The notes beneath the pieces are model-generated. The model worked only from the letters and a program-made list of their open reading frames with translations. It was not told the DNA's origin and made no database searches. From the NCBI RefSeq assembly GCF_024346975.1, contig NZ_AP024885.1, forward strand, positions 1,736,001 through 1,800,000: a stretch of DNA of 64,000 nucleotides, written 5' to 3'. The stretch is from Vibrio neonatus. GTDB taxonomy: Bacteria > Pseudomonadota > Gammaproteobacteria > Enterobacterales > Vibrionaceae. The translations under genes and the position numbers were made by a program. This document shows, one piece after another, positions 1 to 64,000 of this stretch; positions within the stretch are counted from its first letter, which is position 1; each line of letters starts with the position of its first letter.

Positions 1-389
1 AGTGTTGCGTATTCAAAGAAACTTAAACTGATCTCGCCGCGCAGTGCTTCAATGGCGCAAAATGCCGAGACGTGCTGCGCATCATCGAGTTCTTGCCCAT
101 TAATGCGAACGCGTTCGTTATAACGAATCAAATGCGGAGAGCTGTAAACACCGACGCTGTAACCAGCATCAAGCAATATGGCTTCCATGATGGCGCAAGT
201 AGAACCTTTGCCATTTGTTCCGGCAACGGTAATCACTTTAGGTGCAGGCTTAGTTAAGCTTGGGGTCGCTTTTTGAGCAACTTGAGAAATGCGATCAAGA
301 CCAAGGTCAATAGCACTGGTATGAATGGATTGTAAATAATCAAGCCACACCTTAAGGGATGATGTGGCTTGTGGGATATATGGACTCAT
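1..389 (-). CDS. folC: FolC, folylpolyglutamate/dihydrofolate synthase (N-terminal part)
   Basis: The reverse strand from the ATG at 389 reads without a stop to the window edge, giving about 129 residues that begin MSPYIPQATSSLKVWLDYLQ. The ATP-binding P-loop TVAGTNGKGSTCAI lies near residues 53-66 and the folate-loop segment YSSPHLIRYNERVRI follows, both typical of the Mur-ligase-like FolC family. The enzyme adds glutamate to dihydropteroate and folates in the cytoplasm. It lies just downstream of accD on the same strand, with a 41-bp gap, which is the common gammaproteobacterial accD-folC order. The gene is incomplete only because the window ends; no frameshift or stop is seen. Confidence 0.93.
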   Translation of the reverse strand, partial: MSPYIPQATSSLKVWLDYLQSIHTSAIDLGLDRISQVAQKATPSLTKPAPKVITVAGTNGKGSTCAIMEAILLDAGYSVGVYSSPHLIRYNERVRINGQELDDAQHVSAFCAIEALRGEISLSFFEYAT

Positions 390-430
390 CAATCTATTAA
401 ACGCTAAAACTGTAGATAATGAGTACTGTA

Positions 431-1354
431 CTATTTTTCTGGCGCTACGGGTACTTCGTATTCAGCCTCTTTTGAGCCTTTATTCCCAGAAGTCGCTAGA
501 GGTGTTGGATAATTAGTCATTTTTGCAACTAAGTTACCTACACACTGACGCATTTCACGGCGATCAACAATCATATCAATTGCGCCATGCTCAAGTAAGA
601 ACTCACTGGTTTGGAAGCCTTCGGGTAAGTCTTCACGAACCGTTTGCTCGATAACGCGACGACCTGCAAAACCGATAACCGCACGCGGCTCACCGATGTT
701 GATGTCACCTAGCATAGCAAAACTTGCAGAAACGCCACCCATAGTCGGATCGGTCATTACTGAGATAAACGGTAGACCTTTCTTAGAAAGACGCTCTAGT
801 GCAGCACTGGTTTTAGCCATTTGCATCAAAGACATCAACGCCTCTTGCATGCGAGCACCACCACTGGCAGAGAAACACACCATGCCACAGTTGTTTTCGA
901 TGGCAGCATCAACTGCGCGAACAAAACGTGCGCCCACAACCGAACCCATAGATCCGCCCATGAACTTAAATTCCATCGCACACGCCACGATAGGCATGTC
1001 GTTTAAAGTCCCTTTCATCGCAATCAAAGCATCTTTTTCGCCACTGCTCTTTTGGTAAGCAACGATACGATCTTTGTAACGCTTGGTGTCTTTAAATTTT
1101 AGTTTATCTTTAGGCTCTAATTCTGCGCCTAGTTCTTCACGGCCGTCCGCATCTAAAAAGCTGTCAAGGCGCATACGAGCAGAAATGCGCATGTGATGGT
1201 CACATTTAGGACACACTTCTAAATTACGCTGTAGCTCAGCTTGGTATAAAACTTGTTCACAAGAGGTACATTTCGTCCATACACCTTCTGGAACATTCGC
1301 CTTGCGAGACGGTGAAATACTGCTTTTATTGAAAATCTTCTCAAGCCAACTCAT
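431..1354 (-). CDS. accD: Acetyl-CoA carboxylase, carboxyltransferase subunit beta
   Basis: This 307-residue protein is AccD, which with AccA transfers the carboxyl group from biotin to acetyl-CoA, the committed step of fatty-acid synthesis. The N-terminus carries the four-cysteine zinc ribbon (C29, C32, C48, C51). The crotonase-like carboxyltransferase core follows, with the glycine-rich stretches [15 protein letters not shown] and [13 protein letters not shown]. Length agrees with the family (about 300). The ATG at 1354 is preceded by a leader with an imperfect hairpin at about 1375-1395. The gene is upstream of folC and downstream of truA on the same strand. Confidence 0.98.
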
Positions 1355-1528
1355 GAAAGACCTTTTTCATTAAGCTCTCGCCCCAAAGGCAAGAGGTTGA
1401 TAATTTGCAAGGATTAAACCATAGATCTACTCAAGTGTAGATAAAAAACTGGTTGTACCTATCCCTTAATACTTAATTATGACAATAAAATGACGCCAAA
1501 TTGATGCTAAGTTTGCTTTTGGTCACAC

Positions 1529-2314
1529 TTATTCAGGTAGAAACAACGGACCCATTGGATATTCTGGTATAGCAAATTCATCCGGGTAATCGACTCTCAC
1601 CAAATATAATCCATGTGCTTTTGCCGTTGCACCTGCCAATGTGCGATTTTTCTGTGCTAACAACCACTCAATCCACTCAACTGGCTGTTCGCCACGCCCT
1701 ACCACCAACAAACTGCCGACAATATTACGTACCATATGGTGCACAAACGCATTCGCCTTAATATCCACTACGATATATTGGCTATGACGTGTGACATTAA
1801 TGTGCATCATATTACGAAATGGGCTTAGCGATTGGCAATGAGCCGCTCTAAACGAGCTGAAATCATTCTCACCGAGTAGAGATTGCGCCGCTTGATGCAT
1901 TTTTTCAACATCAAGGTCGCCGTGATAATGACTGACGCCTTTTGCCAAAATTGCAGGGCGTAATGAATGGTTGTAGATAACGTAACGGTATCGTCTTGCG
2001 GTCGCACTAAAACGAGCGTGAAAATCTTCAGAGACTTCGGTTGCCCAGCGCACCGCAATGTCGCTTGGCATATTGGCATTAACGCCCATTTGCCACGCCA
2101 CCATTTTACGAGAAGCAGTAGTATCAAAATGAACCACTTGTCCGGTGCCGTGTACGCCGGCATCGGTACGACCAGCACATTGAACCTCAACTGGATGATT
2201 CGCTACTATCGATAATGCTTTTTCTAAACGCCCCTGAACAGAGTCAAAATCGTTTTGTCTTTGCCAGCCATAGTATTTTGCACCATCGTATTCGATGCCA
2301 AGTGCGATTCTCAT
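1529..2314 (-). CDS. truA: tRNA pseudouridine(38-40) synthase TruA
   Basis: TruA isomerises uridines 38-40 in the anticodon arm of many tRNAs. The protein shows the family start [20 protein letters not shown], the catalytic aspartate in [18 protein letters not shown], and the conserved [11 protein letters not shown] and [16 protein letters not shown] segments. The reading frame can be extended three codons to a TTG at 2323. I prefer the ATG at 2314 (261 residues) because a weak TGGA lies at a more usual distance and the E. coli protein aligns there. It follows hubP on the same strand after a gap of about 70 bp, as in other vibrios. Confidence 0.97.
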
Positions 2315-2382
2315 CAGAAACAATCCAGTTAGAAATTAGGGTCGGCAGTATAAACGAAGCGTTTAACGGTCTCAATTTCTTA

Positions 2383-4116
2383 TTATGAATGAATCGAATC
2401 TAGTAGTTTTTGTGCACGTTGCTGTTGATGTTCATTACCCTTATCAATGACATCGCGCAGTAACTTACCCGCATGATTCAAATCATTCATTTGAATGTAC
2501 ACAGAAGCTAAATCTATCTGACTTGAAAGCTCACCTTCTACGTCAACATCTTTAAGCTCAACATTGCCGATCACATCTGGGAACTCTTCTAGCCCGACTC
2601 TCAGATCCAGCTCTTCGTCATCAGGGTTAGTGACAGGTTCGGCATCTGCTTCAGCGATCACTTCATCGATAGATTTATAGGGAGTTGTAGACTCTGGATC
2701 TTCTTGTGCTAGCTCTGCTGATTCCGATATCGCGTCATCATTTCCTGTAGCAACCACCGGTTTTTCAAGAGTGGAGTTACTCTCTGCGACTGCATCACCT
2801 AAATCTAGATCATCTTCTGCTAACAGTGCTAACGCTTCTTTTTTAGCATCCGCAAGCGCTTCTCTTTCGCCATATTCAGGCAAATCCGCGACGTTTACGA
2901 TCTCATCGAGATGAGATTCTTGCTCTGTAGACTCATCACTATCGCCATCAGAATCCGTGTTGTCTGGGGTAGCCGTCTCACCTGTAACTTTAACCGCTAA
3001 GATTTTATCCAGCTCTTGCTCAAACTCTTTATCCAGTGGGTTAACCGTACTTTGCGCCATCTGCGCTCGAGCAGGCATTTCAATAGCGGCGTCTGATGCT
3101 TGACCATCATCGCCTTGTTCTTGAACGTCTTGCGCTTCGGTATTTTCTTCTGACGATGCCACAACGGTTGCGATAGGTTCTACATTTTCAATTTCAGGGT
3201 CGTTATCGCCTTTCACGCTTGGCACTGGGTTTAACGCCTTTGGCTCTGTAGGCTCTTTACCAATTTGCGGAACCGGTCTGACGGATAAGGTCATTTTGAT
3301 GATAAGTAGCATGATAAGCGCTGTTACAGCGGCCGATAGCGCCACAATCACCCATACATTGGTCAATAAACTTGAATTTGGTGCAGGCGCAGGAAGATTG
3401 GCATTTTCTGCTTTTAAAGTTTGCTCTGCGGCGGCGCGGCGCTGGGTTTCTAAATCGAGTTGACCTTTTAATTGCACGACATCAGTACGAATTGAGCCTA
3501 ATGCTTGCAGAAGATCTTGGTTATTTTGGCGTAATGAGCTGAACTCTTGCTGTGAGGATTGTAATTGTTGCTGCAAAAATTCGATTTGCTTTTGCTGTAT
3601 TTGACGCGCGCCTAAATCTTCTACATTAATTTTAGTCGGCGCATTGTCTTGAGCAATTTTGGCTAAATAGCTGGGCTTTTTCGCATGAATTTTTAATAAG
3701 CGCACTGCCTCAGCGACACTCTGTTTATCAATTTCAGCATCGGTTGGCAAAGTGATGATACTGCCCGGTTTGAGCAAGTGGATGTTTCTATCTTCAAAAT
3801 CCGCTAAGTTATTTTTGTAGATAGCCAAGATCACTTTATAAACCGATTGCTGCTCGCTGGTTCTTACGGTTTGCCCTATCGACCATAAAGTTTCATCAAT
3901 AGCGGTGGGGCCGTAAGTGCGCTGGCTAGAGAGTTTATTTTGATCTCGATTGAGCTTAGTTCCGTCTAGCGAATCAGGAACAATATAAGTAGGAACGGCT
4001 TGCAAATGACCACTTGGGCCGACAAGACGGATGTCTTCTGCATGTGCCACGATAGAAACACACAAACACGCAATTACAATAAGAGTACGACGATACAATT
4101 CCATTTGAGTTCGCAA
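2383..4116 (-). CDS. hubP: FimV/HubP-type polar landmark protein (short form)
   Basis: FimV in Pseudomonas and HubP in Vibrio are inner-membrane, peptidoglycan-binding proteins that mark the cell pole. The 577-residue product has a signal-peptide-like start (residues 1-26, ending AHA), a LysM-like FimV domain (about 68-125), and a glutamine-rich coiled coil (about 170-240). One membrane helix (about 253-277), a very acidic cytoplasmic stretch and the conserved C-terminal FimV domain (about 520-577) follow. Its place between truA and asd/usg matches V. cholerae hubP. It is much shorter than the V. cholerae protein (about 1,600 residues), mainly in the acidic part. The chosen start is a TTG with AAGGGA eight bases upstream; an ATG lies four codons in. 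Confidence 0.9.
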   Translation of the reverse strand: MRTQMELYRRTLIVIACLCVSIVAHAEDIRLVGPSGHLQAVPTYIVPDSLDGTKLNRDQNKLSSQRTYGPTAIDETLWSIGQTVRTSEQQSVYKVILAIYKNNLADFEDRNIHLLKPGSIITLPTDAEIDKQSVAEAVRLLKIHAKKPSYLAKIAQDNAPTKINVEDLGARQIQQKQIEFLQQQLQSSQQEFSSLRQNNQDLLQALGSIRTDVVQLKGQLDLETQRRAAAEQTLKAENANLPAPAPNSSLLTNVWVIVALSAAVTALIMLLIIKMTLSVRPVPQIGKEPTEPKALNPVPSVKGDNDPEIENVEPIATVVASSEENTEAQDVQEQGDDGQASDAAIEMPARAQMAQSTVNPLDKEFEQELDKILAVKVTGETATPDNTDSDGDSDESTEQESHLDEIVNVADLPEYGEREALADAKKEALALLAEDDLDLGDAVAESNSTLEKPVVATGNDDAISESAELAQEDPESTTPYKSIDEVIAEADAEPVTNPDDEELDLRVGLEEFPDVIGNVELKDVDVEGELSSQIDLASVYIQMNDLNHAGKLLRDVIDKGNEHQQQRAQKLLDSIHS

Positions 4117-4260
4117 CTAGATTTCCCTTAAGCGGTGAATAGTATTAATTTGCTAAAGTTTTGCGCAAAAGACAACTATAGGATGATTATTTACATCAAA
4201 AATGTGCCTAAAATTGGATTACGGGTCAAGTAGTGGTTCTTGAGTTACCAAAAATAGAAA

Positions 4261-4290
4261 AGCCATTAGTCAGTCACCTAACTAATGGCT
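4261..4290 (-). terminator. Terminator downstream of asd
   Basis: AGCCATTAG and CTAATGGCT form a perfect 9-bp stem. A-rich DNA on the left and a run of six T on the right allow it to work in both directions. It lies 42 bp beyond the asd stop codon, so its natural role is ending the pdxB-asd transcript before hubP. Confidence 0.85.
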
Positions 4291-4332
4291 TTTTTGTTAA
4301 AACAATAATTGGCAATTAACGGCTTTTAATAT

Positions 4333-5346
4333 TTAAAAGTAATCACGAATTAATAGTTCTGCAATTTGTACAGCGTTAGTCGCCGCGCCTTTACGCACGT
4401 TATCTGCGACAACCCACATGTTTAGGCCGCTGTGATGGCTAATATCATTACGGATACGTCCTACCATGACATGATCTTTACCGCCTGCGTCACGAACTTG
4501 AGTTGGGAAATCTTGACCGTGGAACACTTCAATGCCGTCGGTTTGCTCAAGTAACTGCACCGCTTGCTCTGCATCAATCGGGGCACGCGTTTCTAGGTGT
4601 ACCGCTTCAGCATGACCATAGAATACAGGCACACGAACACACGTTGGGTTCACCATGATAGAAGGGTCATTAAAGATTTTCTGGGTTTCCCAAACCATCT
4701 TCATCTCTTCTTTGGTGTAACCGTTATCCATAAAGGTATCGATTTGTGGAATACAGTTAAACGCAATTTGCTGTGAGAACGCTTCCGCTTCTACAGGTCG
4801 ACCGTTTAATAGCTTCGCCGTTTGGCCTGCAAGCTCATCAATGCCCGCTTTACCCGCACCCGCCACTGACTGGTAAGTCGATACGTTAATGCGCTCAATA
4901 CCCACTTCATCATGGATAGGCTTCAATGCCACTAGCATTTGAATGGTAGAACAGTTTGGGTTTGCAATGATGTTGCGGTTACGAAACTCGGCAATGGCTT
5001 CAGGGTTGACTTCAGGCACTACTAGCGGCACATCGTAGTCGTAACGGAACTGTGACGTATTGTCGATAACTACTACGCCTTCATCTGCGGCAATAGGAGC
5101 CCATTTTTCAGACAATTCACTGCCCGCTGAAAATAGCGCAATGTGCACTTGAGACCAATCGAACTCCGCCACGTCTTGTACTTCAATACTTTTGCCGTCA
5201 AAGCGGTAAGTTTTACCCTTACTGCGTTCACTGGCCAGTAGATGCAGTTCGCCAATCGGAAACTCTCTTTCTTTTAGAACGTCTAAAAGTGTTTCACCGA
5301 CAGCGCCTGTTGCGCCTAAAATGGCTACATTAAATTGTTGACTCAT
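4333..5346 (-). CDS. asd: Aspartate-semialdehyde dehydrogenase (Usg-position paralogue)
   Basis: ASADH reduces aspartyl phosphate to aspartate semialdehyde for lysine, threonine, methionine and diaminopimelate synthesis. The 337-residue product has the NADP-binding start [15 protein letters not shown], the catalytic cysteine C132 in NPNCSTIQ and the catalytic histidine H245 in [10 protein letters not shown]. It occupies the position of the inactive E. coli usg gene (pdxB-usg-truA), but the catalytic residues are intact, like the second ASADH of V. cholerae. The ATG overlaps the pdxB stop by 4 bp (ATGA), so translation is coupled. A second, E. coli-type asd probably exists elsewhere in the genome. 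Confidence 0.95.
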
Positions 5347-6476
5347 TGACCTACCTCTACCTTAAATCCTAGCTCTTGCAAGGGTTGCAAATTACAAGAC
5401 GCATCGCCTGTTAGCGTCACCGCACCATATTCACGGCGGTCCCAATACTCTTTACGCATCTTATCAAATGCCCCTGTTTTACCGATTTCGCGGCGAAACA
5501 GTGCATCGTCTTTGCGCACATCATAAATCAATTGCGTGAGGTTGTGCAGTGTTGCTTCGTCCCACTGGCGTGATAAATGCATTTTTGGTACGGGAGCGGT
5601 CGGCAATAACTCATCGGCGCCCACTGCTAATGGGCTGTTAATGTGCTGGCAAAATGAATTAAAGATCATGGTTGTGCCGCGCGCTTTACCCTCTAAACCG
5701 TAGCCCGCAACATGCGGAGTAGCAAACGCAAGCAGTGGCAATAACTCCAAGTCCACTTCTGGCTCAAATTCAAACACGTCCAATACCGCAGTAAAACCAT
5801 CGTTAAGTTGTAAACGCTGTTTTAGGGCTTGGTTATCCACCACAGGACCGCGAGCGGCATTAATTAAAATCTGCTCAGGTCGCATTGCTTGTAAACGCTT
5901 GCTATCAATTAAGTGATGGGTTGGGTATTCACCGTCTCGCGTAATTGGCGTGTGCAGAGAAATCACATCACTGCGCTCAAGTAGTTCATTTAGTGGCGTA
6001 AATTGACGTGGGTCGCCTTCGGCTTCTTTTAACGGGTCATTGATTAACACTTGAATGCCAATGCCTTGCAGACATTTTGCTAAATAACTGCCTACCTGCC
6101 CTGCACCGATAATACCCACGGTTTTATCAAAAATTGAGAAACCTTGTTGCTGAGCCAGTACCATTAACGATGAAATCACGTATTCCGCCACGCCAACCTT
6201 GTTACAGCCCGGTGCATGCGTATACGCCACACCTTTGTCTTGTAACGCTTGCTGATCAAGGTGGTCATAACCTGCGGTGGCGGTGCCGACAAATTTCAGT
6301 TTGTTGGCTTTTTCCAGCAATGCTTGATTGACCTTAGTGACGGAGCGAATCATTAGCGCGTCTACGTCCACTAAGTCGTCAGCACTGATTGTGCGTCCCG
6401 ATAAGGCGACAACCTCACCCAACTTGCCAAACAGTTCTTTGGCATACGGCATATTTTCATCAATTACGATTTTCAT
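5343..6476 (-). CDS. pdxB: Erythronate-4-phosphate dehydrogenase
   Basis: PdxB oxidises 4-phosphoerythronate in the DXP-dependent route to pyridoxal phosphate. The 377-residue protein is a D-2-hydroxyacid dehydrogenase with the nucleotide-binding motif [16 protein letters not shown]. The expected catalytic residues are visible: arginine in [10 protein letters not shown], glutamate in VFEFEPEVD and histidine in [17 protein letters not shown]. The C-terminal dimerisation domain ([12 protein letters not shown]) is the PdxB-specific extension. It starts the pdxB-asd operon and lies immediately downstream of fabB, separated from it by a strong terminator. Confidence 0.96.
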
Positions 6477-6527
6477 TGGTAATACTTCAGCTGATTTGAA
6501 TAAGTAACAGAATAATCATAAACAAAA

Positions 6528-6554
6528 GACCCGACAAGCAATGCCTGTCGGGTC
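6528..6554 (-). terminator. Terminator downstream of fabB
   Basis: GACCCGACA and TGTCGGGTC form a perfect 9-bp GC-rich stem. Read on the minus strand it is followed by TTTTGTTT. It lies 43 bp after the fabB stop and insulates fabB from pdxB. Confidence 0.9.
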
Positions 6555-6597
6555 TCATTATTTATGTGCTTTTTTGTATTTAATTGAGCCTAAAGGA

Positions 6598-7809
6598 TTA
6601 ACCTTCGTACTTTTTAAATACCAATGTTGCGTTAGTGCCGCCAAAGCCGAAGCTGTTTGACATTACAGTTTTCAGTTCTTGGTCGCGTTTTTCAGTCACG
6701 ATATCAAGACCTGCTGCCGCTTCATCTAGCGTTTCGATGTTGATGCTTGGTGCAACAAAACCGTGCTCTAGCATTAATGCGGTGTAGATAGCTTCGTGTA
6801 CGCCTGCAGCGCCTAGTGCGTGACCTGTCATCGCTTTAGTCGCTGAAATTGCAGGGCTGTTACCGCCAAAGACTTCTTGGATAGCGCCAAGCTCTTTCAC
6901 ATCACCTACAGGAGTTGATGTGCCGTGCGTGTTCACGTAATCCACAGAATCTACGTTTTGCAGTGCCATCTTCATACAACGTACTGCGCCTTCACCTGAT
7001 GGAGCCACCATATCGTGACCATCTGAGTTTGCGCCGTAGCCAACAAGTTCACCGTAAATCTTAGCGCCACGAGCAAGTGCATGCTCTAGCTCTTCGACAA
7101 CCATCATACCGCCGCCACCAGAGATAACGAAACCGTCACGGTTTGCATCATAAGTGCGTGATGCGCGAGTTGGCTCATCGTTGTATTTAGTTGATAGTGC
7201 GCCCATAGCGTCAAACATCATAGACATGCTGTAATCCAGTTCTTCACCGCCACCAGCAAAGACCACGTCTTGTTTGCCAAGTTGGATAAGCTCCATCGCG
7301 TGACCGATACAGTGAGCTGAAGTTGAACATGCAGAACTCATTGAGTAGTTCACGCCTTTAATTTTAAACGGCGTTGCCAAACAAGCGGATACAGTAGAAC
7401 CCATTGTACGAGTGACCATGTATGGACCCACTCGTTTAACGCTTTTTTCTCTTAGAATATCAACTGCTGCCACTTGGTTTAGAGACGATGCACCGCCAGA
7501 ACCGGCTACGATACCAGTGCGTTCGTTAGACACCTGCTCAGGAGCCAAACCAGAATCAGCAATTGCTTGCTCCATAGAAATGAACGCATACGCCGCAGCA
7601 TCACCCATGAAACGCATTTGTTTACGGTCAATGTGTTCCGCTGGATTGATCTTCAAGCTACCCCAAACCTGTGAACGTAGCCCTTTTTCTTTAAATTGTT
7701 CTGAGGCTTCGATACCAGATTTGCCAGCTTTTAGAGACTCTAGTACTTCTTCGACGTTGTTACCGATACTGGAAACAATACCCATACCAGTGATCACGAC
7801 TCGTTTCAT
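6598..7809 (-). CDS. fabB: Beta-ketoacyl-ACP synthase I
   Basis: FabB elongates acyl-ACP with malonyl-ACP and is the condensing enzyme needed for unsaturated fatty acids. The 403-residue protein has the Cys-His-His triad of elongating ketosynthases: cysteine near residue 161 in [12 protein letters not shown], then [11 protein letters not shown] and [12 protein letters not shown]. Length and the C-terminal [16 protein letters not shown] match FabB rather than FabF. It is transcribed divergently from mnmC across a 110-bp spacer that carries a FadR-like box, fitting the known activation of fabB by FadR. It is monocistronic, with its own terminator. Confidence 0.97.
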
Positions 7810-7864
7810 GTGACATTCCTATAATTCAAATTTTCCGCTAGATAATACCTAGAAAGAGCGGATC

Positions 7865-7881
7865 AAGTGGTCAGCTTTCCT
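7865..7881 (-). promoter_or_regulatory. Possible FadR box in the fabB promoter
   Basis: The sequence AAGTGGTCAGCTTTCCT shares the strong TGGTC half-site of the FadR consensus AACTGGTCNGACCAGTT; the other half is weak. On the minus strand it sits next to TTGATC and, 16 bases on, TATCTA, a plausible -35/-10 pair for fabB. FadR bound near -40 is the known activating position in E. coli. This is a motif match by eye only. Confidence 0.4.
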
Positions 7882-7919
7882 AGATATTTGTACAATCACT
7901 TCAGTTAACGTCTCATTCT

Positions 7920-10001
7920 ATGATCTATATGCCAAAAATTAAACACGCTCAACTCGATTGGAATGACTCCGGAACCCCGGTATCAGAGCAATTCGATGAT
8001 GTCTACTTCTCGAACAACGATGGTCTTGCTGAGACTCGTTATGTGTTTCTCACCCAAAATCAACTGCCTGTTCGCTGGCCAACGTTCAACCAATCCCGTT
8101 TTGTTATTGCGGAAACTGGCTTTGGCACAGGGCTAAACTTTCTCGCAGTCTGGAAAGAGTTTGAGTTATTTAGAGCGCAATATCCACAAGCGCCCCTCAC
8201 TCAACTGCATTTTATCAGCTTTGAAAAATACCCTGTCACATTAAATGATCTGCAACAAGCGCATAAAGCGTGGCCAGAGCTAGAGAAATATGCGACCGAA
8301 TTACAGCAGCACTACCCTATGGCGCTTTCTGGGTGCCATCGCCTGATTCTTGCTGATGGCGCTATCACTTTAGACCTATGGCTGGGGGATATCAAAGATA
8401 ATCTTCCCGATGTTCCGACTCCCAATGATGGGATTGTCGATGCTTGGTTCTTAGATGGCTTTGCGCCGAGTAAAAACCCCGAGATGTGGAATCAAGATCT
8501 GTTCAACGGTATGGCGAAGCTGGCAAAACAAGATTGTACCGTTGCCACCTTTACTGCGGCAGGATTTGTGCGTCGAGGATTAATTGAAGCAGGCTTTGAT
8601 ATGGGCAAAGCTAAAGGCTTTGGGCATAAGCGCGATATGATTGTCGGTAGCATGCGCGACAAACAGCCGTACAGCAATATTTTGCCTCACTTTGCCCGCG
8701 AGCCTCTGACGTCTGTCCTTGATTCAAACACGACCGAAAAATCAGTCGATAATATTGCGATTATTGGCGGCGGTGTCGCCAGTGCTTGCCTTGCCTACTC
8801 TTTAGTGCAAAAAGGCGCACAAGTGACACTGTATTGCCAAGATGAGCAACTGGCTCAGGGCGCATCCGGCAATCGACAAGGGGCGCTGTATCCGCTGTTA
8901 AACAGCGAGCACAACGCTGTGTCTCAAGTCTTTGCGAATGGTTTTGTGTTTGCGCGCCAATTCTATGACCAAGTGGCGGCTAAAGTCAGCTTTGATCATG
9001 ACTGGTGCGGCGTTACCCAACTATTTTGGAATGAAGCGGAGCAAACCAAGCTATCGCGCATTGTGCAAGGGCAATATCCACTGGAATTAGTCAGCCAATT
9101 AAACCCAGAACAAACTACGCAAACTATCGGACTTGATTGCTCGTACAGTTCGGTACTGTATCCGCAAGGCGGCTGGCTATCACCCTCACAATGCACGCAA
9201 GGGATCATTAAGTTTCTTGCCCAACAGCAACAGTTAACGTTAAAACAGCCGTGTAAAGTGACCCATTTAGAGCAAAATGAGCAAGGTTGGTTAGTCACCA
9301 GTCAGCAAATGGACGAACAAACAAGCGAGCAAAATAGTCAACAGCAATACACTGCGGTAGTGATTGCAAATGGGCACAGTTTTGACGAATTTACGCAAGC
9401 TCAGTCTATTCCCCTTGGCAAAGTAAAAGGGCAAGTGAGCCATATTCCTACGACAACTCAACTGCAAAAACTGAATACTGTATTGTGTTACGACGGCTAC
9501 TTAACGCCAAAAAGCCCGCTAGACCAGCACTGCATTGGCGCAAGCTACGACAGTCGCGATCACAGCACCGATTACAATGAGCAGCACCAACAGCAAAATG
9601 CCGCAAAATTACAACAGTGCCTACCTGATCAAGAATGGCCGACTGAGGTTGATGTGAGTGCTAAAGATGCAAGACAAGGCATACGCTCTGTTTCTAGAGA
9701 TCATCTGCCGTTTATCGGCAATGTTGGTAAATTTGCAGACATAGTCACCCAATACGCGAATTTAAGTCCGCAGAAAAAAATACCTGCAACCACAGTTAGC
9801 CAATATTCAAATCTATTTTGCTTAATTGGTCTTGGTTCTAGGGGCTTAACTTCAGCGCCATTAAGCGCCGAAATCTTGGCTTCACAAATGCTGGGGTATC
9901 CATTACCTATGCCTGCCTCAATCTTGAATGCCTTGCATCCAAGTCGCATGTGGGTACGAAAACTGATCAAAGGTAGACCTCTGGCTAAGCCAGTTAAATA
10001 A
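7920..10001 (+). CDS. mnmC: Bifunctional tRNA wobble-uridine modification enzyme MnmC
   Basis: MnmC completes the 5-methylaminomethyl group on U34 of several tRNAs. The 693-residue protein shows both halves. An SAM methyltransferase has ETGFGTGLNF at residues 65-74 and DAWFLDGFAPSKNPEMW near 175-191. An FAD oxidase has IIGGGVASACLAYSL from 281 and the C-terminal IGLGSRGLTSAPLSAE. It is slightly longer than the E. coli enzyme (668). The ATG at 7920 is the first in frame; a second ATG three codons in is possible, and neither has a clear Shine-Dalgarno. It is divergent from fabB, as in E. coli. Confidence 0.97.
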   Translation: MIYMPKIKHAQLDWNDSGTPVSEQFDDVYFSNNDGLAETRYVFLTQNQLPVRWPTFNQSRFVIAETGFGTGLNFLAVWKEFELFRAQYPQAPLTQLHFISFEKYPVTLNDLQQAHKAWPELEKYATELQQHYPMALSGCHRLILADGAITLDLWLGDIKDNLPDVPTPNDGIVDAWFLDGFAPSKNPEMWNQDLFNGMAKLAKQDCTVATFTAAGFVRRGLIEAGFDMGKAKGFGHKRDMIVGSMRDKQPYSNILPHFAREPLTSVLDSNTTEKSVDNIAIIGGGVASACLAYSLVQKGAQVTLYCQDEQLAQGASGNRQGALYPLLNSEHNAVSQVFANGFVFARQFYDQVAAKVSFDHDWCGVTQLFWNEAEQTKLSRIVQGQYPLELVSQLNPEQTTQTIGLDCSYSSVLYPQGGWLSPSQCTQGIIKFLAQQQQLTLKQPCKVTHLEQNEQGWLVTSQQMDEQTSEQNSQQQYTAVVIANGHSFDEFTQAQSIPLGKVKGQVSHIPTTTQLQKLNTVLCYDGYLTPKSPLDQHCIGASYDSRDHSTDYNEQHQQQNAAKLQQCLPDQEWPTEVDVSAKDARQGIRSVSRDHLPFIGNVGKFADIVTQYANLSPQKKIPATTVSQYSNLFCLIGLGSRGLTSAPLSAEILASQMLGYPLPMPASILNALHPSRMWVRKLIKGRPLAKPVK

Positions 10002-10022
10002 GCAATCTGTAACACCAACAAT

Positions 10023-10050
10023 ATGGGCCCATAAAGGGCCCATTATTTTT
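10023..10050 (+). terminator. Terminator downstream of mnmC
   Basis: ATGGGCCC and GGGCCCAT pair around a 5-base loop, followed by TATTTTT. It lies 21 bp after the mnmC stop, between mnmC and a convergent gene. Confidence 0.88.
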
Positions 10051-10074
10051 AGCGAAAATTAGCTACACCCAAAA

Positions 10075-10602
10075 CTAAGCGATGAGCTTACTTAGCGCGT
10101 CCATCACTTGTTGCTGTAACTGCGCGTCTTTAAATTCATTCTTCTGCACATCAAATGCATCGTAAAAACTAGGTACGGATAACGAGGCTTTCACATCCGC
10201 ACCAAAATAAGGGGCAGAAGCCACGGCAGTCGCCAATACAGATTTAGCACCGCCTGGGCCAGGTGATGTCGCCATATACATCACAGGTTTGTTTTGAAAT
10301 ACATTGCGTTCTATGCGCGTCGCCCAATCAAATAAGTTTTTGTAGGCGGCGGTATAACTGCCGTTGTGCTCGGCAAAAGAAACAATAATGGCATCGGCTC
10401 GGCCCAGTTTAGCCAGCAACTTTTTCGCTGACTCAGAGTGCCCGAGCTCTTTTTCAGTATCTTCACTAAAAATCGGCGCGGGATAATCTATAAGATCAAG
10501 CACTTCAATATCGGCGTTCACTAGTTGATGAGCGGCGTATGAAGCCAGCGTTTTATTGATTGAAGTTGAGCTGGTACTGGCGGCAAAGGCGATAATTTTC
10601 AT
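10075..10602 (-). CDS. NADPH-dependent FMN reductase family protein
   Basis: This 175-residue flavodoxin-fold protein belongs to the NADPH-dependent FMN reductase/chromate reductase family. Evidence is the N-terminal phosphate loop IIAFAASTSSTSINKTLA, the segment DLIDYPAPIFSED, the FMN-contact stretch VSFAEHNGSYTAAYKNLFDW and the MATSPGPGGAKSVL loop. Such enzymes reduce flavins or quinones in the cytoplasm; the substrate here cannot be told. AGGGAA lies a few bases before the ATG. It stands alone, convergent with mnmC and separated from yfcL by a terminator. Confidence 0.85.
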   Translation of the reverse strand: MKIIAFAASTSSTSINKTLASYAAHQLVNADIEVLDLIDYPAPIFSEDTEKELGHSESAKKLLAKLGRADAIIVSFAEHNGSYTAAYKNLFDWATRIERNVFQNKPVMYMATSPGPGGAKSVLATAVASAPYFGADVKASLSVPSFYDAFDVQKNEFKDAQLQQQVMDALSKLIA

Positions 10603-10646
10603 AACTAATTCCCTGTTATTTCCCTATTAGAGTGCGCGTCTTGCAT

Positions 10647-10683
10647 TAAAAAAATGCTGTGACTCCTATCTGAATCACAGCAT
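10647..10683 (-). terminator. Terminator downstream of yfcL
   Basis: ATGCTGTGA and TCACAGCAT form a perfect 9-bp stem with a 12-base loop. On the minus strand it is followed by an uninterrupted run of T (10647-10653). It closes the epmC-yfcL unit. Confidence 0.88.
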
Positions 10684-10749
10684 ATTCATATACTTTCCCA
10701 ACATACTAACTAATCAGCATTGAGTCAGCATTAGTAGCAAAAAGTTAGA

Positions 10750-11016
10750 CTAAACCAATGCTTTCGATAAACCATGCCACATGTCAGCCACAATAACGCG
10801 ATCCGCTGGCGTTAGCTCTGATTGTGCATCGGCAAGGCTTTGTTCAATTTTTTGTTTAAACACAGCAACATCCGTTACCGCTTCGTATTCACAGTCAGCC
10901 GCAGCTAAAGAGATATGACCACGTAAATAGCCACCCGCAAACAGCTCGTCATCCGACGCAGTGGCAACGGTTTGGTCAATCGTGTCAAGTAACTGTTCTT
11001 CGAGTTGTAAAATCAT
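10750..11016 (-). CDS. yfcL: YfcL family protein
   Basis: This 88-residue acidic protein starts MILQLEEQLLDTIDQTVATA. Its place directly downstream of epmC (yfcM), 3 bp after the stop, and near aroC matches E. coli yfcL. No enzymatic motif, signal peptide or membrane helix is visible; the function is not known. Coupling to epmC suggests co-expression with the EF-P modification gene, which is inference only. Confidence 0.82.
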   Translation of the reverse strand: MILQLEEQLLDTIDQTVATASDDELFAGGYLRGHISLAAADCEYEAVTDVAVFKQKIEQSLADAQSELTPADRVIVADMWHGLSKALV

Positions 11017-11019
11017 GGT

Positions 11020-11547
11020 TCAAAGTACCTTAAAATCTTCTTGAGTAAGTGGCGGGACGCGATAAAAATCCCGAAGCGCATTAGAAAGCATCTCAACCCT
11101 AGTTGGCAAGCCTTTCTCTAAAATATCGATAACCTCTTGATGAACCTTGTTCGTAAAACCTAATCTATCCGGTTCAAAATCTCCGCTTAGGTTGTCACAA
11201 CTAACTTGGAAACGAAACCCTGCACTTTGTGCCAATATCCATTCATACGCTTGCGGGCGGATCTCGACCACTTCAAATTGCGCTTGGGTGTTGGCATCAC
11301 GACCATCAGGTTCATACCAATAGCCAAAATCTTCAAGCAATCGTCGCTTTGGCCCCGCTACACACCAATGCGCAATTTCATGTAAAGCTGAAGCATAAAA
11401 ACCTCGCGCAAAAATGATGCGGTGATACGCAAACTCATCGTCTGCTGGAAGATAGATGGGCTCGTCTCCCCCTAACACCAATCGAGTGTTAAAAGAGTCA
11501 TAGAAAGTATTATCAAAGATAGTAATAAGGTCGTTATAGTCGTGCAT
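11020..11547 (-). CDS. epmC: Elongation factor P hydroxylase EpmC
   Basis: EpmC (YfcM) hydroxylates the beta-lysylated lysine of elongation factor P, the last step of the EpmA/EpmB pathway. The 175-residue protein carries the metal-binding HEIAH at residues 56-60 (SALHEIAHWC), followed by GPKRRLLEDFGYWYEPDGRD, which is characteristic of the family. It is the first gene of the epmC-yfcL pair and lies downstream of aroC on the same strand, as in enterobacteria, but without yfcA and mepA between them. Confidence 0.92.
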   Translation of the reverse strand: MHDYNDLITIFDNTFYDSFNTRLVLGGDEPIYLPADDEFAYHRIIFARGFYASALHEIAHWCVAGPKRRLLEDFGYWYEPDGRDANTQAQFEVVEIRPQAYEWILAQSAGFRFQVSCDNLSGDFEPDRLGFTNKVHQEVIDILEKGLPTRVEMLSNALRDFYRVPPLTQEDFKVL

Positions 11548-11645
11548 GGGAAAATCTTACAGAAAGGAAAGAGGAACGGGCGGAGAATTAAGAGCGCTGA
11601 ATGCCGATGTTACAATCGGATGCATCCAACAGCTCTTTAGTTTAT

Positions 11646-12734
11646 CTATACAATTTTTGGTGTTTCGGTTACTACGCCATGGTTTTGACCACGGTGACGC
11701 AATAAATGATCCAGCAATACAATTGCTAGCATCGCTTCGGCAATCGGCACCGCGCGAATACCCACACAAGGATCGTGACGACCTTTAGTGATAAGCTGAG
11801 TCGCTTCACCTTGACGGTTAATCGTATTGCCCGGCACGGTAATGCTTGAGGTCGGTTTTAAGGCAATATTCGCCACAATGTCCTGACCTGTTGAAATGCC
11901 ACCTAAAATGCCACCAGCGTGGTTAGAAGCAAAGCCATCTGGAGTCAGTTCATCTCGGTGTTGACTGCCCTTTTGCGCAGCAACTGCAAAACCATCGCCA
12001 ATTTCAACGCCTTTTACCGCATTGATGCTCATTAACGCGTGTGCGATATCAGCATCTAAACGATCAAAGATAGGCTCGCCCAAACCGACAGGTACGCGCG
12101 TAGCCACCACCTGCAATTTAGCGCCAACCGAATCGCCGTCTTTTTTAAGATCACGGATTAGCTGGTCAAATTTATCGACTGCAGCGGCATCTGGAGAGAA
12201 AAATGGGTTATTTTCAATTTCATCAAAATCGATAGTGTCGATTTTTACATCGCCCATTTGCGTCAAATAAGCACGCACTTCAACGCCAAACTCTTGCGCT
12301 AAATATTTTTTAGCTACGGCGCCAGCCGCCACTCGCATTGCTGTTTCGCGAGCCGATGAGCGACCACCACCTCGGTAATCACGCACACCGTATTTTTGAT
12401 GATAGGTGTAATCGGCATGACCGGGACGGAACTTGTCTTTGATCTCAGAATAATCTTTAGAACGCTGATCAGTGTTTTCAATCAAAAGCCCAATCGAAGT
12501 GCCTGTGGTCTTACCTTCAAAAACGCCTGAAAGAATTTTAACTTCATCTGGTTCACGACGTGCTGTGGTATAGCGGGATGTACCAGGACGACGACGATCG
12601 AGATCTTTTTGCAGATCGGCCTCTTCTAAAGCTAAGCCTGGAGGGCATCCATCAATGATACAACCCAATGCGATACCATGGCTTTCACCAAAAGTGGTCA
12701 CGCGAAAATGTTGGCCAATGCTGTTTCCTGCCAT
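11646..12734 (-). CDS. aroC: Chorismate synthase
   Basis: AroC eliminates phosphate from 5-enolpyruvylshikimate-3-phosphate using reduced FMN, giving chorismate for aromatic amino acids, folate and quinones. The 362-residue protein shows all three family signatures: [18 protein letters not shown] near residue 16, the segment from about residue 125 containing [12 protein letters not shown], and [17 protein letters not shown] near the C-terminus. It lies between prmB and epmC on the same strand, with a strong terminator upstream, so it probably has its own promoter in the 98-bp stretch after that terminator. Confidence 0.98.
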
Positions 12735-12831
12735 TACTTCCTCATTGTAAGTCTATTTTAAACGGTCTAATGCCTTTCATACTGGCTTTATCACACTCTA
12801 TTGTAAAGAGCTTTGTACTGTGTAAACAAAA

Positions 12832-12873
12832 AACGGCACCCTTTTAGTTACTATATAACTAGTGGGTGCCGTT
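12832..12873 (-). terminator. Terminator downstream of prmB
   Basis: AACGGCACCC and GGGTGCCGTT form a 10-bp perfect stem. Read on the minus strand it continues into TTTTGTTT. It lies 22 bp after the prmB stop codon. Confidence 0.9.
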
Positions 12874-12895
12874 ATGTTCTTTTTATCCGAATGGA

Positions 12896-13828
12896 TTAAT
12901 CAATATAAAGTGCAAACTCGTCAGCGCATGCTAGCAACTGCTCTTTGGTTAGCATGAATACGCCGTGACCGCCGTTTTCAAACTCTATCCAAGTAAATGG
13001 AATTTGCGGGTATTGCTCAATCATGTGCACCATAGAGTTGCCCACTTCACAGATCAAGATGCCGTTGTCTGTTAGATAGTTTGGCGCATTCGCCAAAATG
13101 CGGCGCACTAATTTTAGACCGTCAGTACCAGCGGCTAAACCAAGCTCAGGCTCATGTTTAAACTCGTCAGGTAGACTGTTCATGTCTTCTTCGTCCACGT
13201 ACGGCGGATTAGACACGATGAGATCGTATTTCTCTTGCACCAAATCACGGAATAGATCCGAACGAATTGGCGTCACTTGCGCTTCAAGACCGTGATCTTG
13301 GATATTTTGCTCCGCTACTTCTAGTGCATCGCTTGAAATATCAATCGCATCGACTTCAGCTTCTGGGAAAGCGTGTCCACAGGCAATCGCGATACAACCA
13401 CTGCCGGTACACATATCCATGATGCGAGCAGGTTCACCCGTTAACCAAGGCTGAAACTGATGTTCAATTAATTCACCAATTGGCGAGCGAGGCACTAATA
13501 CACGTTCATCAACAAAGAATTCCATACCACAGAACCAAGCTTTGTTGGTGATGTAAGCGGTAGGAGTACGCTCGTTAATACGCTGAATTACGCGCTCAAC
13601 CAAACGCAAACGCTCACTGCTTGTTAGGCGAGAATTTAAAACGTGCGCAGGTACGTCGAGAGGCAAATAGAGTGAAGGCAAAATTAATTGAACCGCTTCA
13701 TCCCAAGCATTATCCGTGCCGTGACCGTAAAATAAGCCCGCTGCGTTGAATCGGCTTACTGTCCAACGAATCATGTCTTGCAGTGTGTGAAGTTCAGCCA
13801 CTGCCTCATCTACAAAAATCTTATCCAA
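12896..13828 (-). CDS. prmB: 50S ribosomal protein L3 glutamine methyltransferase
   Basis: PrmB methylates a glutamine of ribosomal protein uL3. The protein has the SAM-binding motif [14 protein letters not shown] and the glutamine-methyltransferase signature [11 protein letters not shown]. No ATG exists at the N-terminus. I place the start at the TTG at 13828, because GGAG lies six bases upstream and the resulting 310 residues begin (M/L)[18 protein letters not shown], exactly aligned with E. coli PrmB. A further in-frame TTG at 13840 would add four residues but would put that GGAG inside the coding region. It is divergent from smrB. Confidence 0.95.
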
Positions 13829-13890
13829 AAGTTTCTCCAAAAAGCGCTACAATACTGCCTAATCTAAAGATAGATCAGAAACTTTATTCC

Positions 13891-14421
13891 ATGAACAAAT
13901 CAGACAAGCCAAATATTGATGACTTTTCTTTGTTTAAAGAAGCAGTACAAGGCGTTAAAAAGTTACAACAGGATACCATAATCCAACCGCCAACAAGAGA
14001 AACAAAACAAAAACAACAGCAAAGGTTTGATCGAGAAGCAAAAGATAACGAATTTTACTTCTCTGATGAATTTGAACCTTTGCTCAATGAGGACGGCCCA
14101 ACCCGTTATGCTCGTAGCGATGTTTCTAAGTATGAAGTCAAAAGACTGCGTCGTGGCGTGTATGTGCCAGACGTGTATTTAGACATGCATGGCATGACGC
14201 AAATGGAAGCGAAACGCGAACTTGGCGCTATGATTGCGCATTGCATCAAACAAAATGTGCATTGTGCTAGCGTCATGCACGGCATAGGTAAACACATCTT
14301 AAAGCAAAAAGTGCCATTGTGGCTGGCTCAGCACCCTGATGTGATGGCCTACCATCAAGCGCCGCTAGAGTTTGGTGGCAGTGGTGCGTTGCTAGTGTTG
14401 TTGTCTATTCCTGAAAAATAA
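13891..14421 (+). CDS. smrB: Ribosome rescue factor SmrB
   Basis: SmrB is a Smr-domain endonuclease that cuts mRNA between collided ribosomes. The 176-residue product has the Smr domain near residues 95-173, with DMHGMTQMEAKREL and the MHGIGKHILK motif. I choose the ATG at 13891: it follows a 62-bp divergent spacer to prmB and starts MNKSDKPNIDDFSLF, the family start. The same frame is open back to 13783, but that would overlap the prmB coding region. The divergent prmB/smrB arrangement is the one seen in E. coli. Confidence 0.95.
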   Translation: MNKSDKPNIDDFSLFKEAVQGVKKLQQDTIIQPPTRETKQKQQQRFDREAKDNEFYFSDEFEPLLNEDGPTRYARSDVSKYEVKRLRRGVYVPDVYLDMHGMTQMEAKRELGAMIAHCIKQNVHCASVMHGIGKHILKQKVPLWLAQHPDVMAYHQAPLEFGGSGALLVLLSIPEK

Positions 14422-14512
14422 AATGCCTAACCGCACTCATTAAATAGGCGCATCCACGTTCGCTGTCATCTCCTTTGAAAAGCCTATAAACATAAATAGT
14501 AAACAAAAACGT

Positions 14513-14543
14513 AAAACGGCGACCTTAATTAGGTCGCCGTTTT
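14513..14543. terminator. Bidirectional terminator between smrB and sixA
   Basis: AAAACGGCGACCT and AGGTCGCCGTTTT are a perfect 13-bp inverted repeat with a 5-base loop. It lies between the convergent genes smrB and sixA and can end both transcripts. Confidence 0.92.
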
Positions 14544-14569
14544 AGTATTCGTTTGATAATGAGTGAGCA

Positions 14570-15034
14570 CTATGGAGCAAGATGCCACATCAATTCACCG
14601 TTACTGCTGGCAAGATCAAAATCAATAGCAGCAAAGCCAGAGGTTGGGAACATAGGCGCGGCCATATCATTGACAAATTCAGCCGTCAGATAGCCCACTA
14701 GAGGTAAATGAGAAACTAATAATACCGACTGCGGCTTTTGAATTTCGGCCATCGCACAAACGTATTGATACACATCTTCAGAATGTCCATAAGGGGTAAT
14801 ATCTGCACACTCTTCTACCTTATCCGCAGAAAAAAGACCTTTTATCACATCCCAAGTTTGTTGCGCGCGAATATATGGGCTTACCAATACTAAATCGAAG
14901 TGCGACACCCCTTGCTTAACCACTTCTTGTGCTACCTGCAATGATTGCACTTCTCCGCGTGCGGTCAAAGTGCGTTCAGCATCACTTGATGCAAAGCTTC
15001 CTGCTTCTCCATGGCGCATGATATATACGTTCAT
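14570..15034 (-). CDS. sixA: Phosphohistidine phosphatase SixA
   Basis: SixA is a histidine phosphatase that removes phosphate from the HPt domain of ArcB and from the nitrogen PTS protein. The 154-residue protein begins MNVYIMRHGEAG, with the catalytic R7-H8-G9 signature, and has the second conserved histidine in LLVSHLPLVGYLTAEF. Length matches E. coli SixA (161). It is alone on its strand between convergent smrB and the divergent M16 protease gene. Confidence 0.94.
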   Translation of the reverse strand: MNVYIMRHGEAGSFASSDAERTLTARGEVQSLQVAQEVVKQGVSHFDLVLVSPYIRAQQTWDVIKGLFSADKVEECADITPYGHSEDVYQYVCAMAEIQKPQSVLLVSHLPLVGYLTAEFVNDMAAPMFPTSGFAAIDFDLASSNGELMWHLAP

Positions 15035-15251
15035 TTTTGTCCTAAACTTGTGACTGTCTGTTCAAAGAGTACACCATAATACTATTGGTATTCTCTGATT
15101 GAGGCAGCATTTCAATAAAATTTTATTTTTAAGTTTGCTAGAAGACATTGCTCCGCCATACTTAACATATAAAACAATAGTTTATCTCAGCCTATTTTTA
15201 AATCTTCTGTGTTAAAGATCGGGGCTGAGGTAATTCAAGGAGAGCATCTAA

Positions 15252-18029
15252 GTGCATCAAAGTCCGAATGACAAAAACCACTATCGTGACATCACCTTAG
15301 ATAACCAAATTAAAGTCATATTGGTTCAAGATATTACCGTGCAACGCTCTGCAGCATCGCTAGCGGTAAGAGTGGGACACTTTGACGACCCAGCCGATCG
15401 TGAAGGGCTTGCTCACTACCTTGAACACATGCTGTTTTTAGGCACTAAGGATTATCCACAAGTTGGCGAGTTTCAAACCTTCATCAGCCAGCATGGCGGC
15501 AGCAATAATGCGTGGACAGGCACAGAACATACCTGCTTCTTTTTTGATGTCCTGCCTGATTTCTTCGAACAAGCCTTGTCTCGTTTTAGCCAGTTCTTTG
15601 TTTCTCCCCTCTTCAATCAAGAAGCACTGGATAAAGAGCGCCAAGCGGTTAACTCTGAATATCAGATGAAGATACACGACGATTCGCGCCGTTTTTATCA
15701 AGTGCAAAAAGAGTTGGTCAATCCGCTACATCCATTTGCAAAATTTTCAGTCGGCAATGAAGAGACGCTGTGTGATAGAGAAAGCGGCTCTATTCGTGAT
15801 GAAATTATTCAGTTTTACCAAACACATTATTCTGCCGATCTCATGAGTGTGGTGCTCGTTGGCCCGCAATCTTTAGATGAACTTGAACAGATGGCAACTC
15901 ACTTGTTTAGTGATGTAAAAAACAATCACCTACAGGCAAAAACCATCACCACTCCATTGCTCACACAAAATGAACAACAGCTGTATGTGCAAGTCGAGCC
16001 AGAAAAAGAAGCGCGTAAACTAAGCTTGTCTTTTTCTTTCCCCAATATGGAGAAGCATTACGCAACTAAACCTCTGTCTTATTTTGCACACCTTATCGGT
16101 TATGAAGGTCCAGGTAGTTTGACCTTGTTACTGAAAAACAAACACTGGGTGACTTCTCTTGCCGCAGGTGGCGGCATCAGTGGCAGTAATTTTCGAGAAT
16201 TTAGCATTGGTTGCCTGCTTACCGCAGAAGGGCTTAAACATATAGATGAGATTGTAGAAACAATCTTTTCTTATATGAATTTGGTCTTTGAACAAGGCAT
16301 TGAGCAGTGGCGCTACACTGAAAAACAAGCGGTATTAGAATCTGCGTTTCGTTTTCAAGAATCGGTTAAAGCTATCGACCTTGCCAGTTATCTGGTGATG
16401 AGCATACAACGCTTCCCGATGAGTGAAGTCTTGTATGGCGACTATCGCATGAGTGATTTTGACCATTCCTTAATTGAAAGTTTTGTCCCTTACTTCTGTG
16501 TAGAGAACCTTCGAGTATGGGTCACTGCTAAAGAGCTCGAATACGACACCCAAGCCAAGTGGTATTTCACCCCATATTCCGCCAAGAAATTTAGCGCTGA
16601 ACAGATTAAACGTTGGAAAAAACCAGCCAAGTTTGCTGAATTTTCCCTACCCAGCAAAAACCCATTTATCTGTTATGACTTAGACCCTAAGCCATTACAA
16701 GAAGTACAGCAGTTACCTAAAGTCATAGAAGAGTTGCCGGGCTTTCGTTTGTGGCACTTACAAGAACCTGATTTTCGCGTGCCAAAAGGCTCACTCTACA
16801 TTGCGATTGATAGCCCCTGCTCAGTCAACAATCCACAAAACATTGTCAAATTGCGTTTGTGTGTTGAACTGTTTATGGAGTCATTGTCTAGGCAATCTTA
16901 TCAAGCTGAAATCGCCGGTATGAGCTACAACATCTATGCCCATCAAGGCGGACTCACTTTAACCATATCCGGATTTAGTGAGAAGCAGCCGCAGCTACTG
17001 CAAATGATTTTAGAAAAATTTGCCACGCGACATTTTGAGCAGCAGCGTTTTGATAGCATCAAGACCCAAATGCTCAGAAAGCTGCGTAACGCCAGTAAAG
17101 ACAGACCCTTATCGCAACTGTTCAACCACTTATCGGGCATATTACAACCGAATAACCCACCCGCTGGCGTGCTGGTAAAAGCCTTAGAGAAAGTGCAAAT
17201 TGAAGAACTACCTGAGTTTGTCTCTAGCCTATTAGGCAAGTTATATGTCGAAATGTTTGTATTTGGAGATTGGACACAACAAGCGGCGCAAGGCATTGCC
17301 GATGAGCTTAAAAATGCGCTGCGCGTTGAAAACCAAAAATACAAAGAATCACTCAGACCTTTGGTGAAATTAGGTAGTAACGGCACCTTCCAGCATGAAA
17401 TCCATTGCGATCAAGATGATTCCGCTGTGGCGATTTACTATCAAGGTAAAGACTCACAAATAGGCACTATCGCCACCTTTACCCTTGCCAACCACTTAAT
17501 GTCATCGGCGTTTTTCAATGAAATCCGCACCAAGCAACAGCTTGGCTATATGGTAGGTACTGGGAATATGCCATTAAACCGCATTCCCGGAATTGTCATT
17601 TATGTGCAATCCCCTGTGGCTGCACCGATTGATTTAGTCGCTTCTATTGATGAATTCCTGAATGCCTTTTATATGGTGCTCCTTGAACTGACTGAAGCGC
17701 AATGGCAAAACAGTAAACAAGGTTTATTAAACCAAATCATGGCGCCAGACAACAACCTAAGAACTAAAGGCCAAAGGCTTTGGGTATCCATTGGCAATAA
17801 AGACCAAGAGTTTAATAACCGAGAGTTAGTGGTTGAACATATCCGCACCTTAACTCGCGCCGATATGATTCGCTTTGTGGTAAGCCAGCTAAAACCTCGA
17901 ACGGCAAATAGATTAGTCATGCACACTCAAGGCAACCAACATCACGAAGCACCACCACTGGAACTGGGTCAAGAAATTGGCTCAATTGAAGAGTTTCAGC
18001 TAATGCCGAAAGATATTGAACTGGGGTAA
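15252..18029 (+). CDS. M16 (insulinase/pitrilysin) family zinc metallopeptidase
   Basis: This 925-residue M16A peptidase has the inverted zinc motif HYLEH (H55, E58, H59) in GLAHYLEHMLFLGTKDYP and the distal acidic ligand region in VNSEYQMKIHDD. The four-domain length fits pitrilysin/insulysin enzymes, which cut small peptides. Unlike E. coli PtrA it has no signal peptide, so it is probably cytoplasmic. The start is a GTG at 15252, supported by AAGGAGA eight bases upstream. It stands alone between divergent sixA and the downstream exporter gene. Confidence 0.92.
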   Translation: MHQSPNDKNHYRDITLDNQIKVILVQDITVQRSAASLAVRVGHFDDPADREGLAHYLEHMLFLGTKDYPQVGEFQTFISQHGGSNNAWTGTEHTCFFFDVLPDFFEQALSRFSQFFVSPLFNQEALDKERQAVNSEYQMKIHDDSRRFYQVQKELVNPLHPFAKFSVGNEETLCDRESGSIRDEIIQFYQTHYSADLMSVVLVGPQSLDELEQMATHLFSDVKNNHLQAKTITTPLLTQNEQQLYVQVEPEKEARKLSLSFSFPNMEKHYATKPLSYFAHLIGYEGPGSLTLLLKNKHWVTSLAAGGGISGSNFREFSIGCLLTAEGLKHIDEIVETIFSYMNLVFEQGIEQWRYTEKQAVLESAFRFQESVKAIDLASYLVMSIQRFPMSEVLYGDYRMSDFDHSLIESFVPYFCVENLRVWVTAKELEYDTQAKWYFTPYSAKKFSAEQIKRWKKPAKFAEFSLPSKNPFICYDLDPKPLQEVQQLPKVIEELPGFRLWHLQEPDFRVPKGSLYIAIDSPCSVNNPQNIVKLRLCVELFMESLSRQSYQAEIAGMSYNIYAHQGGLTLTISGFSEKQPQLLQMILEKFATRHFEQQRFDSIKTQMLRKLRNASKDRPLSQLFNHLSGILQPNNPPAGVLVKALEKVQIEELPEFVSSLLGKLYVEMFVFGDWTQQAAQGIADELKNALRVENQKYKESLRPLVKLGSNGTFQHEIHCDQDDSAVAIYYQGKDSQIGTIATFTLANHLMSSAFFNEIRTKQQLGYMVGTGNMPLNRIPGIVIYVQSPVAAPIDLVASIDEFLNAFYMVLLELTEAQWQNSKQGLLNQIMAPDNNLRTKGQRLWVSIGNKDQEFNNRELVVEHIRTLTRADMIRFVVSQLKPRTANRLVMHTQGNQHHEAPPLELGQEIGSIEEFQLMPKDIELG

Positions 18030-18138
18030 TTTAGCAATCCCTTGAGCTTGCTTACAAAGCTGAGGCATGAGTTTGGCGCGATGTGTTTTTATTTGATACA
18101 TTCGCGCTACTTAGCCTCAATCATCCAAACAGTTCACT

Positions 18139-19302
18139 ATGGCCAATCAAGAATCCATCAATGATATTGTTGAATTTGGGAATACTCTGCATCGCAGTGG
18201 ATGTCCTCCGTATAAAGTAGAAAAATTCACTCAATATTATGCAAGGCAACAAGGTATGCCTTCGATGGTGCAAGCGCTCCCTACCTCCATCAATTATCAA
18301 TTTCCTGAAGATAATAATAAGGTCATTATGAAGCGCTTAGCACCCGCCTCTATTGATCTTAGTTTGCTTGCGCACACCATTGGTCGGCTCGACAATAGAA
18401 ACGGTGCTAAGGTGCAAAAGCCTTTCCATTATCCAAAATGGAGCGTTGCACTGGCTAACATGTCTATCCCACCCGCTTATCTAATGCTTATCGGCAGTAC
18501 CCTTGAAGCCATTATTTTTGCCACTCTGCTTGGGGTTTTAGTATGGGGATGCCAGCGAGTGCTGACTGGACGCCGCACCATTGCGGTTGAATTTATCGCC
18601 GCGCTGCTAACAGGGATTTGTGTAGCGGGTATCAGTAGCCTTGGTTATCCCATGCCCATTTATGCCTTGTGCATCGCCGCCGTGATACTGTTTGTCCCCG
18701 GCTTATCCATCGCCAATGCTTTAGAGTGTTTAGCATTTAATGATCTTGTGTCTGGCACCAGTTTATTAGGGCAAAGTATGCTCACTCTGATCAAGCTCTT
18801 TATTGGCATTTTTATGGGAGTGCACATTGGCGAAACAATTTGGGGCGTCAGTGACTATTTAACTTATACCAATGATGTGCCAACGTGGATGCACATTGCA
18901 GGACTTCCTGTGATTTCCCTTGCTATCGGAATCATATTCAATGCCAGACCAAAGGACATGCTACTAGGTTTTCCAGTGGCTATATTGGGCATGTGGGGCC
19001 CTTATTATCTAGGATTTGGCAGTGGTTGGATTGTTGGTACATGGCTAACGACAGTGATCATTACCCTATACGGCACTTGGATGGCAAAGAAGATGCACCT
19101 AACCGGGTCGATTTACATACTGCAAGGCATCATTATCTTAGTACCGGGAAGTCGCGTGTTAGTGAGTGCTAGCCAATCAGTATTTGAACAACCCATTTTA
19201 CCGATCCCAAGTATCGGCTTATCTGCGCTATTTATGTTTGCCGCTATCATGGCTGGTCAAATTACCGCCTACTCTATCTATTCACCAAAAATAGAAAGAT
19301 AG
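18139..19302 (+). CDS. Threonine/serine exporter (ThrE) family membrane protein
   Basis: The 387-residue protein looks like a ThrE-type transporter, with the two parts that are separate in E. coli YjjP/YjjB fused in one chain. The soluble N-terminal part begins with DIVEFGNTLHRSGCPPYKVE, matching the DUF1212 signature. About ten hydrophobic helices follow, with the LPGSxxL-like signature near the C-terminus (IIILVPGSRVLVSASQS). Family members export threonine, serine or, for YjjPB, succinate. The substrate here is not known. It is 109 bp downstream of the M16 peptidase gene, and the stop is three bases before a palindromic repeat. Confidence 0.85.
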   Translation: MANQESINDIVEFGNTLHRSGCPPYKVEKFTQYYARQQGMPSMVQALPTSINYQFPEDNNKVIMKRLAPASIDLSLLAHTIGRLDNRNGAKVQKPFHYPKWSVALANMSIPPAYLMLIGSTLEAIIFATLLGVLVWGCQRVLTGRRTIAVEFIAALLTGICVAGISSLGYPMPIYALCIAAVILFVPGLSIANALECLAFNDLVSGTSLLGQSMLTLIKLFIGIFMGVHIGETIWGVSDYLTYTNDVPTWMHIAGLPVISLAIGIIFNARPKDMLLGFPVAILGMWGPYYLGFGSGWIVGTWLTTVIITLYGTWMAKKMHLTGSIYILQGIIILVPGSRVLVSASQSVFEQPILPIPSIGLSALFMFAAIMAGQITAYSIYSPKIER

Positions 19303-19305
19303 CCA

Positions 19306-19467
19306 ATACCAATCACACTAAGTAAGTGATCAGAGCTAGCGCAGGAAAAATGCTCGAGAACAAGGCAGAATTTTTCGATGAGTAGTTATTCTACAATCAA
19401 AAATTCTAACGCCGTTATCGAGCATTTTAACAAGCTAGAATGACCAGTTATTTAGTACGATTGGTAT
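19306..19467. repeat. 162-bp palindromic intergenic repeat (MITE-like)
   Basis: The two ends, ATACCAATCACACTAAGTAA and ATACCAATCGTACTAAATAA (reverse complement), are imperfect inverted repeats. The symmetry goes on inward through CTAGC, AAAATGCTCGA and AATTTTT to a centre near 19388, so nearly the whole element can fold into one long hairpin. There is no ORF. This architecture is that of small non-coding palindromic repeats (ERIC- or MITE-like) common between Vibrio genes. It lies exactly between the convergent ThrE gene and fadJ. No second copy was noticed in the window. Confidence 0.75.
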
Positions 19468-19477
19468 AATAAACAAA

Positions 19478-19508
19478 AAGGGAAGACGAAATGATATCGG
19501 CTTCCCTT
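19478..19508 (-). terminator. Terminator downstream of fadJ
   Basis: AAGGGAAG and CTTCCCTT form an 8-bp stem. On the minus strand it is followed by TTTGTTT. It lies 28 bp past the fadJ stop, next to the palindromic repeat. Confidence 0.8.
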
Positions 19509-19536
19509 GCAGTTATTTTTAATACTTCAATTTTAG

Positions 19537-21648
19537 TTAGCTGTAGAAGGTTTTCCCTGCCTCTGCCCTATCAATCAGCCCTTGACACGGCTCAAATCGC
19601 TCACCATAAGTTAGCTCAAACTGGCGCATTTTCTCGATTAACTTATCTAGACCATAGGTATCCATAAACCTAAATGGTCCGCCGCTAAACGGTGGGAATC
19701 CGATACCAAAGATAGCGCCAATATCGCCATCTCGGGCACTGGCAATAATGCCTTCATCTAAACAGCGCACCGCCTCATTGAGCAAAGGAATCACACAGCG
19801 AAGCGCAATGTCCTCTTCGGCAATACTGCGTGAAGGAGTTAGCCTCAATAGTTTGTACACAGATTTATCGACTTTTTTATCCTTACCTTTGTACTGATAA
19901 AAACCTTTGCCTGCTTTGCGCCCAATACGTCCATCATTAAGCAGCACATCAAATAAATCAGGCCCTTGGAAACGCTTACCAAGTTCACTGACTAAAATAG
20001 GCATTATTTTGGCGCCAATATCCACGCCAACTTCGTCAAGCAAAGTGATTGGCCCAACTGGAAAACCAAAGTTCAGCAAAGCGTTATCAATATGCTCAAT
20101 CTCTTGCTCTGCCATTAACACTTGCGCGGCTTCGTTCATGTACGGTGCTAAAATGCGGTTTACATAAAAACCGGCACTGTCCTTTACCACAATCGGTGTT
20201 TTACCCTGTTTACGAGCAAGGGCAACGACCGTTGCCACCGTTTCTGCCGATGTCGTGGCGTGAGGAATAACTTCAACCAAAGGCATTTTTTCTGCAGGGC
20301 TAAAGTAATGCAGACCCACAATATTTTCAGGCCTTTTTGCTCCTTCCGCTATCTGATAGATAGGTAATGATGAAGTATTCGAGGCAAAAATCGTATTCTC
20401 AGGACACTGCTGCTCAATATCCTGCACCATGCCTTGTTTTAAGGACAACTCTTCAAACACCGCTTCAATAACAACATCAGCCTTATTAAAACCAAGGTAA
20501 TCGGTACTGCCGCGCAACTGCGACATTTTTGACTGCACTTGCGCTTTCGATAAGATGCGACGCTTGCGCTGTTTTTCCAATAACTTGTAGTTGTAACTCA
20601 GAGCGTTTAGCACCCCATCTTGCGCGACATCTTTTAAGTTAACGGCAAACTTACCTTTGGCGAGCGATACATGTGCAATACCTGCTCCCATCAATCCACC
20701 ACCTAATACGCCAACGTGGTTTACCTTAGCTGGAGTGGCATTGCCAAAATGCTCTTTCTTCATTTCAGTGGTAGCAAAGAACAGCGAGCGTAATGCCTTT
20801 GATTCTGAGGTCATAACCAAATGTCCGAACTCTAGCGCCTCTTTTTCTAGACCGCGCTTTAGCCCTTTCTCTAAACCAAATTGCATCACTTCAAGAATTT
20901 TCTCTGTGGCAGGATAATTACCGCGAGTTTTCTGCTGAGTTTTCTTTGCTGCTTGATCAAAAATGACTTTACGGCTCAGCCCAATACTTGAAATCAGCTT
21001 CTCTTTCGCTGGGGATTTACGTTTAGGCTTAGATTTTAGGGCATAGGATTTCGCAACCTCAAGGAAGATACTGCTTGGCACACTCGCATCCACTAAGCCC
21101 AGTTTTTTGGCTTTCTTGGCGCGCACTTGTTTGCCGGTCAGAATTAAATCCAATGACTGCATTAACCCAATAAGCCTAGGTAATCGTTGTGTACCTCCAG
21201 AGCCGGGTAGCAAACCTAACTGAACTTCAGGTAAGCCTAAGCGAGTAATATCATCATCACTGCAAATGCGGTAGTCACAGGCAAGAGCAAGCTCTAAACC
21301 GCCTCCTAAGCAAGGGCCATGAATGGCGGCAACCACCGAAAAAGGAAAATCGCCAAGCTGGGCAAACATTTTCTGCCCTGTAGTGGCTAACTCTGTGGCT
21401 TGAGTTGCGGTTGTACATGCGTCTAACATGCGCACATCAGCGCCAGCAATAAAATTATCGGGCTTTAACGAATGAATGATAAGCCCTTTTATGTCTGACT
21501 TTTCCTGGTCAAGTTGCGACAAAATGTCACTCATTTCATCGGCGAATGCGGCCTGCAAGGTATTCATTTTCTCACCCTGCACATCAATAGATAACCAAGC
21601 CAGTTGCTCTTCATCTATGCTTAAATTAAAGGTTTTAAGCTCAGTCAT
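19537..21648 (-). CDS. fadJ: Fatty acid oxidation complex subunit alpha FadJ
   Basis: FadJ combines enoyl-CoA hydratase and 3-hydroxyacyl-CoA dehydrogenase for beta-oxidation. The 703-residue protein has an N-terminal crotonase domain ([48 protein letters not shown]). An NAD-binding dehydrogenase follows ([36 protein letters not shown]), then a C-terminal half. Its partner is fadI immediately upstream: the fadI stop TAA and the fadJ ATG share one base. The length and the fadI-fadJ order, rather than fadB-fadA, identify it as the FadIJ system, which is mainly anaerobic in E. coli. Confidence 0.96.
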
Positions 21649-22955
21649 TATTCCACCTCCAAAATCATTGCCGCGCCAAGTCCACCAGCGGCACAGGCGG
21701 TATTGAGACCAAAGCCTCCGCCTTGTCGTTTAAGCTCTCTTAATGTTTGAGTAATCATGCGCGCGCCAGTAGCTGCAAATGGATGTCCGTAGGCAATAGA
21801 GCCGCCCAAGACATTGAACTTATCCATATCAATCTCGCCAATGGCTTTGTCTCTGCCCAGTTTTTCTTGAGCAAACTTATTACTAGCAAACATCTTCACA
21901 TTAGCTAACGCTTGCGCGGCAAAAGCTTCGTGCATGTCAATCAAGGTCAAATCGTTTAAGGTCAGCCCTGCGCGATCCAATGCCATCGGTGTGGCGTAAG
22001 ATGGTCCCATCAACATATCTTTTTCGACACCGGTTGCCGAAAAGGCATAAGAGCGGATATAACCCAATATCTCTAGACCAAGCGCTTTGGCTTTGCTTTC
22101 GGTCATTAGCATAATGGCAGCTGCACCATCAGTCAGTGGCGTTGAATTAGCGGCGGTAACTGAACCAAATTGGCGGTCAAAGGCAGGGCGTAATTTAGCG
22201 TAGCCTTCGATGGTGGAATCAAAACGGATGTTATTGTCTGTATCAATCCAATTTTTGTAAGGTTCTGGATAGGCGGTCATGACTTCGTCGCGAATTTTTC
22301 CTTCATTCCATGCGTTAGCAGCAAATGCGTGTGAGCGGTGCGCCAGTGCATCTTGATCTGCGCGAGAAATAGAGTGAGTCTTTGCCATTTGCTCTGCGGT
22401 TTGCCCCATAGACAAACCTGTTGAATACTCCGCTACCGCAGGAGGAACAGGCATAAGATCTTTCATTTTAAGACGGCTAATCACTTTGAGCTTCTGCGGC
22501 AAAGTGCGCGCTTTACTCAGCGCCAATAAGTTTGCGGCTAAAGATTTCGTAACGCCAATCGGTAGCACTGACGAGGAATCAGCCCCTCCTGCAATGCCGA
22601 CTTCGATATTGCCCGCCAAAATTGATTCAACAACGTTCGCGGTAGCCTGAAAGCTGGTCGCACAAGCTCGCGTTACACTGTACGCATCGGTATTGATGCT
22701 CATACCTGTGCCTAACACGATTTCTCGGGCAATGTTTGGCGCAGCGGGCATTTGAATCACTTGTCCAAACACAACCTGCTCAATTAAAGAGGCATCAATA
22801 TCGGTACGGGCAAGCATTTCACTGACCACCATCTTGCCAAGATCCAATGCAGGCATATCTTTTAGCTCAGTGCTTTGTCTGGCAAAGGGGGTTCTTAACC
22901 CTGCCACCACTGCTACCCTATCTCCCTGCCGAGTAGTTAACTGCTGTAATCCCAT
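21648..22955 (-). CDS. fadI: Acetyl-CoA acyltransferase FadI
   Basis: FadI is the thiolase that releases acetyl-CoA in the last step of beta-oxidation. The 435-residue protein has the nucleophilic cysteine C98 in [19 protein letters not shown], the histidine in [16 protein letters not shown] and the second cysteine in [14 protein letters not shown]. Length matches FadI (436) rather than FadA (387). The ATG at 22955 is preceded by AAGGAAG. A near-perfect FadR operator lies 15 bp upstream, so the fadIJ operon is very probably repressed by FadR. Confidence 0.96.
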
Positions 22956-22970
22956 TACACTTCCTTAGTT

Positions 22971-22987
22971 AAGAGGTCAGACCTCAA
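22971..22987 (-). promoter_or_regulatory. FadR operator upstream of fadIJ
   Basis: AAGAGGTCAGACCTCAA is a palindrome with the FadR core GGTCNGACC and flanking A/T matching the consensus AACTGGTCNGACCAGTT at most positions. It lies 15-31 bp before the fadI start codon, where a bound repressor would block transcription. The match is by eye, but the core is complete and symmetrical. Confidence 0.75.
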
Positions 22988-23154
22988 TATTGTAATAAAA
23001 TTGTTAACAAAATCAAAGTGTGTGATTGAATTAGATCTTAAATGTGGGTGCTATCACCTAAATAAGACGCAATTCTTCTACATATTGGCTTTGCGTCCGT
23101 TTTATATTCTTGTAAAGTTCATAAGAACCTAGACACACATAAAAAGGAGCTTGT

Positions 23155-23736
23155 GTGGCACTTATGCAGATTTTCGACAAGAAAGCGAAATCTCGAAAGA
23201 AAAAGTCGCTCTCTCAGGTCAACTCTAATATGGATAAACAAAGAAGATATGAAGCGCTGGTGCGCGCTTATCACAGAGACCTGTTCCGTTACGCTTATTG
23301 GTTATGTAAAGATCGTTCTATCGCCGAAGATCTAGTACAAGAAACCTGCTTGCGTGCATGGAAAGCATTAGATTCTCTTTTAGATGAAAAAGCCGCTAAA
23401 TCATGGCTTATCACCATATTAAGGCGTGAAAACGCACGACGCTTTGAAAGAAAGCAGTTAGATCTTGTTGATATCGACGATCCTGGAAATGAAGCACATA
23501 TTAGCGATGATGGCTTTCATCAAAGTGAGTGGTTACAAGCTCAAATTATGCGTCTTGATTTGGAATATCGTGAACCGTTGTTTTTACAAGTTGTTGGCGG
23601 ATTCAGCGGTGAAGAAATTGGCGATATCTTAGATCTGAATAAAAACACTGTGATGACCCGCCTGTTTAGGGCTAGAAACCAACTAAAAGAATTACTAGAT
23701 TCAACCACTTCAAATCAGGGGAGGCAAAATGGATGA
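23155..23736 (+). CDS. ECF-type RNA polymerase sigma factor
   Basis: This 193-residue sigma-70 family protein has region 2 near residues 38-72 (YHRDLFRYAYWLCKDRSIAE) and region 4 near 136-180 (GFSGEEIGDILDLNKNTVMT), with no region 1 or 3, as in ECF sigma factors. The start is a GTG at 23155 with AAGGAG five bases upstream; an ATG three codons later is also possible. It overlaps the next gene by 8 bp, the usual sigma/anti-sigma arrangement. V. cholerae VC1045 occupies the same place beside fadL. The target promoters are not known. Confidence 0.9.
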   Translation: MALMQIFDKKAKSRKKKSLSQVNSNMDKQRRYEALVRAYHRDLFRYAYWLCKDRSIAEDLVQETCLRAWKALDSLLDEKAAKSWLITILRRENARRFERKQLDLVDIDDPGNEAHISDDGFHQSEWLQAQIMRLDLEYREPLFLQVVGGFSGEEIGDILDLNKNTVMTRLFRARNQLKELLDSTTSNQGRQNG

Positions 23737-24451
23737 TTTAGAATTTCGCCGCCGTATTATGTCGGATCCGAAAGCGAGAGACGAAGAGTTACTCAATGCG
23801 ATTGCCAGCAGTGAACAAAATGCCAAGTTTACTGACGATATACTGAGCTTAGACGCCAGAATCGAGCAAGCAATGCGTGTCGATGTACCTGATAATTTGG
23901 CGGATAAGATTTTGTTCAACCAGAGCGGTGAAACTAACGTAGTGCGACCAACTTTCGCCAAACGCAGTTTTGCTATTGCCGCCTCCGTTGCTTTTGCTGT
24001 TGGCGTATTAGTGGGTCAATTTAATTTGACTCCTGAGATTGTTTCTAGCGCTCATGCCAGTTTGGCTGATACTGCGGTAAAACATGTGATTGATGAACGC
24101 CCATTTACCGACAAACTTGATGAGCAAGTACAGTCCAGTCAAATTAATACCAAATTGACACCTTTTGCTTATCAGTTTACGGAAACCTTCCCTTACCATG
24201 TCTACTACTTAAATCACTGTGGATTTGGTGGAAATAACGCCTTGCACATGGTTTTTCAGGGAGAAAAAGGGCGAATTACGCTGTTTATTACCGATGTTAG
24301 CTCCGATCAGTCAGTGAACTTTCATGAAAATAAACTGTCCGGTGCTGTAATGCCCATAGGCTCTGCCTCCATGATTTTGGTCGGCGAAGAGGGTGAAAAT
24401 GTTACAGATATTGCAAAACAGTTGTCTAAAATGATAAAACCCCTCTCCTAA
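23729..24451 (+). CDS. DUF3379 family membrane protein, probable anti-sigma factor
   Basis: The 240-residue protein has a charged cytoplasmic N-terminus (1-77, beginning MDDLEFRRRIMSDPKARDEE). One membrane helix lies near 80-100 (FAIAASVAFAVGVLVGQ) and a periplasmic C-terminal domain of about 140 residues follows. This topology and its overlap with the ECF sigma gene are what an anti-sigma factor would show, with the N-terminus binding sigma and the C-terminus sensing the envelope. No classical zinc-binding HxxxCxxC is present. Membership in the DUF3379 family is from memory; the anti-sigma role is inference from context. Confidence 0.82.
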   Translation: MDDLEFRRRIMSDPKARDEELLNAIASSEQNAKFTDDILSLDARIEQAMRVDVPDNLADKILFNQSGETNVVRPTFAKRSFAIAASVAFAVGVLVGQFNLTPEIVSSAHASLADTAVKHVIDERPFTDKLDEQVQSSQINTKLTPFAYQFTETFPYHVYYLNHCGFGGNNALHMVFQGEKGRITLFITDVSSDQSVNFHENKLSGAVMPIGSASMILVGEEGENVTDIAKQLSKMIKPLS

Positions 24452-24471
24452 ATAATTATCTCTATAATTTC

Positions 24472-24502
24472 AACCCCTTACATGTAGATATGTTAAGGGG
24501 TT
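24472..24502 (+). terminator. Hairpin after the sigma/anti-sigma operon
   Basis: AACCCCTTA and TAAGGGGTT pair perfectly around a 13-base loop, 20 bp past the stop codon. Only a weak T-rich tail (ATCAATTTC) follows, so it may be an inefficient terminator. Confidence 0.5.
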
Positions 24503-24623
24503 ATCAATTTCTACTAATTTATCGCACCAATCATTGATTTAGAGCAATAACTCTAAGTAACACAATAAATACCTAAAATTAAGCCTTTTTTGTCGCAAAA
24601 ATGAACAAACGCACTATTTTTAG

Positions 24624-24640
24624 TAGTGGTCTGAGTTGTT
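24624..24640 (+). promoter_or_regulatory. Possible FadR box upstream of fadL
   Basis: TAGTGGTCTGAGTTGTT carries the TGGTCTGA part of the FadR consensus; the right half is poor. It lies about 95 bp before the fadL start codon, a position compatible with promoter control. fadL is a classical FadR target. Confidence 0.45.
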
Positions 24641-24732
24641 AAAACTATATTTAGCAATAGTATCAGCCGACTTCGAAATTTAAGACCGGTTGATACGCTA
24701 GGATTTTAGCGTAAAACAAAAGGAAATTATTA

Positions 24733-26019
24733 ATGAATAAGATGCGTACTCTTAAACGCTCCCTACTTGCAGTTGCAGTAGTTGCAGCGACTTCTCAAGC
24801 ACATGCTGCTGGCTTCCAACTTAACGCACAATCAGCTACTGGTATTGGTCGTGCATTCGCAGGTGATGCTGTAATCGCAGACAACGCGTCTTCTATGGCT
24901 CGTAACCCAGCAACGATGGCCCTTTTTGATAAAACATCTTTGTCGCTTGGTTTCGAAACTATCATTACTGACATCTCGGTATCAAATGGCAGTGGTACAA
25001 CTTCCGTAAATGGAACAACTATTGCGACTACCGATTACCAAGATTACGACGATGTGGGTGGCACAGCATTTGCTCCAAACATTCACCTTATCGTACCAAT
25101 CAATGAAAAATTTGCAGTGGGTGTAAACGCTTATTCTAACTTCGGAACTAGCACTGACTTCTCAGGAAGTTCACACTATACCAACTCTGTATATGGCGGT
25201 GAGACTGACATCAAGAGCATGAATATTGGTCTTGCAGGTTCATATCGCCTGAATGAACAATGGAGTTTTGGTGCCGGCCTTGATGTTATCTACGGTCAAG
25301 GTACTTTCCGTCGTGGTGGCACAGAACTTGGTCTTCCTGCTCCAATGCAAACAGTTGATGTAGAAGATGCAGATGGTTGGGCTGTAGGCTTTAATGTCGG
25401 TACTGTTTATGAACTAGATGAAAACAACCGCTGGGGCCTATCTTACCGTTATAGCCCAGATATAAAAGTATCGGATGACAAAGGACAAGAAATTGAATTG
25501 CCTCTTCCAGATATGGCTGAATTCTCGGGTTACCACCACATCAAAGATACCGACTTCGCAGTTCACTACTCTGTACAGTGGATTGGTTGGGGTGCATTTG
25601 ATGAAATCGATTTCCACAACTTAAGTAGTGGATATATCCAAGGTGAGTACAATAAACAATACCAATGGCAAGACGGTTGGCACTTTGCTATCGGTGGTAC
25701 TTGGTACGTAACGGATAAAGTTGAACTACGTACAGGTTACATGCACGATACTAGCGCTCAAGATGAGCTAACATCTATCTCTGTACCAGATTCGGATCGT
25801 AACTGGATTTCCGCAGGTGCTAGTTACCACTTTACCGAAAACTCAACTCTAGACTTTGGTATCACCTACCTGATTGGCTCTGATCAAAATGTTAGTGAAT
25901 CAACGCAATTCCCTGCTCCACTTCCAGATGGTTCAGTTGGCCTTGGTAATAACACGATTACAGCAACCACTCGTGCTGATGCAATCCTAGTAGGCCTACA
26001 GTACAGCCAAAAATTCTAA
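24733..26019 (+). CDS. fadL: Outer-membrane long-chain fatty acid transporter FadL
   Basis: FadL is a 14-strand outer-membrane barrel that imports long-chain fatty acids. The 428-residue product has a signal peptide (MNKMRTLKRSLLAVAVVAAT, cleaved after AHA) and the plug-domain start AGFQLNAQSATGIGRAFAGD. The NPA motif (SSMARNPATMALF) and alternating barrel strands up to the terminal aromatic residue (YSQKF) follow. It follows the ECF sigma operon, as in V. cholerae (VC1043), but only one copy is present here. Substrates would feed FadIJ encoded nearby. Confidence 0.95.
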   Translation: MNKMRTLKRSLLAVAVVAATSQAHAAGFQLNAQSATGIGRAFAGDAVIADNASSMARNPATMALFDKTSLSLGFETIITDISVSNGSGTTSVNGTTIATTDYQDYDDVGGTAFAPNIHLIVPINEKFAVGVNAYSNFGTSTDFSGSSHYTNSVYGGETDIKSMNIGLAGSYRLNEQWSFGAGLDVIYGQGTFRRGGTELGLPAPMQTVDVEDADGWAVGFNVGTVYELDENNRWGLSYRYSPDIKVSDDKGQEIELPLPDMAEFSGYHHIKDTDFAVHYSVQWIGWGAFDEIDFHNLSSGYIQGEYNKQYQWQDGWHFAIGGTWYVTDKVELRTGYMHDTSAQDELTSISVPDSDRNWISAGASYHFTENSTLDFGITYLIGSDQNVSESTQFPAPLPDGSVGLGNNTITATTRADAILVGLQYSQKF

Positions 26020-26053
26020 TATAAACGCATAGGCACATTTGCTAACGTTTAAA

Positions 26054-26085
26054 AAAAGGTGTTGAGAGCAATCTCAACACCTTTT
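26054..26085. terminator. Bidirectional terminator between fadL and the glycosylase gene
   Basis: AAAAGGTGTTGAGA and TCTCAACACCTTTT form a perfect 14-bp stem with a GCAA tetraloop. A-rich and T-rich flanks make it work for both convergent genes. Confidence 0.93.
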
Positions 26086-26119
26086 CTATTTATAGATAAC
26101 TTAGAACATCAACGACAAT

Positions 26120-26806
26120 CTAAACTCGATTATCCCCACCACCAAAAGCAATAATCTGGCTAATTTCACTCATACTTCTGCCCGACTCTTTCTGCCAGTG
26201 GCAAAAAGCTTTATTGGCTGCCAAGCGTGATTTTTTAGTATCACGACCGCCATCAATAATATCGTAACTACGCAGGTAACTTTCTACATCTGAAGATAAA
26301 ATGAAGGTATCTACGCCCATTGCTCTTAAAGCATAAGCACCAGTATTGCCGCCTAAACGACTGCCATGTTTCTTTAAGTAATCCCACAATTCGGTGATAT
26401 TTTCTGCCGGCCAATTCGCCACCATTTGCGAAAAAGAGCCATGTTCCAGGCGAGCGTTCATCAACATTTCAGCGTTGGTTTTAATGGTCATCACTTTGGC
26501 TAAATGACGGATAATTTTAGGTTCTTTGGCTTTCATTTCCCAATGCTCGTCAGAAAGCATCAATAGTAGCTCTGGCTTAAACTCAAAGAATAGCTCCTCA
26601 AAATTAGGCCATTTGTTTCTAACGACTTGCCATGAAATGCCGCATTGAAAGACCTTCATGCTGAACTCAGATAACCAACGGTCATCAGGAATTTGTCGTA
26701 TTTCATCGGAGGTTGCAGGATGTGTGAGCCTTAGCTCAAGCTGTGCATCCCCACCTTTACGATGAGAAGCACGGCGATAGATATCGGAAAATTTTTCGAG
26801 ATGCAT
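26120..26806 (-). CDS. DNA-3-methyladenine glycosylase I family protein
   Basis: The 228-residue protein resembles the Tag/adenine-glycosylase family, which excises 3-methyladenine from alkylated DNA. Visible features are DDRWLSEFSMKVFQCGISWQ (compare the Tag segment with FE.QGSW), followed by a helical region (IRHLAKVMTIKTNAEMLMNA). GGNTGAYALRAMGVDTFILS and SDVESYLRSYDII resemble a helix-hairpin-helix glycosylase. It is longer and more diverged than E. coli Tag (187), so substrate range may differ. It is convergent with fadL and has no operon partner. Confidence 0.75.
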   Translation of the reverse strand: MHLEKFSDIYRRASHRKGGDAQLELRLTHPATSDEIRQIPDDRWLSEFSMKVFQCGISWQVVRNKWPNFEELFFEFKPELLLMLSDEHWEMKAKEPKIIRHLAKVMTIKTNAEMLMNARLEHGSFSQMVANWPAENITELWDYLKKHGSRLGGNTGAYALRAMGVDTFILSSDVESYLRSYDIIDGGRDTKKSRLAANKAFCHWQKESGRSMSEISQIIAFGGGDNRV

Positions 26807-26925
26807 AAAGAACCTAGTGTCTGTCTAATAAACAACAGCAGTGAATAACTTCACTTGGCAGTTAACTGCACAAAAGGATTACACGTATAGAGAGAATTGT
26901 CTGCAAATTTTATGATGTACTGAAT

Positions 26926-27711
26926 TTAAAAGTCATCATCATCAAGGTAACTATCCAGATAATCTTCTTGGTCTTCATCTACCGCTTCTTCATCAGTCAC
27001 CTCAGCTTTATAGTCTCTGCGCTGTAAGAATACATCACGAGTCAACACATAAGGATCAGGGGAGTTTTCAAGAGTGCTTTCTTGAGACACTAACGCGGCG
27101 CGTATCTCCATGCCTTCAAAGACCCATTTACCAAGCCCTGCCCAGAAGTTTAAGTAAGATAACGGTGGATAGAGACCATCAGCAAAGTCTCCGGCTTCTC
27201 GCAGTGACCAAGGACCATAAGCAGGAAAGACAAAGTACCACCCATTGCCAACGCCCCACTTACCTAATACGTCACCAAATGCGCGCTCATCTTGTTTAGC
27301 GATACCGCCGTGAGATGCAGCGTCATACAGCCCGGCAACACCAAAGGTGGTATTTATCCAGAAACGGTTTAAATGAGTTAAAGCAAGGCTGCCGTTACCC
27401 ATTAATAAGTTATTCACCATACTTGCTGGTTCATCAAGGTTGGCTAAGAAGTTACTGATACCGGTACGGATAAAACGAGGAGTGTAACCTGTGTAGGTCA
27501 ATGATACGGGGCGCACCAAGTAAGGGTCGAGGATCTCATAGTTAAAATCCCACATAATGCGGTTAAAACCTTCGAAAGGGTCATTAACGTTGCTTGTTGT
27601 GTCTGACTCTGCGCTCTCTTGTTGCAACTGTCCTTGTTGAGACTGATCTTGCTGAGAATGAGAGGCACAACCAGCCATTAATATAACAATTAATATCCAG
27701 ATTTTTCGCAT
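26926..27711 (-). CDS. mlaA: Phospholipid-binding lipoprotein MlaA
   Basis: MlaA (VacJ) is an outer-membrane lipoprotein that removes misplaced phospholipids from the outer leaflet and passes them to MlaC. The 261-residue product has a lipobox (LMAGC, lipidated C15). The family segments NDPFEGFNRIMWDFNYEILD, ANLDEPASMVNNLLMG, RFWINTTFGVAGLYD and YFVFPAYGPWSLREAGDFAD are all present. The C-terminal 30 residues are strongly acidic. It lies downstream of the ccm operon behind a hairpin, as in V. cholerae. The other mla genes are not in this window. Confidence 0.95.
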   Translation of the reverse strand: MRKIWILIVILMAGCASHSQQDQSQQGQLQQESAESDTTSNVNDPFEGFNRIMWDFNYEILDPYLVRPVSLTYTGYTPRFIRTGISNFLANLDEPASMVNNLLMGNGSLALTHLNRFWINTTFGVAGLYDAASHGGIAKQDERAFGDVLGKWGVGNGWYFVFPAYGPWSLREAGDFADGLYPPLSYLNFWAGLGKWVFEGMEIRAALVSQESTLENSPDPYVLTRDVFLQRRDYKAEVTDEEAVDEDQEDYLDSYLDDDDF

Positions 27712-27746
27712 GTAGGATATCCGTTCCCTTTCGAATAATTAAATGA

Positions 27747-27771
27747 GGTGTAGCGGAGTTGCCGCTACACC
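27747..27771 (-). terminator. Terminator at the end of the ccm operon
   Basis: GGTGTAGCGG and CCGCTACACC form a perfect 10-bp stem with a 5-base loop, 14 bp past the ccmI stop. The minus-strand tail is TCATTTAATTATT, T-rich but interrupted. Confidence 0.65.
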
Positions 27772-27785
27772 CATCATTGATAGTA

Positions 27786-29006
27786 TTAGTATTGACTATT
27801 AATGACTAAAGTTACATCTTCTCCCTTCGCAGTAACAGCACTTTCGCCAAACCAATCGCCATCCTTAGTAGACACATCGCCATCGGTATCTATGCGAGCA
27901 CGAACAATAAACTTATCTAAACTCGATAATTTTAGCCCTTCAAGCATGCTATTGCCGTCATCCATCATGATCATACGAGGAAAAGAGCCTAAACCATAAC
28001 GAGCAGCCGCTATCGGCATTGGTGAACCATCTTCACGATGAACCGATACAATTAACACGCCTTGCTCTGGCAAAGTCACGTTATCGGCAATAGAAATACC
28101 GATTCTGGTAACGCCAGGAATGGCTACTGCGGTGTCGCCCATTTTACTACGTGCACTATTGATGCTGCGCTCTAACATTTCGTAACGGCTGTCATCAGCA
28201 CCAATTAACTGTTGCATGGTACGCCAGTAACGAATGGCGCCCGCATAGTCTTGTTTTTCAAAGGCGCTGAATGCTAACAAAGAAAAGACTCGCAAATCAA
28301 CATAGTCTTGGCGCAATAGGTCATGCAATAGACGTTCTGATTCAAGTTGGTCGACTTCATCATTGGATAAGGTCAATGCTTGTGCAAGCCCCAATTGAAT
28401 ATCAACGTTGGTTGGCTCCAATTTACGCGCACGTTTCATTGCGCCAATGGCTGTTTGCATATCGCGATTGGCAAGACCAATACGTCCAAGCAATAACCAA
28501 CCGGTCGCATCATCACTGTTTTTATGAAGGTTAGTTCTCAGTGCTAACGTCAAGTCGTTTAGCTCTTGGTCAGTTAATGTTTGACCATTGCTATCCATTA
28601 ACTTCTTGCTTAGCGCAGGTAAGTTAGCACTAACATCTTGCCAATGCTTAACCTCATTAATTGCGCCAAACTTAGCATAGAAACCGTATGACACCCCAAG
28701 CAGTAATACCGCAGAAACAACCGCTACTAACACTGGAGAGCTCAATTTTGTGGAAGCCAATTGTTTTTCAGCAGGAATATCGTCAAGAAGTGCCTGTTTA
28801 AGATCAACAATCAACTCTTCTTTATCAACAACGATACCTTCTTCATCTTCAACTGCTAACTCAGCAACTCGCTCTCTAAAGATGGTTTTATTGAGCTCAT
28901 CACGACGCTCAGCATCGTTAACCACCTGCTTTCTAACTAGTGGGATTATAATTAAGGCCGCTGCAAACAGGACAATAACTAAGGTAGAAATCCAAAACAA
29001 CGTCAT
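27786..29006 (-). CDS. ccmI: Cytochrome c biogenesis protein CcmI
   Basis: CcmI holds apocytochrome c for haem attachment. The 406-residue protein starts with a membrane helix (MTLFWISTLVIVLFAAALII) and a cytoplasmic acidic loop. A second helix near residues 92-112 (VLVAVVSAVLLLGVSYGFYA), periplasmic TPR repeats (DATGWLLLGRIGLANRDMQT) and a C-terminal domain follow. The ATG shares one base with the ccmH stop. It is the last gene of the nine-gene ccm operon. Confidence 0.93.
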   Translation of the reverse strand: MTLFWISTLVIVLFAAALIIIPLVRKQVVNDAERRDELNKTIFRERVAELAVEDEEGIVVDKEELIVDLKQALLDDIPAEKQLASTKLSSPVLVAVVSAVLLLGVSYGFYAKFGAINEVKHWQDVSANLPALSKKLMDSNGQTLTDQELNDLTLALRTNLHKNSDDATGWLLLGRIGLANRDMQTAIGAMKRARKLEPTNVDIQLGLAQALTLSNDEVDQLESERLLHDLLRQDYVDLRVFSLLAFSAFEKQDYAGAIRYWRTMQQLIGADDSRYEMLERSINSARSKMGDTAVAIPGVTRIGISIADNVTLPEQGVLIVSVHREDGSPMPIAAARYGLGSFPRMIMMDDGNSMLEGLKLSSLDKFIVRARIDTDGDVSTKDGDWFGESAVTAKGEDVTLVINSQY

Positions 29007-29482
29007 TATTTGTTGTCTCCATTATCGTCTTTTAGCAAAGCATTTAGGCGTTGCTGCTCTTCTTCACTTAAGGTGGCATTACCTGCTGCTTTAGCAGGTT
29101 TACGTCGGCTTCGAGTTAAAATAAAGCCAAAGCCAATCAGCACGACAAAAACCGGTCCCAACCATAAAATGGCGGTACCTAAGGTAAACGGCGGTTTATA
29201 GGTCACAAAATTGCCGTAGCGCGCCACCATATAATCCACGATCTCTTGCTTTGATTTGCCTTCTTTGGTCATTTCATACACTTTTTCACGAAGATCTAAT
29301 GCCAGTTCAGCATTCGAATCACCAATAGTGTTGTTCTGACACTTAGGACAGCGCAAAGTGTGGTTCAATTCTTGAAATTGCAGTTCTTGCTCTGGGGTAT
29401 CAAATTCATGTACTTCAATCACCGCGTGTGCGGTAATACTGAACATCATGGATGCGATAATAGCGATAAACCATTTCTTCAT
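29006..29482 (-). CDS. ccmH: Cytochrome c maturation protein CcmH
   Basis: CcmH is a membrane-anchored periplasmic thiol reductant of apocytochrome c. The 158-residue protein has a signal sequence and the diagnostic LRCPKCQ motif (C45, C48), followed by the three-helix segment LDLREKVYEMTKEGKSKQEI. A C-terminal membrane helix (LGTAILWLGPVFVVLIGFGF) completes it. It overlaps ccmG by 4 bp and ccmI by 1 bp. Confidence 0.95.
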   Translation of the reverse strand: MKKWFIAIIASMMFSITAHAVIEVHEFDTPEQELQFQELNHTLRCPKCQNNTIGDSNAELALDLREKVYEMTKEGKSKQEIVDYMVARYGNFVTYKPPFTLGTAILWLGPVFVVLIGFGFILTRSRRKPAKAAGNATLSEEEQQRLNALLKDDNGDNK

Positions 29483-30033
29483 GATTTCACCTCATCGAGC
29501 ATTTGTTGATACATAGGGCCGAGTTTTTCTTGCCAGTTTTTAACGTTAACATCGCCCACGTGACGGTAACGAATCACGCCCTTAGCATCAATTAAGAAGG
29601 TTTCTGGCGCGCCGTACACGCCAAGATCTAGCCCTAACATTCCTCTGCCATCGAACAAGCTCACCATGTAAGGATTGCCAAGATCTTGTAGCCATTTAAT
29701 GGCTTTGCCACGGTCATCTTTGTAATTCAAACCAATGATCTTTACCCCTTGAGATGACAACTCATTCAGGTATTGATGCTCGGCATAACACGTTGGACAC
29801 CAAGTCGCCCAGACATTTAACAGCAGTGGTTGTCCGGTGAAAATGGCTTGGTCATGCAACAACCCTGGAGTTTCTAGATCTTCTAACTTAAACACTGGTA
29901 CGTTCTTGCCGATCAACACCGATTCCAATTTAGTCGGATCGTCGCCACCAGCATTTCGAGTTAGCTGAGTGGCAAACACCACAGCTAACACGATAAACAG
30001 CAGCAAAGGGACAAATAATACTTTCTTATTCAT
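29479..30033 (-). CDS. ccmG: Thiol:disulfide interchange protein CcmG (DsbE)
   Basis: CcmG is a membrane-anchored thioredoxin that reduces the cysteines of apocytochrome c. The 184-residue protein has an N-terminal anchor (KVLFVPLLLFIVLAVVFATQ) and the active site WCPTC at residues 78-82 in LLNVWATWCPTCYAEH. The cis-proline region GAPETFLIDAKGVI is also present. It overlaps ccmH by 4 bp and shares one base with ccmF. Confidence 0.95.
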   Translation of the reverse strand: MNKKVLFVPLLLFIVLAVVFATQLTRNAGGDDPTKLESVLIGKNVPVFKLEDLETPGLLHDQAIFTGQPLLLNVWATWCPTCYAEHQYLNELSSQGVKIIGLNYKDDRGKAIKWLQDLGNPYMVSLFDGRGMLGLDLGVYGAPETFLIDAKGVIRYRHVGDVNVKNWQEKLGPMYQQMLDEVKS

Positions 30034-31991
30034 TACGCTTCCTTCTTAACTGTTTTACCGCGAAAACGGTAGCGTCTATCACTGATGGCGATAGCACCGC
30101 CCAATGCCATAAACAAACTTCCCGCCCAAATCCAACGTACAAACGGTTTGTAATAAATGCGCACTGCCCATGAAACTCCGTCATCGAGCTTTTCACCCAT
30201 CGCGATGTAAAGATCGCGTGTGACGCCAGCATCAATCGCCGCTTCAGTCATCATTGAACGAGCTGTGGTATAGAAGCGTTTTTCAGCGTGCAATGTATTA
30301 ATGTACTTACCGTCTTTAGTCACTTTAAAGTCGGCAATGTAACCGTCGTAGTTTGGACCGTCATTGTCTCTCAGGTTTTCAAAATGGAAGTTATAACCTT
30401 CGATATTAAAATTCTCACCCGGAGCAAGTCGCACATCACGTTCAATACTGTAATTTTGCACCATAGCAATGCCGATAACGGTCACAGCTAAACCAATATG
30501 CGCACTCATCATTGCCCAATGGCTACGAGGGAGTTTAGTCAGCCCCACCGCAAATGAATGACGATGTGTGGCGCGTTGGTGAAGCTCAAAGATATGCAAA
30601 CAAACAATCCACAGCGCCATTACCCAGCCAAGAAAGGCAAGTCCAGTGAAACGTTCGCTCAACAGCCAAACCATCACTGCCGCTAACGTCAATGAAATGA
30701 CGCCACTGATTAATAGAGGTTTAGCAAATTGTTTAATGCTATCGCGCTTCCAGCGCATTAATGGACCGATACCTAATAGGAACGCAAATGGCACCATTAA
30801 CCATGTAAATAGCATATTGAAGAAAGGCGCGCCAATAGACACTGAGCCTAGCCCCAACTGCTTATGTACTAACGGCAGTAAAGTCCCGACCAAGACCACA
30901 ACCAGTGCCGCTATCAGTAACACATTGTTGGCCAGCAGAGCGTTCTCGCGAGAAATTAGATCAAAATTACCACGTACTCGTACGGATGCACCTTTCAGGG
31001 CGAACAGCAGCAACGAACCGCCAATCACCACCACTAAGAATGCCAAAATGAACATGCCGCGTGCCGGATCAGAGGCAAAGGCGTGCACCGACACCAAAAT
31101 ACCTGAACGAACTAAGAAGGTACCAAGCAAACTTAACGAGAATGCCGAGATAGCCAGCAATACGGTCCATGCTTTAAACGTGCCGCGTTTTTCTGTTACA
31201 GCAAGAGAGTGCATCAATGCGGTGCCTGCAAGCCATGGCATGAAAGAGGCGTTTTCTACTGGATCCCAGAACCACCAGCCGCCCCAGCCAAGCTCGTAAT
31301 ACGCCCACCAAGAACCTAGTGCGATGCCCACAGTCAAAAATGACCATGCGGCAATGGTCCACGGTCTTGACCAACGAGCCCATGCGGTATCTAAACGGCC
31401 AGCCATCAATGAAGCAATCGCAAACGCAAACGCTACCGAGAAACCAACATAGCCCATATACAACATTGGAGGGTGAATAATCAGCCCTGGGTCTTGTAGT
31501 AACGGGTTTAAGTCTCTGCCATCAACTGGGAAATACGGCAAGGTTCTATCAAATGGGTTTGATGTGACTATGATAAACAGTAAGAAACCGACCGTTATCA
31601 TACCCATAACCGCTAACACGCGCGCCACAGACTCTTGCGGCATGCCACGGCTAAAGGTTGCTACCGCTACTGTCCATCCCGCTTGGATTAATACCCAAAG
31701 CAATAAAGAGCCTTCGTGCGCTCCCCAAACTGCTGTAATTCGGTAGTACCAAGGAAGATTACTATTTGAGTTACTTGCGACGTATTGCAAGGTAAAGTCG
31801 TTGTGGTAAAACGACCAACACAAGATGAAAAAAGAAATCCCAAGTAAGATGAACATGCCCCAAGACAAAGGTCTTGCCGTGTTCATCAACAAAGCATTAT
31901 TTTTTGACGCCCCCCACAAAGGCAGCACGCTTAACAGCACCGCCATCGCCAGTGAGACGATAAGAGCAAAATGCCCTAATTCAGCAATCAT
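30033..31991 (-). CDS. ccmF: Haem lyase subunit CcmF
   Basis: CcmF is the large inner-membrane subunit that transfers haem from holo-CcmE to apocytochrome c. The 652-residue protein has about 15 membrane helices and the haem-handling WWD domain near residues 234-250 ([18 protein letters not shown]). Conserved histidines lie in [11 protein letters not shown] and [12 protein letters not shown]. It overlaps ccmE by 4 bp. Length is normal for the family. Confidence 0.97.
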
Positions 31992-32473
31992 TGACCGCTT
32001 CCTTGTTTTTGTTCTTGAGTATATTGAAGAGGTTCATGAGTCACCTTCATTGCTTCAGCAACTTCTGGTGGCATATATTCTTCATCGTGTTTTGCAAGGA
32101 CTTCAAACGCTTCTACGGTATGGCTATCAACCAATACACCTTGAGCAACAATGCCCTGCCCCTCTCGGAACAAGTCAGGCAAAATGCCGTCATACACCAC
32201 GGTTACTGAAGGGCCTACATCGGCAACATCAAACGACACGCGCAAAGATTGTGAATCACGAGAAACCGTACCGGCAACTACCATGCCTCCGATGCGAAGA
32301 CGCTGTCCTACTTCTGGTTTTTCACCGTTAGGTTTTCCGTTCACTATTTCAGTAGGAGTATAGAAGAGATCCATGTTTTGATTGAGTGCATACAGCATTA
32401 ATCCCACGGTTAACCCTAAACCGACTAACAGCGCGACAATCAAGCCCATCCTTTTTTTACGTCTAGGGTTCAT
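31988..32473 (-). CDS. ccmE: Cytochrome c-type biogenesis haem chaperone CcmE
   Basis: CcmE carries haem covalently in the periplasm. The 161-residue protein has one N-terminal membrane helix ([20 protein letters not shown]), the beta-barrel core with [20 protein letters not shown], and the haem-binding histidine H129 in [14 protein letters not shown] with Y133 nearby. It overlaps ccmD by 4 bp and ccmF by 4 bp. Confidence 0.96.
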
Positions 32474-32676
32474 AACGTGTTCTCCATATTCTTAGCGGCA
32501 TCAATTCGCGCTTGGCGGTCCATTTTATTTTTCACTTCTTTTAATGTTGCTTTGCTACTTAAGCAACTCGATACAAAAATCAATCCAAGGGCGCCAAAGG
32601 TAATGAAAAAGGCACCCCAAACGTAGGAGGCGTAACCTCCCATAAAAAATAGCTCTGAAAAAGAATCAAAATGCAT
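32470..32676 (-). CDS. ccmD: Haem exporter protein CcmD
   Basis: CcmD is a small membrane protein that helps release holo-CcmE from the CcmABC complex. The 68-residue product begins [20 protein letters not shown], followed by one membrane helix and a basic tail, as in the family. It lies 3 bp after ccmC and overlaps ccmE by 4 bp. Confidence 0.9.
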
Positions 32677-32679
32677 GCG

Positions 32680-33429
32680 TTACCCTTTGCTGAAAGTACG
32701 TTTAGCGAGTTCCTGCACCCAAGGTCTATGACCCTCTTTTTGCAAAATCGCGGTTCTAAAACGAATCATGGTCACTGAGCCTAAGAAGAAGGCAAAGCCG
32801 AAAATATTAAGCAGTAAAGGCCACAACATATCGTTAGAAATAGAAGGTTTAGCAAACTTGGTGATCGTTGCGCCTTGATGAAGGGTATTCCACCATTCAA
32901 CAGAAAAATGAATAATTGGTAAATTGATCACGCCAACAACCGCTAAAATACCCGCTGCTTTGGCGGCCGTTTTTTGGTCATCAAAGGCATGATATAGGCC
33001 AATAACACCCAGATAGAGGAACAGCAATACTAGCTCAGACGTTAAACGTGCATCCCAAACCCACCAAGTTCCCCACATTGGTTTGCCCCATATCGCGCCT
33101 GTTACTAGCGCGATAAAGGTAAACACCGCGCCAATTGGTGCCATTGCCAGAGCGGCTAAACTCGCCAACCTTAATTGCCAAACCAACCCGATGAAAGCAG
33201 CAATGGCCATTCCCATGTACGCTCCCATCGACCAAATCGCCGACGGCACATGAATATAAATGATTCTAAAGCTATCCCCTTGTTGGTAATCACTGGGCGC
33301 AAATGCCAAACCCCATACACTGCCACAGGCAAGGAGAATTAAAGCTAAAGCTGTAAACCACGGTTGCAACTTGCCACAAAGATTGTAAGTTGCTTCAGAT
33401 TTTGCGTAAGGATGGAGCCACTTCCACAT
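32680..33429 (-). CDS. ccmC: Haem transporter subunit CcmC
   Basis: CcmC loads haem onto CcmE in the periplasm. The 249-residue protein has six predicted membrane helices. Its WWD domain lies near residues 119-134 (WGTWWVWDARLTSELVLL), flanked by histidines in IIYIHVPSAIWSMGAYMG and NLPIIHFSVEWWNTLHQG. It lies 27 bp after ccmB and 3 bp before ccmD. Confidence 0.96.
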   Translation of the reverse strand: MWKWLHPYAKSEATYNLCGKLQPWFTALALILLACGSVWGLAFAPSDYQQGDSFRIIYIHVPSAIWSMGAYMGMAIAAFIGLVWQLRLASLAALAMAPIGAVFTFIALVTGAIWGKPMWGTWWVWDARLTSELVLLFLYLGVIGLYHAFDDQKTAAKAAGILAVVGVINLPIIHFSVEWWNTLHQGATITKFAKPSISNDMLWPLLLNIFGFAFFLGSVTMIRFRTAILQKEGHRPWVQELAKRTFSKG

Positions 33430-33456
33430 GTTTTTTACTCTCAGAGAAAATTAAAG

Positions 33457-34125
33457 TTAATTTACCGACACGCGCAATGCCGCGCTAGTTGCAAAAGGCG
33501 TTAATGTTATAGAACCAGCCAAAATAGAAGCCATAATGGCAAGTTGACCATTATACGAACCTCCCATACCCGCCGCATCAATCGCTGATGTGGCAAAGAT
33601 AAGTACCGGAATATACAAAGGTAAGATCAGAAGGCTCAGTAGCACGCCACCTTTTTGGAGCCCTACTGTAAGCGCAACACCAATCGCGCCAAGAAAGCTT
33701 AATGTGGGCGTACCAAGTAATAAGGTAATAACCACGGCAGTCCAAGAATCCCAGCTAAGGCTTAATAGTATTGCCAGTAATGGGCTAATCAGAATAAGAG
33801 GTAAGCCAGTCAGAATCCAATGCGCAATGACTTTTGAAATCACCACTAAAGGCAATGGTAGCGGCATCAGCATCAGTTGTTCAAGAGCGCCATCTTGATA
33901 ATCATCACGAAACAATCGCTCCAATGACAACAATGCAGCTAACAGCGCAGCAACCCACACCACCCCAGGCGCAATTCGCGCTAAAAGGTTTGGCTCAGGC
34001 CCAATACCTAAAGGAAATAAAGTAATGACTATGATAAAAAACCACAGCGGGTTAAAGATGTCTGCTCGGCGTCTGAATGCGATGAGCAACTCACGACGGA
34101 TGATCGCCCACATATGACTTAACAT
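33457..34125 (-). CDS. ccmB: Haem exporter membrane subunit CcmB
   Basis: CcmB is the membrane permease of the CcmAB ABC complex that drives release of holo-CcmE. The 222-residue, six-helix protein has the family start IIRRELLIAFRRRADIFNPL and the conserved segment LERLFRDDYQDGALEQLMLM. The ATG shares one base with the ccmA stop. Confidence 0.95.
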   Translation of the reverse strand: MLSHMWAIIRRELLIAFRRRADIFNPLWFFIIVITLFPLGIGPEPNLLARIAPGVVWVAALLAALLSLERLFRDDYQDGALEQLMLMPLPLPLVVISKVIAHWILTGLPLILISPLLAILLSLSWDSWTAVVITLLLGTPTLSFLGAIGVALTVGLQKGGVLLSLLILPLYIPVLIFATSAIDAAGMGGSYNGQLAIMASILAGSITLTPFATSAALRVSVN

Positions 34126-34754
34126 TAATGCCCCAGCCTTATTTTACGAAGCGTAGCGCAATTTTCGAACATATCTTGATGGGTAGTTAACAACACCATG
34201 CCTCCTTGCTCTGTATGCTGTAAAAACAGTTGTTCAAGGACTTTAACACCTTGTTTGTCGATTGCGGTCAATGGTTCATCTAAAATCCACAGCGGATGTT
34301 TACTCAACCACAGCCTTGCTAGCGCCACCCGTCTTTGCTGACCTGCCGACAATTGCGCCACTGGCACATCTTCTCGACCGGCTAAACCTACTTTGGTTAA
34401 CGCTTGCCAAACTTCATCATGGGTATAGGACTGCCCACTAATGTTAAGATAAAAAGACAAGTTTTCGAATGCACTAAGGTCTCTTTTAATGCCGGTTTGA
34501 TGGCCTAAAAATAACAAGTCTTGATGAAAGCTGTCTCTATCTGAAAAAATGGACTGTTGCTTCCATTCAATCTCTCCAGACTCTTTGTCGCCAAGCCCGG
34601 CAATGATACGTAATAACGTCGTTTTGCCAGTACCATTGCGCCCTTCAACTTGCACAAGATCGCCTGCCTGCATAGTAAAAGACAGGTTTTCAAACAAAAT
34701 TCTTTCATCTCTAATTGCAGATAGTTCCGTAACTTGTAGCATCAACAAATTCAT
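34125..34754 (-). CDS. ccmA: Haem exporter ATP-binding protein CcmA
   Basis: CcmA is the ATPase of the CcmABCD complex. The 209-residue protein has Walker A at residues 38-46 (GRNGTGKTT), the ABC signature LSAGQQRRVALARLWL, Walker B LWILDEPLTAID and the switch histidine in LLTTHQDM. An internal ATG at residue 5 is an equally possible start; neither has a clear ribosome-binding site. It is the first gene of the ccm operon. Upstream of it, where most vibrios carry chemotaxis and flagellar genes, lies a LysR regulator. Confidence 0.95.
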   Translation of the reverse strand: MNLLMLQVTELSAIRDERILFENLSFTMQAGDLVQVEGRNGTGKTTLLRIIAGLGDKESGEIEWKQQSIFSDRDSFHQDLLFLGHQTGIKRDLSAFENLSFYLNISGQSYTHDEVWQALTKVGLAGREDVPVAQLSAGQQRRVALARLWLSKHPLWILDEPLTAIDKQGVKVLEQLFLQHTEQGGMVLLTTHQDMFENCATLRKIRLGH

Positions 34755-34948
34755 CTATGAAAAAGAGTCAATATACTATCACAAGCTGTTAACTCCCATA
34801 CAGCCTAAGCGATTAAGTTATAAGCGAAATCGCCTAATTTCAGTAACAAGCTAGTAATGATTTGAAGCGCATCAAGTTTCTGACTCAGCAACCTAGATTC
34901 TCCCCTTATACACTTGCTAAATCACAGTTTATAGGTATTTAAACGCAA

Positions 34949-34974
34949 CAAAGCCTAGTAAATACTAGGCTTTG
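34949..34974 (-). terminator. Hairpin downstream of the LysR gene
   Basis: CAAAGCCTAGTA and TACTAGGCTTTG form a perfect 12-bp inverted repeat with only two unpaired bases, 40 bp past the lysR-type stop. No clean T run follows on either strand, so termination is probable but not certain. Confidence 0.5.
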
Positions 34975-35013
34975 ATTAATATGAGCGCGATAAGTGGTAA
35001 AAAAACACTCAAT

Positions 35014-35916
35014 TTACGCGCTTTCTAACACTCTGGTGACCGTATTAGTTTGAGTTTTCTGCTGCAGAGATTGACTAATCCATTTGCAGAAAGGCGCGGT
35101 GCGCGTATCAAGGTGCCAGCTTAACACCAATCCTTTTTTCACCTTTGGCAATAAGCGCGAAGAGACCACTCGCAACTCTTCGTACATAGGCAACACTGTC
35201 AGTGCATTGTGCGGAATACAGGCGATGTTTGAACCCGACTCGCACATTTTAAACAAGGTATTAATGTCATCAATGCGCCAAACTGAGGCAATCTCAGTAA
35301 TAGATTTTAATGACTCTGTTTCAAATTGAGGCGGTATCAAGTAGCGATAAGTGCTCAATTCAAACAACTGCTCTGCCGAGTTAATGCGCTGAATCGCATC
35401 TTCTTTGGCAATCCACACATTCTCAACCGTGCCGATACTTTCCGTATGATACTCAGATGCTGGTAAAAAGGCATCATTTCCGCCAATCACTATGTCCAAA
35501 TCTTTAGCCAACAATAAGTCATTTAATGACTGACTATCGCGATAAACTAAATGGACTTCGACTGATGAAAAAGTAACTTCAAATTGTTGAATCAATCGAG
35601 TGGTGTTTTTAGGGCAAAGCAAAGGGTCAATACCAATATTGATCCTCTGTTTTTGGTTGGTTTTTAGTTGCTCGGCGTGTAACACAAAGCGTGAATATTG
35701 CGCTTTAACCATACGCGCTTGTTTTAACAAAGCATGACCATTGTCATTCAGGGAAATAAAGCGTCCACGACGATCAAATAACTCATAACCAAGATCTATC
35801 TCTAAGTTATGAATAAGTTGGCTGACCGCCGATTGACTCTTGCCTAATTTTTTTGCAGCAATACTGAACGAATTATGTTCGGCTGCTAATATGAAAGCTT
35901 CAATTGCTTCAATCAT
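35014..35916 (-). CDS. LysR family transcriptional regulator
   Basis: This 300-residue protein has the LysR winged helix-turn-helix near residues 3-62 (FILAAEHNSFSIAAKKLGKS, then QSAVSQLIHNLEIDLGYELF). A periplasmic-binding-fold effector domain follows (about 90-290). Length is typical. It is transcribed in the same direction as the ccm genes but separated from them by a hairpin. No divergent target gene is adjacent, since the next gene upstream points the same way, so the regulon cannot be guessed from position. Confidence 0.92.
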   Translation of the reverse strand: MIEAIEAFILAAEHNSFSIAAKKLGKSQSAVSQLIHNLEIDLGYELFDRRGRFISLNDNGHALLKQARMVKAQYSRFVLHAEQLKTNQKQRINIGIDPLLCPKNTTRLIQQFEVTFSSVEVHLVYRDSQSLNDLLLAKDLDIVIGGNDAFLPASEYHTESIGTVENVWIAKEDAIQRINSAEQLFELSTYRYLIPPQFETESLKSITEIASVWRIDDINTLFKMCESGSNIACIPHNALTVLPMYEELRVVSSRLLPKVKKGLVLSWHLDTRTAPFCKWISQSLQQKTQTNTVTRVLESA

Positions 35917-36170
35917 GATGTTCCCATATCCAAATATTTATAATTCTTCAAATATCTCTAGTAACTAGCTATCGATTTTTGACTGACTTTTATTATTTTT
36001 ACTGGATGCATTAATATGCACCAGAATTATTAATGGGTGAAATAATCCATCGGTTATACAGTGTTTTGATGCATATTTCTATTGCATGATTGTTAAGAAA
36101 ATCAATAATTTGACGCATGACAAATTGTTTTGATTAATATTGTCGACTGAGCCATTAAATTTACTGCAAC

Positions 36171-37547
36171 CTAGTGCTTATTAGTGGGTATTGTGTTGAC
36201 ATTCCTTATGTCTGGGCAGTTATTTGCTAGCCAGAATTGTGGTACTAAAGTTTCTTGCTTTAGATCAAGATAGAAGTTATTTTTCACTCTATCTGATACC
36301 TTGTATGAAATACATACAATAGTAAGTATAGAAGCAACCACTAATAAAGCATGAATCCATTTACTATGTATTTTAGTTGAAGTCAATTTGGTTCGACCAC
36401 AAAACCAACCTGTAAACATACAGGCGAGTAATAAGCTAAAGGGTGAATCTAGAACATTTGATACTAAGCTCAATGCTAAACCTGAAAGCACAGATAAACC
36501 TATCACTCGATATCGTCTATTTGTCTCATTAAATACTTGTTTCAACAAAATCAAAGTTAAGGTGATATAACAAAGTGTAGGAATAACACCCCAATTTAAT
36601 AACACACTAATTATTGAATTATGAGGTCTGATCTCAAGTATAGAAGTACAAAAATAGCCATCCCCACCGAGTCCCCAAAATCGATACATGCCGATAGCAT
36701 TGCGCCATACCTGCAAGCGATCATTGGTTGTATCTCGCATATCTAATAATGAAGGTGTAGCTTCTCCATGCATCAAATAACTCGGTAATGGCGTTAAGAA
36801 AATAACAGCAACCAATAACCCAAGTAGTAATGAGACTAGTGAGACCTTAGCTATCTTCCATCTTTGAGATCGATCTACCATCATCCATAAAACGATTCCA
36901 CCGAATGAAGCAATCGCTAGTCCTCTAGCGTCTAACGCAAACATCATGGCAAAATTCAAAATCGGTAATAAATAGCTAACGCGTTTGTTTGATACCAGTG
37001 CAATGTATAACGATGGGATAATCAGCCATATTTGAACTTGATTAAGAAACCTTGGGTTCACATAGCTAAGAATCATAAAAATAGTGGTGCCTTCACCGTA
37101 AAAAGTAGCAACTGTGTATCCAACAAATACCGAAAGGAAACAAAGGACTATAATCCAAGAAAAGAGTCTAAAGGTTTTGGACGATGGCCTTTCTAAGGCA
37201 AAAGTTACAATCAAAAAACACAAACCGATGAAATAGAAATAAAGCGGAATCGCCTTGTGCGGAAATAAACCGAACAGATCGGCAAAAAACGCAAAACCAA
37301 AAAATATCACTACGAGACTTTTTACTAAATAACTGCTACTTGCAAATCGTCCTACCAACCTCTCTCTCAAGGTATGGCTGAATACTAGACTCAAGGCAAC
37401 AAAGACTAAAATAGCACATAAAAACAATCGCTTATAATCGTACATAAGCACCTGCTGATCAGGTAGCACATACAAATTGAAGCTAAATAGAGCGACGATA
37501 ACGAGAATAATGGTGCTTAAAGCATATCGTTGTTTTAAAAAGTGCAT
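36171..37547 (-). CDS. O-antigen ligase/Wzy-like polytopic membrane protein
   Basis: The protein has about eleven membrane helices and a large central loop with RLQVWRNAIGMYRFWGLGGD followed by IRPHNSIISVLLNWG. This resembles the Wzy_C domain of O-antigen ligases (WaaL), polymerases and PglL-type oligosaccharyltransferases; the histidine in RPHNS is the expected key residue. I start at the ATG at 37547 (458 residues) because the frame upstream runs through a strong transcription terminator. The gene is AT-rich and lies just downstream of the Tad pilus operon. Whether it glycosylates pilin or ligates surface glycan is not determinable here. Confidence 0.75.
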   Translation of the reverse strand: MHFLKQRYALSTIILVIVALFSFNLYVLPDQQVLMYDYKRLFLCAILVFVALSLVFSHTLRERLVGRFASSSYLVKSLVVIFFGFAFFADLFGLFPHKAIPLYFYFIGLCFLIVTFALERPSSKTFRLFSWIIVLCFLSVFVGYTVATFYGEGTTIFMILSYVNPRFLNQVQIWLIIPSLYIALVSNKRVSYLLPILNFAMMFALDARGLAIASFGGIVLWMMVDRSQRWKIAKVSLVSLLLGLLVAVIFLTPLPSYLMHGEATPSLLDMRDTTNDRLQVWRNAIGMYRFWGLGGDGYFCTSILEIRPHNSIISVLLNWGVIPTLCYITLTLILLKQVFNETNRRYRVIGLSVLSGLALSLVSNVLDSPFSLLLACMFTGWFCGRTKLTSTKIHSKWIHALLVVASILTIVCISYKVSDRVKNNFYLDLKQETLVPQFWLANNCPDIRNVNTIPTNKH

Positions 37548-37576
37548 AGAATAAAATTTTACTTTAGTAGAAAGAA

Positions 37577-37613
37577 AAACAAGTGTCTCTAGGTTAACTA
37601 GAGACACTTGTTT
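37577..37613 (-). terminator. Terminator at the end of the Tad-OmpA operon
   Basis: AAACAAGTGTCTCTAG and CTAGAGACACTTGTTT form a perfect 16-bp stem with a GTTAA loop. On the minus strand it is followed by TTCTTTC, so a run of five T ends the stem. It lies 130 bp beyond the ompA-type stop and 30 bp before the next start codon. Confidence 0.92.
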
Positions 37614-37742
37614 GAATAAAAACTGTGGCATACGATCAACTAACCGTCTTTGAACTACTAATTAGTGGATACCTTACAAAATGATAATAGACTGACTCGT
37701 AACCTAACTCCAGTTTATACTAATATATTGAAAACATGCAGG

Positions 37743-38384
37743 TTAAGATGATTCAGCCACAACAATTTCGACGCGTCGATTGGTTGCACGCCCTTGCTCG
37801 GTTTGATTGTCTCGCAGTGGTTTATTGAATCCTTCCGAGTGTGGTTGCAGCACCTCTTTTTCCACTCCAGATTCAACAAGAAACACTTTGCTCGACATGG
37901 CTCTATGCTTACCTAGTTCTTGATTATAGCTTTCAGAGCCAACATTATCGGTATGCCCCACTACATTAAGTTTTGGTACTTCATTTAATGACTGCATGCG
38001 CTTAGCTAAAGCAGTAAGTGTTAATTTAGACGCTTGTGTTAAATCACTATTATCAAAATTAAAATACACTCTGGCTATGACGCCTTCTGTATCAATAGAA
38101 AGCACATCTTGCTGACTTAAAAACTCTAGGCAATCATCACCAAGGCTTACTTGGGTCGTTTTTAAATTCGCTTTTTGTTGCTCAGTCAATGCCGGTTGAA
38201 TTTGATAATGCTGCGCCCTGTTTCCGGCAACCGCGTTTGCCTGACCAATATTCACTGAATGTTTAATCAACATATGCTCTGTTGCGCAAAGCTGTTCAAT
38301 TTTGTCATTCATTTCATTGGCCGCAATAGCGGGCATTGAAGCGATAGTTAAGCACGCAATAAAAGGGGCGAAAGAAAATTTCAT
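37743..38384 (-). CDS. OmpA family protein at the end of the Tad locus
   Basis: The protein has a signal peptide (MKFSFAPFIACLTIASMPAI, cleaved near AIA) and a C-terminal OmpA peptidoglycan-binding domain. Key segments are VYFNFDNSDLTQASKLTLTA, LNVVGHTDNVGSESYNQELG and GRATNRRVEIVV. I choose the ATG at 38384 (213 residues) because AGGAG lies four bases upstream and the signal peptide starts there; the frame is open 18 codons further. It lies 7 bp after tadG, so it is part of the Tad operon. It may anchor the pilus machine to the cell wall, which is inference. Confidence 0.9.
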   Translation of the reverse strand: MKFSFAPFIACLTIASMPAIAANEMNDKIEQLCATEHMLIKHSVNIGQANAVAGNRAQHYQIQPALTEQQKANLKTTQVSLGDDCLEFLSQQDVLSIDTEGVIARVYFNFDNSDLTQASKLTLTALAKRMQSLNEVPKLNVVGHTDNVGSESYNQELGKHRAMSSKVFLVESGVEKEVLQPHSEGFNKPLRDNQTEQGRATNRRVEIVVAESS

Positions 38385-38391
38385 AGTGCTC

Positions 38392-39897
38392 CTAGAGATT
38401 TTTATCATATAAACGAGAAACTCCATTGGTAGCGGCACCTTTTTGGATCAGTTCTTGGATTTTTTCGAGTAGCTTTTTGCTGTCATCTACATCGATAATT
38501 TCGTCTGCACAATCTTCAAAAGTCTTTTCAGCCGAGGCTTCAAAATCAATGCCGATCACACCAATATAAGGAAGACGATCATGATCTTCAAAATGTTTAC
38601 GGATCTTGTCACAGAGCCCAGCATTAACCAACTCAGAAAAAGTTTGTGTAAAAGGTTTCTCTTCACCATCACTCAATATTAGTAACATCTGTGCTCTTTT
38701 GTAATAATCTTCTAGGGCCTCTTCATTTTCCACCGTCGGTCTACCGTCAGCAAGTAACTGTGCTCCGCGAATCAGGCCCTGGTACACAGATGTCCAACCA
38801 CTGGCCTCCATATTCTGTATATTAGGTGCCTCAAGGGATAGAGGTAGGGTATAAAAACCAGAGTTAGTATTACAAAATCCAGTATCATACAGTTCTGTGC
38901 CGTTGCTGTTAGATCTAGGATGCAGATTCAAGTTTTCTGTCTTACTAATACGCCAATTTGCTACCGTTTTCTTAATATCAACATAGGATTTTGGATCTGG
39001 ATAGCGGTAATAATCAGTCTTAATATTTTCAGCCTCTATTTCATATTTAGATTCATAGAACACATCTCGAATGATTGCCGCCTGACGCTGAGCATCCTCT
39101 TGAGTCAGGTAACTCGGGCACTTGGAGCCGGAACTATAGCACTTAGTTACATCATTCCATGAATGTGCCCCCCATTGAACCCAATTTATATCTCCGTACG
39201 GAACAGAAACACCATTAACCGATTTAGTCACATACTCAAGTTCAGTTACACAGCGCATCTGATCATTGAGCTTTTCTTGGGTACGCATGTTAAAAGGTAC
39301 AAATCCAATTCGATGTGCATAACCAGCGTTAGTAGCACCACTAGACAAAAGGTCTTTGGATATAATACCAACTTGCTCCTTCAAATGGTCAATGCGATAT
39401 TTGTCACCCCACTTATTCACGGCCATAGACCCAGAAAAATCAGCAACAAACACAAGGTCTAAATCCGATGGCAACATATAAGTTCGCGCCATAGCATCAT
39501 TACCAACTTTATAAGATGAACTGTCTGACGAGCTATCAATAAAGCCCATTTGTCGTTCAAAGCCCACATCGGCACCCACTTCATACTGCACATAATAAAG
39601 TTGGTTGCCATCGATCTCTTCTTTCCCTTCGGTGCGAGTTACCTGAACATCACCAATATCTATATTAGGCAGATAATTTTCAAGATACTTACGCGCAAGT
39701 TCATCTGACACATGCTGTTCATCACTGTTAGCAATCGCAACGGCTAGCGTCGCGGCTTCAGTGGCATCAGCTAATCGATCTCGCTCTTGGATCATTCGAC
39801 CGCCTTCAATGGTCAATTGCGCCATACCGCCAATTGCCACCATACTCAAGGCAACAATAATTACCGCGACACCTTTTTGACGCTTAAAATTCTTCAT
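38392..39897 (-). CDS. tadG: TadG-like VWA-domain pilus assembly protein
   Basis: The 501-residue protein has a basic N-terminus and a pilin-like hydrophobic segment (KGVAVIIVALSMVAIGGMAQ). A von Willebrand A domain with the metal-binding DFSGS at residues 153-157 (LVFVADFSGSMAV) follows, with LLILSDGEEKPF further on. TadG proteins are needed for Flp pilus production and surface presentation; their exact role is unclear. It lies 16 bp after tadF and 7 bp before the OmpA gene. Confidence 0.88.
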   Translation of the reverse strand: MKNFKRQKGVAVIIVALSMVAIGGMAQLTIEGGRMIQERDRLADATEAATLAVAIANSDEQHVSDELARKYLENYLPNIDIGDVQVTRTEGKEEIDGNQLYYVQYEVGADVGFERQMGFIDSSSDSSSYKVGNDAMARTYMLPSDLDLVFVADFSGSMAVNKWGDKYRIDHLKEQVGIISKDLLSSGATNAGYAHRIGFVPFNMRTQEKLNDQMRCVTELEYVTKSVNGVSVPYGDINWVQWGAHSWNDVTKCYSSGSKCPSYLTQEDAQRQAAIIRDVFYESKYEIEAENIKTDYYRYPDPKSYVDIKKTVANWRISKTENLNLHPRSNSNGTELYDTGFCNTNSGFYTLPLSLEAPNIQNMEASGWTSVYQGLIRGAQLLADGRPTVENEEALEDYYKRAQMLLILSDGEEKPFTQTFSELVNAGLCDKIRKHFEDHDRLPYIGVIGIDFEASAEKTFEDCADEIIDVDDSKKLLEKIQELIQKGAATNGVSRLYDKNL

Positions 39898-39913
39898 ACC
39901 CTACCTTCCTTGT

Positions 39914-40447
39914 TTACCTTCCCGGCAACACCGATGAGCTATTGACATACCTCATACCGGGGAAATATTGAGAGAAACCTTCCATTTTCAAACACACTGT
40001 TACTTGATAAATAGGGAAAGTGACACCGTCTTCACGCACTGGGCGCAAATGATCTAATTCTGAAATAGCAGTTTGAGGCATACACTCCTCTCCACTATCT
40101 AAATCCTTACTAAAGCTGACTACATTAGGATTACCGTCGGTATAACCCTCTACAGTTAGCCCATATCCATCTTGCTTCTCTGGAGCCTGTCTTCGTAACA
40201 AGTCAGCCGCTATATCGTTGATTAAGTCAAAGTCAGCTTGATTAAGACTGTGCCTAGCATCAAAAAAACGAGAACGCTCTTTAGTTGCTGTTGCTAATGA
40301 GTAGCTGACACGGCTTGCTTGGGTCTTCGCTGAGATCATTTGCGCCAAATCTGCAATAAAAAACATCATAATGACCAGCACCGTCATGCCAAATACCGCT
40401 TCGACGGTAAAACCGCCTTTTTGCTTGTCTTGATTATGCATCTTCAT
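39914..40447 (-). CDS. tadF: TadF pseudopilin
   Basis: This 177-residue protein has a short basic leader and the prepilin-like junction KGGFTVEAVFGMTVLVIMMF, with glutamate five residues after the glycine, as expected for a TadV substrate. TadE and TadF are minor pseudopilins of the Tad system. It overlaps tadE by 14 bp; an ATG two codons later is also possible. The role is by position and motif. Confidence 0.85.
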   Translation of the reverse strand: MKMHNQDKQKGGFTVEAVFGMTVLVIMMFFIADLAQMISAKTQASRVSYSLATATKERSRFFDARHSLNQADFDLINDIAADLLRRQAPEKQDGYGLTVEGYTDGNPNVVSFSKDLDSGEECMPQTAISELDHLRPVREDGVTFPIYQVTVCLKMEGFSQYFPGMRYVNSSSVLPGR

Positions 40448-40907
40448 CTTCCCAGCCTTCGTGCTCTTGCACAGTCATAATGCGTCGAGTGATATTAGCC
40501 GAGGGAAGCAAGGTATCGAACACAACTGGGCTATAGCGATAAGTCAATTCATAGATGACAATAGGACACCGTTCTCCACATCCTTTTTCGACCGTATCTG
40601 AAGCAACATCAGGTAAAGATGCATAGCGGAAAATGGTAAATTCAAAGTTATCAGCGGTAACTAAGCCAATTTGATTCCAAAAAGAATCGTCATCTTCAAA
40701 GATTTCTTGTAAACGATCTTCATAAGCCACTTCCAATGTTTGACCATCGAAAATCCGAACTTTTCGGGTGCTTTCAGACAAAGTTGTGTCTGTCATATTC
40801 ACGGAATAACCAAAACGTGCCATTTCAAACACAGCGAACAATACAAAGAAAAGAGCGAACCCTCCTAAGCCAAATTCAATTGATATCACGCCTTTTTGCT
40901 TATTCAT
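40434..40907 (-). CDS. tadE: TadE pseudopilin
   Basis: The protein starts MNKQKGVISIEFGLGGFALF, a processed-pseudopilin motif, and has a periplasmic domain containing a CGERC pair. It is TadE by its place between tadD and tadF. I use the ATG at 40907 (157 residues); a TTG three codons upstream keeps the frame but lies only 4 bp after the tadD stop. TadE is thought to be cleaved by the TadV peptidase. Confidence 0.85.
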   Translation of the reverse strand: MNKQKGVISIEFGLGGFALFFVLFAVFEMARFGYSVNMTDTTLSESTRKVRIFDGQTLEVAYEDRLQEIFEDDDSFWNQIGLVTADNFEFTIFRYASLPDVASDTVEKGCGERCPIVIYELTYRYSPVVFDTLLPSANITRRIMTVQEHEGWEDEDA

Positions 40908-40920
40908 TAATGCCAACCAC

Positions 40921-41985
40921 TTATCGAGTTACTTGAATAAAATATTCATGGGGGTTTAATATTTCTTGGTGTTGCTTAGCAAAACTCATCGCTTGTCGAT
41001 AAGAGGCAAAATTACCACTAAGCAGTCGATACCAAGTTTCAGAGTTTTGCAGCTCTACAGGACGAATAGTAATAGGTAATTGAGTACTCAATAAGCCGTT
41101 TCTTTTTTCTAGAGCCTCGGCCATAGTGTCGTATGCACCTAACTGAATGTGATAGGTTCTTTTAGACTTTGAAGCACTCTTTTTTACAGGTTTTTTTTGA
41201 GACTTTTGTTCAACAGACTGAGCGGTAAAAAACTCTTCAGCTGAAATGGTGGTGACTTCCACTTCATCGCTAACAACATCATTCTTCAAAGTCACCACAG
41301 AGCTATCCGCATTTTCATCAACAGAAGATATATCGGTGAGTAAAGAAGAGTTTTCACCTTGTTCCTCTTTCTTTTGCTTCAACATGCTAATTTCTAAATT
41401 GGCATTAATCGTTTCATTGCTCGAATCTTTTTCATAAAGCGGCAGTAAAATATCGATAGCCGATTGGTAATCGCGCTGATAAATGTACACCATGGCGATA
41501 TTATTTTTAACACTTACATCGTCATAGCCGCGCAATCTTGCCTTATTGAAGCTATCAATTGCCATTGAATACTGTTTAGTTTGCGCAAGAGCAATACCTT
41601 GCTGCATATATAGCTCGGCACTGTTTAACCCTTTATCAATAGCTTGCTTATATTTTACTAATGCACTGCTAAAGTCTAGATTGCGAGCCTGAACCTGCCC
41701 TTTAATAAAATACGCAGTTGCAGATGGATTTGGTGACAATGACAATACTCGCTGAATATAAAAATCAGCAGATTCAAGGTCGCCGTAACTTAAATATGCC
41801 TGCGCTAAATCTTGCTGTGCTTGCCAATCACTTTGATCATCAATCACTTTCTTTTTATAAAACTCAATTAAGCCTGGGTAATTTTGGCTTACAGTAAATT
41901 GACTAATTGCCTGCTGATCTGAGACCTTGTTTGTAGTCGTACATCCAGTTACAAACAGAGCTAAAGCAATAATTAAATACTTCAT
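40921..41985 (-). CDS. tadD: TadD lipoprotein with TPR and SPOR domains
   Basis: The 354-residue protein has a lipobox (LFVTGC, lipidated C15) and tetratricopeptide repeats over about residues 35-200 (YLSYGDLESADFYIQRVLSL). A low-complexity linker and a C-terminal SPOR domain (YHIQLGAYDTMAEALEKRNG) follow. TadD acts as an outer-membrane pilotin-like factor for Flp pilus assembly. The SPOR domain, which binds peptidoglycan at division sites, is not part of the basic TadD. It is 1 bp from tadC. Confidence 0.88.
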   Translation of the reverse strand: MKYLIIALALFVTGCTTTNKVSDQQAISQFTVSQNYPGLIEFYKKKVIDDQSDWQAQQDLAQAYLSYGDLESADFYIQRVLSLSPNPSATAYFIKGQVQARNLDFSSALVKYKQAIDKGLNSAELYMQQGIALAQTKQYSMAIDSFNKARLRGYDDVSVKNNIAMVYIYQRDYQSAIDILLPLYEKDSSNETINANLEISMLKQKKEEQGENSSLLTDISSVDENADSSVVTLKNDVVSDEVEVTTISAEEFFTAQSVEQKSQKKPVKKSASKSKRTYHIQLGAYDTMAEALEKRNGLLSTQLPITIRPVELQNSETWYRLLSGNFASYRQAMSFAKQHQEILNPHEYFIQVTR

Positions 41986-41986
41986 A

Positions 41987-42832
41987 CTAATTACCTGACA
42001 TCATACGGGATATACCTGGAGCCAAAATCAATATAATAATTGGAAACATAATAAATAAAATTAATGGCGCACTCATTTTTGCGGCTAACTTACCTATTTT
42101 CTCTTCCATTATTAATATTTGTTCATTACGAAAGTCTTCCGCTAAATCAGATAATACAGGTGCTACAGATGTACCATATTGAATATTTTGGGTTAACGTC
42201 AATGTAAAACTTCGAACTTGAGGAGTAGGAACTCGCCTGCTAAGATCAGACAAAGCAGCCTCCATACCTTTTACTTCCGCTGCATCAGAGGTTTTACGAA
42301 TTTGATAACAAAGGTCTTTATCAAAACTCTTCAGCTCATTACCTAAATATCTGAATGCAGCCTCTAATGTCATACCTGTTTGTACACATACTGACATCAT
42401 GTCAATCATATAAGGAAGTTGACGAGAGTTTTTTTCTATTAGTTTTTTCTTTCGCATCGCTAAATAACTATCTGGAATAATAATAACAGTTACAATAGCT
42501 ATCATAACACTAATTAACATGGATTTTGTTTCATAGACAAATAATAATATACAAATACTTGATAAAATTAATAGACCTATTTTTATTGGTGTATAATAGC
42601 GAAGTAACTCACGATTATATATTCCAGCATCTTCAAACTTATCACGCATTTCTCGCTGTTTGATTCTCCCAAAACTACCAATAATCTCATGAAATAAACT
42701 AAAATTGATATGCTTCCTATCGTCTAGAAAAGTTTTAACCTTATATTTATTAGCTTTATACTCTAGATAACGAGTAATTCCATACGCTATTATTGCAGAT
42801 ATCAATATAAAAAATGTAATAACTATCATCAA
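41987..42832 (-). CDS. tadC: TadC inner-membrane platform protein
   Basis: TadC pairs with TadB as the inner-membrane platform of the Tad secretion machine. The 281-residue protein has an N-terminal helix, a T2SS GspF-like cytoplasmic domain (QLPYMIDMMSVCVQTGMTLE) and C-terminal helices (APLILFIMFPIIILILAPGI). It overlaps tadB by 4 bp. Its coding sequence is notably AT-rich. Confidence 0.93.
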   Translation of the reverse strand: MMIVITFFILISAIIAYGITRYLEYKANKYKVKTFLDDRKHINFSLFHEIIGSFGRIKQREMRDKFEDAGIYNRELLRYYTPIKIGLLILSSICILLFVYETKSMLISVMIAIVTVIIIPDSYLAMRKKKLIEKNSRQLPYMIDMMSVCVQTGMTLEAAFRYLGNELKSFDKDLCYQIRKTSDAAEVKGMEAALSDLSRRVPTPQVRSFTLTLTQNIQYGTSVAPVLSDLAEDFRNEQILIMEEKIGKLAAKMSAPLILFIMFPIIILILAPGISRMMSGN

Positions 42833-43740
42833 CGAATACTCTTAACTAACCACCAAACTAGGAACATACCAACTCCCTCACTTATCAATAAATAATAGAG
42901 AATCCAACGTCCATCTGGATGAAATAAAACATAATTAAGATCTTCTGGATTAACCCAATTGAGGAAAATTAAAAAAAGAAACGGAATTGCCCCTACTATT
43001 TTTGCTGATATACGAGCTTCAGAAGTCATTGCCATCTTTTTCTTTTCTAGATTGCGGGCTTCTACCAGAACTCGAATCAACTTCCCAAGAACGCTCTTTA
43101 GCTGACCACCTCGCTCCATGTTGGCGCGAATGGTAATCACAAAAAACAAAAATGCAGGATAAGGGAAACGCTTACATGAGCGCTCGAAAATAGTTGCAAC
43201 TTCCTCCCCGAGCCGCATACGATCTGAAATATCTTTAAACTCTCTACCTACATCGTTATCTGATACTTTAGAAACGTAAGCAAAAGCAGCGTTAATACTC
43301 TCGCCTGCCGTTACTGCACTCATTAAAATGTTCAACGCATCGGGAAAATCGGTATCAAACGCTTTACGTCTTTTATCAACCAGCGAGCGAATGCCAAAGA
43401 ACAAACCTAGCACGGTTACAGCAATACAAATTTCAGTTTGTGGAAAGCTCAGCCACTTCTGGTTAACAAACACTGCGGCAGCGTTAATCACCGTAATAAA
43501 AACAATAATTTTGGGGATGGGAAACTTACCAAGAGCCGCTGAAATAACATTCCACAAACTAGTTAAACTCTGTAAAAACTGAGACTTAGTCAGTCCTTTG
43601 ATATCTACGGCAGATACCTCTTTGTTTTTTTTCTGAGTGGCGTGTTCCAAAAATACATAACGGGGGTCAGGTTTGCGCTTAAAATATAGCGCTAAGCCCA
43701 GCCCTAACACAGCAATAGTTAAAAACGCCCAACTCATCAT
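42829..43740 (-). CDS. tadB: TadB inner-membrane platform protein
   Basis: The 303-residue protein has membrane helices at both ends and a GspF-like cytoplasmic domain (FPDALNILMSAVTAGESINA, then GGQLKSVLGKLIRVLVEARN), typical of TadB. It works with TadC and the ATPase TadA. It overlaps both neighbours by 4 bp. Confidence 0.93.
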   Translation of the reverse strand: MMSWAFLTIAVLGLGLALYFKRKPDPRYVFLEHATQKKNKEVSAVDIKGLTKSQFLQSLTSLWNVISAALGKFPIPKIIVFITVINAAAVFVNQKWLSFPQTEICIAVTVLGLFFGIRSLVDKRRKAFDTDFPDALNILMSAVTAGESINAAFAYVSKVSDNDVGREFKDISDRMRLGEEVATIFERSCKRFPYPAFLFFVITIRANMERGGQLKSVLGKLIRVLVEARNLEKKKMAMTSEARISAKIVGAIPFLFLIFLNWVNPEDLNYVLFHPDGRWILYYLLISEGVGMFLVWWLVKSIR

Positions 43741-45020
43741 ACTGGCTCCGCTTCCATCTCGAAGGCAGCTTCTAATTCACGAGATAACCCGTATTCAGAA
43801 GCACTAATGTGAATCTGTGAGCGACTCGGCAAGCCAGAGGTGACAAATTGTCCACTTACCTTATCTTTTCCTTGTTCATCATCCGGCGCAAAACGGAAAA
43901 TTTCTTCCATTACCGGTGCTTCACCTTCCAATCCATACAACTCAGAAATACTGGTGACTTTACGGCTACCATCACGCAAGCGGTTAACCTGAATGATTAA
44001 ATGCACTGCAGATACAATAGTTCGACGAATAGCCGCAAGAGGCAAAGCAAGGTTTGCCATCATTACCATGGATTCAATTCGAGATAATGCATCACGAGGT
44101 GTGTTGGCGTGCAACGTTGACATCGAACCATCGTGACCTGTATTCATAGCTTGGAGCATTTCAAACGCTTCCGCGCCGCGGCACTCGCCAAGGATGATGC
44201 GTTCAGGACGCATACGTAGGGCATTTATTACTAAATCACGCTGAGTAATTGCGCCAGAGCCTTCTGTACTGGCCGGGCGAGTTTCTAGGCGCACAACGTG
44301 AGGCTGCTGAATACGAAGTTCCGCGGCATCTTCAATGGTTAAAATGCGCTCATCATTACCAATGTATTGAGAAAGAGCATTTAACATGGTGGTTTTTCCT
44401 GAGCCTGTACCACCAGAGATAATGATATTTAAACGACACCTAGCTGCGATCATCAATACACGAGCCATAGCAGGAGACATAGCGCCAAAGCCTACTAACT
44501 CTCGCAAACCTAATTTCTGCTCTTTAAACTTACGAATCGAGATGGCAACCCCATCTAACGCGATCGGTGGAATCACAACATTTACGCGGCTACCATCAGC
44601 AAGACGGGCATCACATAAAGGGCTAGATTCGTCCACGCGGCGACCGACGTTATTGGCGATTCGCTTGGCAATTTCTAACAGCTGTTTATGGTTGATAAAC
44701 GAAATGTCGGCTTTTTGCGTCTTACCGTTACGCTCAATAAATACCTCATCCACACCATTTACCATAATGTCAGAAATCGATTCGTCTTCCATTAACTGTT
44801 GCAATGGCCCTAAGCCAATCAGTTCATCAACCAAATTTTTGGTAAGCTCACTGCGAGTTACTGAGGGCACAGGGACAGGATAGTTTTCGCACAACTTAGC
44901 GATAGCTCTTTCTATCTGTTTAGTAAGCTCTTCTCGAGTCATGTCATTGAGAATTCCCGCATCAATGACTTCAAAAATTTTGGCTCTAAATTGTTCGTAT
45001 AACTCTCGGGTTAAGCTCAT
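43737..45020 (-). CDS. tadA: TadA (CpaF) pilus assembly ATPase
   Basis: TadA is the hexameric ATPase powering Flp pilus extension, and in related systems retraction. The 427-residue protein has the CpaF N-terminal domain and Walker A at residues 203-210 (GGTGSGKT). The Asp box (RILTIEDAAELRI), Walker B region (RPERIILGECRGAEAFEMLQ) and His box (NTGHDGSMSTLHANTPRDAL) follow. It overlaps tadZ and tadB by 4 bp each. Confidence 0.97.
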   Translation of the reverse strand: MSLTRELYEQFRAKIFEVIDAGILNDMTREELTKQIERAIAKLCENYPVPVPSVTRSELTKNLVDELIGLGPLQQLMEDESISDIMVNGVDEVFIERNGKTQKADISFINHKQLLEIAKRIANNVGRRVDESSPLCDARLADGSRVNVVIPPIALDGVAISIRKFKEQKLGLRELVGFGAMSPAMARVLMIAARCRLNIIISGGTGSGKTTMLNALSQYIGNDERILTIEDAAELRIQQPHVVRLETRPASTEGSGAITQRDLVINALRMRPERIILGECRGAEAFEMLQAMNTGHDGSMSTLHANTPRDALSRIESMVMMANLALPLAAIRRTIVSAVHLIIQVNRLRDGSRKVTSISELYGLEGEAPVMEEIFRFAPDDEQGKDKVSGQFVTSGLPSRSQIHISASEYGLSRELEAAFEMEAEPV

Positions 45021-46285
45021 TTCTTACCTCGCTTTAAAGAAAACTTGGCAAATAATCCCGATTTTTTATTAGGGTTTTGTCCGTTGATCGCCATCGACAA
45101 TTGAGTAAATGGCGTTTGCTTACCTTTTTCTAATTGATGCAGTTTTTTTCCATCAATTAGCTGCTTGGATGCTGTTTTGTAGAATGGAATTATTACATCA
45201 GCTTTTACCTTCAAAAAGCGTTCAACTTCTTCAAGATTAAGGTTAAACGAACCCTCTGGGCGATGATGATTAACTACCACCATGACACGCGGGCGAACCA
45301 GTTGCGGAATGGCAATATCTTTTATCTTATCTAACAGCCTTTGAGTCGCTCGTACGCCAGATACAGAAGGCTCTGTCACCAATACAACGACATCGTTTTC
45401 GAACATTAATTTTTGCGGATTTAAAGGAAAATCTAATGAACCAGAAAAATCGCTGATCATAAAGTTAGCTTGACGAGCCAATTTTTCACTGATGATATTG
45501 GTGTATTTTTCTAGCTCTTCAATTTTGTCTTTGCCAGTAAAACCAAGGTAAAAGAAATTATGCTCCACTTCATTTAGATAACTGGTAGCTGACTCTTCAT
45601 CAAGCTTGCTAGGCTCAACAGTAATACTGCTAACATCAACTTGTTCAAGATCTTTTTGACTAAGAATGATGTCTATATTGCTCTGTGTGTAATGATGATC
45701 GACCAAGATCGTACGACTGCCTTTTTTAGCCAGTAGCACACTCAGCTCGGTTGCAATAACCGAAGTACCAATACCGCCTTTTGTACCTACTACCGCAACT
45801 CGCTTGGCTTTTCGAAAATAGCCACTTTCATAGCGTTTTCTTTCATCAAGGCTGGCTTGCTTTAAACATTCAATCAGCTCAGCTCTATCTACCGGCCATG
45901 GCAGATAATAAAAACCGAGTTTTTCAAGTCGGCGTAATACATGAATTGAATCTGTTTGACCCAGTAAAATCACGGTTTTGTTATTCGGCAGTGTGGCATT
46001 AATCTCTTGCGCGTCCGCTTCAATATCAACGGACGAAGTTAATTGCACTAGTACTACATCACCTAACGCTTGATCTTTTTCAGGTTGAGGAGTGCCTTTA
46101 AAACATTTGGGTTCTTCTAAACCTTCGAAAACATACGCTTCGATAACCGCTTCTTTACATTCGTTATCGGAGAAAAACAGCGTTGCCCCCCCACTTTGCT
46201 TCGGCGCAACGCTTTTTGGTGTGGCTGTTTTTTTCTTATCTATATCAAGAGAGAGCTCTTCGGAGAGATCGAACATATTGGCCAT
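45017..46285 (-). CDS. tadZ: TadZ (CpaE-like) polar localisation ATPase
   Basis: TadZ places the Tad machine at a cell pole. The 422-residue protein has a receiver-like N-terminal domain and a ParA/MinD-type ATPase domain. The degenerate P-loop TKGGIGTSVIATE (residues 168-180) keeps the first lysine but lacks the GKT lysine, as is usual in TadZ/CpaE. It shares one base with the upstream lipoprotein gene and overlaps tadA by 4 bp. Confidence 0.9.
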   Translation of the reverse strand: MANMFDLSEELSLDIDKKKTATPKSVAPKQSGGATLFFSDNECKEAVIEAYVFEGLEEPKCFKGTPQPEKDQALGDVVLVQLTSSVDIEADAQEINATLPNNKTVILLGQTDSIHVLRRLEKLGFYYLPWPVDRAELIECLKQASLDERKRYESGYFRKAKRVAVVGTKGGIGTSVIATELSVLLAKKGSRTILVDHHYTQSNIDIILSQKDLEQVDVSSITVEPSKLDEESATSYLNEVEHNFFYLGFTGKDKIEELEKYTNIISEKLARQANFMISDFSGSLDFPLNPQKLMFENDVVVLVTEPSVSGVRATQRLLDKIKDIAIPQLVRPRVMVVVNHHRPEGSFNLNLEEVERFLKVKADVIIPFYKTASKQLIDGKKLHQLEKGKQTPFTQLSMAINGQNPNKKSGLFAKFSLKRGKK

Positions 46286-46743
46286 TAATTTACTCTCGTA
46301 CCAGGATTAACAAGTTGAATCGTTCTATTGGTTTCTACCGCGCAACCCGCTTGAGGATGAGGCTTTACGATCGTCAGAGGACGGCAATAATCAACCACTG
46401 ATTGCCATTGAGAAACAATTAAAGTGAGAGATTGTCCTTGCTGCTGTGAATGACTTTCTATCCAATCAGGGCGAACATGAATTGACTTTAAAAACTGCAC
46501 AATTTGCTCACCTTGCTGTTGAAACTGTGCTGGCACGTAAAGATCATAACGAACTTGCTTTTCATCAAACTGACTTACAATTTCTTGAATACGCTCGAAT
46601 TCAATTTTCTGCGCCAAAGATTCAAAACTAAGCTCAAATTTATGTTGCTCTTGGTAGGCGACAGTTTCAGTGCCTCTATGCTGCAGAGCGTGATCCGCAC
46701 ATCCAGCGATAACCAATACAAGTAGTATTAATAAGGGTTTCAT
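46285..46743 (-). CDS. CpaD/RcpB-like Tad lipoprotein
   Basis: The 152-residue product has a lipobox (VIAGC) and a C-terminal segment, CRPLTIVKPHPQAGCAVETN followed by NPGTRV, that resembles the CpaD signature (GC..NL..NP). It stands between the secretin and tadZ, the place of rcpB/cpaD in Tad loci, where the protein gates or stabilises the secretin. The sequence is diverged and the family call rests on this motif and position. Confidence 0.72.
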   Translation of the reverse strand: MKPLLILLVLVIAGCADHALQHRGTETVAYQEQHKFELSFESLAQKIEFERIQEIVSQFDEKQVRYDLYVPAQFQQQGEQIVQFLKSIHVRPDWIESHSQQQGQSLTLIVSQWQSVVDYCRPLTIVKPHPQAGCAVETNRTIQLVNPGTRVN

Positions 46744-48059
46744 TGTGCAAAACCTCCGCTATTAAGAAGCTCTATCAAATTAGAGTCTTGTTGATCTTGC
46801 TCAGCAAATTCTTTACTCATACCCATCCAACGGCTTAAGGTGTTGGTTTTATGGATTCTAGGAATAACCAATTCATTCGCTTTGGTCGGCTTAACCAAAT
46901 TCACTGTGGCGATAATAACCACTTCGGTGGTTTTTCTATTAGTGGTCGCTTTACTAAATAAAGCGCCAAACAGCGGGATATCGCCCAATAAAGGGATTTT
47001 CTGTAATGATTCAATGTCTTCGGTATTCATCAAACCACCAATCATAAAGGTTTGACCATCAGCGATTTGAATCGTGGTGTTGGCTTTCCGGGTTGCCAAT
47101 TGAGGTACTTCTGCTGTGGTCGTTTTGTAGATTTGCTCTACCACACTGACACTTGGCTGTACGCGCAAGCGTATTTCCTGCTCGTTATGCACTTTTGCCG
47201 CAATATCTAAGCCAATACCAAACTCTTTAAAACTGATGGTTGTACCATTGGTATCTGAGGTGATCATAGGGATTTCACCACCAACCAAAAAAGAGGCTTC
47301 TTGACCAGAGAGTACCGTTAGATTTGGCTCCGCCAATACTTCACCTAAATTATCATTAGCTAATGCAGTAATGGTGGCGGAGATATCTGAAGCAGTAAGG
47401 TCGGGGAAAGTAAATACGCCGGGAGATCCGCCAGAAGTCCAATCAATGCCGACTGTTTCACGAAACTCACTGCCTACAGCGGCAATGGTAGTACGTACAT
47501 TGACCTGAAACGGAGAGCTCATTTCTAAGCCTTCAATCAAGCCATCATAAGTATTGTTTCGATAAAACTCAGTTTGAGGATCGGCCATTGTCAAAGGCGC
47601 ATCAGTAGTGGGAAAACGTGCCACTGGCTGTTTATCGAGCATGCTAGCAACTAACGCATAAATGCCGTCGCGCTGTTTCTCGGTAAATACGAACCCATTC
47701 ACCGCAACTTTAGAGCCCATAGAGACCACTTCGATATCCAGTTCTGGATAGCGCTTCTTAATTTCATCACGAACTTTATTGAGGGGCTGGGTGACTTCAA
47801 CCACTCTTGAGACTACAAGGCGGCCATCGATATCGTAAATCATCAAACGTGTCTGACCGAGGGAACTGCCAAACACTACAATTTGACGCTCGTTGATTAC
47901 CTTATAATCCGCAATCGTCGGTTGGCTCATAAAAACCGTGCCGATTTGCTGTTTAGTACGCACTGAGCGAGCGTCATTCAGCGGAATCAAATAGGCGAAC
48001 GCTTGCGTTGAAACAAAGCAAAGCACCAATATCAGTTTGCTACACCATTTATTAAGCAT
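46740..48059 (-). CDS. rcpA: RcpA (CpaC) Tad secretin
   Basis: RcpA forms the outer-membrane channel for the Flp pilus. The 439-residue protein has a signal peptide (ending QAFA) and the N-terminal pilus-secretin/BON region (YKVINERQIVVFGSSLGQTR). The secretin core follows, with DGQTFMIGGLMNTEDIESLQ and KIPLLGDIPLFGALF. It overlaps the rcpB-like gene by 4 bp and shares one base with rcpC. Confidence 0.95.
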   Translation of the reverse strand: MLNKWCSKLILVLCFVSTQAFAYLIPLNDARSVRTKQQIGTVFMSQPTIADYKVINERQIVVFGSSLGQTRLMIYDIDGRLVVSRVVEVTQPLNKVRDEIKKRYPELDIEVVSMGSKVAVNGFVFTEKQRDGIYALVASMLDKQPVARFPTTDAPLTMADPQTEFYRNNTYDGLIEGLEMSSPFQVNVRTTIAAVGSEFRETVGIDWTSGGSPGVFTFPDLTASDISATITALANDNLGEVLAEPNLTVLSGQEASFLVGGEIPMITSDTNGTTISFKEFGIGLDIAAKVHNEQEIRLRVQPSVSVVEQIYKTTTAEVPQLATRKANTTIQIADGQTFMIGGLMNTEDIESLQKIPLLGDIPLFGALFSKATTNRKTTEVVIIATVNLVKPTKANELVIPRIHKTNTLSRWMGMSKEFAEQDQQDSNLIELLNSGGFAQ

Positions 48060-48922
48060 TAGTAAACCTCTACATTGGTGGTCTGAGTTTCTGCGCCGCG
48101 CAACTCTCGAATGCCTTGGTAGTTTTCAATCACATCACTCATATTTGCAGGAGGAATTTCTCCTGTTGATTGCGACCGGTAGATTTCCAAGTGCATGGTT
48201 CGCTGAGCTAACGAAAGGCGAGAAACGAAATTAGGTTCTATTTCAATGACAACAGTGGTTTTTGAATTTCCTGAGGCGGAAACTCTTGGGCTTAACGAGT
48301 TACCACTTTGTTTAGACTGTTCTTTTGAATCAACGGGGTTTTGTTCAAAAGCAAGTACTCGTACGCCACGTTTAATGGTGCGAGCTTTTACCCCCTGAAA
48401 TTGAGTAATACGTGCGCCTGTATCTGCTAAATTAGTCAATGGTGAGCTTACAGAAATGATGTCAATCATATCGCCAGGACGAATATAGTTATTAATTAAA
48501 TTTATAGTGGAAATAGGAAGTGGGTATAGAATCATTCCTTCAGAAGCTAAAAGGTCTAAATAACCGGGCTTATCTGGAGCAGTAAACATCTCAGGGAATA
48601 CATATTCTCCTTTTTCAATTAGATTGTTCGCCCTACTATCTTGCTCTAATTTAAGCTCAACATCGCGATTTACACCGATAGCGTTAGCCTCTTTCTCTGA
48701 TAAAATAATTCGGTCTAACTGGTTTTCGCTTACAACTCGACCTCGCATTATTTGCTCTTTGCTACGCCAAACAGCAAATTTTATTTCCTTTTTTTCTACT
48801 ACCTGAGTTTGAGCCTGTCTTTTAGCTTGTGCTTCAGCTCTCGAATTAACATTTTGAAATAATGCAAATAAACCAATGGATATGCATATAAAAGACAGAA
48901 AAAAAATAACACGTGAACTCAT
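48059..48922 (-). CDS. rcpC: RcpC (CpaB) Flp pilus assembly protein
   Basis: The 287-residue protein has one N-terminal membrane helix and a SAF domain near residues 50-115 (GRVVSENQLDRIILSEKE). The RcpC/CpaB domain follows (YIRPGDMIDIISVSSPL, GVRVLAFEQNPVD, TVVIEIEPNFVSRLSLAQRT). RcpC is periplasmic and needed for Flp pili. It lies 12 bp after tadV. Confidence 0.93.
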   Translation of the reverse strand: MSSRVIFFLSFICISIGLFALFQNVNSRAEAQAKRQAQTQVVEKKEIKFAVWRSKEQIMRGRVVSENQLDRIILSEKEANAIGVNRDVELKLEQDSRANNLIEKGEYVFPEMFTAPDKPGYLDLLASEGMILYPLPISTINLINNYIRPGDMIDIISVSSPLTNLADTGARITQFQGVKARTIKRGVRVLAFEQNPVDSKEQSKQSGNSLSPRVSASGNSKTTVVIEIEPNFVSRLSLAQRTMHLEIYRSQSTGEIPPANMSDVIENYQGIRELRGAETQTTNVEVY

Positions 48923-48934
48923 AATGCGACAACT

Positions 48935-49372
48935 CTAGACAATAATTAAACCACTCAATATTCCATAAAGGTATATATTAGACCCGGCTAATATTGCTAC
49001 GCCATAGGGAACACCTCTATCTTTTTTTTCAATAAAAATCAGTCGATATTTAATCCAATATATCAAAGATAAAATTCCACCAAACAATATTATTAAATAT
49101 AATATTTCATCTAACAGATAAAATGGAAATAAAGGGGCAAGAGCAATAATAAGTTTACTATCACCACCTGCCCAAAATCGCATACTAAACAATAAACTAC
49201 CAAATATCGAGCAAATGAATATTGACTTAATCATTTCACTAAATAACATCCATTCTCCGCTAATAACTAAATTAGTAATTAATAGCAAAATAATCGAATA
49301 GTTATCAATCACTCGGAATCTAATATCAGAAAAAACTATATATAGATTTATTGTTATATAAGCGACTATCAA
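48935..49372 (-). CDS. tadV: TadV (CpaA) prepilin peptidase
   Basis: TadV cleaves the Flp, TadE and TadF leaders. The 145-residue, about five-helix protein keeps the aspartate pair of type IV prepilin peptidases: D16 in FSDIRFRVIDN and D71 in WAGGDSKLIIALAPLFP, plus the PYGVAILAG loop. It is very AT-rich. It lies 15 bp after the flp gene. Confidence 0.93.
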   Translation of the reverse strand: MIVAYITINLYIVFSDIRFRVIDNYSIILLLITNLVISGEWMLFSEMIKSIFICSIFGSLLFSMRFWAGGDSKLIIALAPLFPFYLLDEILYLIILFGGILSLIYWIKYRLIFIEKKDRGVPYGVAILAGSNIYLYGILSGLIIV

Positions 49373-49387
49373 TATAATACCAAATTA

Positions 49388-49567
49388 TTAGGTTGCTGCA
49401 GTACTAATGGCTGCGGCTATTGCGTCAAATATTGTCTTAACATTGTCACCAACATTTGTCATTGCAGCACCAACTACAACTGCAATAGCAATAGCAATCA
49501 GACCATACTCAATCGCAGTAACACCGCGTTCATCTTTAATAAAACGAGTCAAAAAAGTTTTAAACAT
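49388..49567 (-). CDS. flp: Flp major pilin
   Basis: Flp is the main subunit of the Tad pilus. The prepilin has a short basic leader, the cleavage glycine, and the Flp motif GVTAIEYGLIAIAIAVVVGA, with the glutamate-tyrosine pair five and six residues past the cut. I use the ATG at 49567 (59 residues) because AAGGA lies eight bases before it; another ATG at 49573 is in frame but too close to that site. It is the first gene of the main Tad operon. Confidence 0.95.
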   Translation of the reverse strand: MFKTFLTRFIKDERGVTAIEYGLIAIAIAVVVGAAMTNVGDNVKTIFDAIAAAISTAAT

Positions 49568-49890
49568 GTTCATGTTCCTTATTAAATCATCATGTTAGGG
49601 AAATCCCAGAAATCTTGTTCAGAATAAATCGAGCTAGAACAACACCCAAGAGAGACCAAATCGCCACCACAAGCAAAGGAAACAAGCTGTTAACACTTTT
49701 ATAAAAACTAAAAAACAATAAGCATGTGATAGACATCTAAAAATTGACAAGCATCACAATCTAACTCTTTATCAATAAAGATTAACCTAGCTCTGATAAT
49801 TAAATTTTTGGGACATTAATCTTGATGTAGTGATGTGTAATCAACATGTAAATTTTCATGATGAAATAACATACATTTTCAGGTGGTTTA
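49568..49890. other. Intergenic region before the flp-tad operon
   Basis: This stretch of about 320 bp between the two pilin genes is AT-rich and has no ORF. It must contain the promoter of the main Tad operon. I looked for a sigma-54 -24/-12 element and did not find one, and saw no strong hairpin. Confidence 0.6.
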
Positions 49891-50073
49891 TTATGCAGAT
49901 TGAATTGCGATGAGAATGCTACCGTAAAGTGAAGAAAGAGCAGCAATAAAGCCACTTTCTTGATTGCCCATAATCAGAGCAAGTGCGCCAGCGAGTGCAA
50001 CTCCCATCATTCCATATTCGATGGCAGTTACACCTTGTTGGTCTGCTAGGAATCGTTTAAATAATTCAAACAT
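49891..50073 (-). CDS. Second Flp-family pilin
   Basis: The 60-residue prepilin has the same layout as Flp: MFELFKRFLADQQG followed by VTAIEYGMMGVALAGALALI. Only the leader and the VTAIEYG motif are close to the first Flp; the rest differs. It lies 317 bp upstream of flp on the same strand with no terminator seen between. It may be a minor pilin or an alternative major pilin. Confidence 0.9.
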   Translation of the reverse strand: MFELFKRFLADQQGVTAIEYGMMGVALAGALALIMGNQESGFIAALSSLYGSILIAIQSA

Positions 50074-50219
50074 TAATTAAAAATTAAAGTGGGTGATAGT
50101 TTATTTTAAAAAATAAGAAGGACTAAAACAAAATCTTCAAAATAAGCATTGCTTCTTTATAAGGTTACATACAATTAAAAATAACTATTAATATGAATGT
50201 GTGACTTACTGAATAAGTA

Positions 50220-50969
50220 TTAATTTTTATCTTCCTTTAAATACTGATGCCAATTAACTCTCAATTGCTGATAGTTTTCTTCACACACCTCTTTTTGCTC
50301 AGCAAGATAATCGCCTTCAACCTCATTTAATAAATCTTCATGCGCTTTAGGATCACGGCCATAAACTAAACAAAGCGTGGAAAAGTAACGCTGTAAATCA
50401 AAGCTGTGATCACCAACATACTCACCAAAATCATAATATTCACTCCCCTCTTCGGATTCATAGCTAAACATATCCGCCGCATTAATAGCCGCTTGTGCGC
50501 CATTCTTTAAATACTCAAGCATGATAATAGTCGCAAGGTTATCAACCGCATCTTCTTCTCGCCCAAGAATAGGGATTTCAATATCGGCAACAAGAGCGTG
50601 CCCAGCTTCATGCAATAAGGTATGCATCAAAGTATCTAACACGCCTTGATTAACTTCATCTGCTGGCATGTTTTGAGAAAAGTAGTGCTGCGCTTCAAGG
50701 ATAAAGCTATAAGGGATAAATAAAGTATGGATACTAGGATCATACAGCGGGCCTTCATCACCACCATAAACCAGCGTCATAGCATTATTAAAAGGAAACA
50801 CCTCTTCCACCAACGCAGAAAATTGTTGGTTAATGCCGCTCTCTACAATCAACTGGTAAGCCGCTTGCTCATCCTCCCCCTTCGGTGATTGATACTTAAG
50901 CTCAACCGACTCACTCGCCAACACAGAAGACGTAACAAAAAGCAATCCAACCAATGCTGTCCTTAGCAT
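50220..50969 (-). CDS. DUF4344-type putative metallopeptidase, exported
   Basis: The protein has a signal peptide (MLRTALVGLLFVTSSVLASE), the zinc-protease motif HEAGH at residues 120-124 (LLHEAGHALV), and downstream GREEDAVDNLATIIMLEYLK, a possible third-ligand region. This matches the DUF4344 family of putative exported metallopeptidases. I choose the ATG at 50969 (249 residues): AAGAGG lies six bases upstream and a clean signal peptide begins there. It is 80 bp downstream of the viperin-linked genes on the same strand; a link to them is unproven. Confidence 0.82.
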   Translation of the reverse strand: MLRTALVGLLFVTSSVLASESVELKYQSPKGEDEQAAYQLIVESGINQQFSALVEEVFPFNNAMTLVYGGDEGPLYDPSIHTLFIPYSFILEAQHYFSQNMPADEVNQGVLDTLMHTLLHEAGHALVADIEIPILGREEDAVDNLATIIMLEYLKNGAQAAINAADMFSYESEEGSEYYDFGEYVGDHSFDLQRYFSTLCLVYGRDPKAHEDLLNEVEGDYLAEQKEVCEENYQQLRVNWHQYLKEDKN

Positions 50970-51049
50970 ATTAACCTCTTGATTTGATAGATAAGTTAAG
51001 TTAAGTGTAGTAAAAATCAACTTACAAAAACTGAAAAACACAAACAGAC

Positions 51050-51334
51050 TCATAAAGTACTAATCCAATAGTCAAATTCAGTACGACTCATACAATAGTA
51101 AGGGCCTGTGTTCCTGCACGTTCGCTCAACCAATAGACGATATTTTCGATTAATACGGTAGCTCAACCAATTTTTATTTTTTTGCAGCACCTTTGGCCTC
51201 ATACCCCTCTGAATATCATTCGTTCTTATTCTCGAAACCATACTCTTAGCCATAGTTACTACTCTAGGCTGCCCTTTAGGCGTACTGACTTGAATCGTCA
51301 CTCCATCGACCACTATTATTTTTTGACGATTCAT
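51050..51334 (-). CDS. Uncharacterised 94-residue protein with ParE-toxin-like C-terminus
   Basis: I do not recognise this as a named protein. The N-terminal half is basic (RVVTMAKSMVSRIRTNDIQ). The C-terminal half, NWLSYRINRKYRLLVER followed by YYCMSRTEFDYWI, resembles the W-x-S-x-R-x-x-R-x-Y-R-L-L ... M-S-x-x-E-[YF] pattern of ParE-like toxin folds. The ATG overlaps the viperin stop by 4 bp (ATGA), so the two are translated together. There is no adjacent antitoxin of the usual kind. Its function could be an effector, a regulator or an accessory of viperin. Confidence 0.8.
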   Translation of the reverse strand: MNRQKIIVVDGVTIQVSTPKGQPRVVTMAKSMVSRIRTNDIQRGMRPKVLQKNKNWLSYRINRKYRLLVERTCRNTGPYYCMSRTEFDYWISTL

Positions 51335-52212
51335 ACCGCCACCAATTCATAACGCTGGGCAAATTTCGCAGCATTAAACCCTGTCTCTGCCAATGCCACC
51401 TCAACGTTGCTACTAAGTAAAGGACTGCTTTTAAAATAACCTTGTGCATCATTTCCATTTTGGAAAAACGCGCCGTCAGGACTTAGCATCAGATACGAAT
51501 TGGTCATTGAATCATTATTTTCGACCGACATGACATCCGCCACCAACTGATGACGTTCAACAAAGGCATCAAAATCTTGATTGCTAATGGTTTGGATAGA
51601 GTCGAAGACAGGCAGAACGCGCAACACCTTCCACTTGTCGGGTTGAAGATCACCAATTAAGCTTGTGAAATCTTCTTGGTGATTAAATTGATTCACTACT
51701 GTATTGATTTTCAACTCGGTCGTGGGCGAGTAATGCCTCACTTTTTGAAAGATGGACTGTAAACGCTCTGAAGATAAGTTTTGACTCTTAGGGGTAACTC
51801 GACCAATTTGTTGCTGCGTCTCAAAATGAGATGAATCATAGCTAATACCTAACAATTGGAGTTTTTGGCTGTGTTCGGCAATAAATTGATCGTCAATTAA
51901 ATGACCATTGGTGATGATGGATGTCTTAAAACCAAGTTCAACAGCGTAATCAAGTGCATCAATAAAGCGTTGTTTTAAAAGTAAAGGTTCTCCACCAGCA
52001 AAATTAAGCCTGACACTGTCATACCGCAGTTCTTGCCAGATAGGGTTCGATGAGAAGAAGTATTGCGCTAACTTTCTCAGTACCGCCTTCATGTCATCTA
52101 AGTTGCGATGCAGTTCGTTGGGTTTCGCCCATTTTGCGTAACAATAATGGCAATCGTAATTGCATTTTTCGGTGATGTGATAATTGATAACTAACTGATT
52201 TGCTTGGTTCAT
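51331..52212 (-). CDS. Prokaryotic viperin (radical SAM antiviral enzyme)
   Basis: Viperins are radical SAM enzymes that turn a nucleoside triphosphate into its 3'-deoxy-3',4'-didehydro form, a chain terminator for viral polymerases. The 293-residue protein begins like viperin (INYHITEKCNYDCHYC), with the 4Fe-4S cysteines C17, C21 and C24 and the SAM-binding GGEP at 73-76. The nucleotide-binding segment KINTVVNQFNHQEDF (K168, N170), then KWKVLRVLPV, FVERHQLV and NSYLMLSPDG, align one by one with human viperin's KINSVINRFN, RWKVFQCL, FLERHKEV and DSYLILDEY. No nucleotide kinase gene is adjacent. Which NTP is used cannot be told. Confidence 0.9.
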   Translation of the reverse strand: MNQANQLVINYHITEKCNYDCHYCYAKWAKPNELHRNLDDMKAVLRKLAQYFFSSNPIWQELRYDSVRLNFAGGEPLLLKQRFIDALDYAVELGFKTSIITNGHLIDDQFIAEHSQKLQLLGISYDSSHFETQQQIGRVTPKSQNLSSERLQSIFQKVRHYSPTTELKINTVVNQFNHQEDFTSLIGDLQPDKWKVLRVLPVFDSIQTISNQDFDAFVERHQLVADVMSVENNDSMTNSYLMLSPDGAFFQNGNDAQGYFKSSPLLSSNVEVALAETGFNAAKFAQRYELVAV

Positions 52213-52247
52213 AACACTACTCCTTTAGGTCTGTAGAAGTAGTGTTA
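52212..52247 (-). promoter_or_regulatory. Hairpin overlapping the viperin ribosome-binding site
   Basis: TAACACTACT and AGTAGTGTTA are a perfect 10-bp inverted repeat with a 16-base loop. In the mRNA the downstream arm contains the end of the Shine-Dalgarno AAAGGAG and reaches the A of the AUG start. When folded it should hide the start site, suggesting that viperin translation is held back until the hairpin opens. It could also be a DNA operator. Confidence 0.6.
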
Positions 52248-52250
52248 ATC

Positions 52251-52263
52251 TGTGCAGTGCACA
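52251..52263 (-). promoter_or_regulatory. Perfect 13-bp palindrome upstream of viperin
   Basis: TGTGCAGTGCACA is a perfect inverted repeat (6-bp arms, central G) in the 63-bp spacer between the 233-residue gene and viperin. It has the look of a dimeric repressor operator. It is next to another small palindrome, AAAAAAGCGTTTTTT (52263-52277), that runs into the stop codon of the upstream gene. No known regulator consensus was recognised. Confidence 0.5.
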
Positions 52264-52275
52264 AAAAAGCGTTTT

Positions 52276-52977
52276 TTAGTCCGGTAATGAATTTAGTAGC
52301 GTATTAAAGCTTTCTCCATCTTTATATTCTTGGCGAACTTGCTGTGCCAAATTGGCTAACAATATGTCACTTTGCAACAATGCCGAATCTATCTGCTCTA
52401 CCAGTTCAAAAGCCGTCGATAAATCTTGCTCCAACCAACAAAGTAACACCTTGTCTTTGTATGAGAGTGATAAGCGTTGTGCTCGGAGTAATTGATACAG
52501 CAACCCTATATTTTGCAAAGCCATATCCATTTGTGGCAATCGCTGTGCGGAAAACGGGCACGTTAAACGGATGTCTCGTAAATTAAACGACGTATCTTTC
52601 AGCTGAGTAATAAATTCTCGCGCTACCTGCGATAGCAATGCGGGCGCTTCTACGGCTTGCGCTTTGAGTAGAATCTCCTCACACAAAACAACGCTCTCGG
52701 CTCTAACGGCTGCTTGTTCAAAAATGGCTTTAACAAACTTTGTATCGTTAAAAAATCCATCCAACACTAGCGCGTTAAACAAGCAATCTACCGCTTTAGA
52801 TTTTAATAGCTTCTTACCCCGCTTTCCCATGCTATCGTCGCTAAACCCATCACTGACTATCAATGAGGATGGGATAACTTGGTTGCGTAAAAAACTATTG
52901 GCTTTGGACCGCAGTGACTCACTCCCTTCTATACCAAATAGATCTTTCACAGCTTGATTGGTTGTGACTAACGGCAT
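52276..52977 (-). CDS. Uncharacterised 233-residue protein upstream of viperin
   Basis: I do not recognise this protein. It is predicted mostly helical and soluble, with no signal peptide or membrane helix. It begins MPLVTTNQAVKDLFGIEGSE and has a basic cluster DDSMGKRGKKLLKSK near residues 47-61. Two cysteines occur in SVVLCEEILL and RLTCPFSAQR. It overlaps the preceding exported protein gene by 10 bp and ends 63 bp before viperin on the same strand. A regulator or accessory of the viperin unit is possible but rests on position only. Confidence 0.75.
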   Translation of the reverse strand: MPLVTTNQAVKDLFGIEGSESLRSKANSFLRNQVIPSSLIVSDGFSDDSMGKRGKKLLKSKAVDCLFNALVLDGFFNDTKFVKAIFEQAAVRAESVVLCEEILLKAQAVEAPALLSQVAREFITQLKDTSFNLRDIRLTCPFSAQRLPQMDMALQNIGLLYQLLRAQRLSLSYKDKVLLCWLEQDLSTAFELVEQIDSALLQSDILLANLAQQVRQEYKDGESFNTLLNSLPD

Positions 52978-53321
52978 ACGGCGTGCTCTATCACCCTAGC
53001 TTCGGAAAACGCACGTTCGACGCTGACCGAGGCAATGATTTCTGCCGAACGATAAACCGAAGGTGAACGAGGGTAAGCGCATTGACTATTGGCATGCATT
53101 ATCGCACCAAGGCAGTAACCAGCGCGAAAGCTCTCTTCTTTTGAAGTAGTCAGAAAAGCGCCAAATCGTGAGTCATCTCTTTTGTTATAGAGTTCTGTAT
53201 ACTCCTGACAAGCAGAAATAAGAAACTCTACGCTGCCCGGTTTAGCATCCGAATGCATAAGTGCATAGCTAGGGCGGGCAAAAATGAAAAGAAACGCCGT
53301 TAGATAATGTATTGGCTTCAT
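52968..53321 (-). CDS. Small exported protein, Rap1a/Tai-like pattern
   Basis: The 117-residue product has a signal peptide (MKPIHYLTAFLFIFARPSYA) and a mature part with cysteines in FLISACQEY, AGYCLGAIMHANSQC and EHAVCR. The spacing and the GYCLGAI motif recall the Rap1a/Tai family of periplasmic immunity-type proteins, a weak match by eye. It overlaps the membrane-protein gene upstream by 4 bp and the 233-residue gene downstream by 10 bp, so the three are probably one transcript. Confidence 0.7.
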   Translation of the reverse strand: MKPIHYLTAFLFIFARPSYALMHSDAKPGSVEFLISACQEYTELYNKRDDSRFGAFLTTSKEESFRAGYCLGAIMHANSQCAYPRSPSVYRSAEIIASVSVERAFSEARVIEHAVCR

Positions 53322-53803
53322 TCTGCCGCTCCCTTCACATTCACTGTTGCTGTGTTGTCATCGTTTTGTGAGTCAATTCGGTGATAGCTATAGGTAAACG
53401 TCGCCGCTATCAAGATATATGAGATTAAATCCAAAAATGGCACCCTAGCTAAATCATCCCAATTCAAGCGAGGCTCTATTTTTATGCAAAACAGAAGTAA
53501 AACAGATAGCAGCAACATTAAGTGAGCTTGGTGAACAAATGGAGTAATGACTTTTCTTATCACTGATGTATTGACCCGTGAACAGAGCTTTATGTATTTA
53601 TAAGTAATCACAACCAAAAATACGATGTACGCCGTTTCTATTAAATCAAGCTCACCCAGTGAATACGAATATTCGAACATTTCGAGTGGAACGAGTAAAT
53701 AGCTATAAATACCTATCAGAAACATGGTCATTAGCCATAACCATTTAAAAATGACTTTGATTCCATGCCACACACTTAAAGCTGTGCTTTTTTCTGTTTT
53801 CAT
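53318..53803 (-). CDS. Uncharacterised four-helix membrane protein
   Basis: The 161-residue protein has about four hydrophobic segments: WLWLMTMFLIGIYSYLLVPL, TAYIVFLVVITYKYIKL, AHLMLLLSVLLLFCIKI and FLDLISYILIAATFTYSYH. A polar C-terminal tail follows. No family is recognised. It is the first gene of the overlapping group that leads to viperin, next to a 567-bp gene-free stretch that would hold the promoter. Confidence 0.72.
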   Translation of the reverse strand: MKTEKSTALSVWHGIKVIFKWLWLMTMFLIGIYSYLLVPLEMFEYSYSLGELDLIETAYIVFLVVITYKYIKLCSRVNTSVIRKVITPFVHQAHLMLLLSVLLLFCIKIEPRLNWDDLARVPFLDLISYILIAATFTYSYHRIDSQNDDNTATVNVKGAAE

Positions 53804-54370
53804 TGTTTAGCCAATATCCTTATTTCCAATACCTTTGATTCTTCTGAGCTCTTCGACAACGACTTATCACTCTTTATGCGAGAGCATGTCTATTTAGAAT
53901 TCATACGATAATCTGTTATCAAAATTACGATGGTGCCCTATCGATTAACTTATCATCATGATACGTAACCCAAACCAATCCTAAGACTAAAGTTGAAATC
54001 TGCGCAGTTAAACACAAATGAAGAAAACAACCTCAATAGAACTTACATTTCAATTAGTTACAGATCTATTCTAACATTCTAAATGAAGTCATAAACCTAA
54101 GTTTCAATAGAATTAATCTAACCATCTCTAATTTTCAGCCAGATAACTCTTCAATCCCATCAAGGTGCGGCACTTTGTATATCAAAGACTAATCACTATT
54201 TAGTCTGAATGTGTCCATTATATCACCGCCAATAAGATACTTGGCGCATAACGCGTTCACCAAAAAATATCTTTTAGATTCAACACCTTGCTTAAACTGT
54301 GACAAAGGCATCATTTCTTTGTTTTGTATTATTTTATGGTAAGAAAATATTACAACCTAGAGGGATCATA
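53804..54370. other. Gene-free AT-rich region
   Basis: No convincing ORF of either strand was seen in these 567 bp. Two short hairpins are present: AGACTAA with TTAGTCT (54186-54206) and CGCCAA with TTGGCG (54227-54246). The region separates the divergent viperin-linked genes and the alginate lyase and should contain both promoters. A TGTGA half-site near 54297 is not followed by a good CRP second half. Confidence 0.6.
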
Positions 54371-55363
54371 ATGTTCAACTGTAAATTAAAAGCACTTACT
54401 CTCATTCTTGGCTTATCTTGCTCTGCATTGGCATCAGCGGCGTTAAATCCACAAAAGCCACCATCAGAAAATTTTGATTTATCAAAATGGATGTTGAACG
54501 TTCCTATGGAAGATACTAAGCCTGAACGTAAAGGTCAGGTAATGGAAGTCTCTGTGCAGCAGTTAAATAAAGGTTATACGCAATCAGATTGGTTTTATAC
54601 GGACAAGAAAACCGGCGCTATGGTTTTTGTTGCGCCAAACAAAGCGATGACGACGCCTAATTCAAAAAATGCACGTTCTGAATTACATGCAATGCTAGAT
54701 CCAACCGAAGGTATTAACGAATTTAAACCTAGTGCCAACTTTGTGCTTTCAAGTCATGACAATGCTCAAAACTATGGCGCAGTGGGTGGAAAACTGAGTG
54801 CTGTCCTTTCTGTTGACCATGTCAGTACCAGTGGCGATCACCGTAACAACGATTCATTTAGTGTGGTAATTGGTCAGATTCATTCAAAAGATAACGAACC
54901 ACTGAAAATTTTCTATCGTAAATTACCGGATCAAGAGTATGGTTCGGTTTATTGGAATTACGAGAACAATGCTACTGGCGTAAATAAATCAAAACGTCTT
55001 GATATATCACATGATGTGTTCGGTAAATCAAAAATTCGTTACGGTCAACCAACACCGACTGATGGCATTAAACTAGGCGAAAAATTTGCTTATAGCATTG
55101 ATGTAGTAGGTGAAGAAATGCACCTAGTGTTTACTAAAAATCTAGATTCCGCTAAACCGATTAAAAAAACATTTGTCATGAATATTGCGAAAGGCCACTA
55201 CCTTGGCAACACTTATGACGAAGGTTATGCGCAATCTGTATTGCATTTCAAAGCAGGTGTATATAATCAATGTAATGTGGGCCCTGTTGGTTGTAAAAAT
55301 AACGGCATAGCTGCAGGCGACTACGCGCAAGCTAGCTTTTATAAACTGGACTTAGAACAGTAA
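54371..55363 (+). CDS. PL7 family alginate lyase, exported
   Basis: Alginate lyases of family PL7 cut brown-algal alginate by beta-elimination. The three family motifs are visible: RSEL (residues 102-105), QIH (169-171, VVIGQIH) and the FKAGVYNQ block (293-300). QIH rather than QVH is usually linked to activity on guluronate-containing polymer. I choose the ATG at 54371 (330 residues): GAGGG lies seven bases upstream and a signal peptide begins there (MFNCKLKALTLILGLSCSAL, cleaved near ASA). The frame is open to 54299. It is a stand-alone gene. Confidence 0.93.
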   Translation: MFNCKLKALTLILGLSCSALASAALNPQKPPSENFDLSKWMLNVPMEDTKPERKGQVMEVSVQQLNKGYTQSDWFYTDKKTGAMVFVAPNKAMTTPNSKNARSELHAMLDPTEGINEFKPSANFVLSSHDNAQNYGAVGGKLSAVLSVDHVSTSGDHRNNDSFSVVIGQIHSKDNEPLKIFYRKLPDQEYGSVYWNYENNATGVNKSKRLDISHDVFGKSKIRYGQPTPTDGIKLGEKFAYSIDVVGEEMHLVFTKNLDSAKPIKKTFVMNIAKGHYLGNTYDEGYAQSVLHFKAGVYNQCNVGPVGCKNNGIAAGDYAQASFYKLDLEQ

Positions 55364-55381
55364 TAAATACTTAGCCAATGT

Positions 55382-55433
55382 ATGCTCTGCCCTGTTATGA
55401 CTAAACCGTAATGACAATAATCGGACAGAGCAT
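55382..55433 (+). terminator. Hairpin downstream of the alginate lyase gene
   Basis: ATGCTCTG and CAGAGCAT pair with a long, partly paired loop, and GCATTTTC follows. It lies 18 bp after the stop. The large loop makes the call less certain. Confidence 0.5.
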
Positions 55434-55575
55434 GCATTTTCATATACTGCAATTGAACTGCTAGAATTGGATTTAAGTATTAAAGCTAACCTAAGCGGGA
55501 AATCATCCCAAAAGCACCCTACCGAAGAAACGATAGAATTTAAGCTATTGAATTTTAAGATAAGTATATATGAAG

Positions 55576-55651
55576 TGGCGTCCCCTACAGGATTCGAACC
55601 TGTGTCTAAGACTTAGGAGGTCCTTGTTCTATCCAGCTGAACTAAGGGGAC
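55576..55651 (-). tRNA. tRNA-Arg (anticodon CCT)
   Basis: The minus strand folds as a 76-nt tRNA. The acceptor stem is GTCCCCT with AGGGGAC, followed by discriminator G and an encoded CCA. The D-stem is GTTC/GAAC, the anticodon stem AGGAC/GTCTT with loop CTCCTAA (anticodon CCT, reading AGG), and the T-arm contains GGTTCGAATCC. Its 3' end faces the accessory stretch to the left, the side on which tRNA-integrating elements would insert. No second copy of its 3' end was noticed in the window. Confidence 0.95.
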
Positions 55652-55906
55652 TTGGGCTGTATTTTTATCATAGCTTAATGTAGGCGACAATCCTTTAGTA
55701 AACAGTTGCGCTATTTTTATTCTAAAAATACGCAACTCCATTCATTAAATACTCCATTTTATCCAAACTGTGATTTGTCACACCTGTTAATTTTAATAAT
55801 TAAGTGAAGTAGCAACAAATAGTCAATGATTGTGCTGTACAGGGAGTGACTTCCTGTTTCATAATCACGACCTCTCATGGGTTCACCTAACTTTTCAGGA
55901 CATCGA

Positions 55907-56494
55907 ATGGATACTATATCTGCTGCGGTCATGCTTTTTCTTATCATGGACCCTATGGGTAATTTGCCTATTTTTAGCTCTTTATTAAAACACGTTGATA
56001 AAAAACGACGTCGCATTGTTTTAATTCGCGAGTTGGTGATTGCTTTATTAGTGATGCTGTTGTTCCTGTTTGCAGGTGACAATATATTGACCTTCTTAAG
56101 TTTAAATAAAGAAGCGGTCTCTATTTCTGGCGCTATCATTTTATTTTTAATCAGTTTGAAAATGATCTTTCCACCAGAAGGCGGACTTGGCGCGAGTTTA
56201 GGTGCGGGTGAAGAGCCTCTTATCGTACCTTTGGCTATTCCTTTGATGGCTGGCCCTTCTATTATTGCGACTTTAATCTTACTGGCGCATAAAGATCCAA
56301 CTCGTATGTTTGATTGGTCATTGGCTTTGGTTGCAGCTTGGCTAGCTTCTGCGGTAATTCTTATGTTCTCTGAATTGTTTGAACGTATTGTCGGTGAGAA
56401 AGGCCTGCAAGCGGTAGAACGTTTAATGGGGATGTTGCTGCTAATGATTGCGGTACAAATGTTCTTAAATGGCATCGAAAGCTATCTGCACTAA
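55907..56494 (+). CDS. yhgN: YhgN family (MarC-like) membrane protein
   Basis: The 195-residue protein has six membrane helices and the MarC/YhgN segments MDTISAAVMLFLIMDPMGNL, RRRIVLIRELVIALLVMLLF and GAGEEPLIVPLAIPLMAGPS, very close to E. coli YhgN (197 residues). The transport substrate is unknown for the family. I use the ATG at 55907, with AGGA upstream; an ATG ten codons earlier would add a polar leader not found in homologues. A TGTGATTTGTCACA palindrome lies about 130 bp upstream. Confidence 0.92.
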   Translation: MDTISAAVMLFLIMDPMGNLPIFSSLLKHVDKKRRRIVLIRELVIALLVMLLFLFAGDNILTFLSLNKEAVSISGAIILFLISLKMIFPPEGGLGASLGAGEEPLIVPLAIPLMAGPSIIATLILLAHKDPTRMFDWSLALVAAWLASAVILMFSELFERIVGEKGLQAVERLMGMLLLMIAVQMFLNGIESYLH

Positions 56495-56636
56495 TGGTTA
56501 GCGTTTGGCTCATTAAACCCTACTAAAAACTGATTATTGCCAAACATGTAAAACTATTTTGTTTGTTTCGTGCTTTATCACACTCAGTAGGGCTGATAGT
56601 CTGAACTCAGTTTCCAGATACCGTTAAGGGTTCTCT

Positions 56637-57734
56637 ATGAGTTCAGCACTATTTCAACCTATCCAACTTGGCAACCTTACCTTAAAAAACCGTATTGTTA
56701 TGCCTCCTATGACTCGCTCTAGAGCCTCACAACCGGGCGATGTGGCCAATGATATGATGGCAACCTACTACGCTCAGCGAGCGCAAGCAGGGCTTATTAT
56801 CTCTGAAGGTACACAAATCTCGCCTATGGGCAAAGGCTATGCTTGGACTCCGGGTATTTATAGTCCTGAACAGATCGCTGGTTGGAAGAAAGTAACGGAT
56901 GCCGTGCACGCACAAGGCGGCGCTATGTTCGCTCAGCTTTGGCATGTAGGCCGTGTTACTCACCCTGACAACATCGGTGGCGAGCAACCTGTTTCTTCTT
57001 CTGCCATCAAAGCGGAAAACGTCAAAGTATTTATCGACAACGGCACTGATGAACCGGGTTTTGTTGATGTGGTTGAACCTCGTGAAATGACCACCAGCGA
57101 CATTAAAGCTGTGGTTAAAGAGTTCCATCAAGCGGCATTAAACGCACTTGAAGCAGGCTTTGATGGCGTTGAGTTACACGCAGCAAATGGCTACCTTATC
57201 AATCAGTTCATCGATTCAGAATCCAATAACCGCACAGATGAATACGGTGGCAGCCTTGAAAATCGTCTACGTTTTCTTGATGAAGTGGTGGCAACTCTTG
57301 TTGATGCTATTGGCGCAGAGCGCGTTGGTGTGCGTCTTGCGCCGCTAACAACTCTAAACGGCACCGTGGATGCAAACCCTGAGCATACTTACACAGAAGC
57401 GGCAAAATTGCTCGACTCACACAATATCACTTATCTGCATATTGCTGAAGTTGACTGGGATGATGCTCCTGACACGCCAAAAGAATTTAAAATTGCGCTA
57501 CGTAAAGCATTTAAAAATACTCTAATTTACGCTGGCCGCTATAAAGCCGAAAGTGGTGATGCAGCCATTGCAGAAGGTCTGGCCGATATGATTGGTTTTG
57601 GTCGACCATTTATTGCTAACCCTGATCTTCCGCAGCGCATCAAAACTGGCGCGCAGTGGGCACAGCACGATCCAAATACCCTGTTTGGCGGCGATGAGAA
57701 AGGCTTAACGGACTACCCTACTCTTAGCGAGTAA
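56637..57734 (+). CDS. nemA: Old yellow enzyme family alkene reductase (NemA-type)
   Basis: This 365-residue FMN enzyme reduces activated C=C bonds (N-ethylmaleimide, nitro compounds) with NADPH. Evidence is the family start LFQPIQLGNLTLKNRIVMPP, the MTRSRA segment, AQLWHVGRVTHPD, the active-site GVELHAANGYLINQF and the ENRLRFLDEVV region. The C-terminal GFGRPFIANPDLPQRI completes the match. Length is the same as E. coli NemA. No nemR regulator is adjacent. It is a single gene ended by a strong terminator. Confidence 0.92.
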   Translation: MSSALFQPIQLGNLTLKNRIVMPPMTRSRASQPGDVANDMMATYYAQRAQAGLIISEGTQISPMGKGYAWTPGIYSPEQIAGWKKVTDAVHAQGGAMFAQLWHVGRVTHPDNIGGEQPVSSSAIKAENVKVFIDNGTDEPGFVDVVEPREMTTSDIKAVVKEFHQAALNALEAGFDGVELHAANGYLINQFIDSESNNRTDEYGGSLENRLRFLDEVVATLVDAIGAERVGVRLAPLTTLNGTVDANPEHTYTEAAKLLDSHNITYLHIAEVDWDDAPDTPKEFKIALRKAFKNTLIYAGRYKAESGDAAIAEGLADMIGFGRPFIANPDLPQRIKTGAQWAQHDPNTLFGGDEKGLTDYPTLSE

Positions 57735-57757
57735 CGTCCTCACAGCGATAAAAACAC

Positions 57758-57794
57758 AACAGCCTCTTACACTTGCACAGTGTAAGAGGCTGTT
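57758..57794. terminator. Terminator between nemA and the M20 peptidase gene
   Basis: AACAGCCTCTTACACT and AGTGTAAGAGGCTGTT form a perfect 16-bp stem with a 5-base loop, followed on the plus strand by TTATTT. It serves nemA and probably the convergent M20 gene as well. Confidence 0.92.
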
Positions 57795-57820
57795 TTATTT
57801 GGCTAACAGTATTAGCTTAA

Positions 57821-58945
57821 TTAAAGCTGATTAAGCACATTCACCAATAATTGCAGACGTGGCGCAATAGTATTGATCAACAGATATTCTTTAGCCGAAT
57901 GAAGCCCTGCACCTGATGGCCCAAAACCGTCTAATGTAGGGATGCCCATATTTGCGGTAAAGTTACCGTCTGATCCACCGCCTGCATTTTCCCATGCATA
58001 CACTAGGTTTAATTTATCGGCCTCAGCGCTCACCAAAGCAATCAGCTCTTCCGTTGCATCGGTTGGAATCATCGCAGGCTTAAAGCCCAAACGTTTTACT
58101 TCTACGCTTGCACCCTCTTCAAACGGCGATTGCGCCATTTGCTCTAGCTTGGTATGAATTGCTTGCGCTTCTTCGTTGTTCCAAAAACGCAAATCGACAA
58201 TGGCTTGCGCAAAGTCAGGCACCACATTTACAGCAACTCCACCTTTGATGGTACCTACGTTCATGGTGGTACCCGTTTCAAGATTGACCATATCTTTAAT
58301 CGCCAATGACCAATGACTCAACTCATAAATCGCCGATACGCCATCTTGCAATGCAGAGCCTGCATGTGAAGCCACACCATTAAAGGTCAGCTCATATTTA
58401 GCATTTCCTTTACGAGAGCGAATCAAATTACCATTGGCGCGAGAAGCTTCACACACCAATACTTGCGTGCTTTTGACCGCTAATGATTCCACCCAAGAAC
58501 GCGAATAACGAGAGCCAATTTCCTCATCACTGTTTAATGCCACCACAATAGCGAGCTTTTGTTTTTGCTCATCAGATATCATCTGCAATGCATACCATGC
58601 ACTCAAAATACCTGACTTCATATCCGTCACACCCGGCCCATAAATCTTTTCATCATCATGGGTTAAAGGACGCTTCGCAACTGTGCCATCAGGAAATACC
58701 GTATCCATATGTCCACACAACATGACATCGTAATGCTGCGCATTGGGTTTATTGGTAATTTCTAAACAAGGACCTGCGTCTTCATGTACGGTATGTCTTT
58801 GTACATGAAAGCCAATGCTTTCAAACATTGGCGTTAAAATATCAGCAACCTTAGCGATCCCTTGTGGGTTATGACTGCCACAATCGATGTTCACTAAGCT
58901 TGCCAGTTGCTCGATATAAGTCTCTATATTTACAGAAGTTGTCAT
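57821..58945 (-). CDS. M20 family peptidase (CPG2-like)
   Basis: This M20 zinc peptidase resembles glutamate carboxypeptidase and N-acyl amino acid hydrolases. The metal ligands are visible in MLCGHMDTVFPDG, YGPGVTDMKSG, ALNSDEEIGSRYSRSW and the final GAGLHSAKEYL. The dimerisation domain contains FNGVASHAGSALQDG. I choose the ATG at 58945 (374 residues) because GAGGTG lies just upstream; the frame runs eight codons further. It is 60 bp downstream of the dcuC-like gene and probably co-transcribed with it. Confidence 0.9.
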   Translation of the reverse strand: MTTSVNIETYIEQLASLVNIDCGSHNPQGIAKVADILTPMFESIGFHVQRHTVHEDAGPCLEITNKPNAQHYDVMLCGHMDTVFPDGTVAKRPLTHDDEKIYGPGVTDMKSGILSAWYALQMISDEQKQKLAIVVALNSDEEIGSRYSRSWVESLAVKSTQVLVCEASRANGNLIRSRKGNAKYELTFNGVASHAGSALQDGVSAIYELSHWSLAIKDMVNLETGTTMNVGTIKGGVAVNVVPDFAQAIVDLRFWNNEEAQAIHTKLEQMAQSPFEEGASVEVKRLGFKPAMIPTDATEELIALVSAEADKLNLVYAWENAGGGSDGNFTANMGIPTLDGFGPSGAGLHSAKEYLLINTIAPRLQLLVNVLNQL

Positions 58946-59005
58946 ATTACACCTCAAAAAAGCTCCCACAGTATGAGAGCTTTTGTTAATGACTCAGTTT
59001 ACTTA

Positions 59006-60373
59006 TTAAAGCGTCATTGGAACTAGGTAAATAGTGCCGATAATTACGGTCGCTAAGCCACATAAAACAGGAACACTGGTACGTTTTACCACTTCAAATG
59101 GGCTGATTTTACCCATCCCAGAAGTTGCTACGATAACACCAGAGACTGGTGAAATTGTGCGACCTAAGTTAGACGCTTGTAGCATTGGAATGATAAGAAA
59201 CGCAGGGTTTACGCCCATTTTTGCAGCTAACGCTGGCGCAAGTTCAACAAACGCGTAGAAAGGTGCATTACCAGAACCCGTCGCAATAGCCGCCGCAACA
59301 GTTAGACCGGTTAGCAATAACATCAATGCCACTGCGCCTGCACCTGCGTGGTCGGCTAGGTGAATTAAGTGATCAATAGCGCCGATAGACATTAAGCCTT
59401 GCGCAAATACGCCTGCCGCAACCAAAAGCATAACCACGCCTTTGAATGCATCCGCCATACCCGCATAGCATGATTCAAGATCTTCCAAAGCTTGCTTGCC
59501 ATCAAAGCGTTTAGTGACATAGTGAACCAAAGCGCCAATAAAGATAGACAGCACTACGATAGTATAAATATCCAGTGACAAGCCAGGGATAGTGCGACCG
59601 TTAAAGACGAACACACCAAAGATAGGCAAGAACGGTAATAGTGCATAGAACGCTGGAGCCTCCACTTTCATCTCTGAAAGGTCGACTTTTTCCATTGGCG
59701 TATTCTCTTTTTTATCCAGATATTTATTCCAGAAGAATGCCGCAGCTGCCATCACGATGATGGCGCAAAACGAAACAGGCAATACCGTATTAAATGCAAA
59801 TATGTCTAAAGGCATATTCGATTTAGCCGCTGCTACAACTACGTCACCGGAAGTTGGCGATAAGATGATTGCCGCTGGTGATGCACACACGGCGACTGCC
59901 GCAGGGCGAGAGATCCCCATCGCTGTCATCATAGGGAATAAAGTAGCCATTAATAGCACACCTAGTCCAGTCGCCGAGCTCACTGCCAATGACATTAAAC
60001 ACGCCACAATATAAGCGGCAACTAACAAAATGTAAGGCGATTTGATGACAGAAAGAGGCTTAGAAAACTGTTTCACTACCACATTGTTGGCGCCAATATG
60101 AGTCATGTAAGAAGCAAAACCACACAACAGCATAATTTGTAGACCTAAGCCGCCACCTCGGTACTGAAGCATATATTTCACAAACTCTAGAGCGTCAGTA
60201 AAAGTATTCCCAGTAGATGCAACTTTAGCCGGTAATACGGTGTGCCCTAAGAAACCGGTGATTAACAGTAGAGATATACCAGCGGTGAGCAATACACCTG
60301 CCGCGCGATATCCTTTGATTATAAAATAACCAACAATAATGGTGATTATTAGTCCAATAAGCAATTCGAGCAT
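59006..60373 (-). CDS. DcuC family anaerobic C4-dicarboxylate-type transporter
   Basis: The 455-residue protein has about 12 membrane helices and the DcuC features RGGGLGLQIMLLCGFASYMT, ILSPTSGDVVVAAAKSNMPL and NLGRTISPVSGVIVATSGMG. DcuC proteins move C4-dicarboxylates, but relatives linked to peptidases carry other anions. Its pairing with an M20 peptidase hints at an N-acyl amino acid or dipeptide substrate. No FNR site was recognised in the upstream region. Confidence 0.85.
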   Translation of the reverse strand: MLELLIGLIITIIVGYFIIKGYRAAGVLLTAGISLLLITGFLGHTVLPAKVASTGNTFTDALEFVKYMLQYRGGGLGLQIMLLCGFASYMTHIGANNVVVKQFSKPLSVIKSPYILLVAAYIVACLMSLAVSSATGLGVLLMATLFPMMTAMGISRPAAVAVCASPAAIILSPTSGDVVVAAAKSNMPLDIFAFNTVLPVSFCAIIVMAAAAFFWNKYLDKKENTPMEKVDLSEMKVEAPAFYALLPFLPIFGVFVFNGRTIPGLSLDIYTIVVLSIFIGALVHYVTKRFDGKQALEDLESCYAGMADAFKGVVMLLVAAGVFAQGLMSIGAIDHLIHLADHAGAGAVALMLLLTGLTVAAAIATGSGNAPFYAFVELAPALAAKMGVNPAFLIIPMLQASNLGRTISPVSGVIVATSGMGKISPFEVVKRTSVPVLCGLATVIIGTIYLVPMTL

Positions 60374-60867
60374 ATTAGTTGACCTTATTTACATTGAAAT
60401 TATGCAAATTAAGTTACCAGAACTACTCCCTTCTAAAAGGGACTCAAATCAATTTTAGACACATTTATGGAGAATAAGATTACATTTTGTTACGTTTGTG
60501 ATTTATTTATAGTTTACGCAAGGTAAATCCTCATATTATTTAATTTAATCTAAACACCAGACAAACAAAATAATTACACTAAACAGACATTTTGTATTCA
60601 TTCAAATAACCCTATCGTTTGTTTAATAATCTTAATGAAAATAAAAAACAGTCTAACTTCATATTAATATTCTAGTCATTTCATATTGCTTGACTGTTAT
60701 TTACCCAACCCCCTATTGATTAAAACAAGCTATTTAAAACAGCCTATTCAATAACAACAAACATCGCATCTGCCTTGCCACTTGGGATTGAGGTGCAATC
60801 AGTCCTTTCTGTCTTGCGAAAACTGTGTTTATCATAGACTTCTGTCAGGGATATAAAGGGAACGGCA
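60374..60867. other. Intergenic region between dcuC-like gene and btuR
   Basis: These 494 bp are AT-rich and carry no convincing ORF. A small hairpin TCCCTT/AAGGGA lies in the dcuC-like leader (60427-60442). The region holds two divergent promoters. No riboswitch of the cobalamin class was recognised before btuR. Confidence 0.55.
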
Positions 60868-61464
60868 ATGACTCAAGAACAGGATCGTCATCAACAGCGT
60901 CAACAAAAGCTCAAGCAAAAAGTAGATGAGAAAATCGCCAGTGCGGTAGAAGAAAAAGGGCTATTACTGGTCATTACAGGGAATGGCAAAGGCAAATCGA
61001 CATCAGGCTTTGGTACTGTTGCGCGCGCTGTAGGTCACGGCTTTAAATGTGGTGTGGCGCAGTTTATCAAGGGAACGTGGGACAACGGCGAGCGTAACCT
61101 GTTAGAGAAGCTTGGGGTTGCTTTCCATGTTATGGCTACAGGCTTTACTTGGGAAACTCAAAACAAACAAGCCGACACCATTGCAGCGCAAGAAGTTTGG
61201 CAAGAATGCAAAAAAATGCTGCAAGACCCTAGTCTAGATGTGGTTCTATTAGATGAACTGACCTATATGGTCACCTATGACTACATCGACCTTGAAGAAG
61301 TGCTGACGGCATTTAAAGAAAGACCAAGCCACCAATCGGTTATTGTCACCGGACGCGCCGCACATCGCTCTATTATTGAACTTGCCGATACGGTGTCAGA
61401 AGTGCGTAATGTGAAACATGCTTTTGAAGCTGGGATAAAAGCACGTAAAGGTGTTGACTGGTAG
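60868..61464 (+). CDS. btuR: Cob(I)yrinic acid a,c-diamide adenosyltransferase
   Basis: BtuR/CobO attaches the adenosyl group to corrinoid cobalt, making coenzyme B12 or rescuing imported cobalamin. The 198-residue protein has the ATP-binding GNGKGKST at residues 38-45 (LVITGNGKGKSTSGFGT) and the family segments GVAQFIKGTWDNGERNLLE, VLLDELTYMVTYDYID and VTGRAAHRSIIELADTVSEV. Length matches E. coli BtuR (196). No other cobalamin genes are in the window. Confidence 0.96.
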   Translation: MTQEQDRHQQRQQKLKQKVDEKIASAVEEKGLLLVITGNGKGKSTSGFGTVARAVGHGFKCGVAQFIKGTWDNGERNLLEKLGVAFHVMATGFTWETQNKQADTIAAQEVWQECKKMLQDPSLDVVLLDELTYMVTYDYIDLEEVLTAFKERPSHQSVIVTGRAAHRSIIELADTVSEVRNVKHAFEAGIKARKGVDW

Positions 61465-61477
61465 GATACTAATATAG

Positions 61478-61510
61478 ATAGAGGCCGCTCAATAGCCGCC
61501 TCTATTTTTA
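61478..61510 (+). terminator. Terminator downstream of btuR
   Basis: ATAGAGGC and GCCTCTAT pair, with an inner GCT/AGC helix, followed by TTTTA. It lies 14 bp past the btuR stop and before a convergent gene. Confidence 0.85.
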
Positions 61511-61530
61511 TATTGGTTCGAGCAAAATTG

Positions 61531-62220
61531 CTAACACAGCGCCCAATCCACCGCCGACTGAGCATGAATTATCGTCGTATCAAATAAAGGTACATCGGTA
61601 TCATCGCTATTGATCAGTAGACCAATTTCAGTACACCCTAAAATGACTCCCTGCGCGCCCTTACGCTTTAAATCCGCGATAATATCGGCAAAAACTTGTC
61701 GAGATTCAGGCAAAACTTTACCTTGGCATAATTCATCATAAATAATGCGGTGTACATCGCTTCGTTGGCTCGGCGTAGGAATAGACACTGAAATGCCTTG
61801 CTCAATCAATCTCTGCTTGTAGAAATCTTGCTCCATGGTAAAAGCCGTACCAAGCAAAGCGACTTGCTGAATATTATTATCTTGTAGCTCTTTAGCCGTC
61901 GCGTCAGCAATATGCAGCACAGGAATAGAGACCACCTGCTCTATCTCTGGGGCGACTTTGTGCATGGTATTCGTGCAAATGACAATTGCCTCAGCACCGG
62001 CGGCTTGTAAAGAGAGCGCCGCTCGCGACAGTATCTTAGCTGCGGCATCCCAATCACCTTGACGTTGCAATTCTTCTATCTGCGCAAAATTGACACTAAA
62101 CAACACCAACTTTGCTGAGTTGAGCCCGCCTAAACGCTGTTTTACCTGAGTGTTAAGCAGTTGGTAATAGGTTTGAGTTGACTCCCAACTCATCCCACCA
62201 ATTAATCCCAACGTTCTCAT
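61531..62220 (-). CDS. Aspartate/glutamate racemase family protein
   Basis: This 229-residue PLP-independent racemase begins MRTLGLIGGMSWESTQTYYQ and has the two catalytic cysteines C82 (VICTNTMHKVAPEIE) and C196 (VILGCTEIGLL), at the same places as E. coli YgeA. YgeA acts broadly on amino acids (homoserine, lysine); the substrate here is not known. It starts 11 bp after the AsmA-family gene, so the two may be one transcript. Confidence 0.9.
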   Translation of the reverse strand: MRTLGLIGGMSWESTQTYYQLLNTQVKQRLGGLNSAKLVLFSVNFAQIEELQRQGDWDAAAKILSRAALSLQAAGAEAIVICTNTMHKVAPEIEQVVSIPVLHIADATAKELQDNNIQQVALLGTAFTMEQDFYKQRLIEQGISVSIPTPSQRSDVHRIIYDELCQGKVLPESRQVFADIIADLKRKGAQGVILGCTEIGLLINSDDTDVPLFDTTIIHAQSAVDWALC

Positions 62221-62231
62221 GCTGGCCTCAC

Positions 62232-64000
62232 TTAGAATAATTTTTTCAGCAATGAGTCTGCCATTTTCTTGGTTTCATCATTATCGGCGTTGTCACCAAA
62301 CAGCTTTTTCAAACCACGTTCGGCTTCTTTTTTTGCCTTTTCTTCCAGCTTTTTCTTATTGCGTTCGAGCTCTTGTTTTTGTAACGCGGCTAAATCTAGA
62401 CTCACTTTAGGATCTGTCCAACTGCCTTGTATACGCAAAGGAATCGTTATATCAGCAAGATCATCAATGCCGCCACCGCCTTGACCTTCTAATGAGCCGA
62501 CAATAGAAGTTTTAGACAAGATGTCCATGGTTTCATTGAGATAGTTAGCGTTACCCGTAGCCTTAATTCGCAACAATGGCGATGCCACCGCCACATTCGA
62601 TAATGTCGCCACACCTTTATTTAACTTGACCGAGGCATCCATTGAGCTAAAGTCGGTTTTCTTAGGTTCAGTGTCAGCGGGTACTTTTTCGCCTTTAAAT
62701 TTTGCATAGTTAGTACGAATGATTTGTGCAACGTTAATGCCATTAATCGCCCCATCGGCAAACTTCACTTTCACCGTGCCCGCTAAGTGTTTTTTCAGCT
62801 CATCTGGAATTAAACTTTTACCACTAAGGTCGAGATCAATATTGCCAGTCCCTTCAAGAGTATTGTTATCTGCCACATCCACCAGCAATGGGCCTACCTT
62901 GACGTTTTTAACCGCCGCATCAATGTCGTAACTGGCAACCGCTTGCTTAGCATTAACCACAGCTTTAGCTTGAATACTGCCTTGATAAAGGTTGGCTTTT
63001 AACGAGCGTAGATTAAATACACCCTCTTTAATTGCAATATCAGCAAACGCATTCTGCAATTTGGCATTGCTAGCTTGTAGCTTGTCGATACGAATACTGC
63101 CTGCCACATCGACCGTTTTTAATACTGACAAATCTGGTTCACTGGCAACGGTTGCCGCCTCGTTTGCTGATTCTGATGATGGCGCTGCAGCCGCTTTACT
63201 ATCAGCCGTATCATCTGTTGCCGAGCCCGTCCACTCGTCCACATTAATCTCAGGGCTGTGCAGTTTAAAGCGCACTTTAGGGATGGCGGTCAGCTCAACA
63301 CTGGTTGTCCCGTCAAATTGCAATTGGTTAAACGCCAATTTTTTCCATAATAGCGATAATTTGTTCTTAATCAGATCAAATTCAACGTCCGATTCAACCG
63401 CCACTACAATCGGGTTTTGAGGCAGTGCATCACCGGCTACTTTGCCTTTTACCGTCAGAGCATCTACGTTGACTTTTTCAATGTTTTTATCAACCAGCAG
63501 ATTCCCCATCACCATTAAATTGGCATCTAAATCCGATGCGCGCCCTTTAACGCCCACTTGGAAAGCGCCAACCTCACCTAATCTAAATGAGGAGACACCC
63601 ACCTTAATCGATGCCAAATTAATATCTTTGCCTTTTAATGGCGTGCCAAGTGCAAAACTCTTAATGGCAAAAGTAGATAAGTCACTTTGTAGCAACACCT
63701 TGGTGGTGCTGGTGATATCAAACTCATTACCTGCCGCCTGACCTTCGGCCAGTAGTGAAATATCAGACCAAGTATCGAGTTTAAATTGATCGACGTTGAG
63801 CTTGAAACTGGTCACGTTTAAATCAGGTTGTGAAAAATTACCGTTAACCTCAATATCTTTCACTTGGTAATCAACAAAATCGGCATCCGTTTTGGCGTTG
63901 GCTTTACCCGATACTGCAAATTGCTGTTGGTTATTTACCCCTGAAAAACTAAAGCTAATTGGCGTCCATTGCCCAAACTTAAAGCTTGCCACTTTCAAGT
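62232..64000 (-). CDS. asmA: AsmA family protein (C-terminal part)
   Basis: The frame is open from the stop at 62232 to the right window edge, about 589 residues; the N-terminus lies outside. Features of AsmA are the long beta-rich repeats and the C-terminal block with GTVKVKFADGAINGINVAQI and RIKATGNANYLNETMDI. IPLRIQGSWTDPKVSLDLAA, a charged helical tail and KKLFGDNADNDE follow. AsmA-type proteins bridge inner and outer membranes and are linked to phospholipid transport. A TTG at 63998 is simply an internal codon. Confidence 0.9.
   Translation of the reverse strand, partial: LKVASFKFGQWTPISFSFSGVNNQQQFAVSGKANAKTDADFVDYQVKDIEVNGNFSQPDLNVTSFKLNVDQFKLDTWSDISLLAEGQAAGNEFDITSTTKVLLQSDLSTFAIKSFALGTPLKGKDINLASIKVGVSSFRLGEVGAFQVGVKGRASDLDANLMVMGNLLVDKNIEKVNVDALTVKGKVAGDALPQNPIVVAVESDVEFDLIKNKLSLLWKKLAFNQLQFDGTTSVELTAIPKVRFKLHSPEINVDEWTGSATDDTADSKAAAAPSSESANEAATVASEPDLSVLKTVDVAGSIRIDKLQASNAKLQNAFADIAIKEGVFNLRSLKANLYQGSIQAKAVVNAKQAVASYDIDAAVKNVKVGPLLVDVADNNTLEGTGNIDLDLSGKSLIPDELKKHLAGTVKVKFADGAINGINVAQIIRTNYAKFKGEKVPADTEPKKTDFSSMDASVKLNKGVATLSNVAVASPLLRIKATGNANYLNETMDILSKTSIVGSLEGQGGGGIDDLADITIPLRIQGSWTDPKVSLDLAALQKQELERNKKKLEEKAKKEAERGLKKLFGDNADNDETKKMADSLLKKLF

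Follow-up and report, generated by a model that had tools for sequence, protein, structure and literature searches.

Viperin is an antiviral enzyme common to animals and bacteria. It could harm the bacterium's own nucleotide pool, and how bacteria control it is, to our knowledge, an open question. The stretch of Vibrio neonatus DNA analysed here, 64,000 nucleotides long and termed the window, raises this question in concrete form: its viperin gene stands fourth in a row of five genes, an operon that may reveal how viperin is kept off in bacteria for as long as it is not needed.

The viperin gene and its distribution

The gene occupies positions 51331..52212 of the minus strand, stop codon included, and encodes 293 amino acids from an ATG start. 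A reading made earlier from the sequence only had delimited this open reading frame exactly, without giving its strand, and had called the product a prokaryotic viperin. The product scores 341.8 bits against NF038283, the NCBI equivalog model of prokaryotic viperin, for which the cut-off is 180; because it passes this model, the enzyme itself can be assigned to a known kind. It is also matched by the PADLOC pVip models, best by the kinase-associated one (347.1 bits). The motifs claimed for it are all found and in order (radical SAM CxxxCxxC, NYH, KINxVxNxFN, WKV, ERH and SYL). They appear as INYH at residues 9-12, CNYDCHYC, KINTVVNQFN at residues 168-177, WKV at 194-196, ERH at 219-221 and SYL at 239-241, and NFAGGEP is also present. 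In alignment, the CxxxCxxC and the viperin motifs are in register with solved viperins. Ten PDB sequences are matched, nine of them viperin-like by name or score (E 4e-28 to 3e-22), including the viperin-like enzyme 7n7h (E 4e-28) and, at E about 2e-25, 5vsl and 6q2p, two solved viperins listed as radical S-adenosyl methionine domain-containing protein 2. The tenth, 8vpo, is another radical SAM protein, at E 6e-5. Judged by sequence, the similarity to the PDB viperins is far above chance.

Phylogeny, which the sequence-only reading had proposed as a check on its call, bears it out. The tree has 47 rows, and in it the window protein falls inside a clade of ten viperins (support 99/100), of which all but the one from Aeromonas tecta belong to Vibrio and Aliivibrio. 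Its five radical SAM controls from Vibrio do not make up one side of a single branch. These controls include the genome's own MoaA (identified by TIGR02666, 343 bits), from which the window protein stands apart; another, L003, has a very long branch and is placed among the viperins, and human viperin is absent from the tree. On the curated model, the solved relatives and the tree taken together, the window gene is a prokaryotic viperin.

The supposed rarity of bacterial viperins fared less well. Among the genomes sampled, the NF038283 cut-off is exceeded in 16 of 227 from the genus and in 24 of 394 from the order, making viperin uncommon rather than rare here. A search of 50,697 phage records gave no viperin relative at E 1e-5.

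A conserved operon in Vibrio and Aliivibrio

The operon reads U161-U117-U233-viperin-ParE_like, all on the minus strand. U161 (53318..53803) is a membrane protein with four hydrophobic segments by hydropathy in the window copy, and is found in all ten close loci. U117 (52968..53321; 117 aa) is probably secreted and has four conserved cysteines, while U233 (52276..52977; 233 aa) is a cytosolic protein and a possible regulator. No protein of this triad scores above a Pfam cut-off. The last gene encodes the ParE_like small protein (51050..51334; 94 aa), which matches PF24732 with 41.8 bits against a gathering cut-off of 24.4. Coding regions overlap by 4 nt (U161/U117), 10 nt (U117/U233) and 4 nt (viperin/ParE_like), leaving a single intergenic gap, the 63 nt between U233 and viperin. 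Compared with V. halioticoli, dN/dS is 0.36 for U161, 0.11 for U117, 0.13 for U233, 0.09 for viperin and 0.16 for ParE_like, a range that points to purifying selection on all five genes.

The sequence-only reading had described the neighbourhood correctly, as a coupled ParE-like small protein, an unknown 233-residue protein and no nucleotide kinase. It had not recognised this context, which is a conserved operon and not a local oddity. Eleven loci hold a viperin at least 65% identical to that of the window, and in all ten from Vibrio and Aliivibrio, the window counted, the five genes keep their order. These ten constitute lineage A (L036, L037, L041, L046-L049 and L054-L056, where L056 is the window's own locus and L046 and L048 are nearly alike). 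The ParE_like proteins of L046 and L048 have diverged and score 23.3 and 23.4 bits, about 1 bit under the cut-off. Aeromonas tecta (L038) has a 75% identical viperin without the triad and ParE_like. A thymidylate-kinase-family gene lies 3' of five of the ten operons (L046-L049, L054); none is near the L036 and L037 operons, and at E 0.001 it was not found anywhere in the genomes of the window, V. halioticoli and V. ezurae. The flanks vary, with hsdM and hsdS in L036, homologues in L037 and L054, and other genes elsewhere. In V. ezurae (L055:7480-8357) viperin is broken into two frames, either through decay or through an error of assembly, and the other operon genes are open.

A DUF4344 metallopeptidase gene (window 50220-51053) overlaps ParE_like by 4 nt in its longest open reading frame. 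The DUF4344 match starts at residue 25 in V. ezurae and at residue 9 in V. halioticoli, and this coupling may be an artefact of start choice, since the conserved part begins downstream of the overlap. The gene was rejected as an operon member, because it lies 3' of ParE_like in no loci other than those of V. halioticoli, V. ezurae and the window. It also served in a search for an empty site, among 26 relatives (13 matched) and 30 hand-picked genomes (four matched, two loci read); no such site was found, and in the two loci read all others of the 17 window genes looked for were missing. Around the operon, Rfam gave only a nearby tRNA, and one alignment upstream of U161 showed no shared motif.

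Hints as to the triad come from predicted structures. For U233, Pfam gives nothing at E 0.1, and other library matches are marginal (PADLOC HerA, 15.7 bits, E 9e-4; one NCBIfam model, E 0.07). Foldseek against the PDB returned nothing at E <= 0.001 for either U233 or U117, and VIA-align matches for both are weak, with all Z below 8. Among these, the MerR regulators 3gpv, 5d8c, 3qao, 5i44 and 4r4e align with U233 over 68-117 residues at an rmsd of 2.3-6.9, a faint suggestion that the predicted N-terminus of U233 shares the winged helix-turn-helix of the MerR family. Similarly weak is the likeness of the predicted U117 fold to Tai4, a type VI immunity protein. Were U117 an orphan immunity protein of this type, the first genes of the operon would defend against rival bacteria and not phage; U117 has no sequence match to Tai4, however, and sits among defence genes, and we hold this to be very improbable.

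The triad in other lineages

The U233 profile detects 15 of the 227 genomes of the genus: eight with type-A viperins and seven with weaker matches and no viperin. All seven weaker loci have U117-like and ParE_like matches, with frames split in two of them (L072, L078). The order sample adds three viperin-less loci, with ParE_like in two pieces (L106), ParE_like (L107) or none found (L105). In the same sample, viperin is preceded by three genes, for a membrane, a secreted and a cytosolic protein, in lineage C (L109, L110, L111, L119) and lineage D (L113, L122). Lineage C is further found on two Pseudoalteromonas plasmids, where the three triad genes are annotated as hypothetical; 17 plasmid records matched, of which six were examined. 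The lineage-C U233 profile finds five of 394 genomes, four with the match adjoining viperin. The fifth, L152, has the triad, ParE_like (31.6 bits) and two more genes, one for a second radical SAM protein and one kinase-like, with no viperin in the stretch read. Altogether the triad occurs without viperin at 11 loci, 10 of which have a ParE_like gene.

Profile comparison supports homology of U233 and of U117 across lineages, in a chain rather than in every pair. In single hhalign comparisons, U233 gave 5e-27 for A-B, 2e-5 for A-C and 2e-6 for B-D, was barely detected for B-C and went undetected for A-D and C-D. U117 gave 6e-15 (A-B), 9e-6 (A-C), 5.6e-9 (B-C) and 2e-9 (C-D), and five unrelated control pairings all stayed below 1% probability. 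The membrane genes of A and B show no detectable relation to those of C and D. Lineage B comprises 10 viperin-less loci, of which six were used for its U233 profile, four for U117 and five for U161.

The triad is present at 18 of the 47 viperin loci scanned (10 A, 6 C, 2 D), a count that reflects synteny and not an independent search, because 16 of these loci had gone into building the profiles. It is missing from the other 29; in two of these (L118 and L096) the sequence upstream is shorter than 1 kb, and in four plasmid loci it spans 3-4 kb. Since these 29 include A. tecta, with its closely related viperin, and L121, which lies inside the lineage-C viperin clade, viperin does not need the triad. 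Whether the association arose once or several times was addressed in a second tree, from which the radical SAM controls and the plasmid viperins L133 and L134 were removed; the test of a single viperin clade of A, C and D decided neither for nor against it (p-AU 0.40). Both trees omit the viperins that are split or short (L055, L118, L126, L026, L096 and L128). The U233 profile does not reach far, as its one hit in a class-wide sample of 274 genomes was the genome of the window itself. Likewise, tblastn found no U233 in plasmids, although the diverged lineage-C form is plasmid-borne, and two peptide patterns found none in viral contigs.

Antitoxins often carry DNA-binding domains. It could accordingly be proposed that the operon is in essence a toxin-antitoxin module, in which U233, possibly a winged-helix protein, serves as antitoxin to a ParE_like toxin and as its autoregulator, with viperin a passenger inserted between them. 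The viperin-less loci, where U233 directly precedes ParE_like, are well explained in this way, and relE has been reported next to pVip genes (PMC10865869). As a candidate antitoxin, U233 shows no Pfam match over a cut-off and a weak winged-helix hint. A two-gene module, however, leaves no place for the membrane and secreted proteins. Nor was ParE_like detected within 5 kb at any of the six lineage-C viperin loci, yet these keep the triad and viperin. In lineage D, moreover, viperin and ParE_like are fused: both viperins carry a C-terminal PF24732 domain (27.0 and 27.3 bits against 24.4), and the one lineage-C viperin tested has none. We consider the toxin-antitoxin explanation unlikely, if deserving of some weight.

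Other proteins accompany these loci. A 415-aa protein adjoins the lineage-D viperins (L113:8709-9956, L122:9136-10383) and is also found in L152 (L152:8812-10059), beside the viperin-less triad; Pfam identifies the L113 copy as a radical SAM protein and gives it a B12-binding match below the cut-off. In L115 (7548-7763), viperin is preceded by a 71-aa protein whose HicA match stays below the cut-off (19.5 bits against 27). Similar-looking small proteins in L108 and L126 have no HicA match and were rejected as HicA.

The junction before viperin and a reading of the operon

The gap between U233 and viperin is more conserved than the protein preceding it. The 63-nt junction is kept in all ten lineage-A loci and, with the stop codon and ATG, has a mean column identity of 91%, against 74% identity for the U233 proteins. 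Within it lies a palindrome, TTGTGCACTGCACAG (52250..52264, minus strand), a possible operator or RNA stem, of which TTGTGCANTGCACA has a single exact occurrence in the 3.84-Mb genome. The palindrome recurs with different letters in all 28 junctions extracted (A 10, B 9, C 6, D 2, and L152); 27 have all six arm pairs and L110 has five. The viperin-less locus L105 (region 8479-8640), left out of this set, has by eye a similar palindrome at the U233 stop, followed by another small open reading frame with its ribosome site inside a short inverted repeat.

Ten distinct forms of the palindrome can be distinguished, and 59 of their 60 stem cells pair, a statistic to be read, like those that follow, in the light of the aligned 15-mers having been picked because they looked palindromic. 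Ten cells are changed on both sides, as high a number being reached in 0/500 shuffles. Four of the six pairs are changed on both sides, which 36/500 shuffles also reach. The covariation score is 0.57, against 0.14 in shuffles (0/500 as high) and at most 0.19 when the alignment is slid. By these measures the palindrome changes compensatorily between lineages. The central pair is kept in eight of the ten forms, a pattern as compatible with a DNA operator as with an RNA stem, if not more so.

A second element covers the ribosome site. A predicted 12-bp hairpin (52213..52246, minus strand) ends directly before the viperin ATG and pairs the Shine-Dalgarno sequence in its 3' arm. The 69-nt window junction folds at -22.2 kcal/mol (z -4.86), with 0/200 shuffles as stable. 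The helix over the viperin ribosome site measures 12-14 bp in eight of ten lineage-A loci and 6 bp, with one mismatch, in the remaining two. In lineage D it is 12 and 11 bp (2/2 loci). In lineage B, whose loci have no viperin, the start-site helix is only 0-7 bp (9/9 loci). Among 282 control start sites of these loci, 22 reach 7 bp and four reach 9 or more. Shuffle z-scores for the start-site stretch are -4.2 for A_win, -7.6 for A_L046, -7.4 for D_L113, -5.4 for C_L119 and -2.5 for B_L074, the last being equalled in stability by 10/500 shuffles. Within lineage A there is no double compensatory change: variation is one-sided only, with G-U forms at three pairs and one mismatch in two loci, so that covariation speaks neither for nor against the hairpin. 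A sigma-70 promoter at the junction, starting inside the hairpin, was not supported, as no good one was found.

In lineage C and L152 the helix lies over a leader open reading frame of 37-43 codons that overlaps the start of the next gene. The helix amounts to 6 bp at the six lineage-C loci, as part of a stable stem with interruptions (-20.0 to -21.9), and to 4 bp in L152. The leader itself is a conserved frame of 37 codons starting MYHL or MHHL, located between palindrome and viperin and overlapping the viperin start, in L109, L110, L111, L119, L129 and L130; in L152 it has 43 codons and precedes ParE_like.

The best reading is that the triad is a sensing and regulatory module which would hold viperin and the ParE_like toxin silent until triggered. 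That the triad recurs, that viperin is slotted in after U233 and before ParE_like, that a fusion exists and that the junction is conserved together lead us to infer one functional unit, its effector held down and released via the triad. Read-through transcripts would make little viperin, because its Shine-Dalgarno is paired. The membrane protein U161 and the secreted U117 would sense a change in the envelope, such as phage attack, and signal to U233, which would act at the junction palindrome, on DNA or RNA, and the effector message would become translatable. Viperin would then bring phage transcription to a halt by making ddh-nucleotides, and the ParE_like protein might slow or kill the infected cell. 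As to whether the window gene is a functional-looking viperin and the effector of such a regulated anti-phage operon, our judgement is evenly balanced. A broader proposal is that a three-protein envelope-to-cytoplasm module is swapped between effectors (ParE_like by itself, viperin accompanied by ParE_like, the two fused, or viperin alone), silencing each through the palindrome and ribosome-site hairpin and freeing it on phage attack; this is possible, but we lean against it.

Alternatively, the viperin might be an ordinary stand-alone one that lies by chance in the same defence island as a conserved cluster unrelated to it. The 29 viperin loci lacking the triad, A. tecta among them, favour this, as do the several loci that adjoin type I restriction genes, but chance sits poorly with an arrangement present at 10/10 Vibrio and Aliivibrio loci of this type and with viperin occupying one slot throughout three lineages; the strong conservation of the junction and the fused gene also count against it, and we regard it as improbable. 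If the regulated operon is real, its predicted silent message, recurrent upstream set and viperin-toxin-like fusion would offer a directly testable answer on viperin control, together with three uncharacterised protein families, U161, U117 and U233, for study.

Vibrio viperins are reportedly among those first tested, in the work attributed to Bernheim in 2021 on prokaryotic viperins. A second group of Vibrio viperins, found in eight of the 16 viperin genomes of the genus, also exceeds the NF038283 cut-off. It differs from the window viperin in being only 44-46% identical to it and lacking the triad, and has a kinase 3' in three cases and a 117-118-aa cysteine-rich protein 3' in five. A 116-118-aa protein of this kind, with two similar halves by eye, lies directly 3' of many second-group viperins (L042, L043, L045, L051, L053, L112, L114, L117, L120).

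At the level of titles and abstract openings, the viperin literature holds no description of the triad or junction that we could find, and the passages on viperin in PMC8649781 and PMC10732462 do not mention these genes. hicA and relE genes adjoin pVip genes according to Gerdes 2024 (PMC10865869), whose loci resemble the window in that a small toxin gene is adjacent to viperin and is proposed to act jointly with it. Section 10 of that paper does not mention the triad, the junction palindrome and hairpin or the viperin-ParE_like fusion, though its figures and Table S1 may include such loci. As far as these sources go, the operon around viperin may be undescribed, with relE beside viperins as a partial precedent. 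By curated model, motifs, tree and solved relatives, the window protein belongs to the same enzyme family as known pVips; to these the operon adds U161-U117-U233, the junction element and the ParE_like gene, the window copy being without a kinase. If the broader proposal of a module swapped between effectors is true, it would be a dedicated induction switch for bacterial viperin, in a role comparable to interferon induction in animals.
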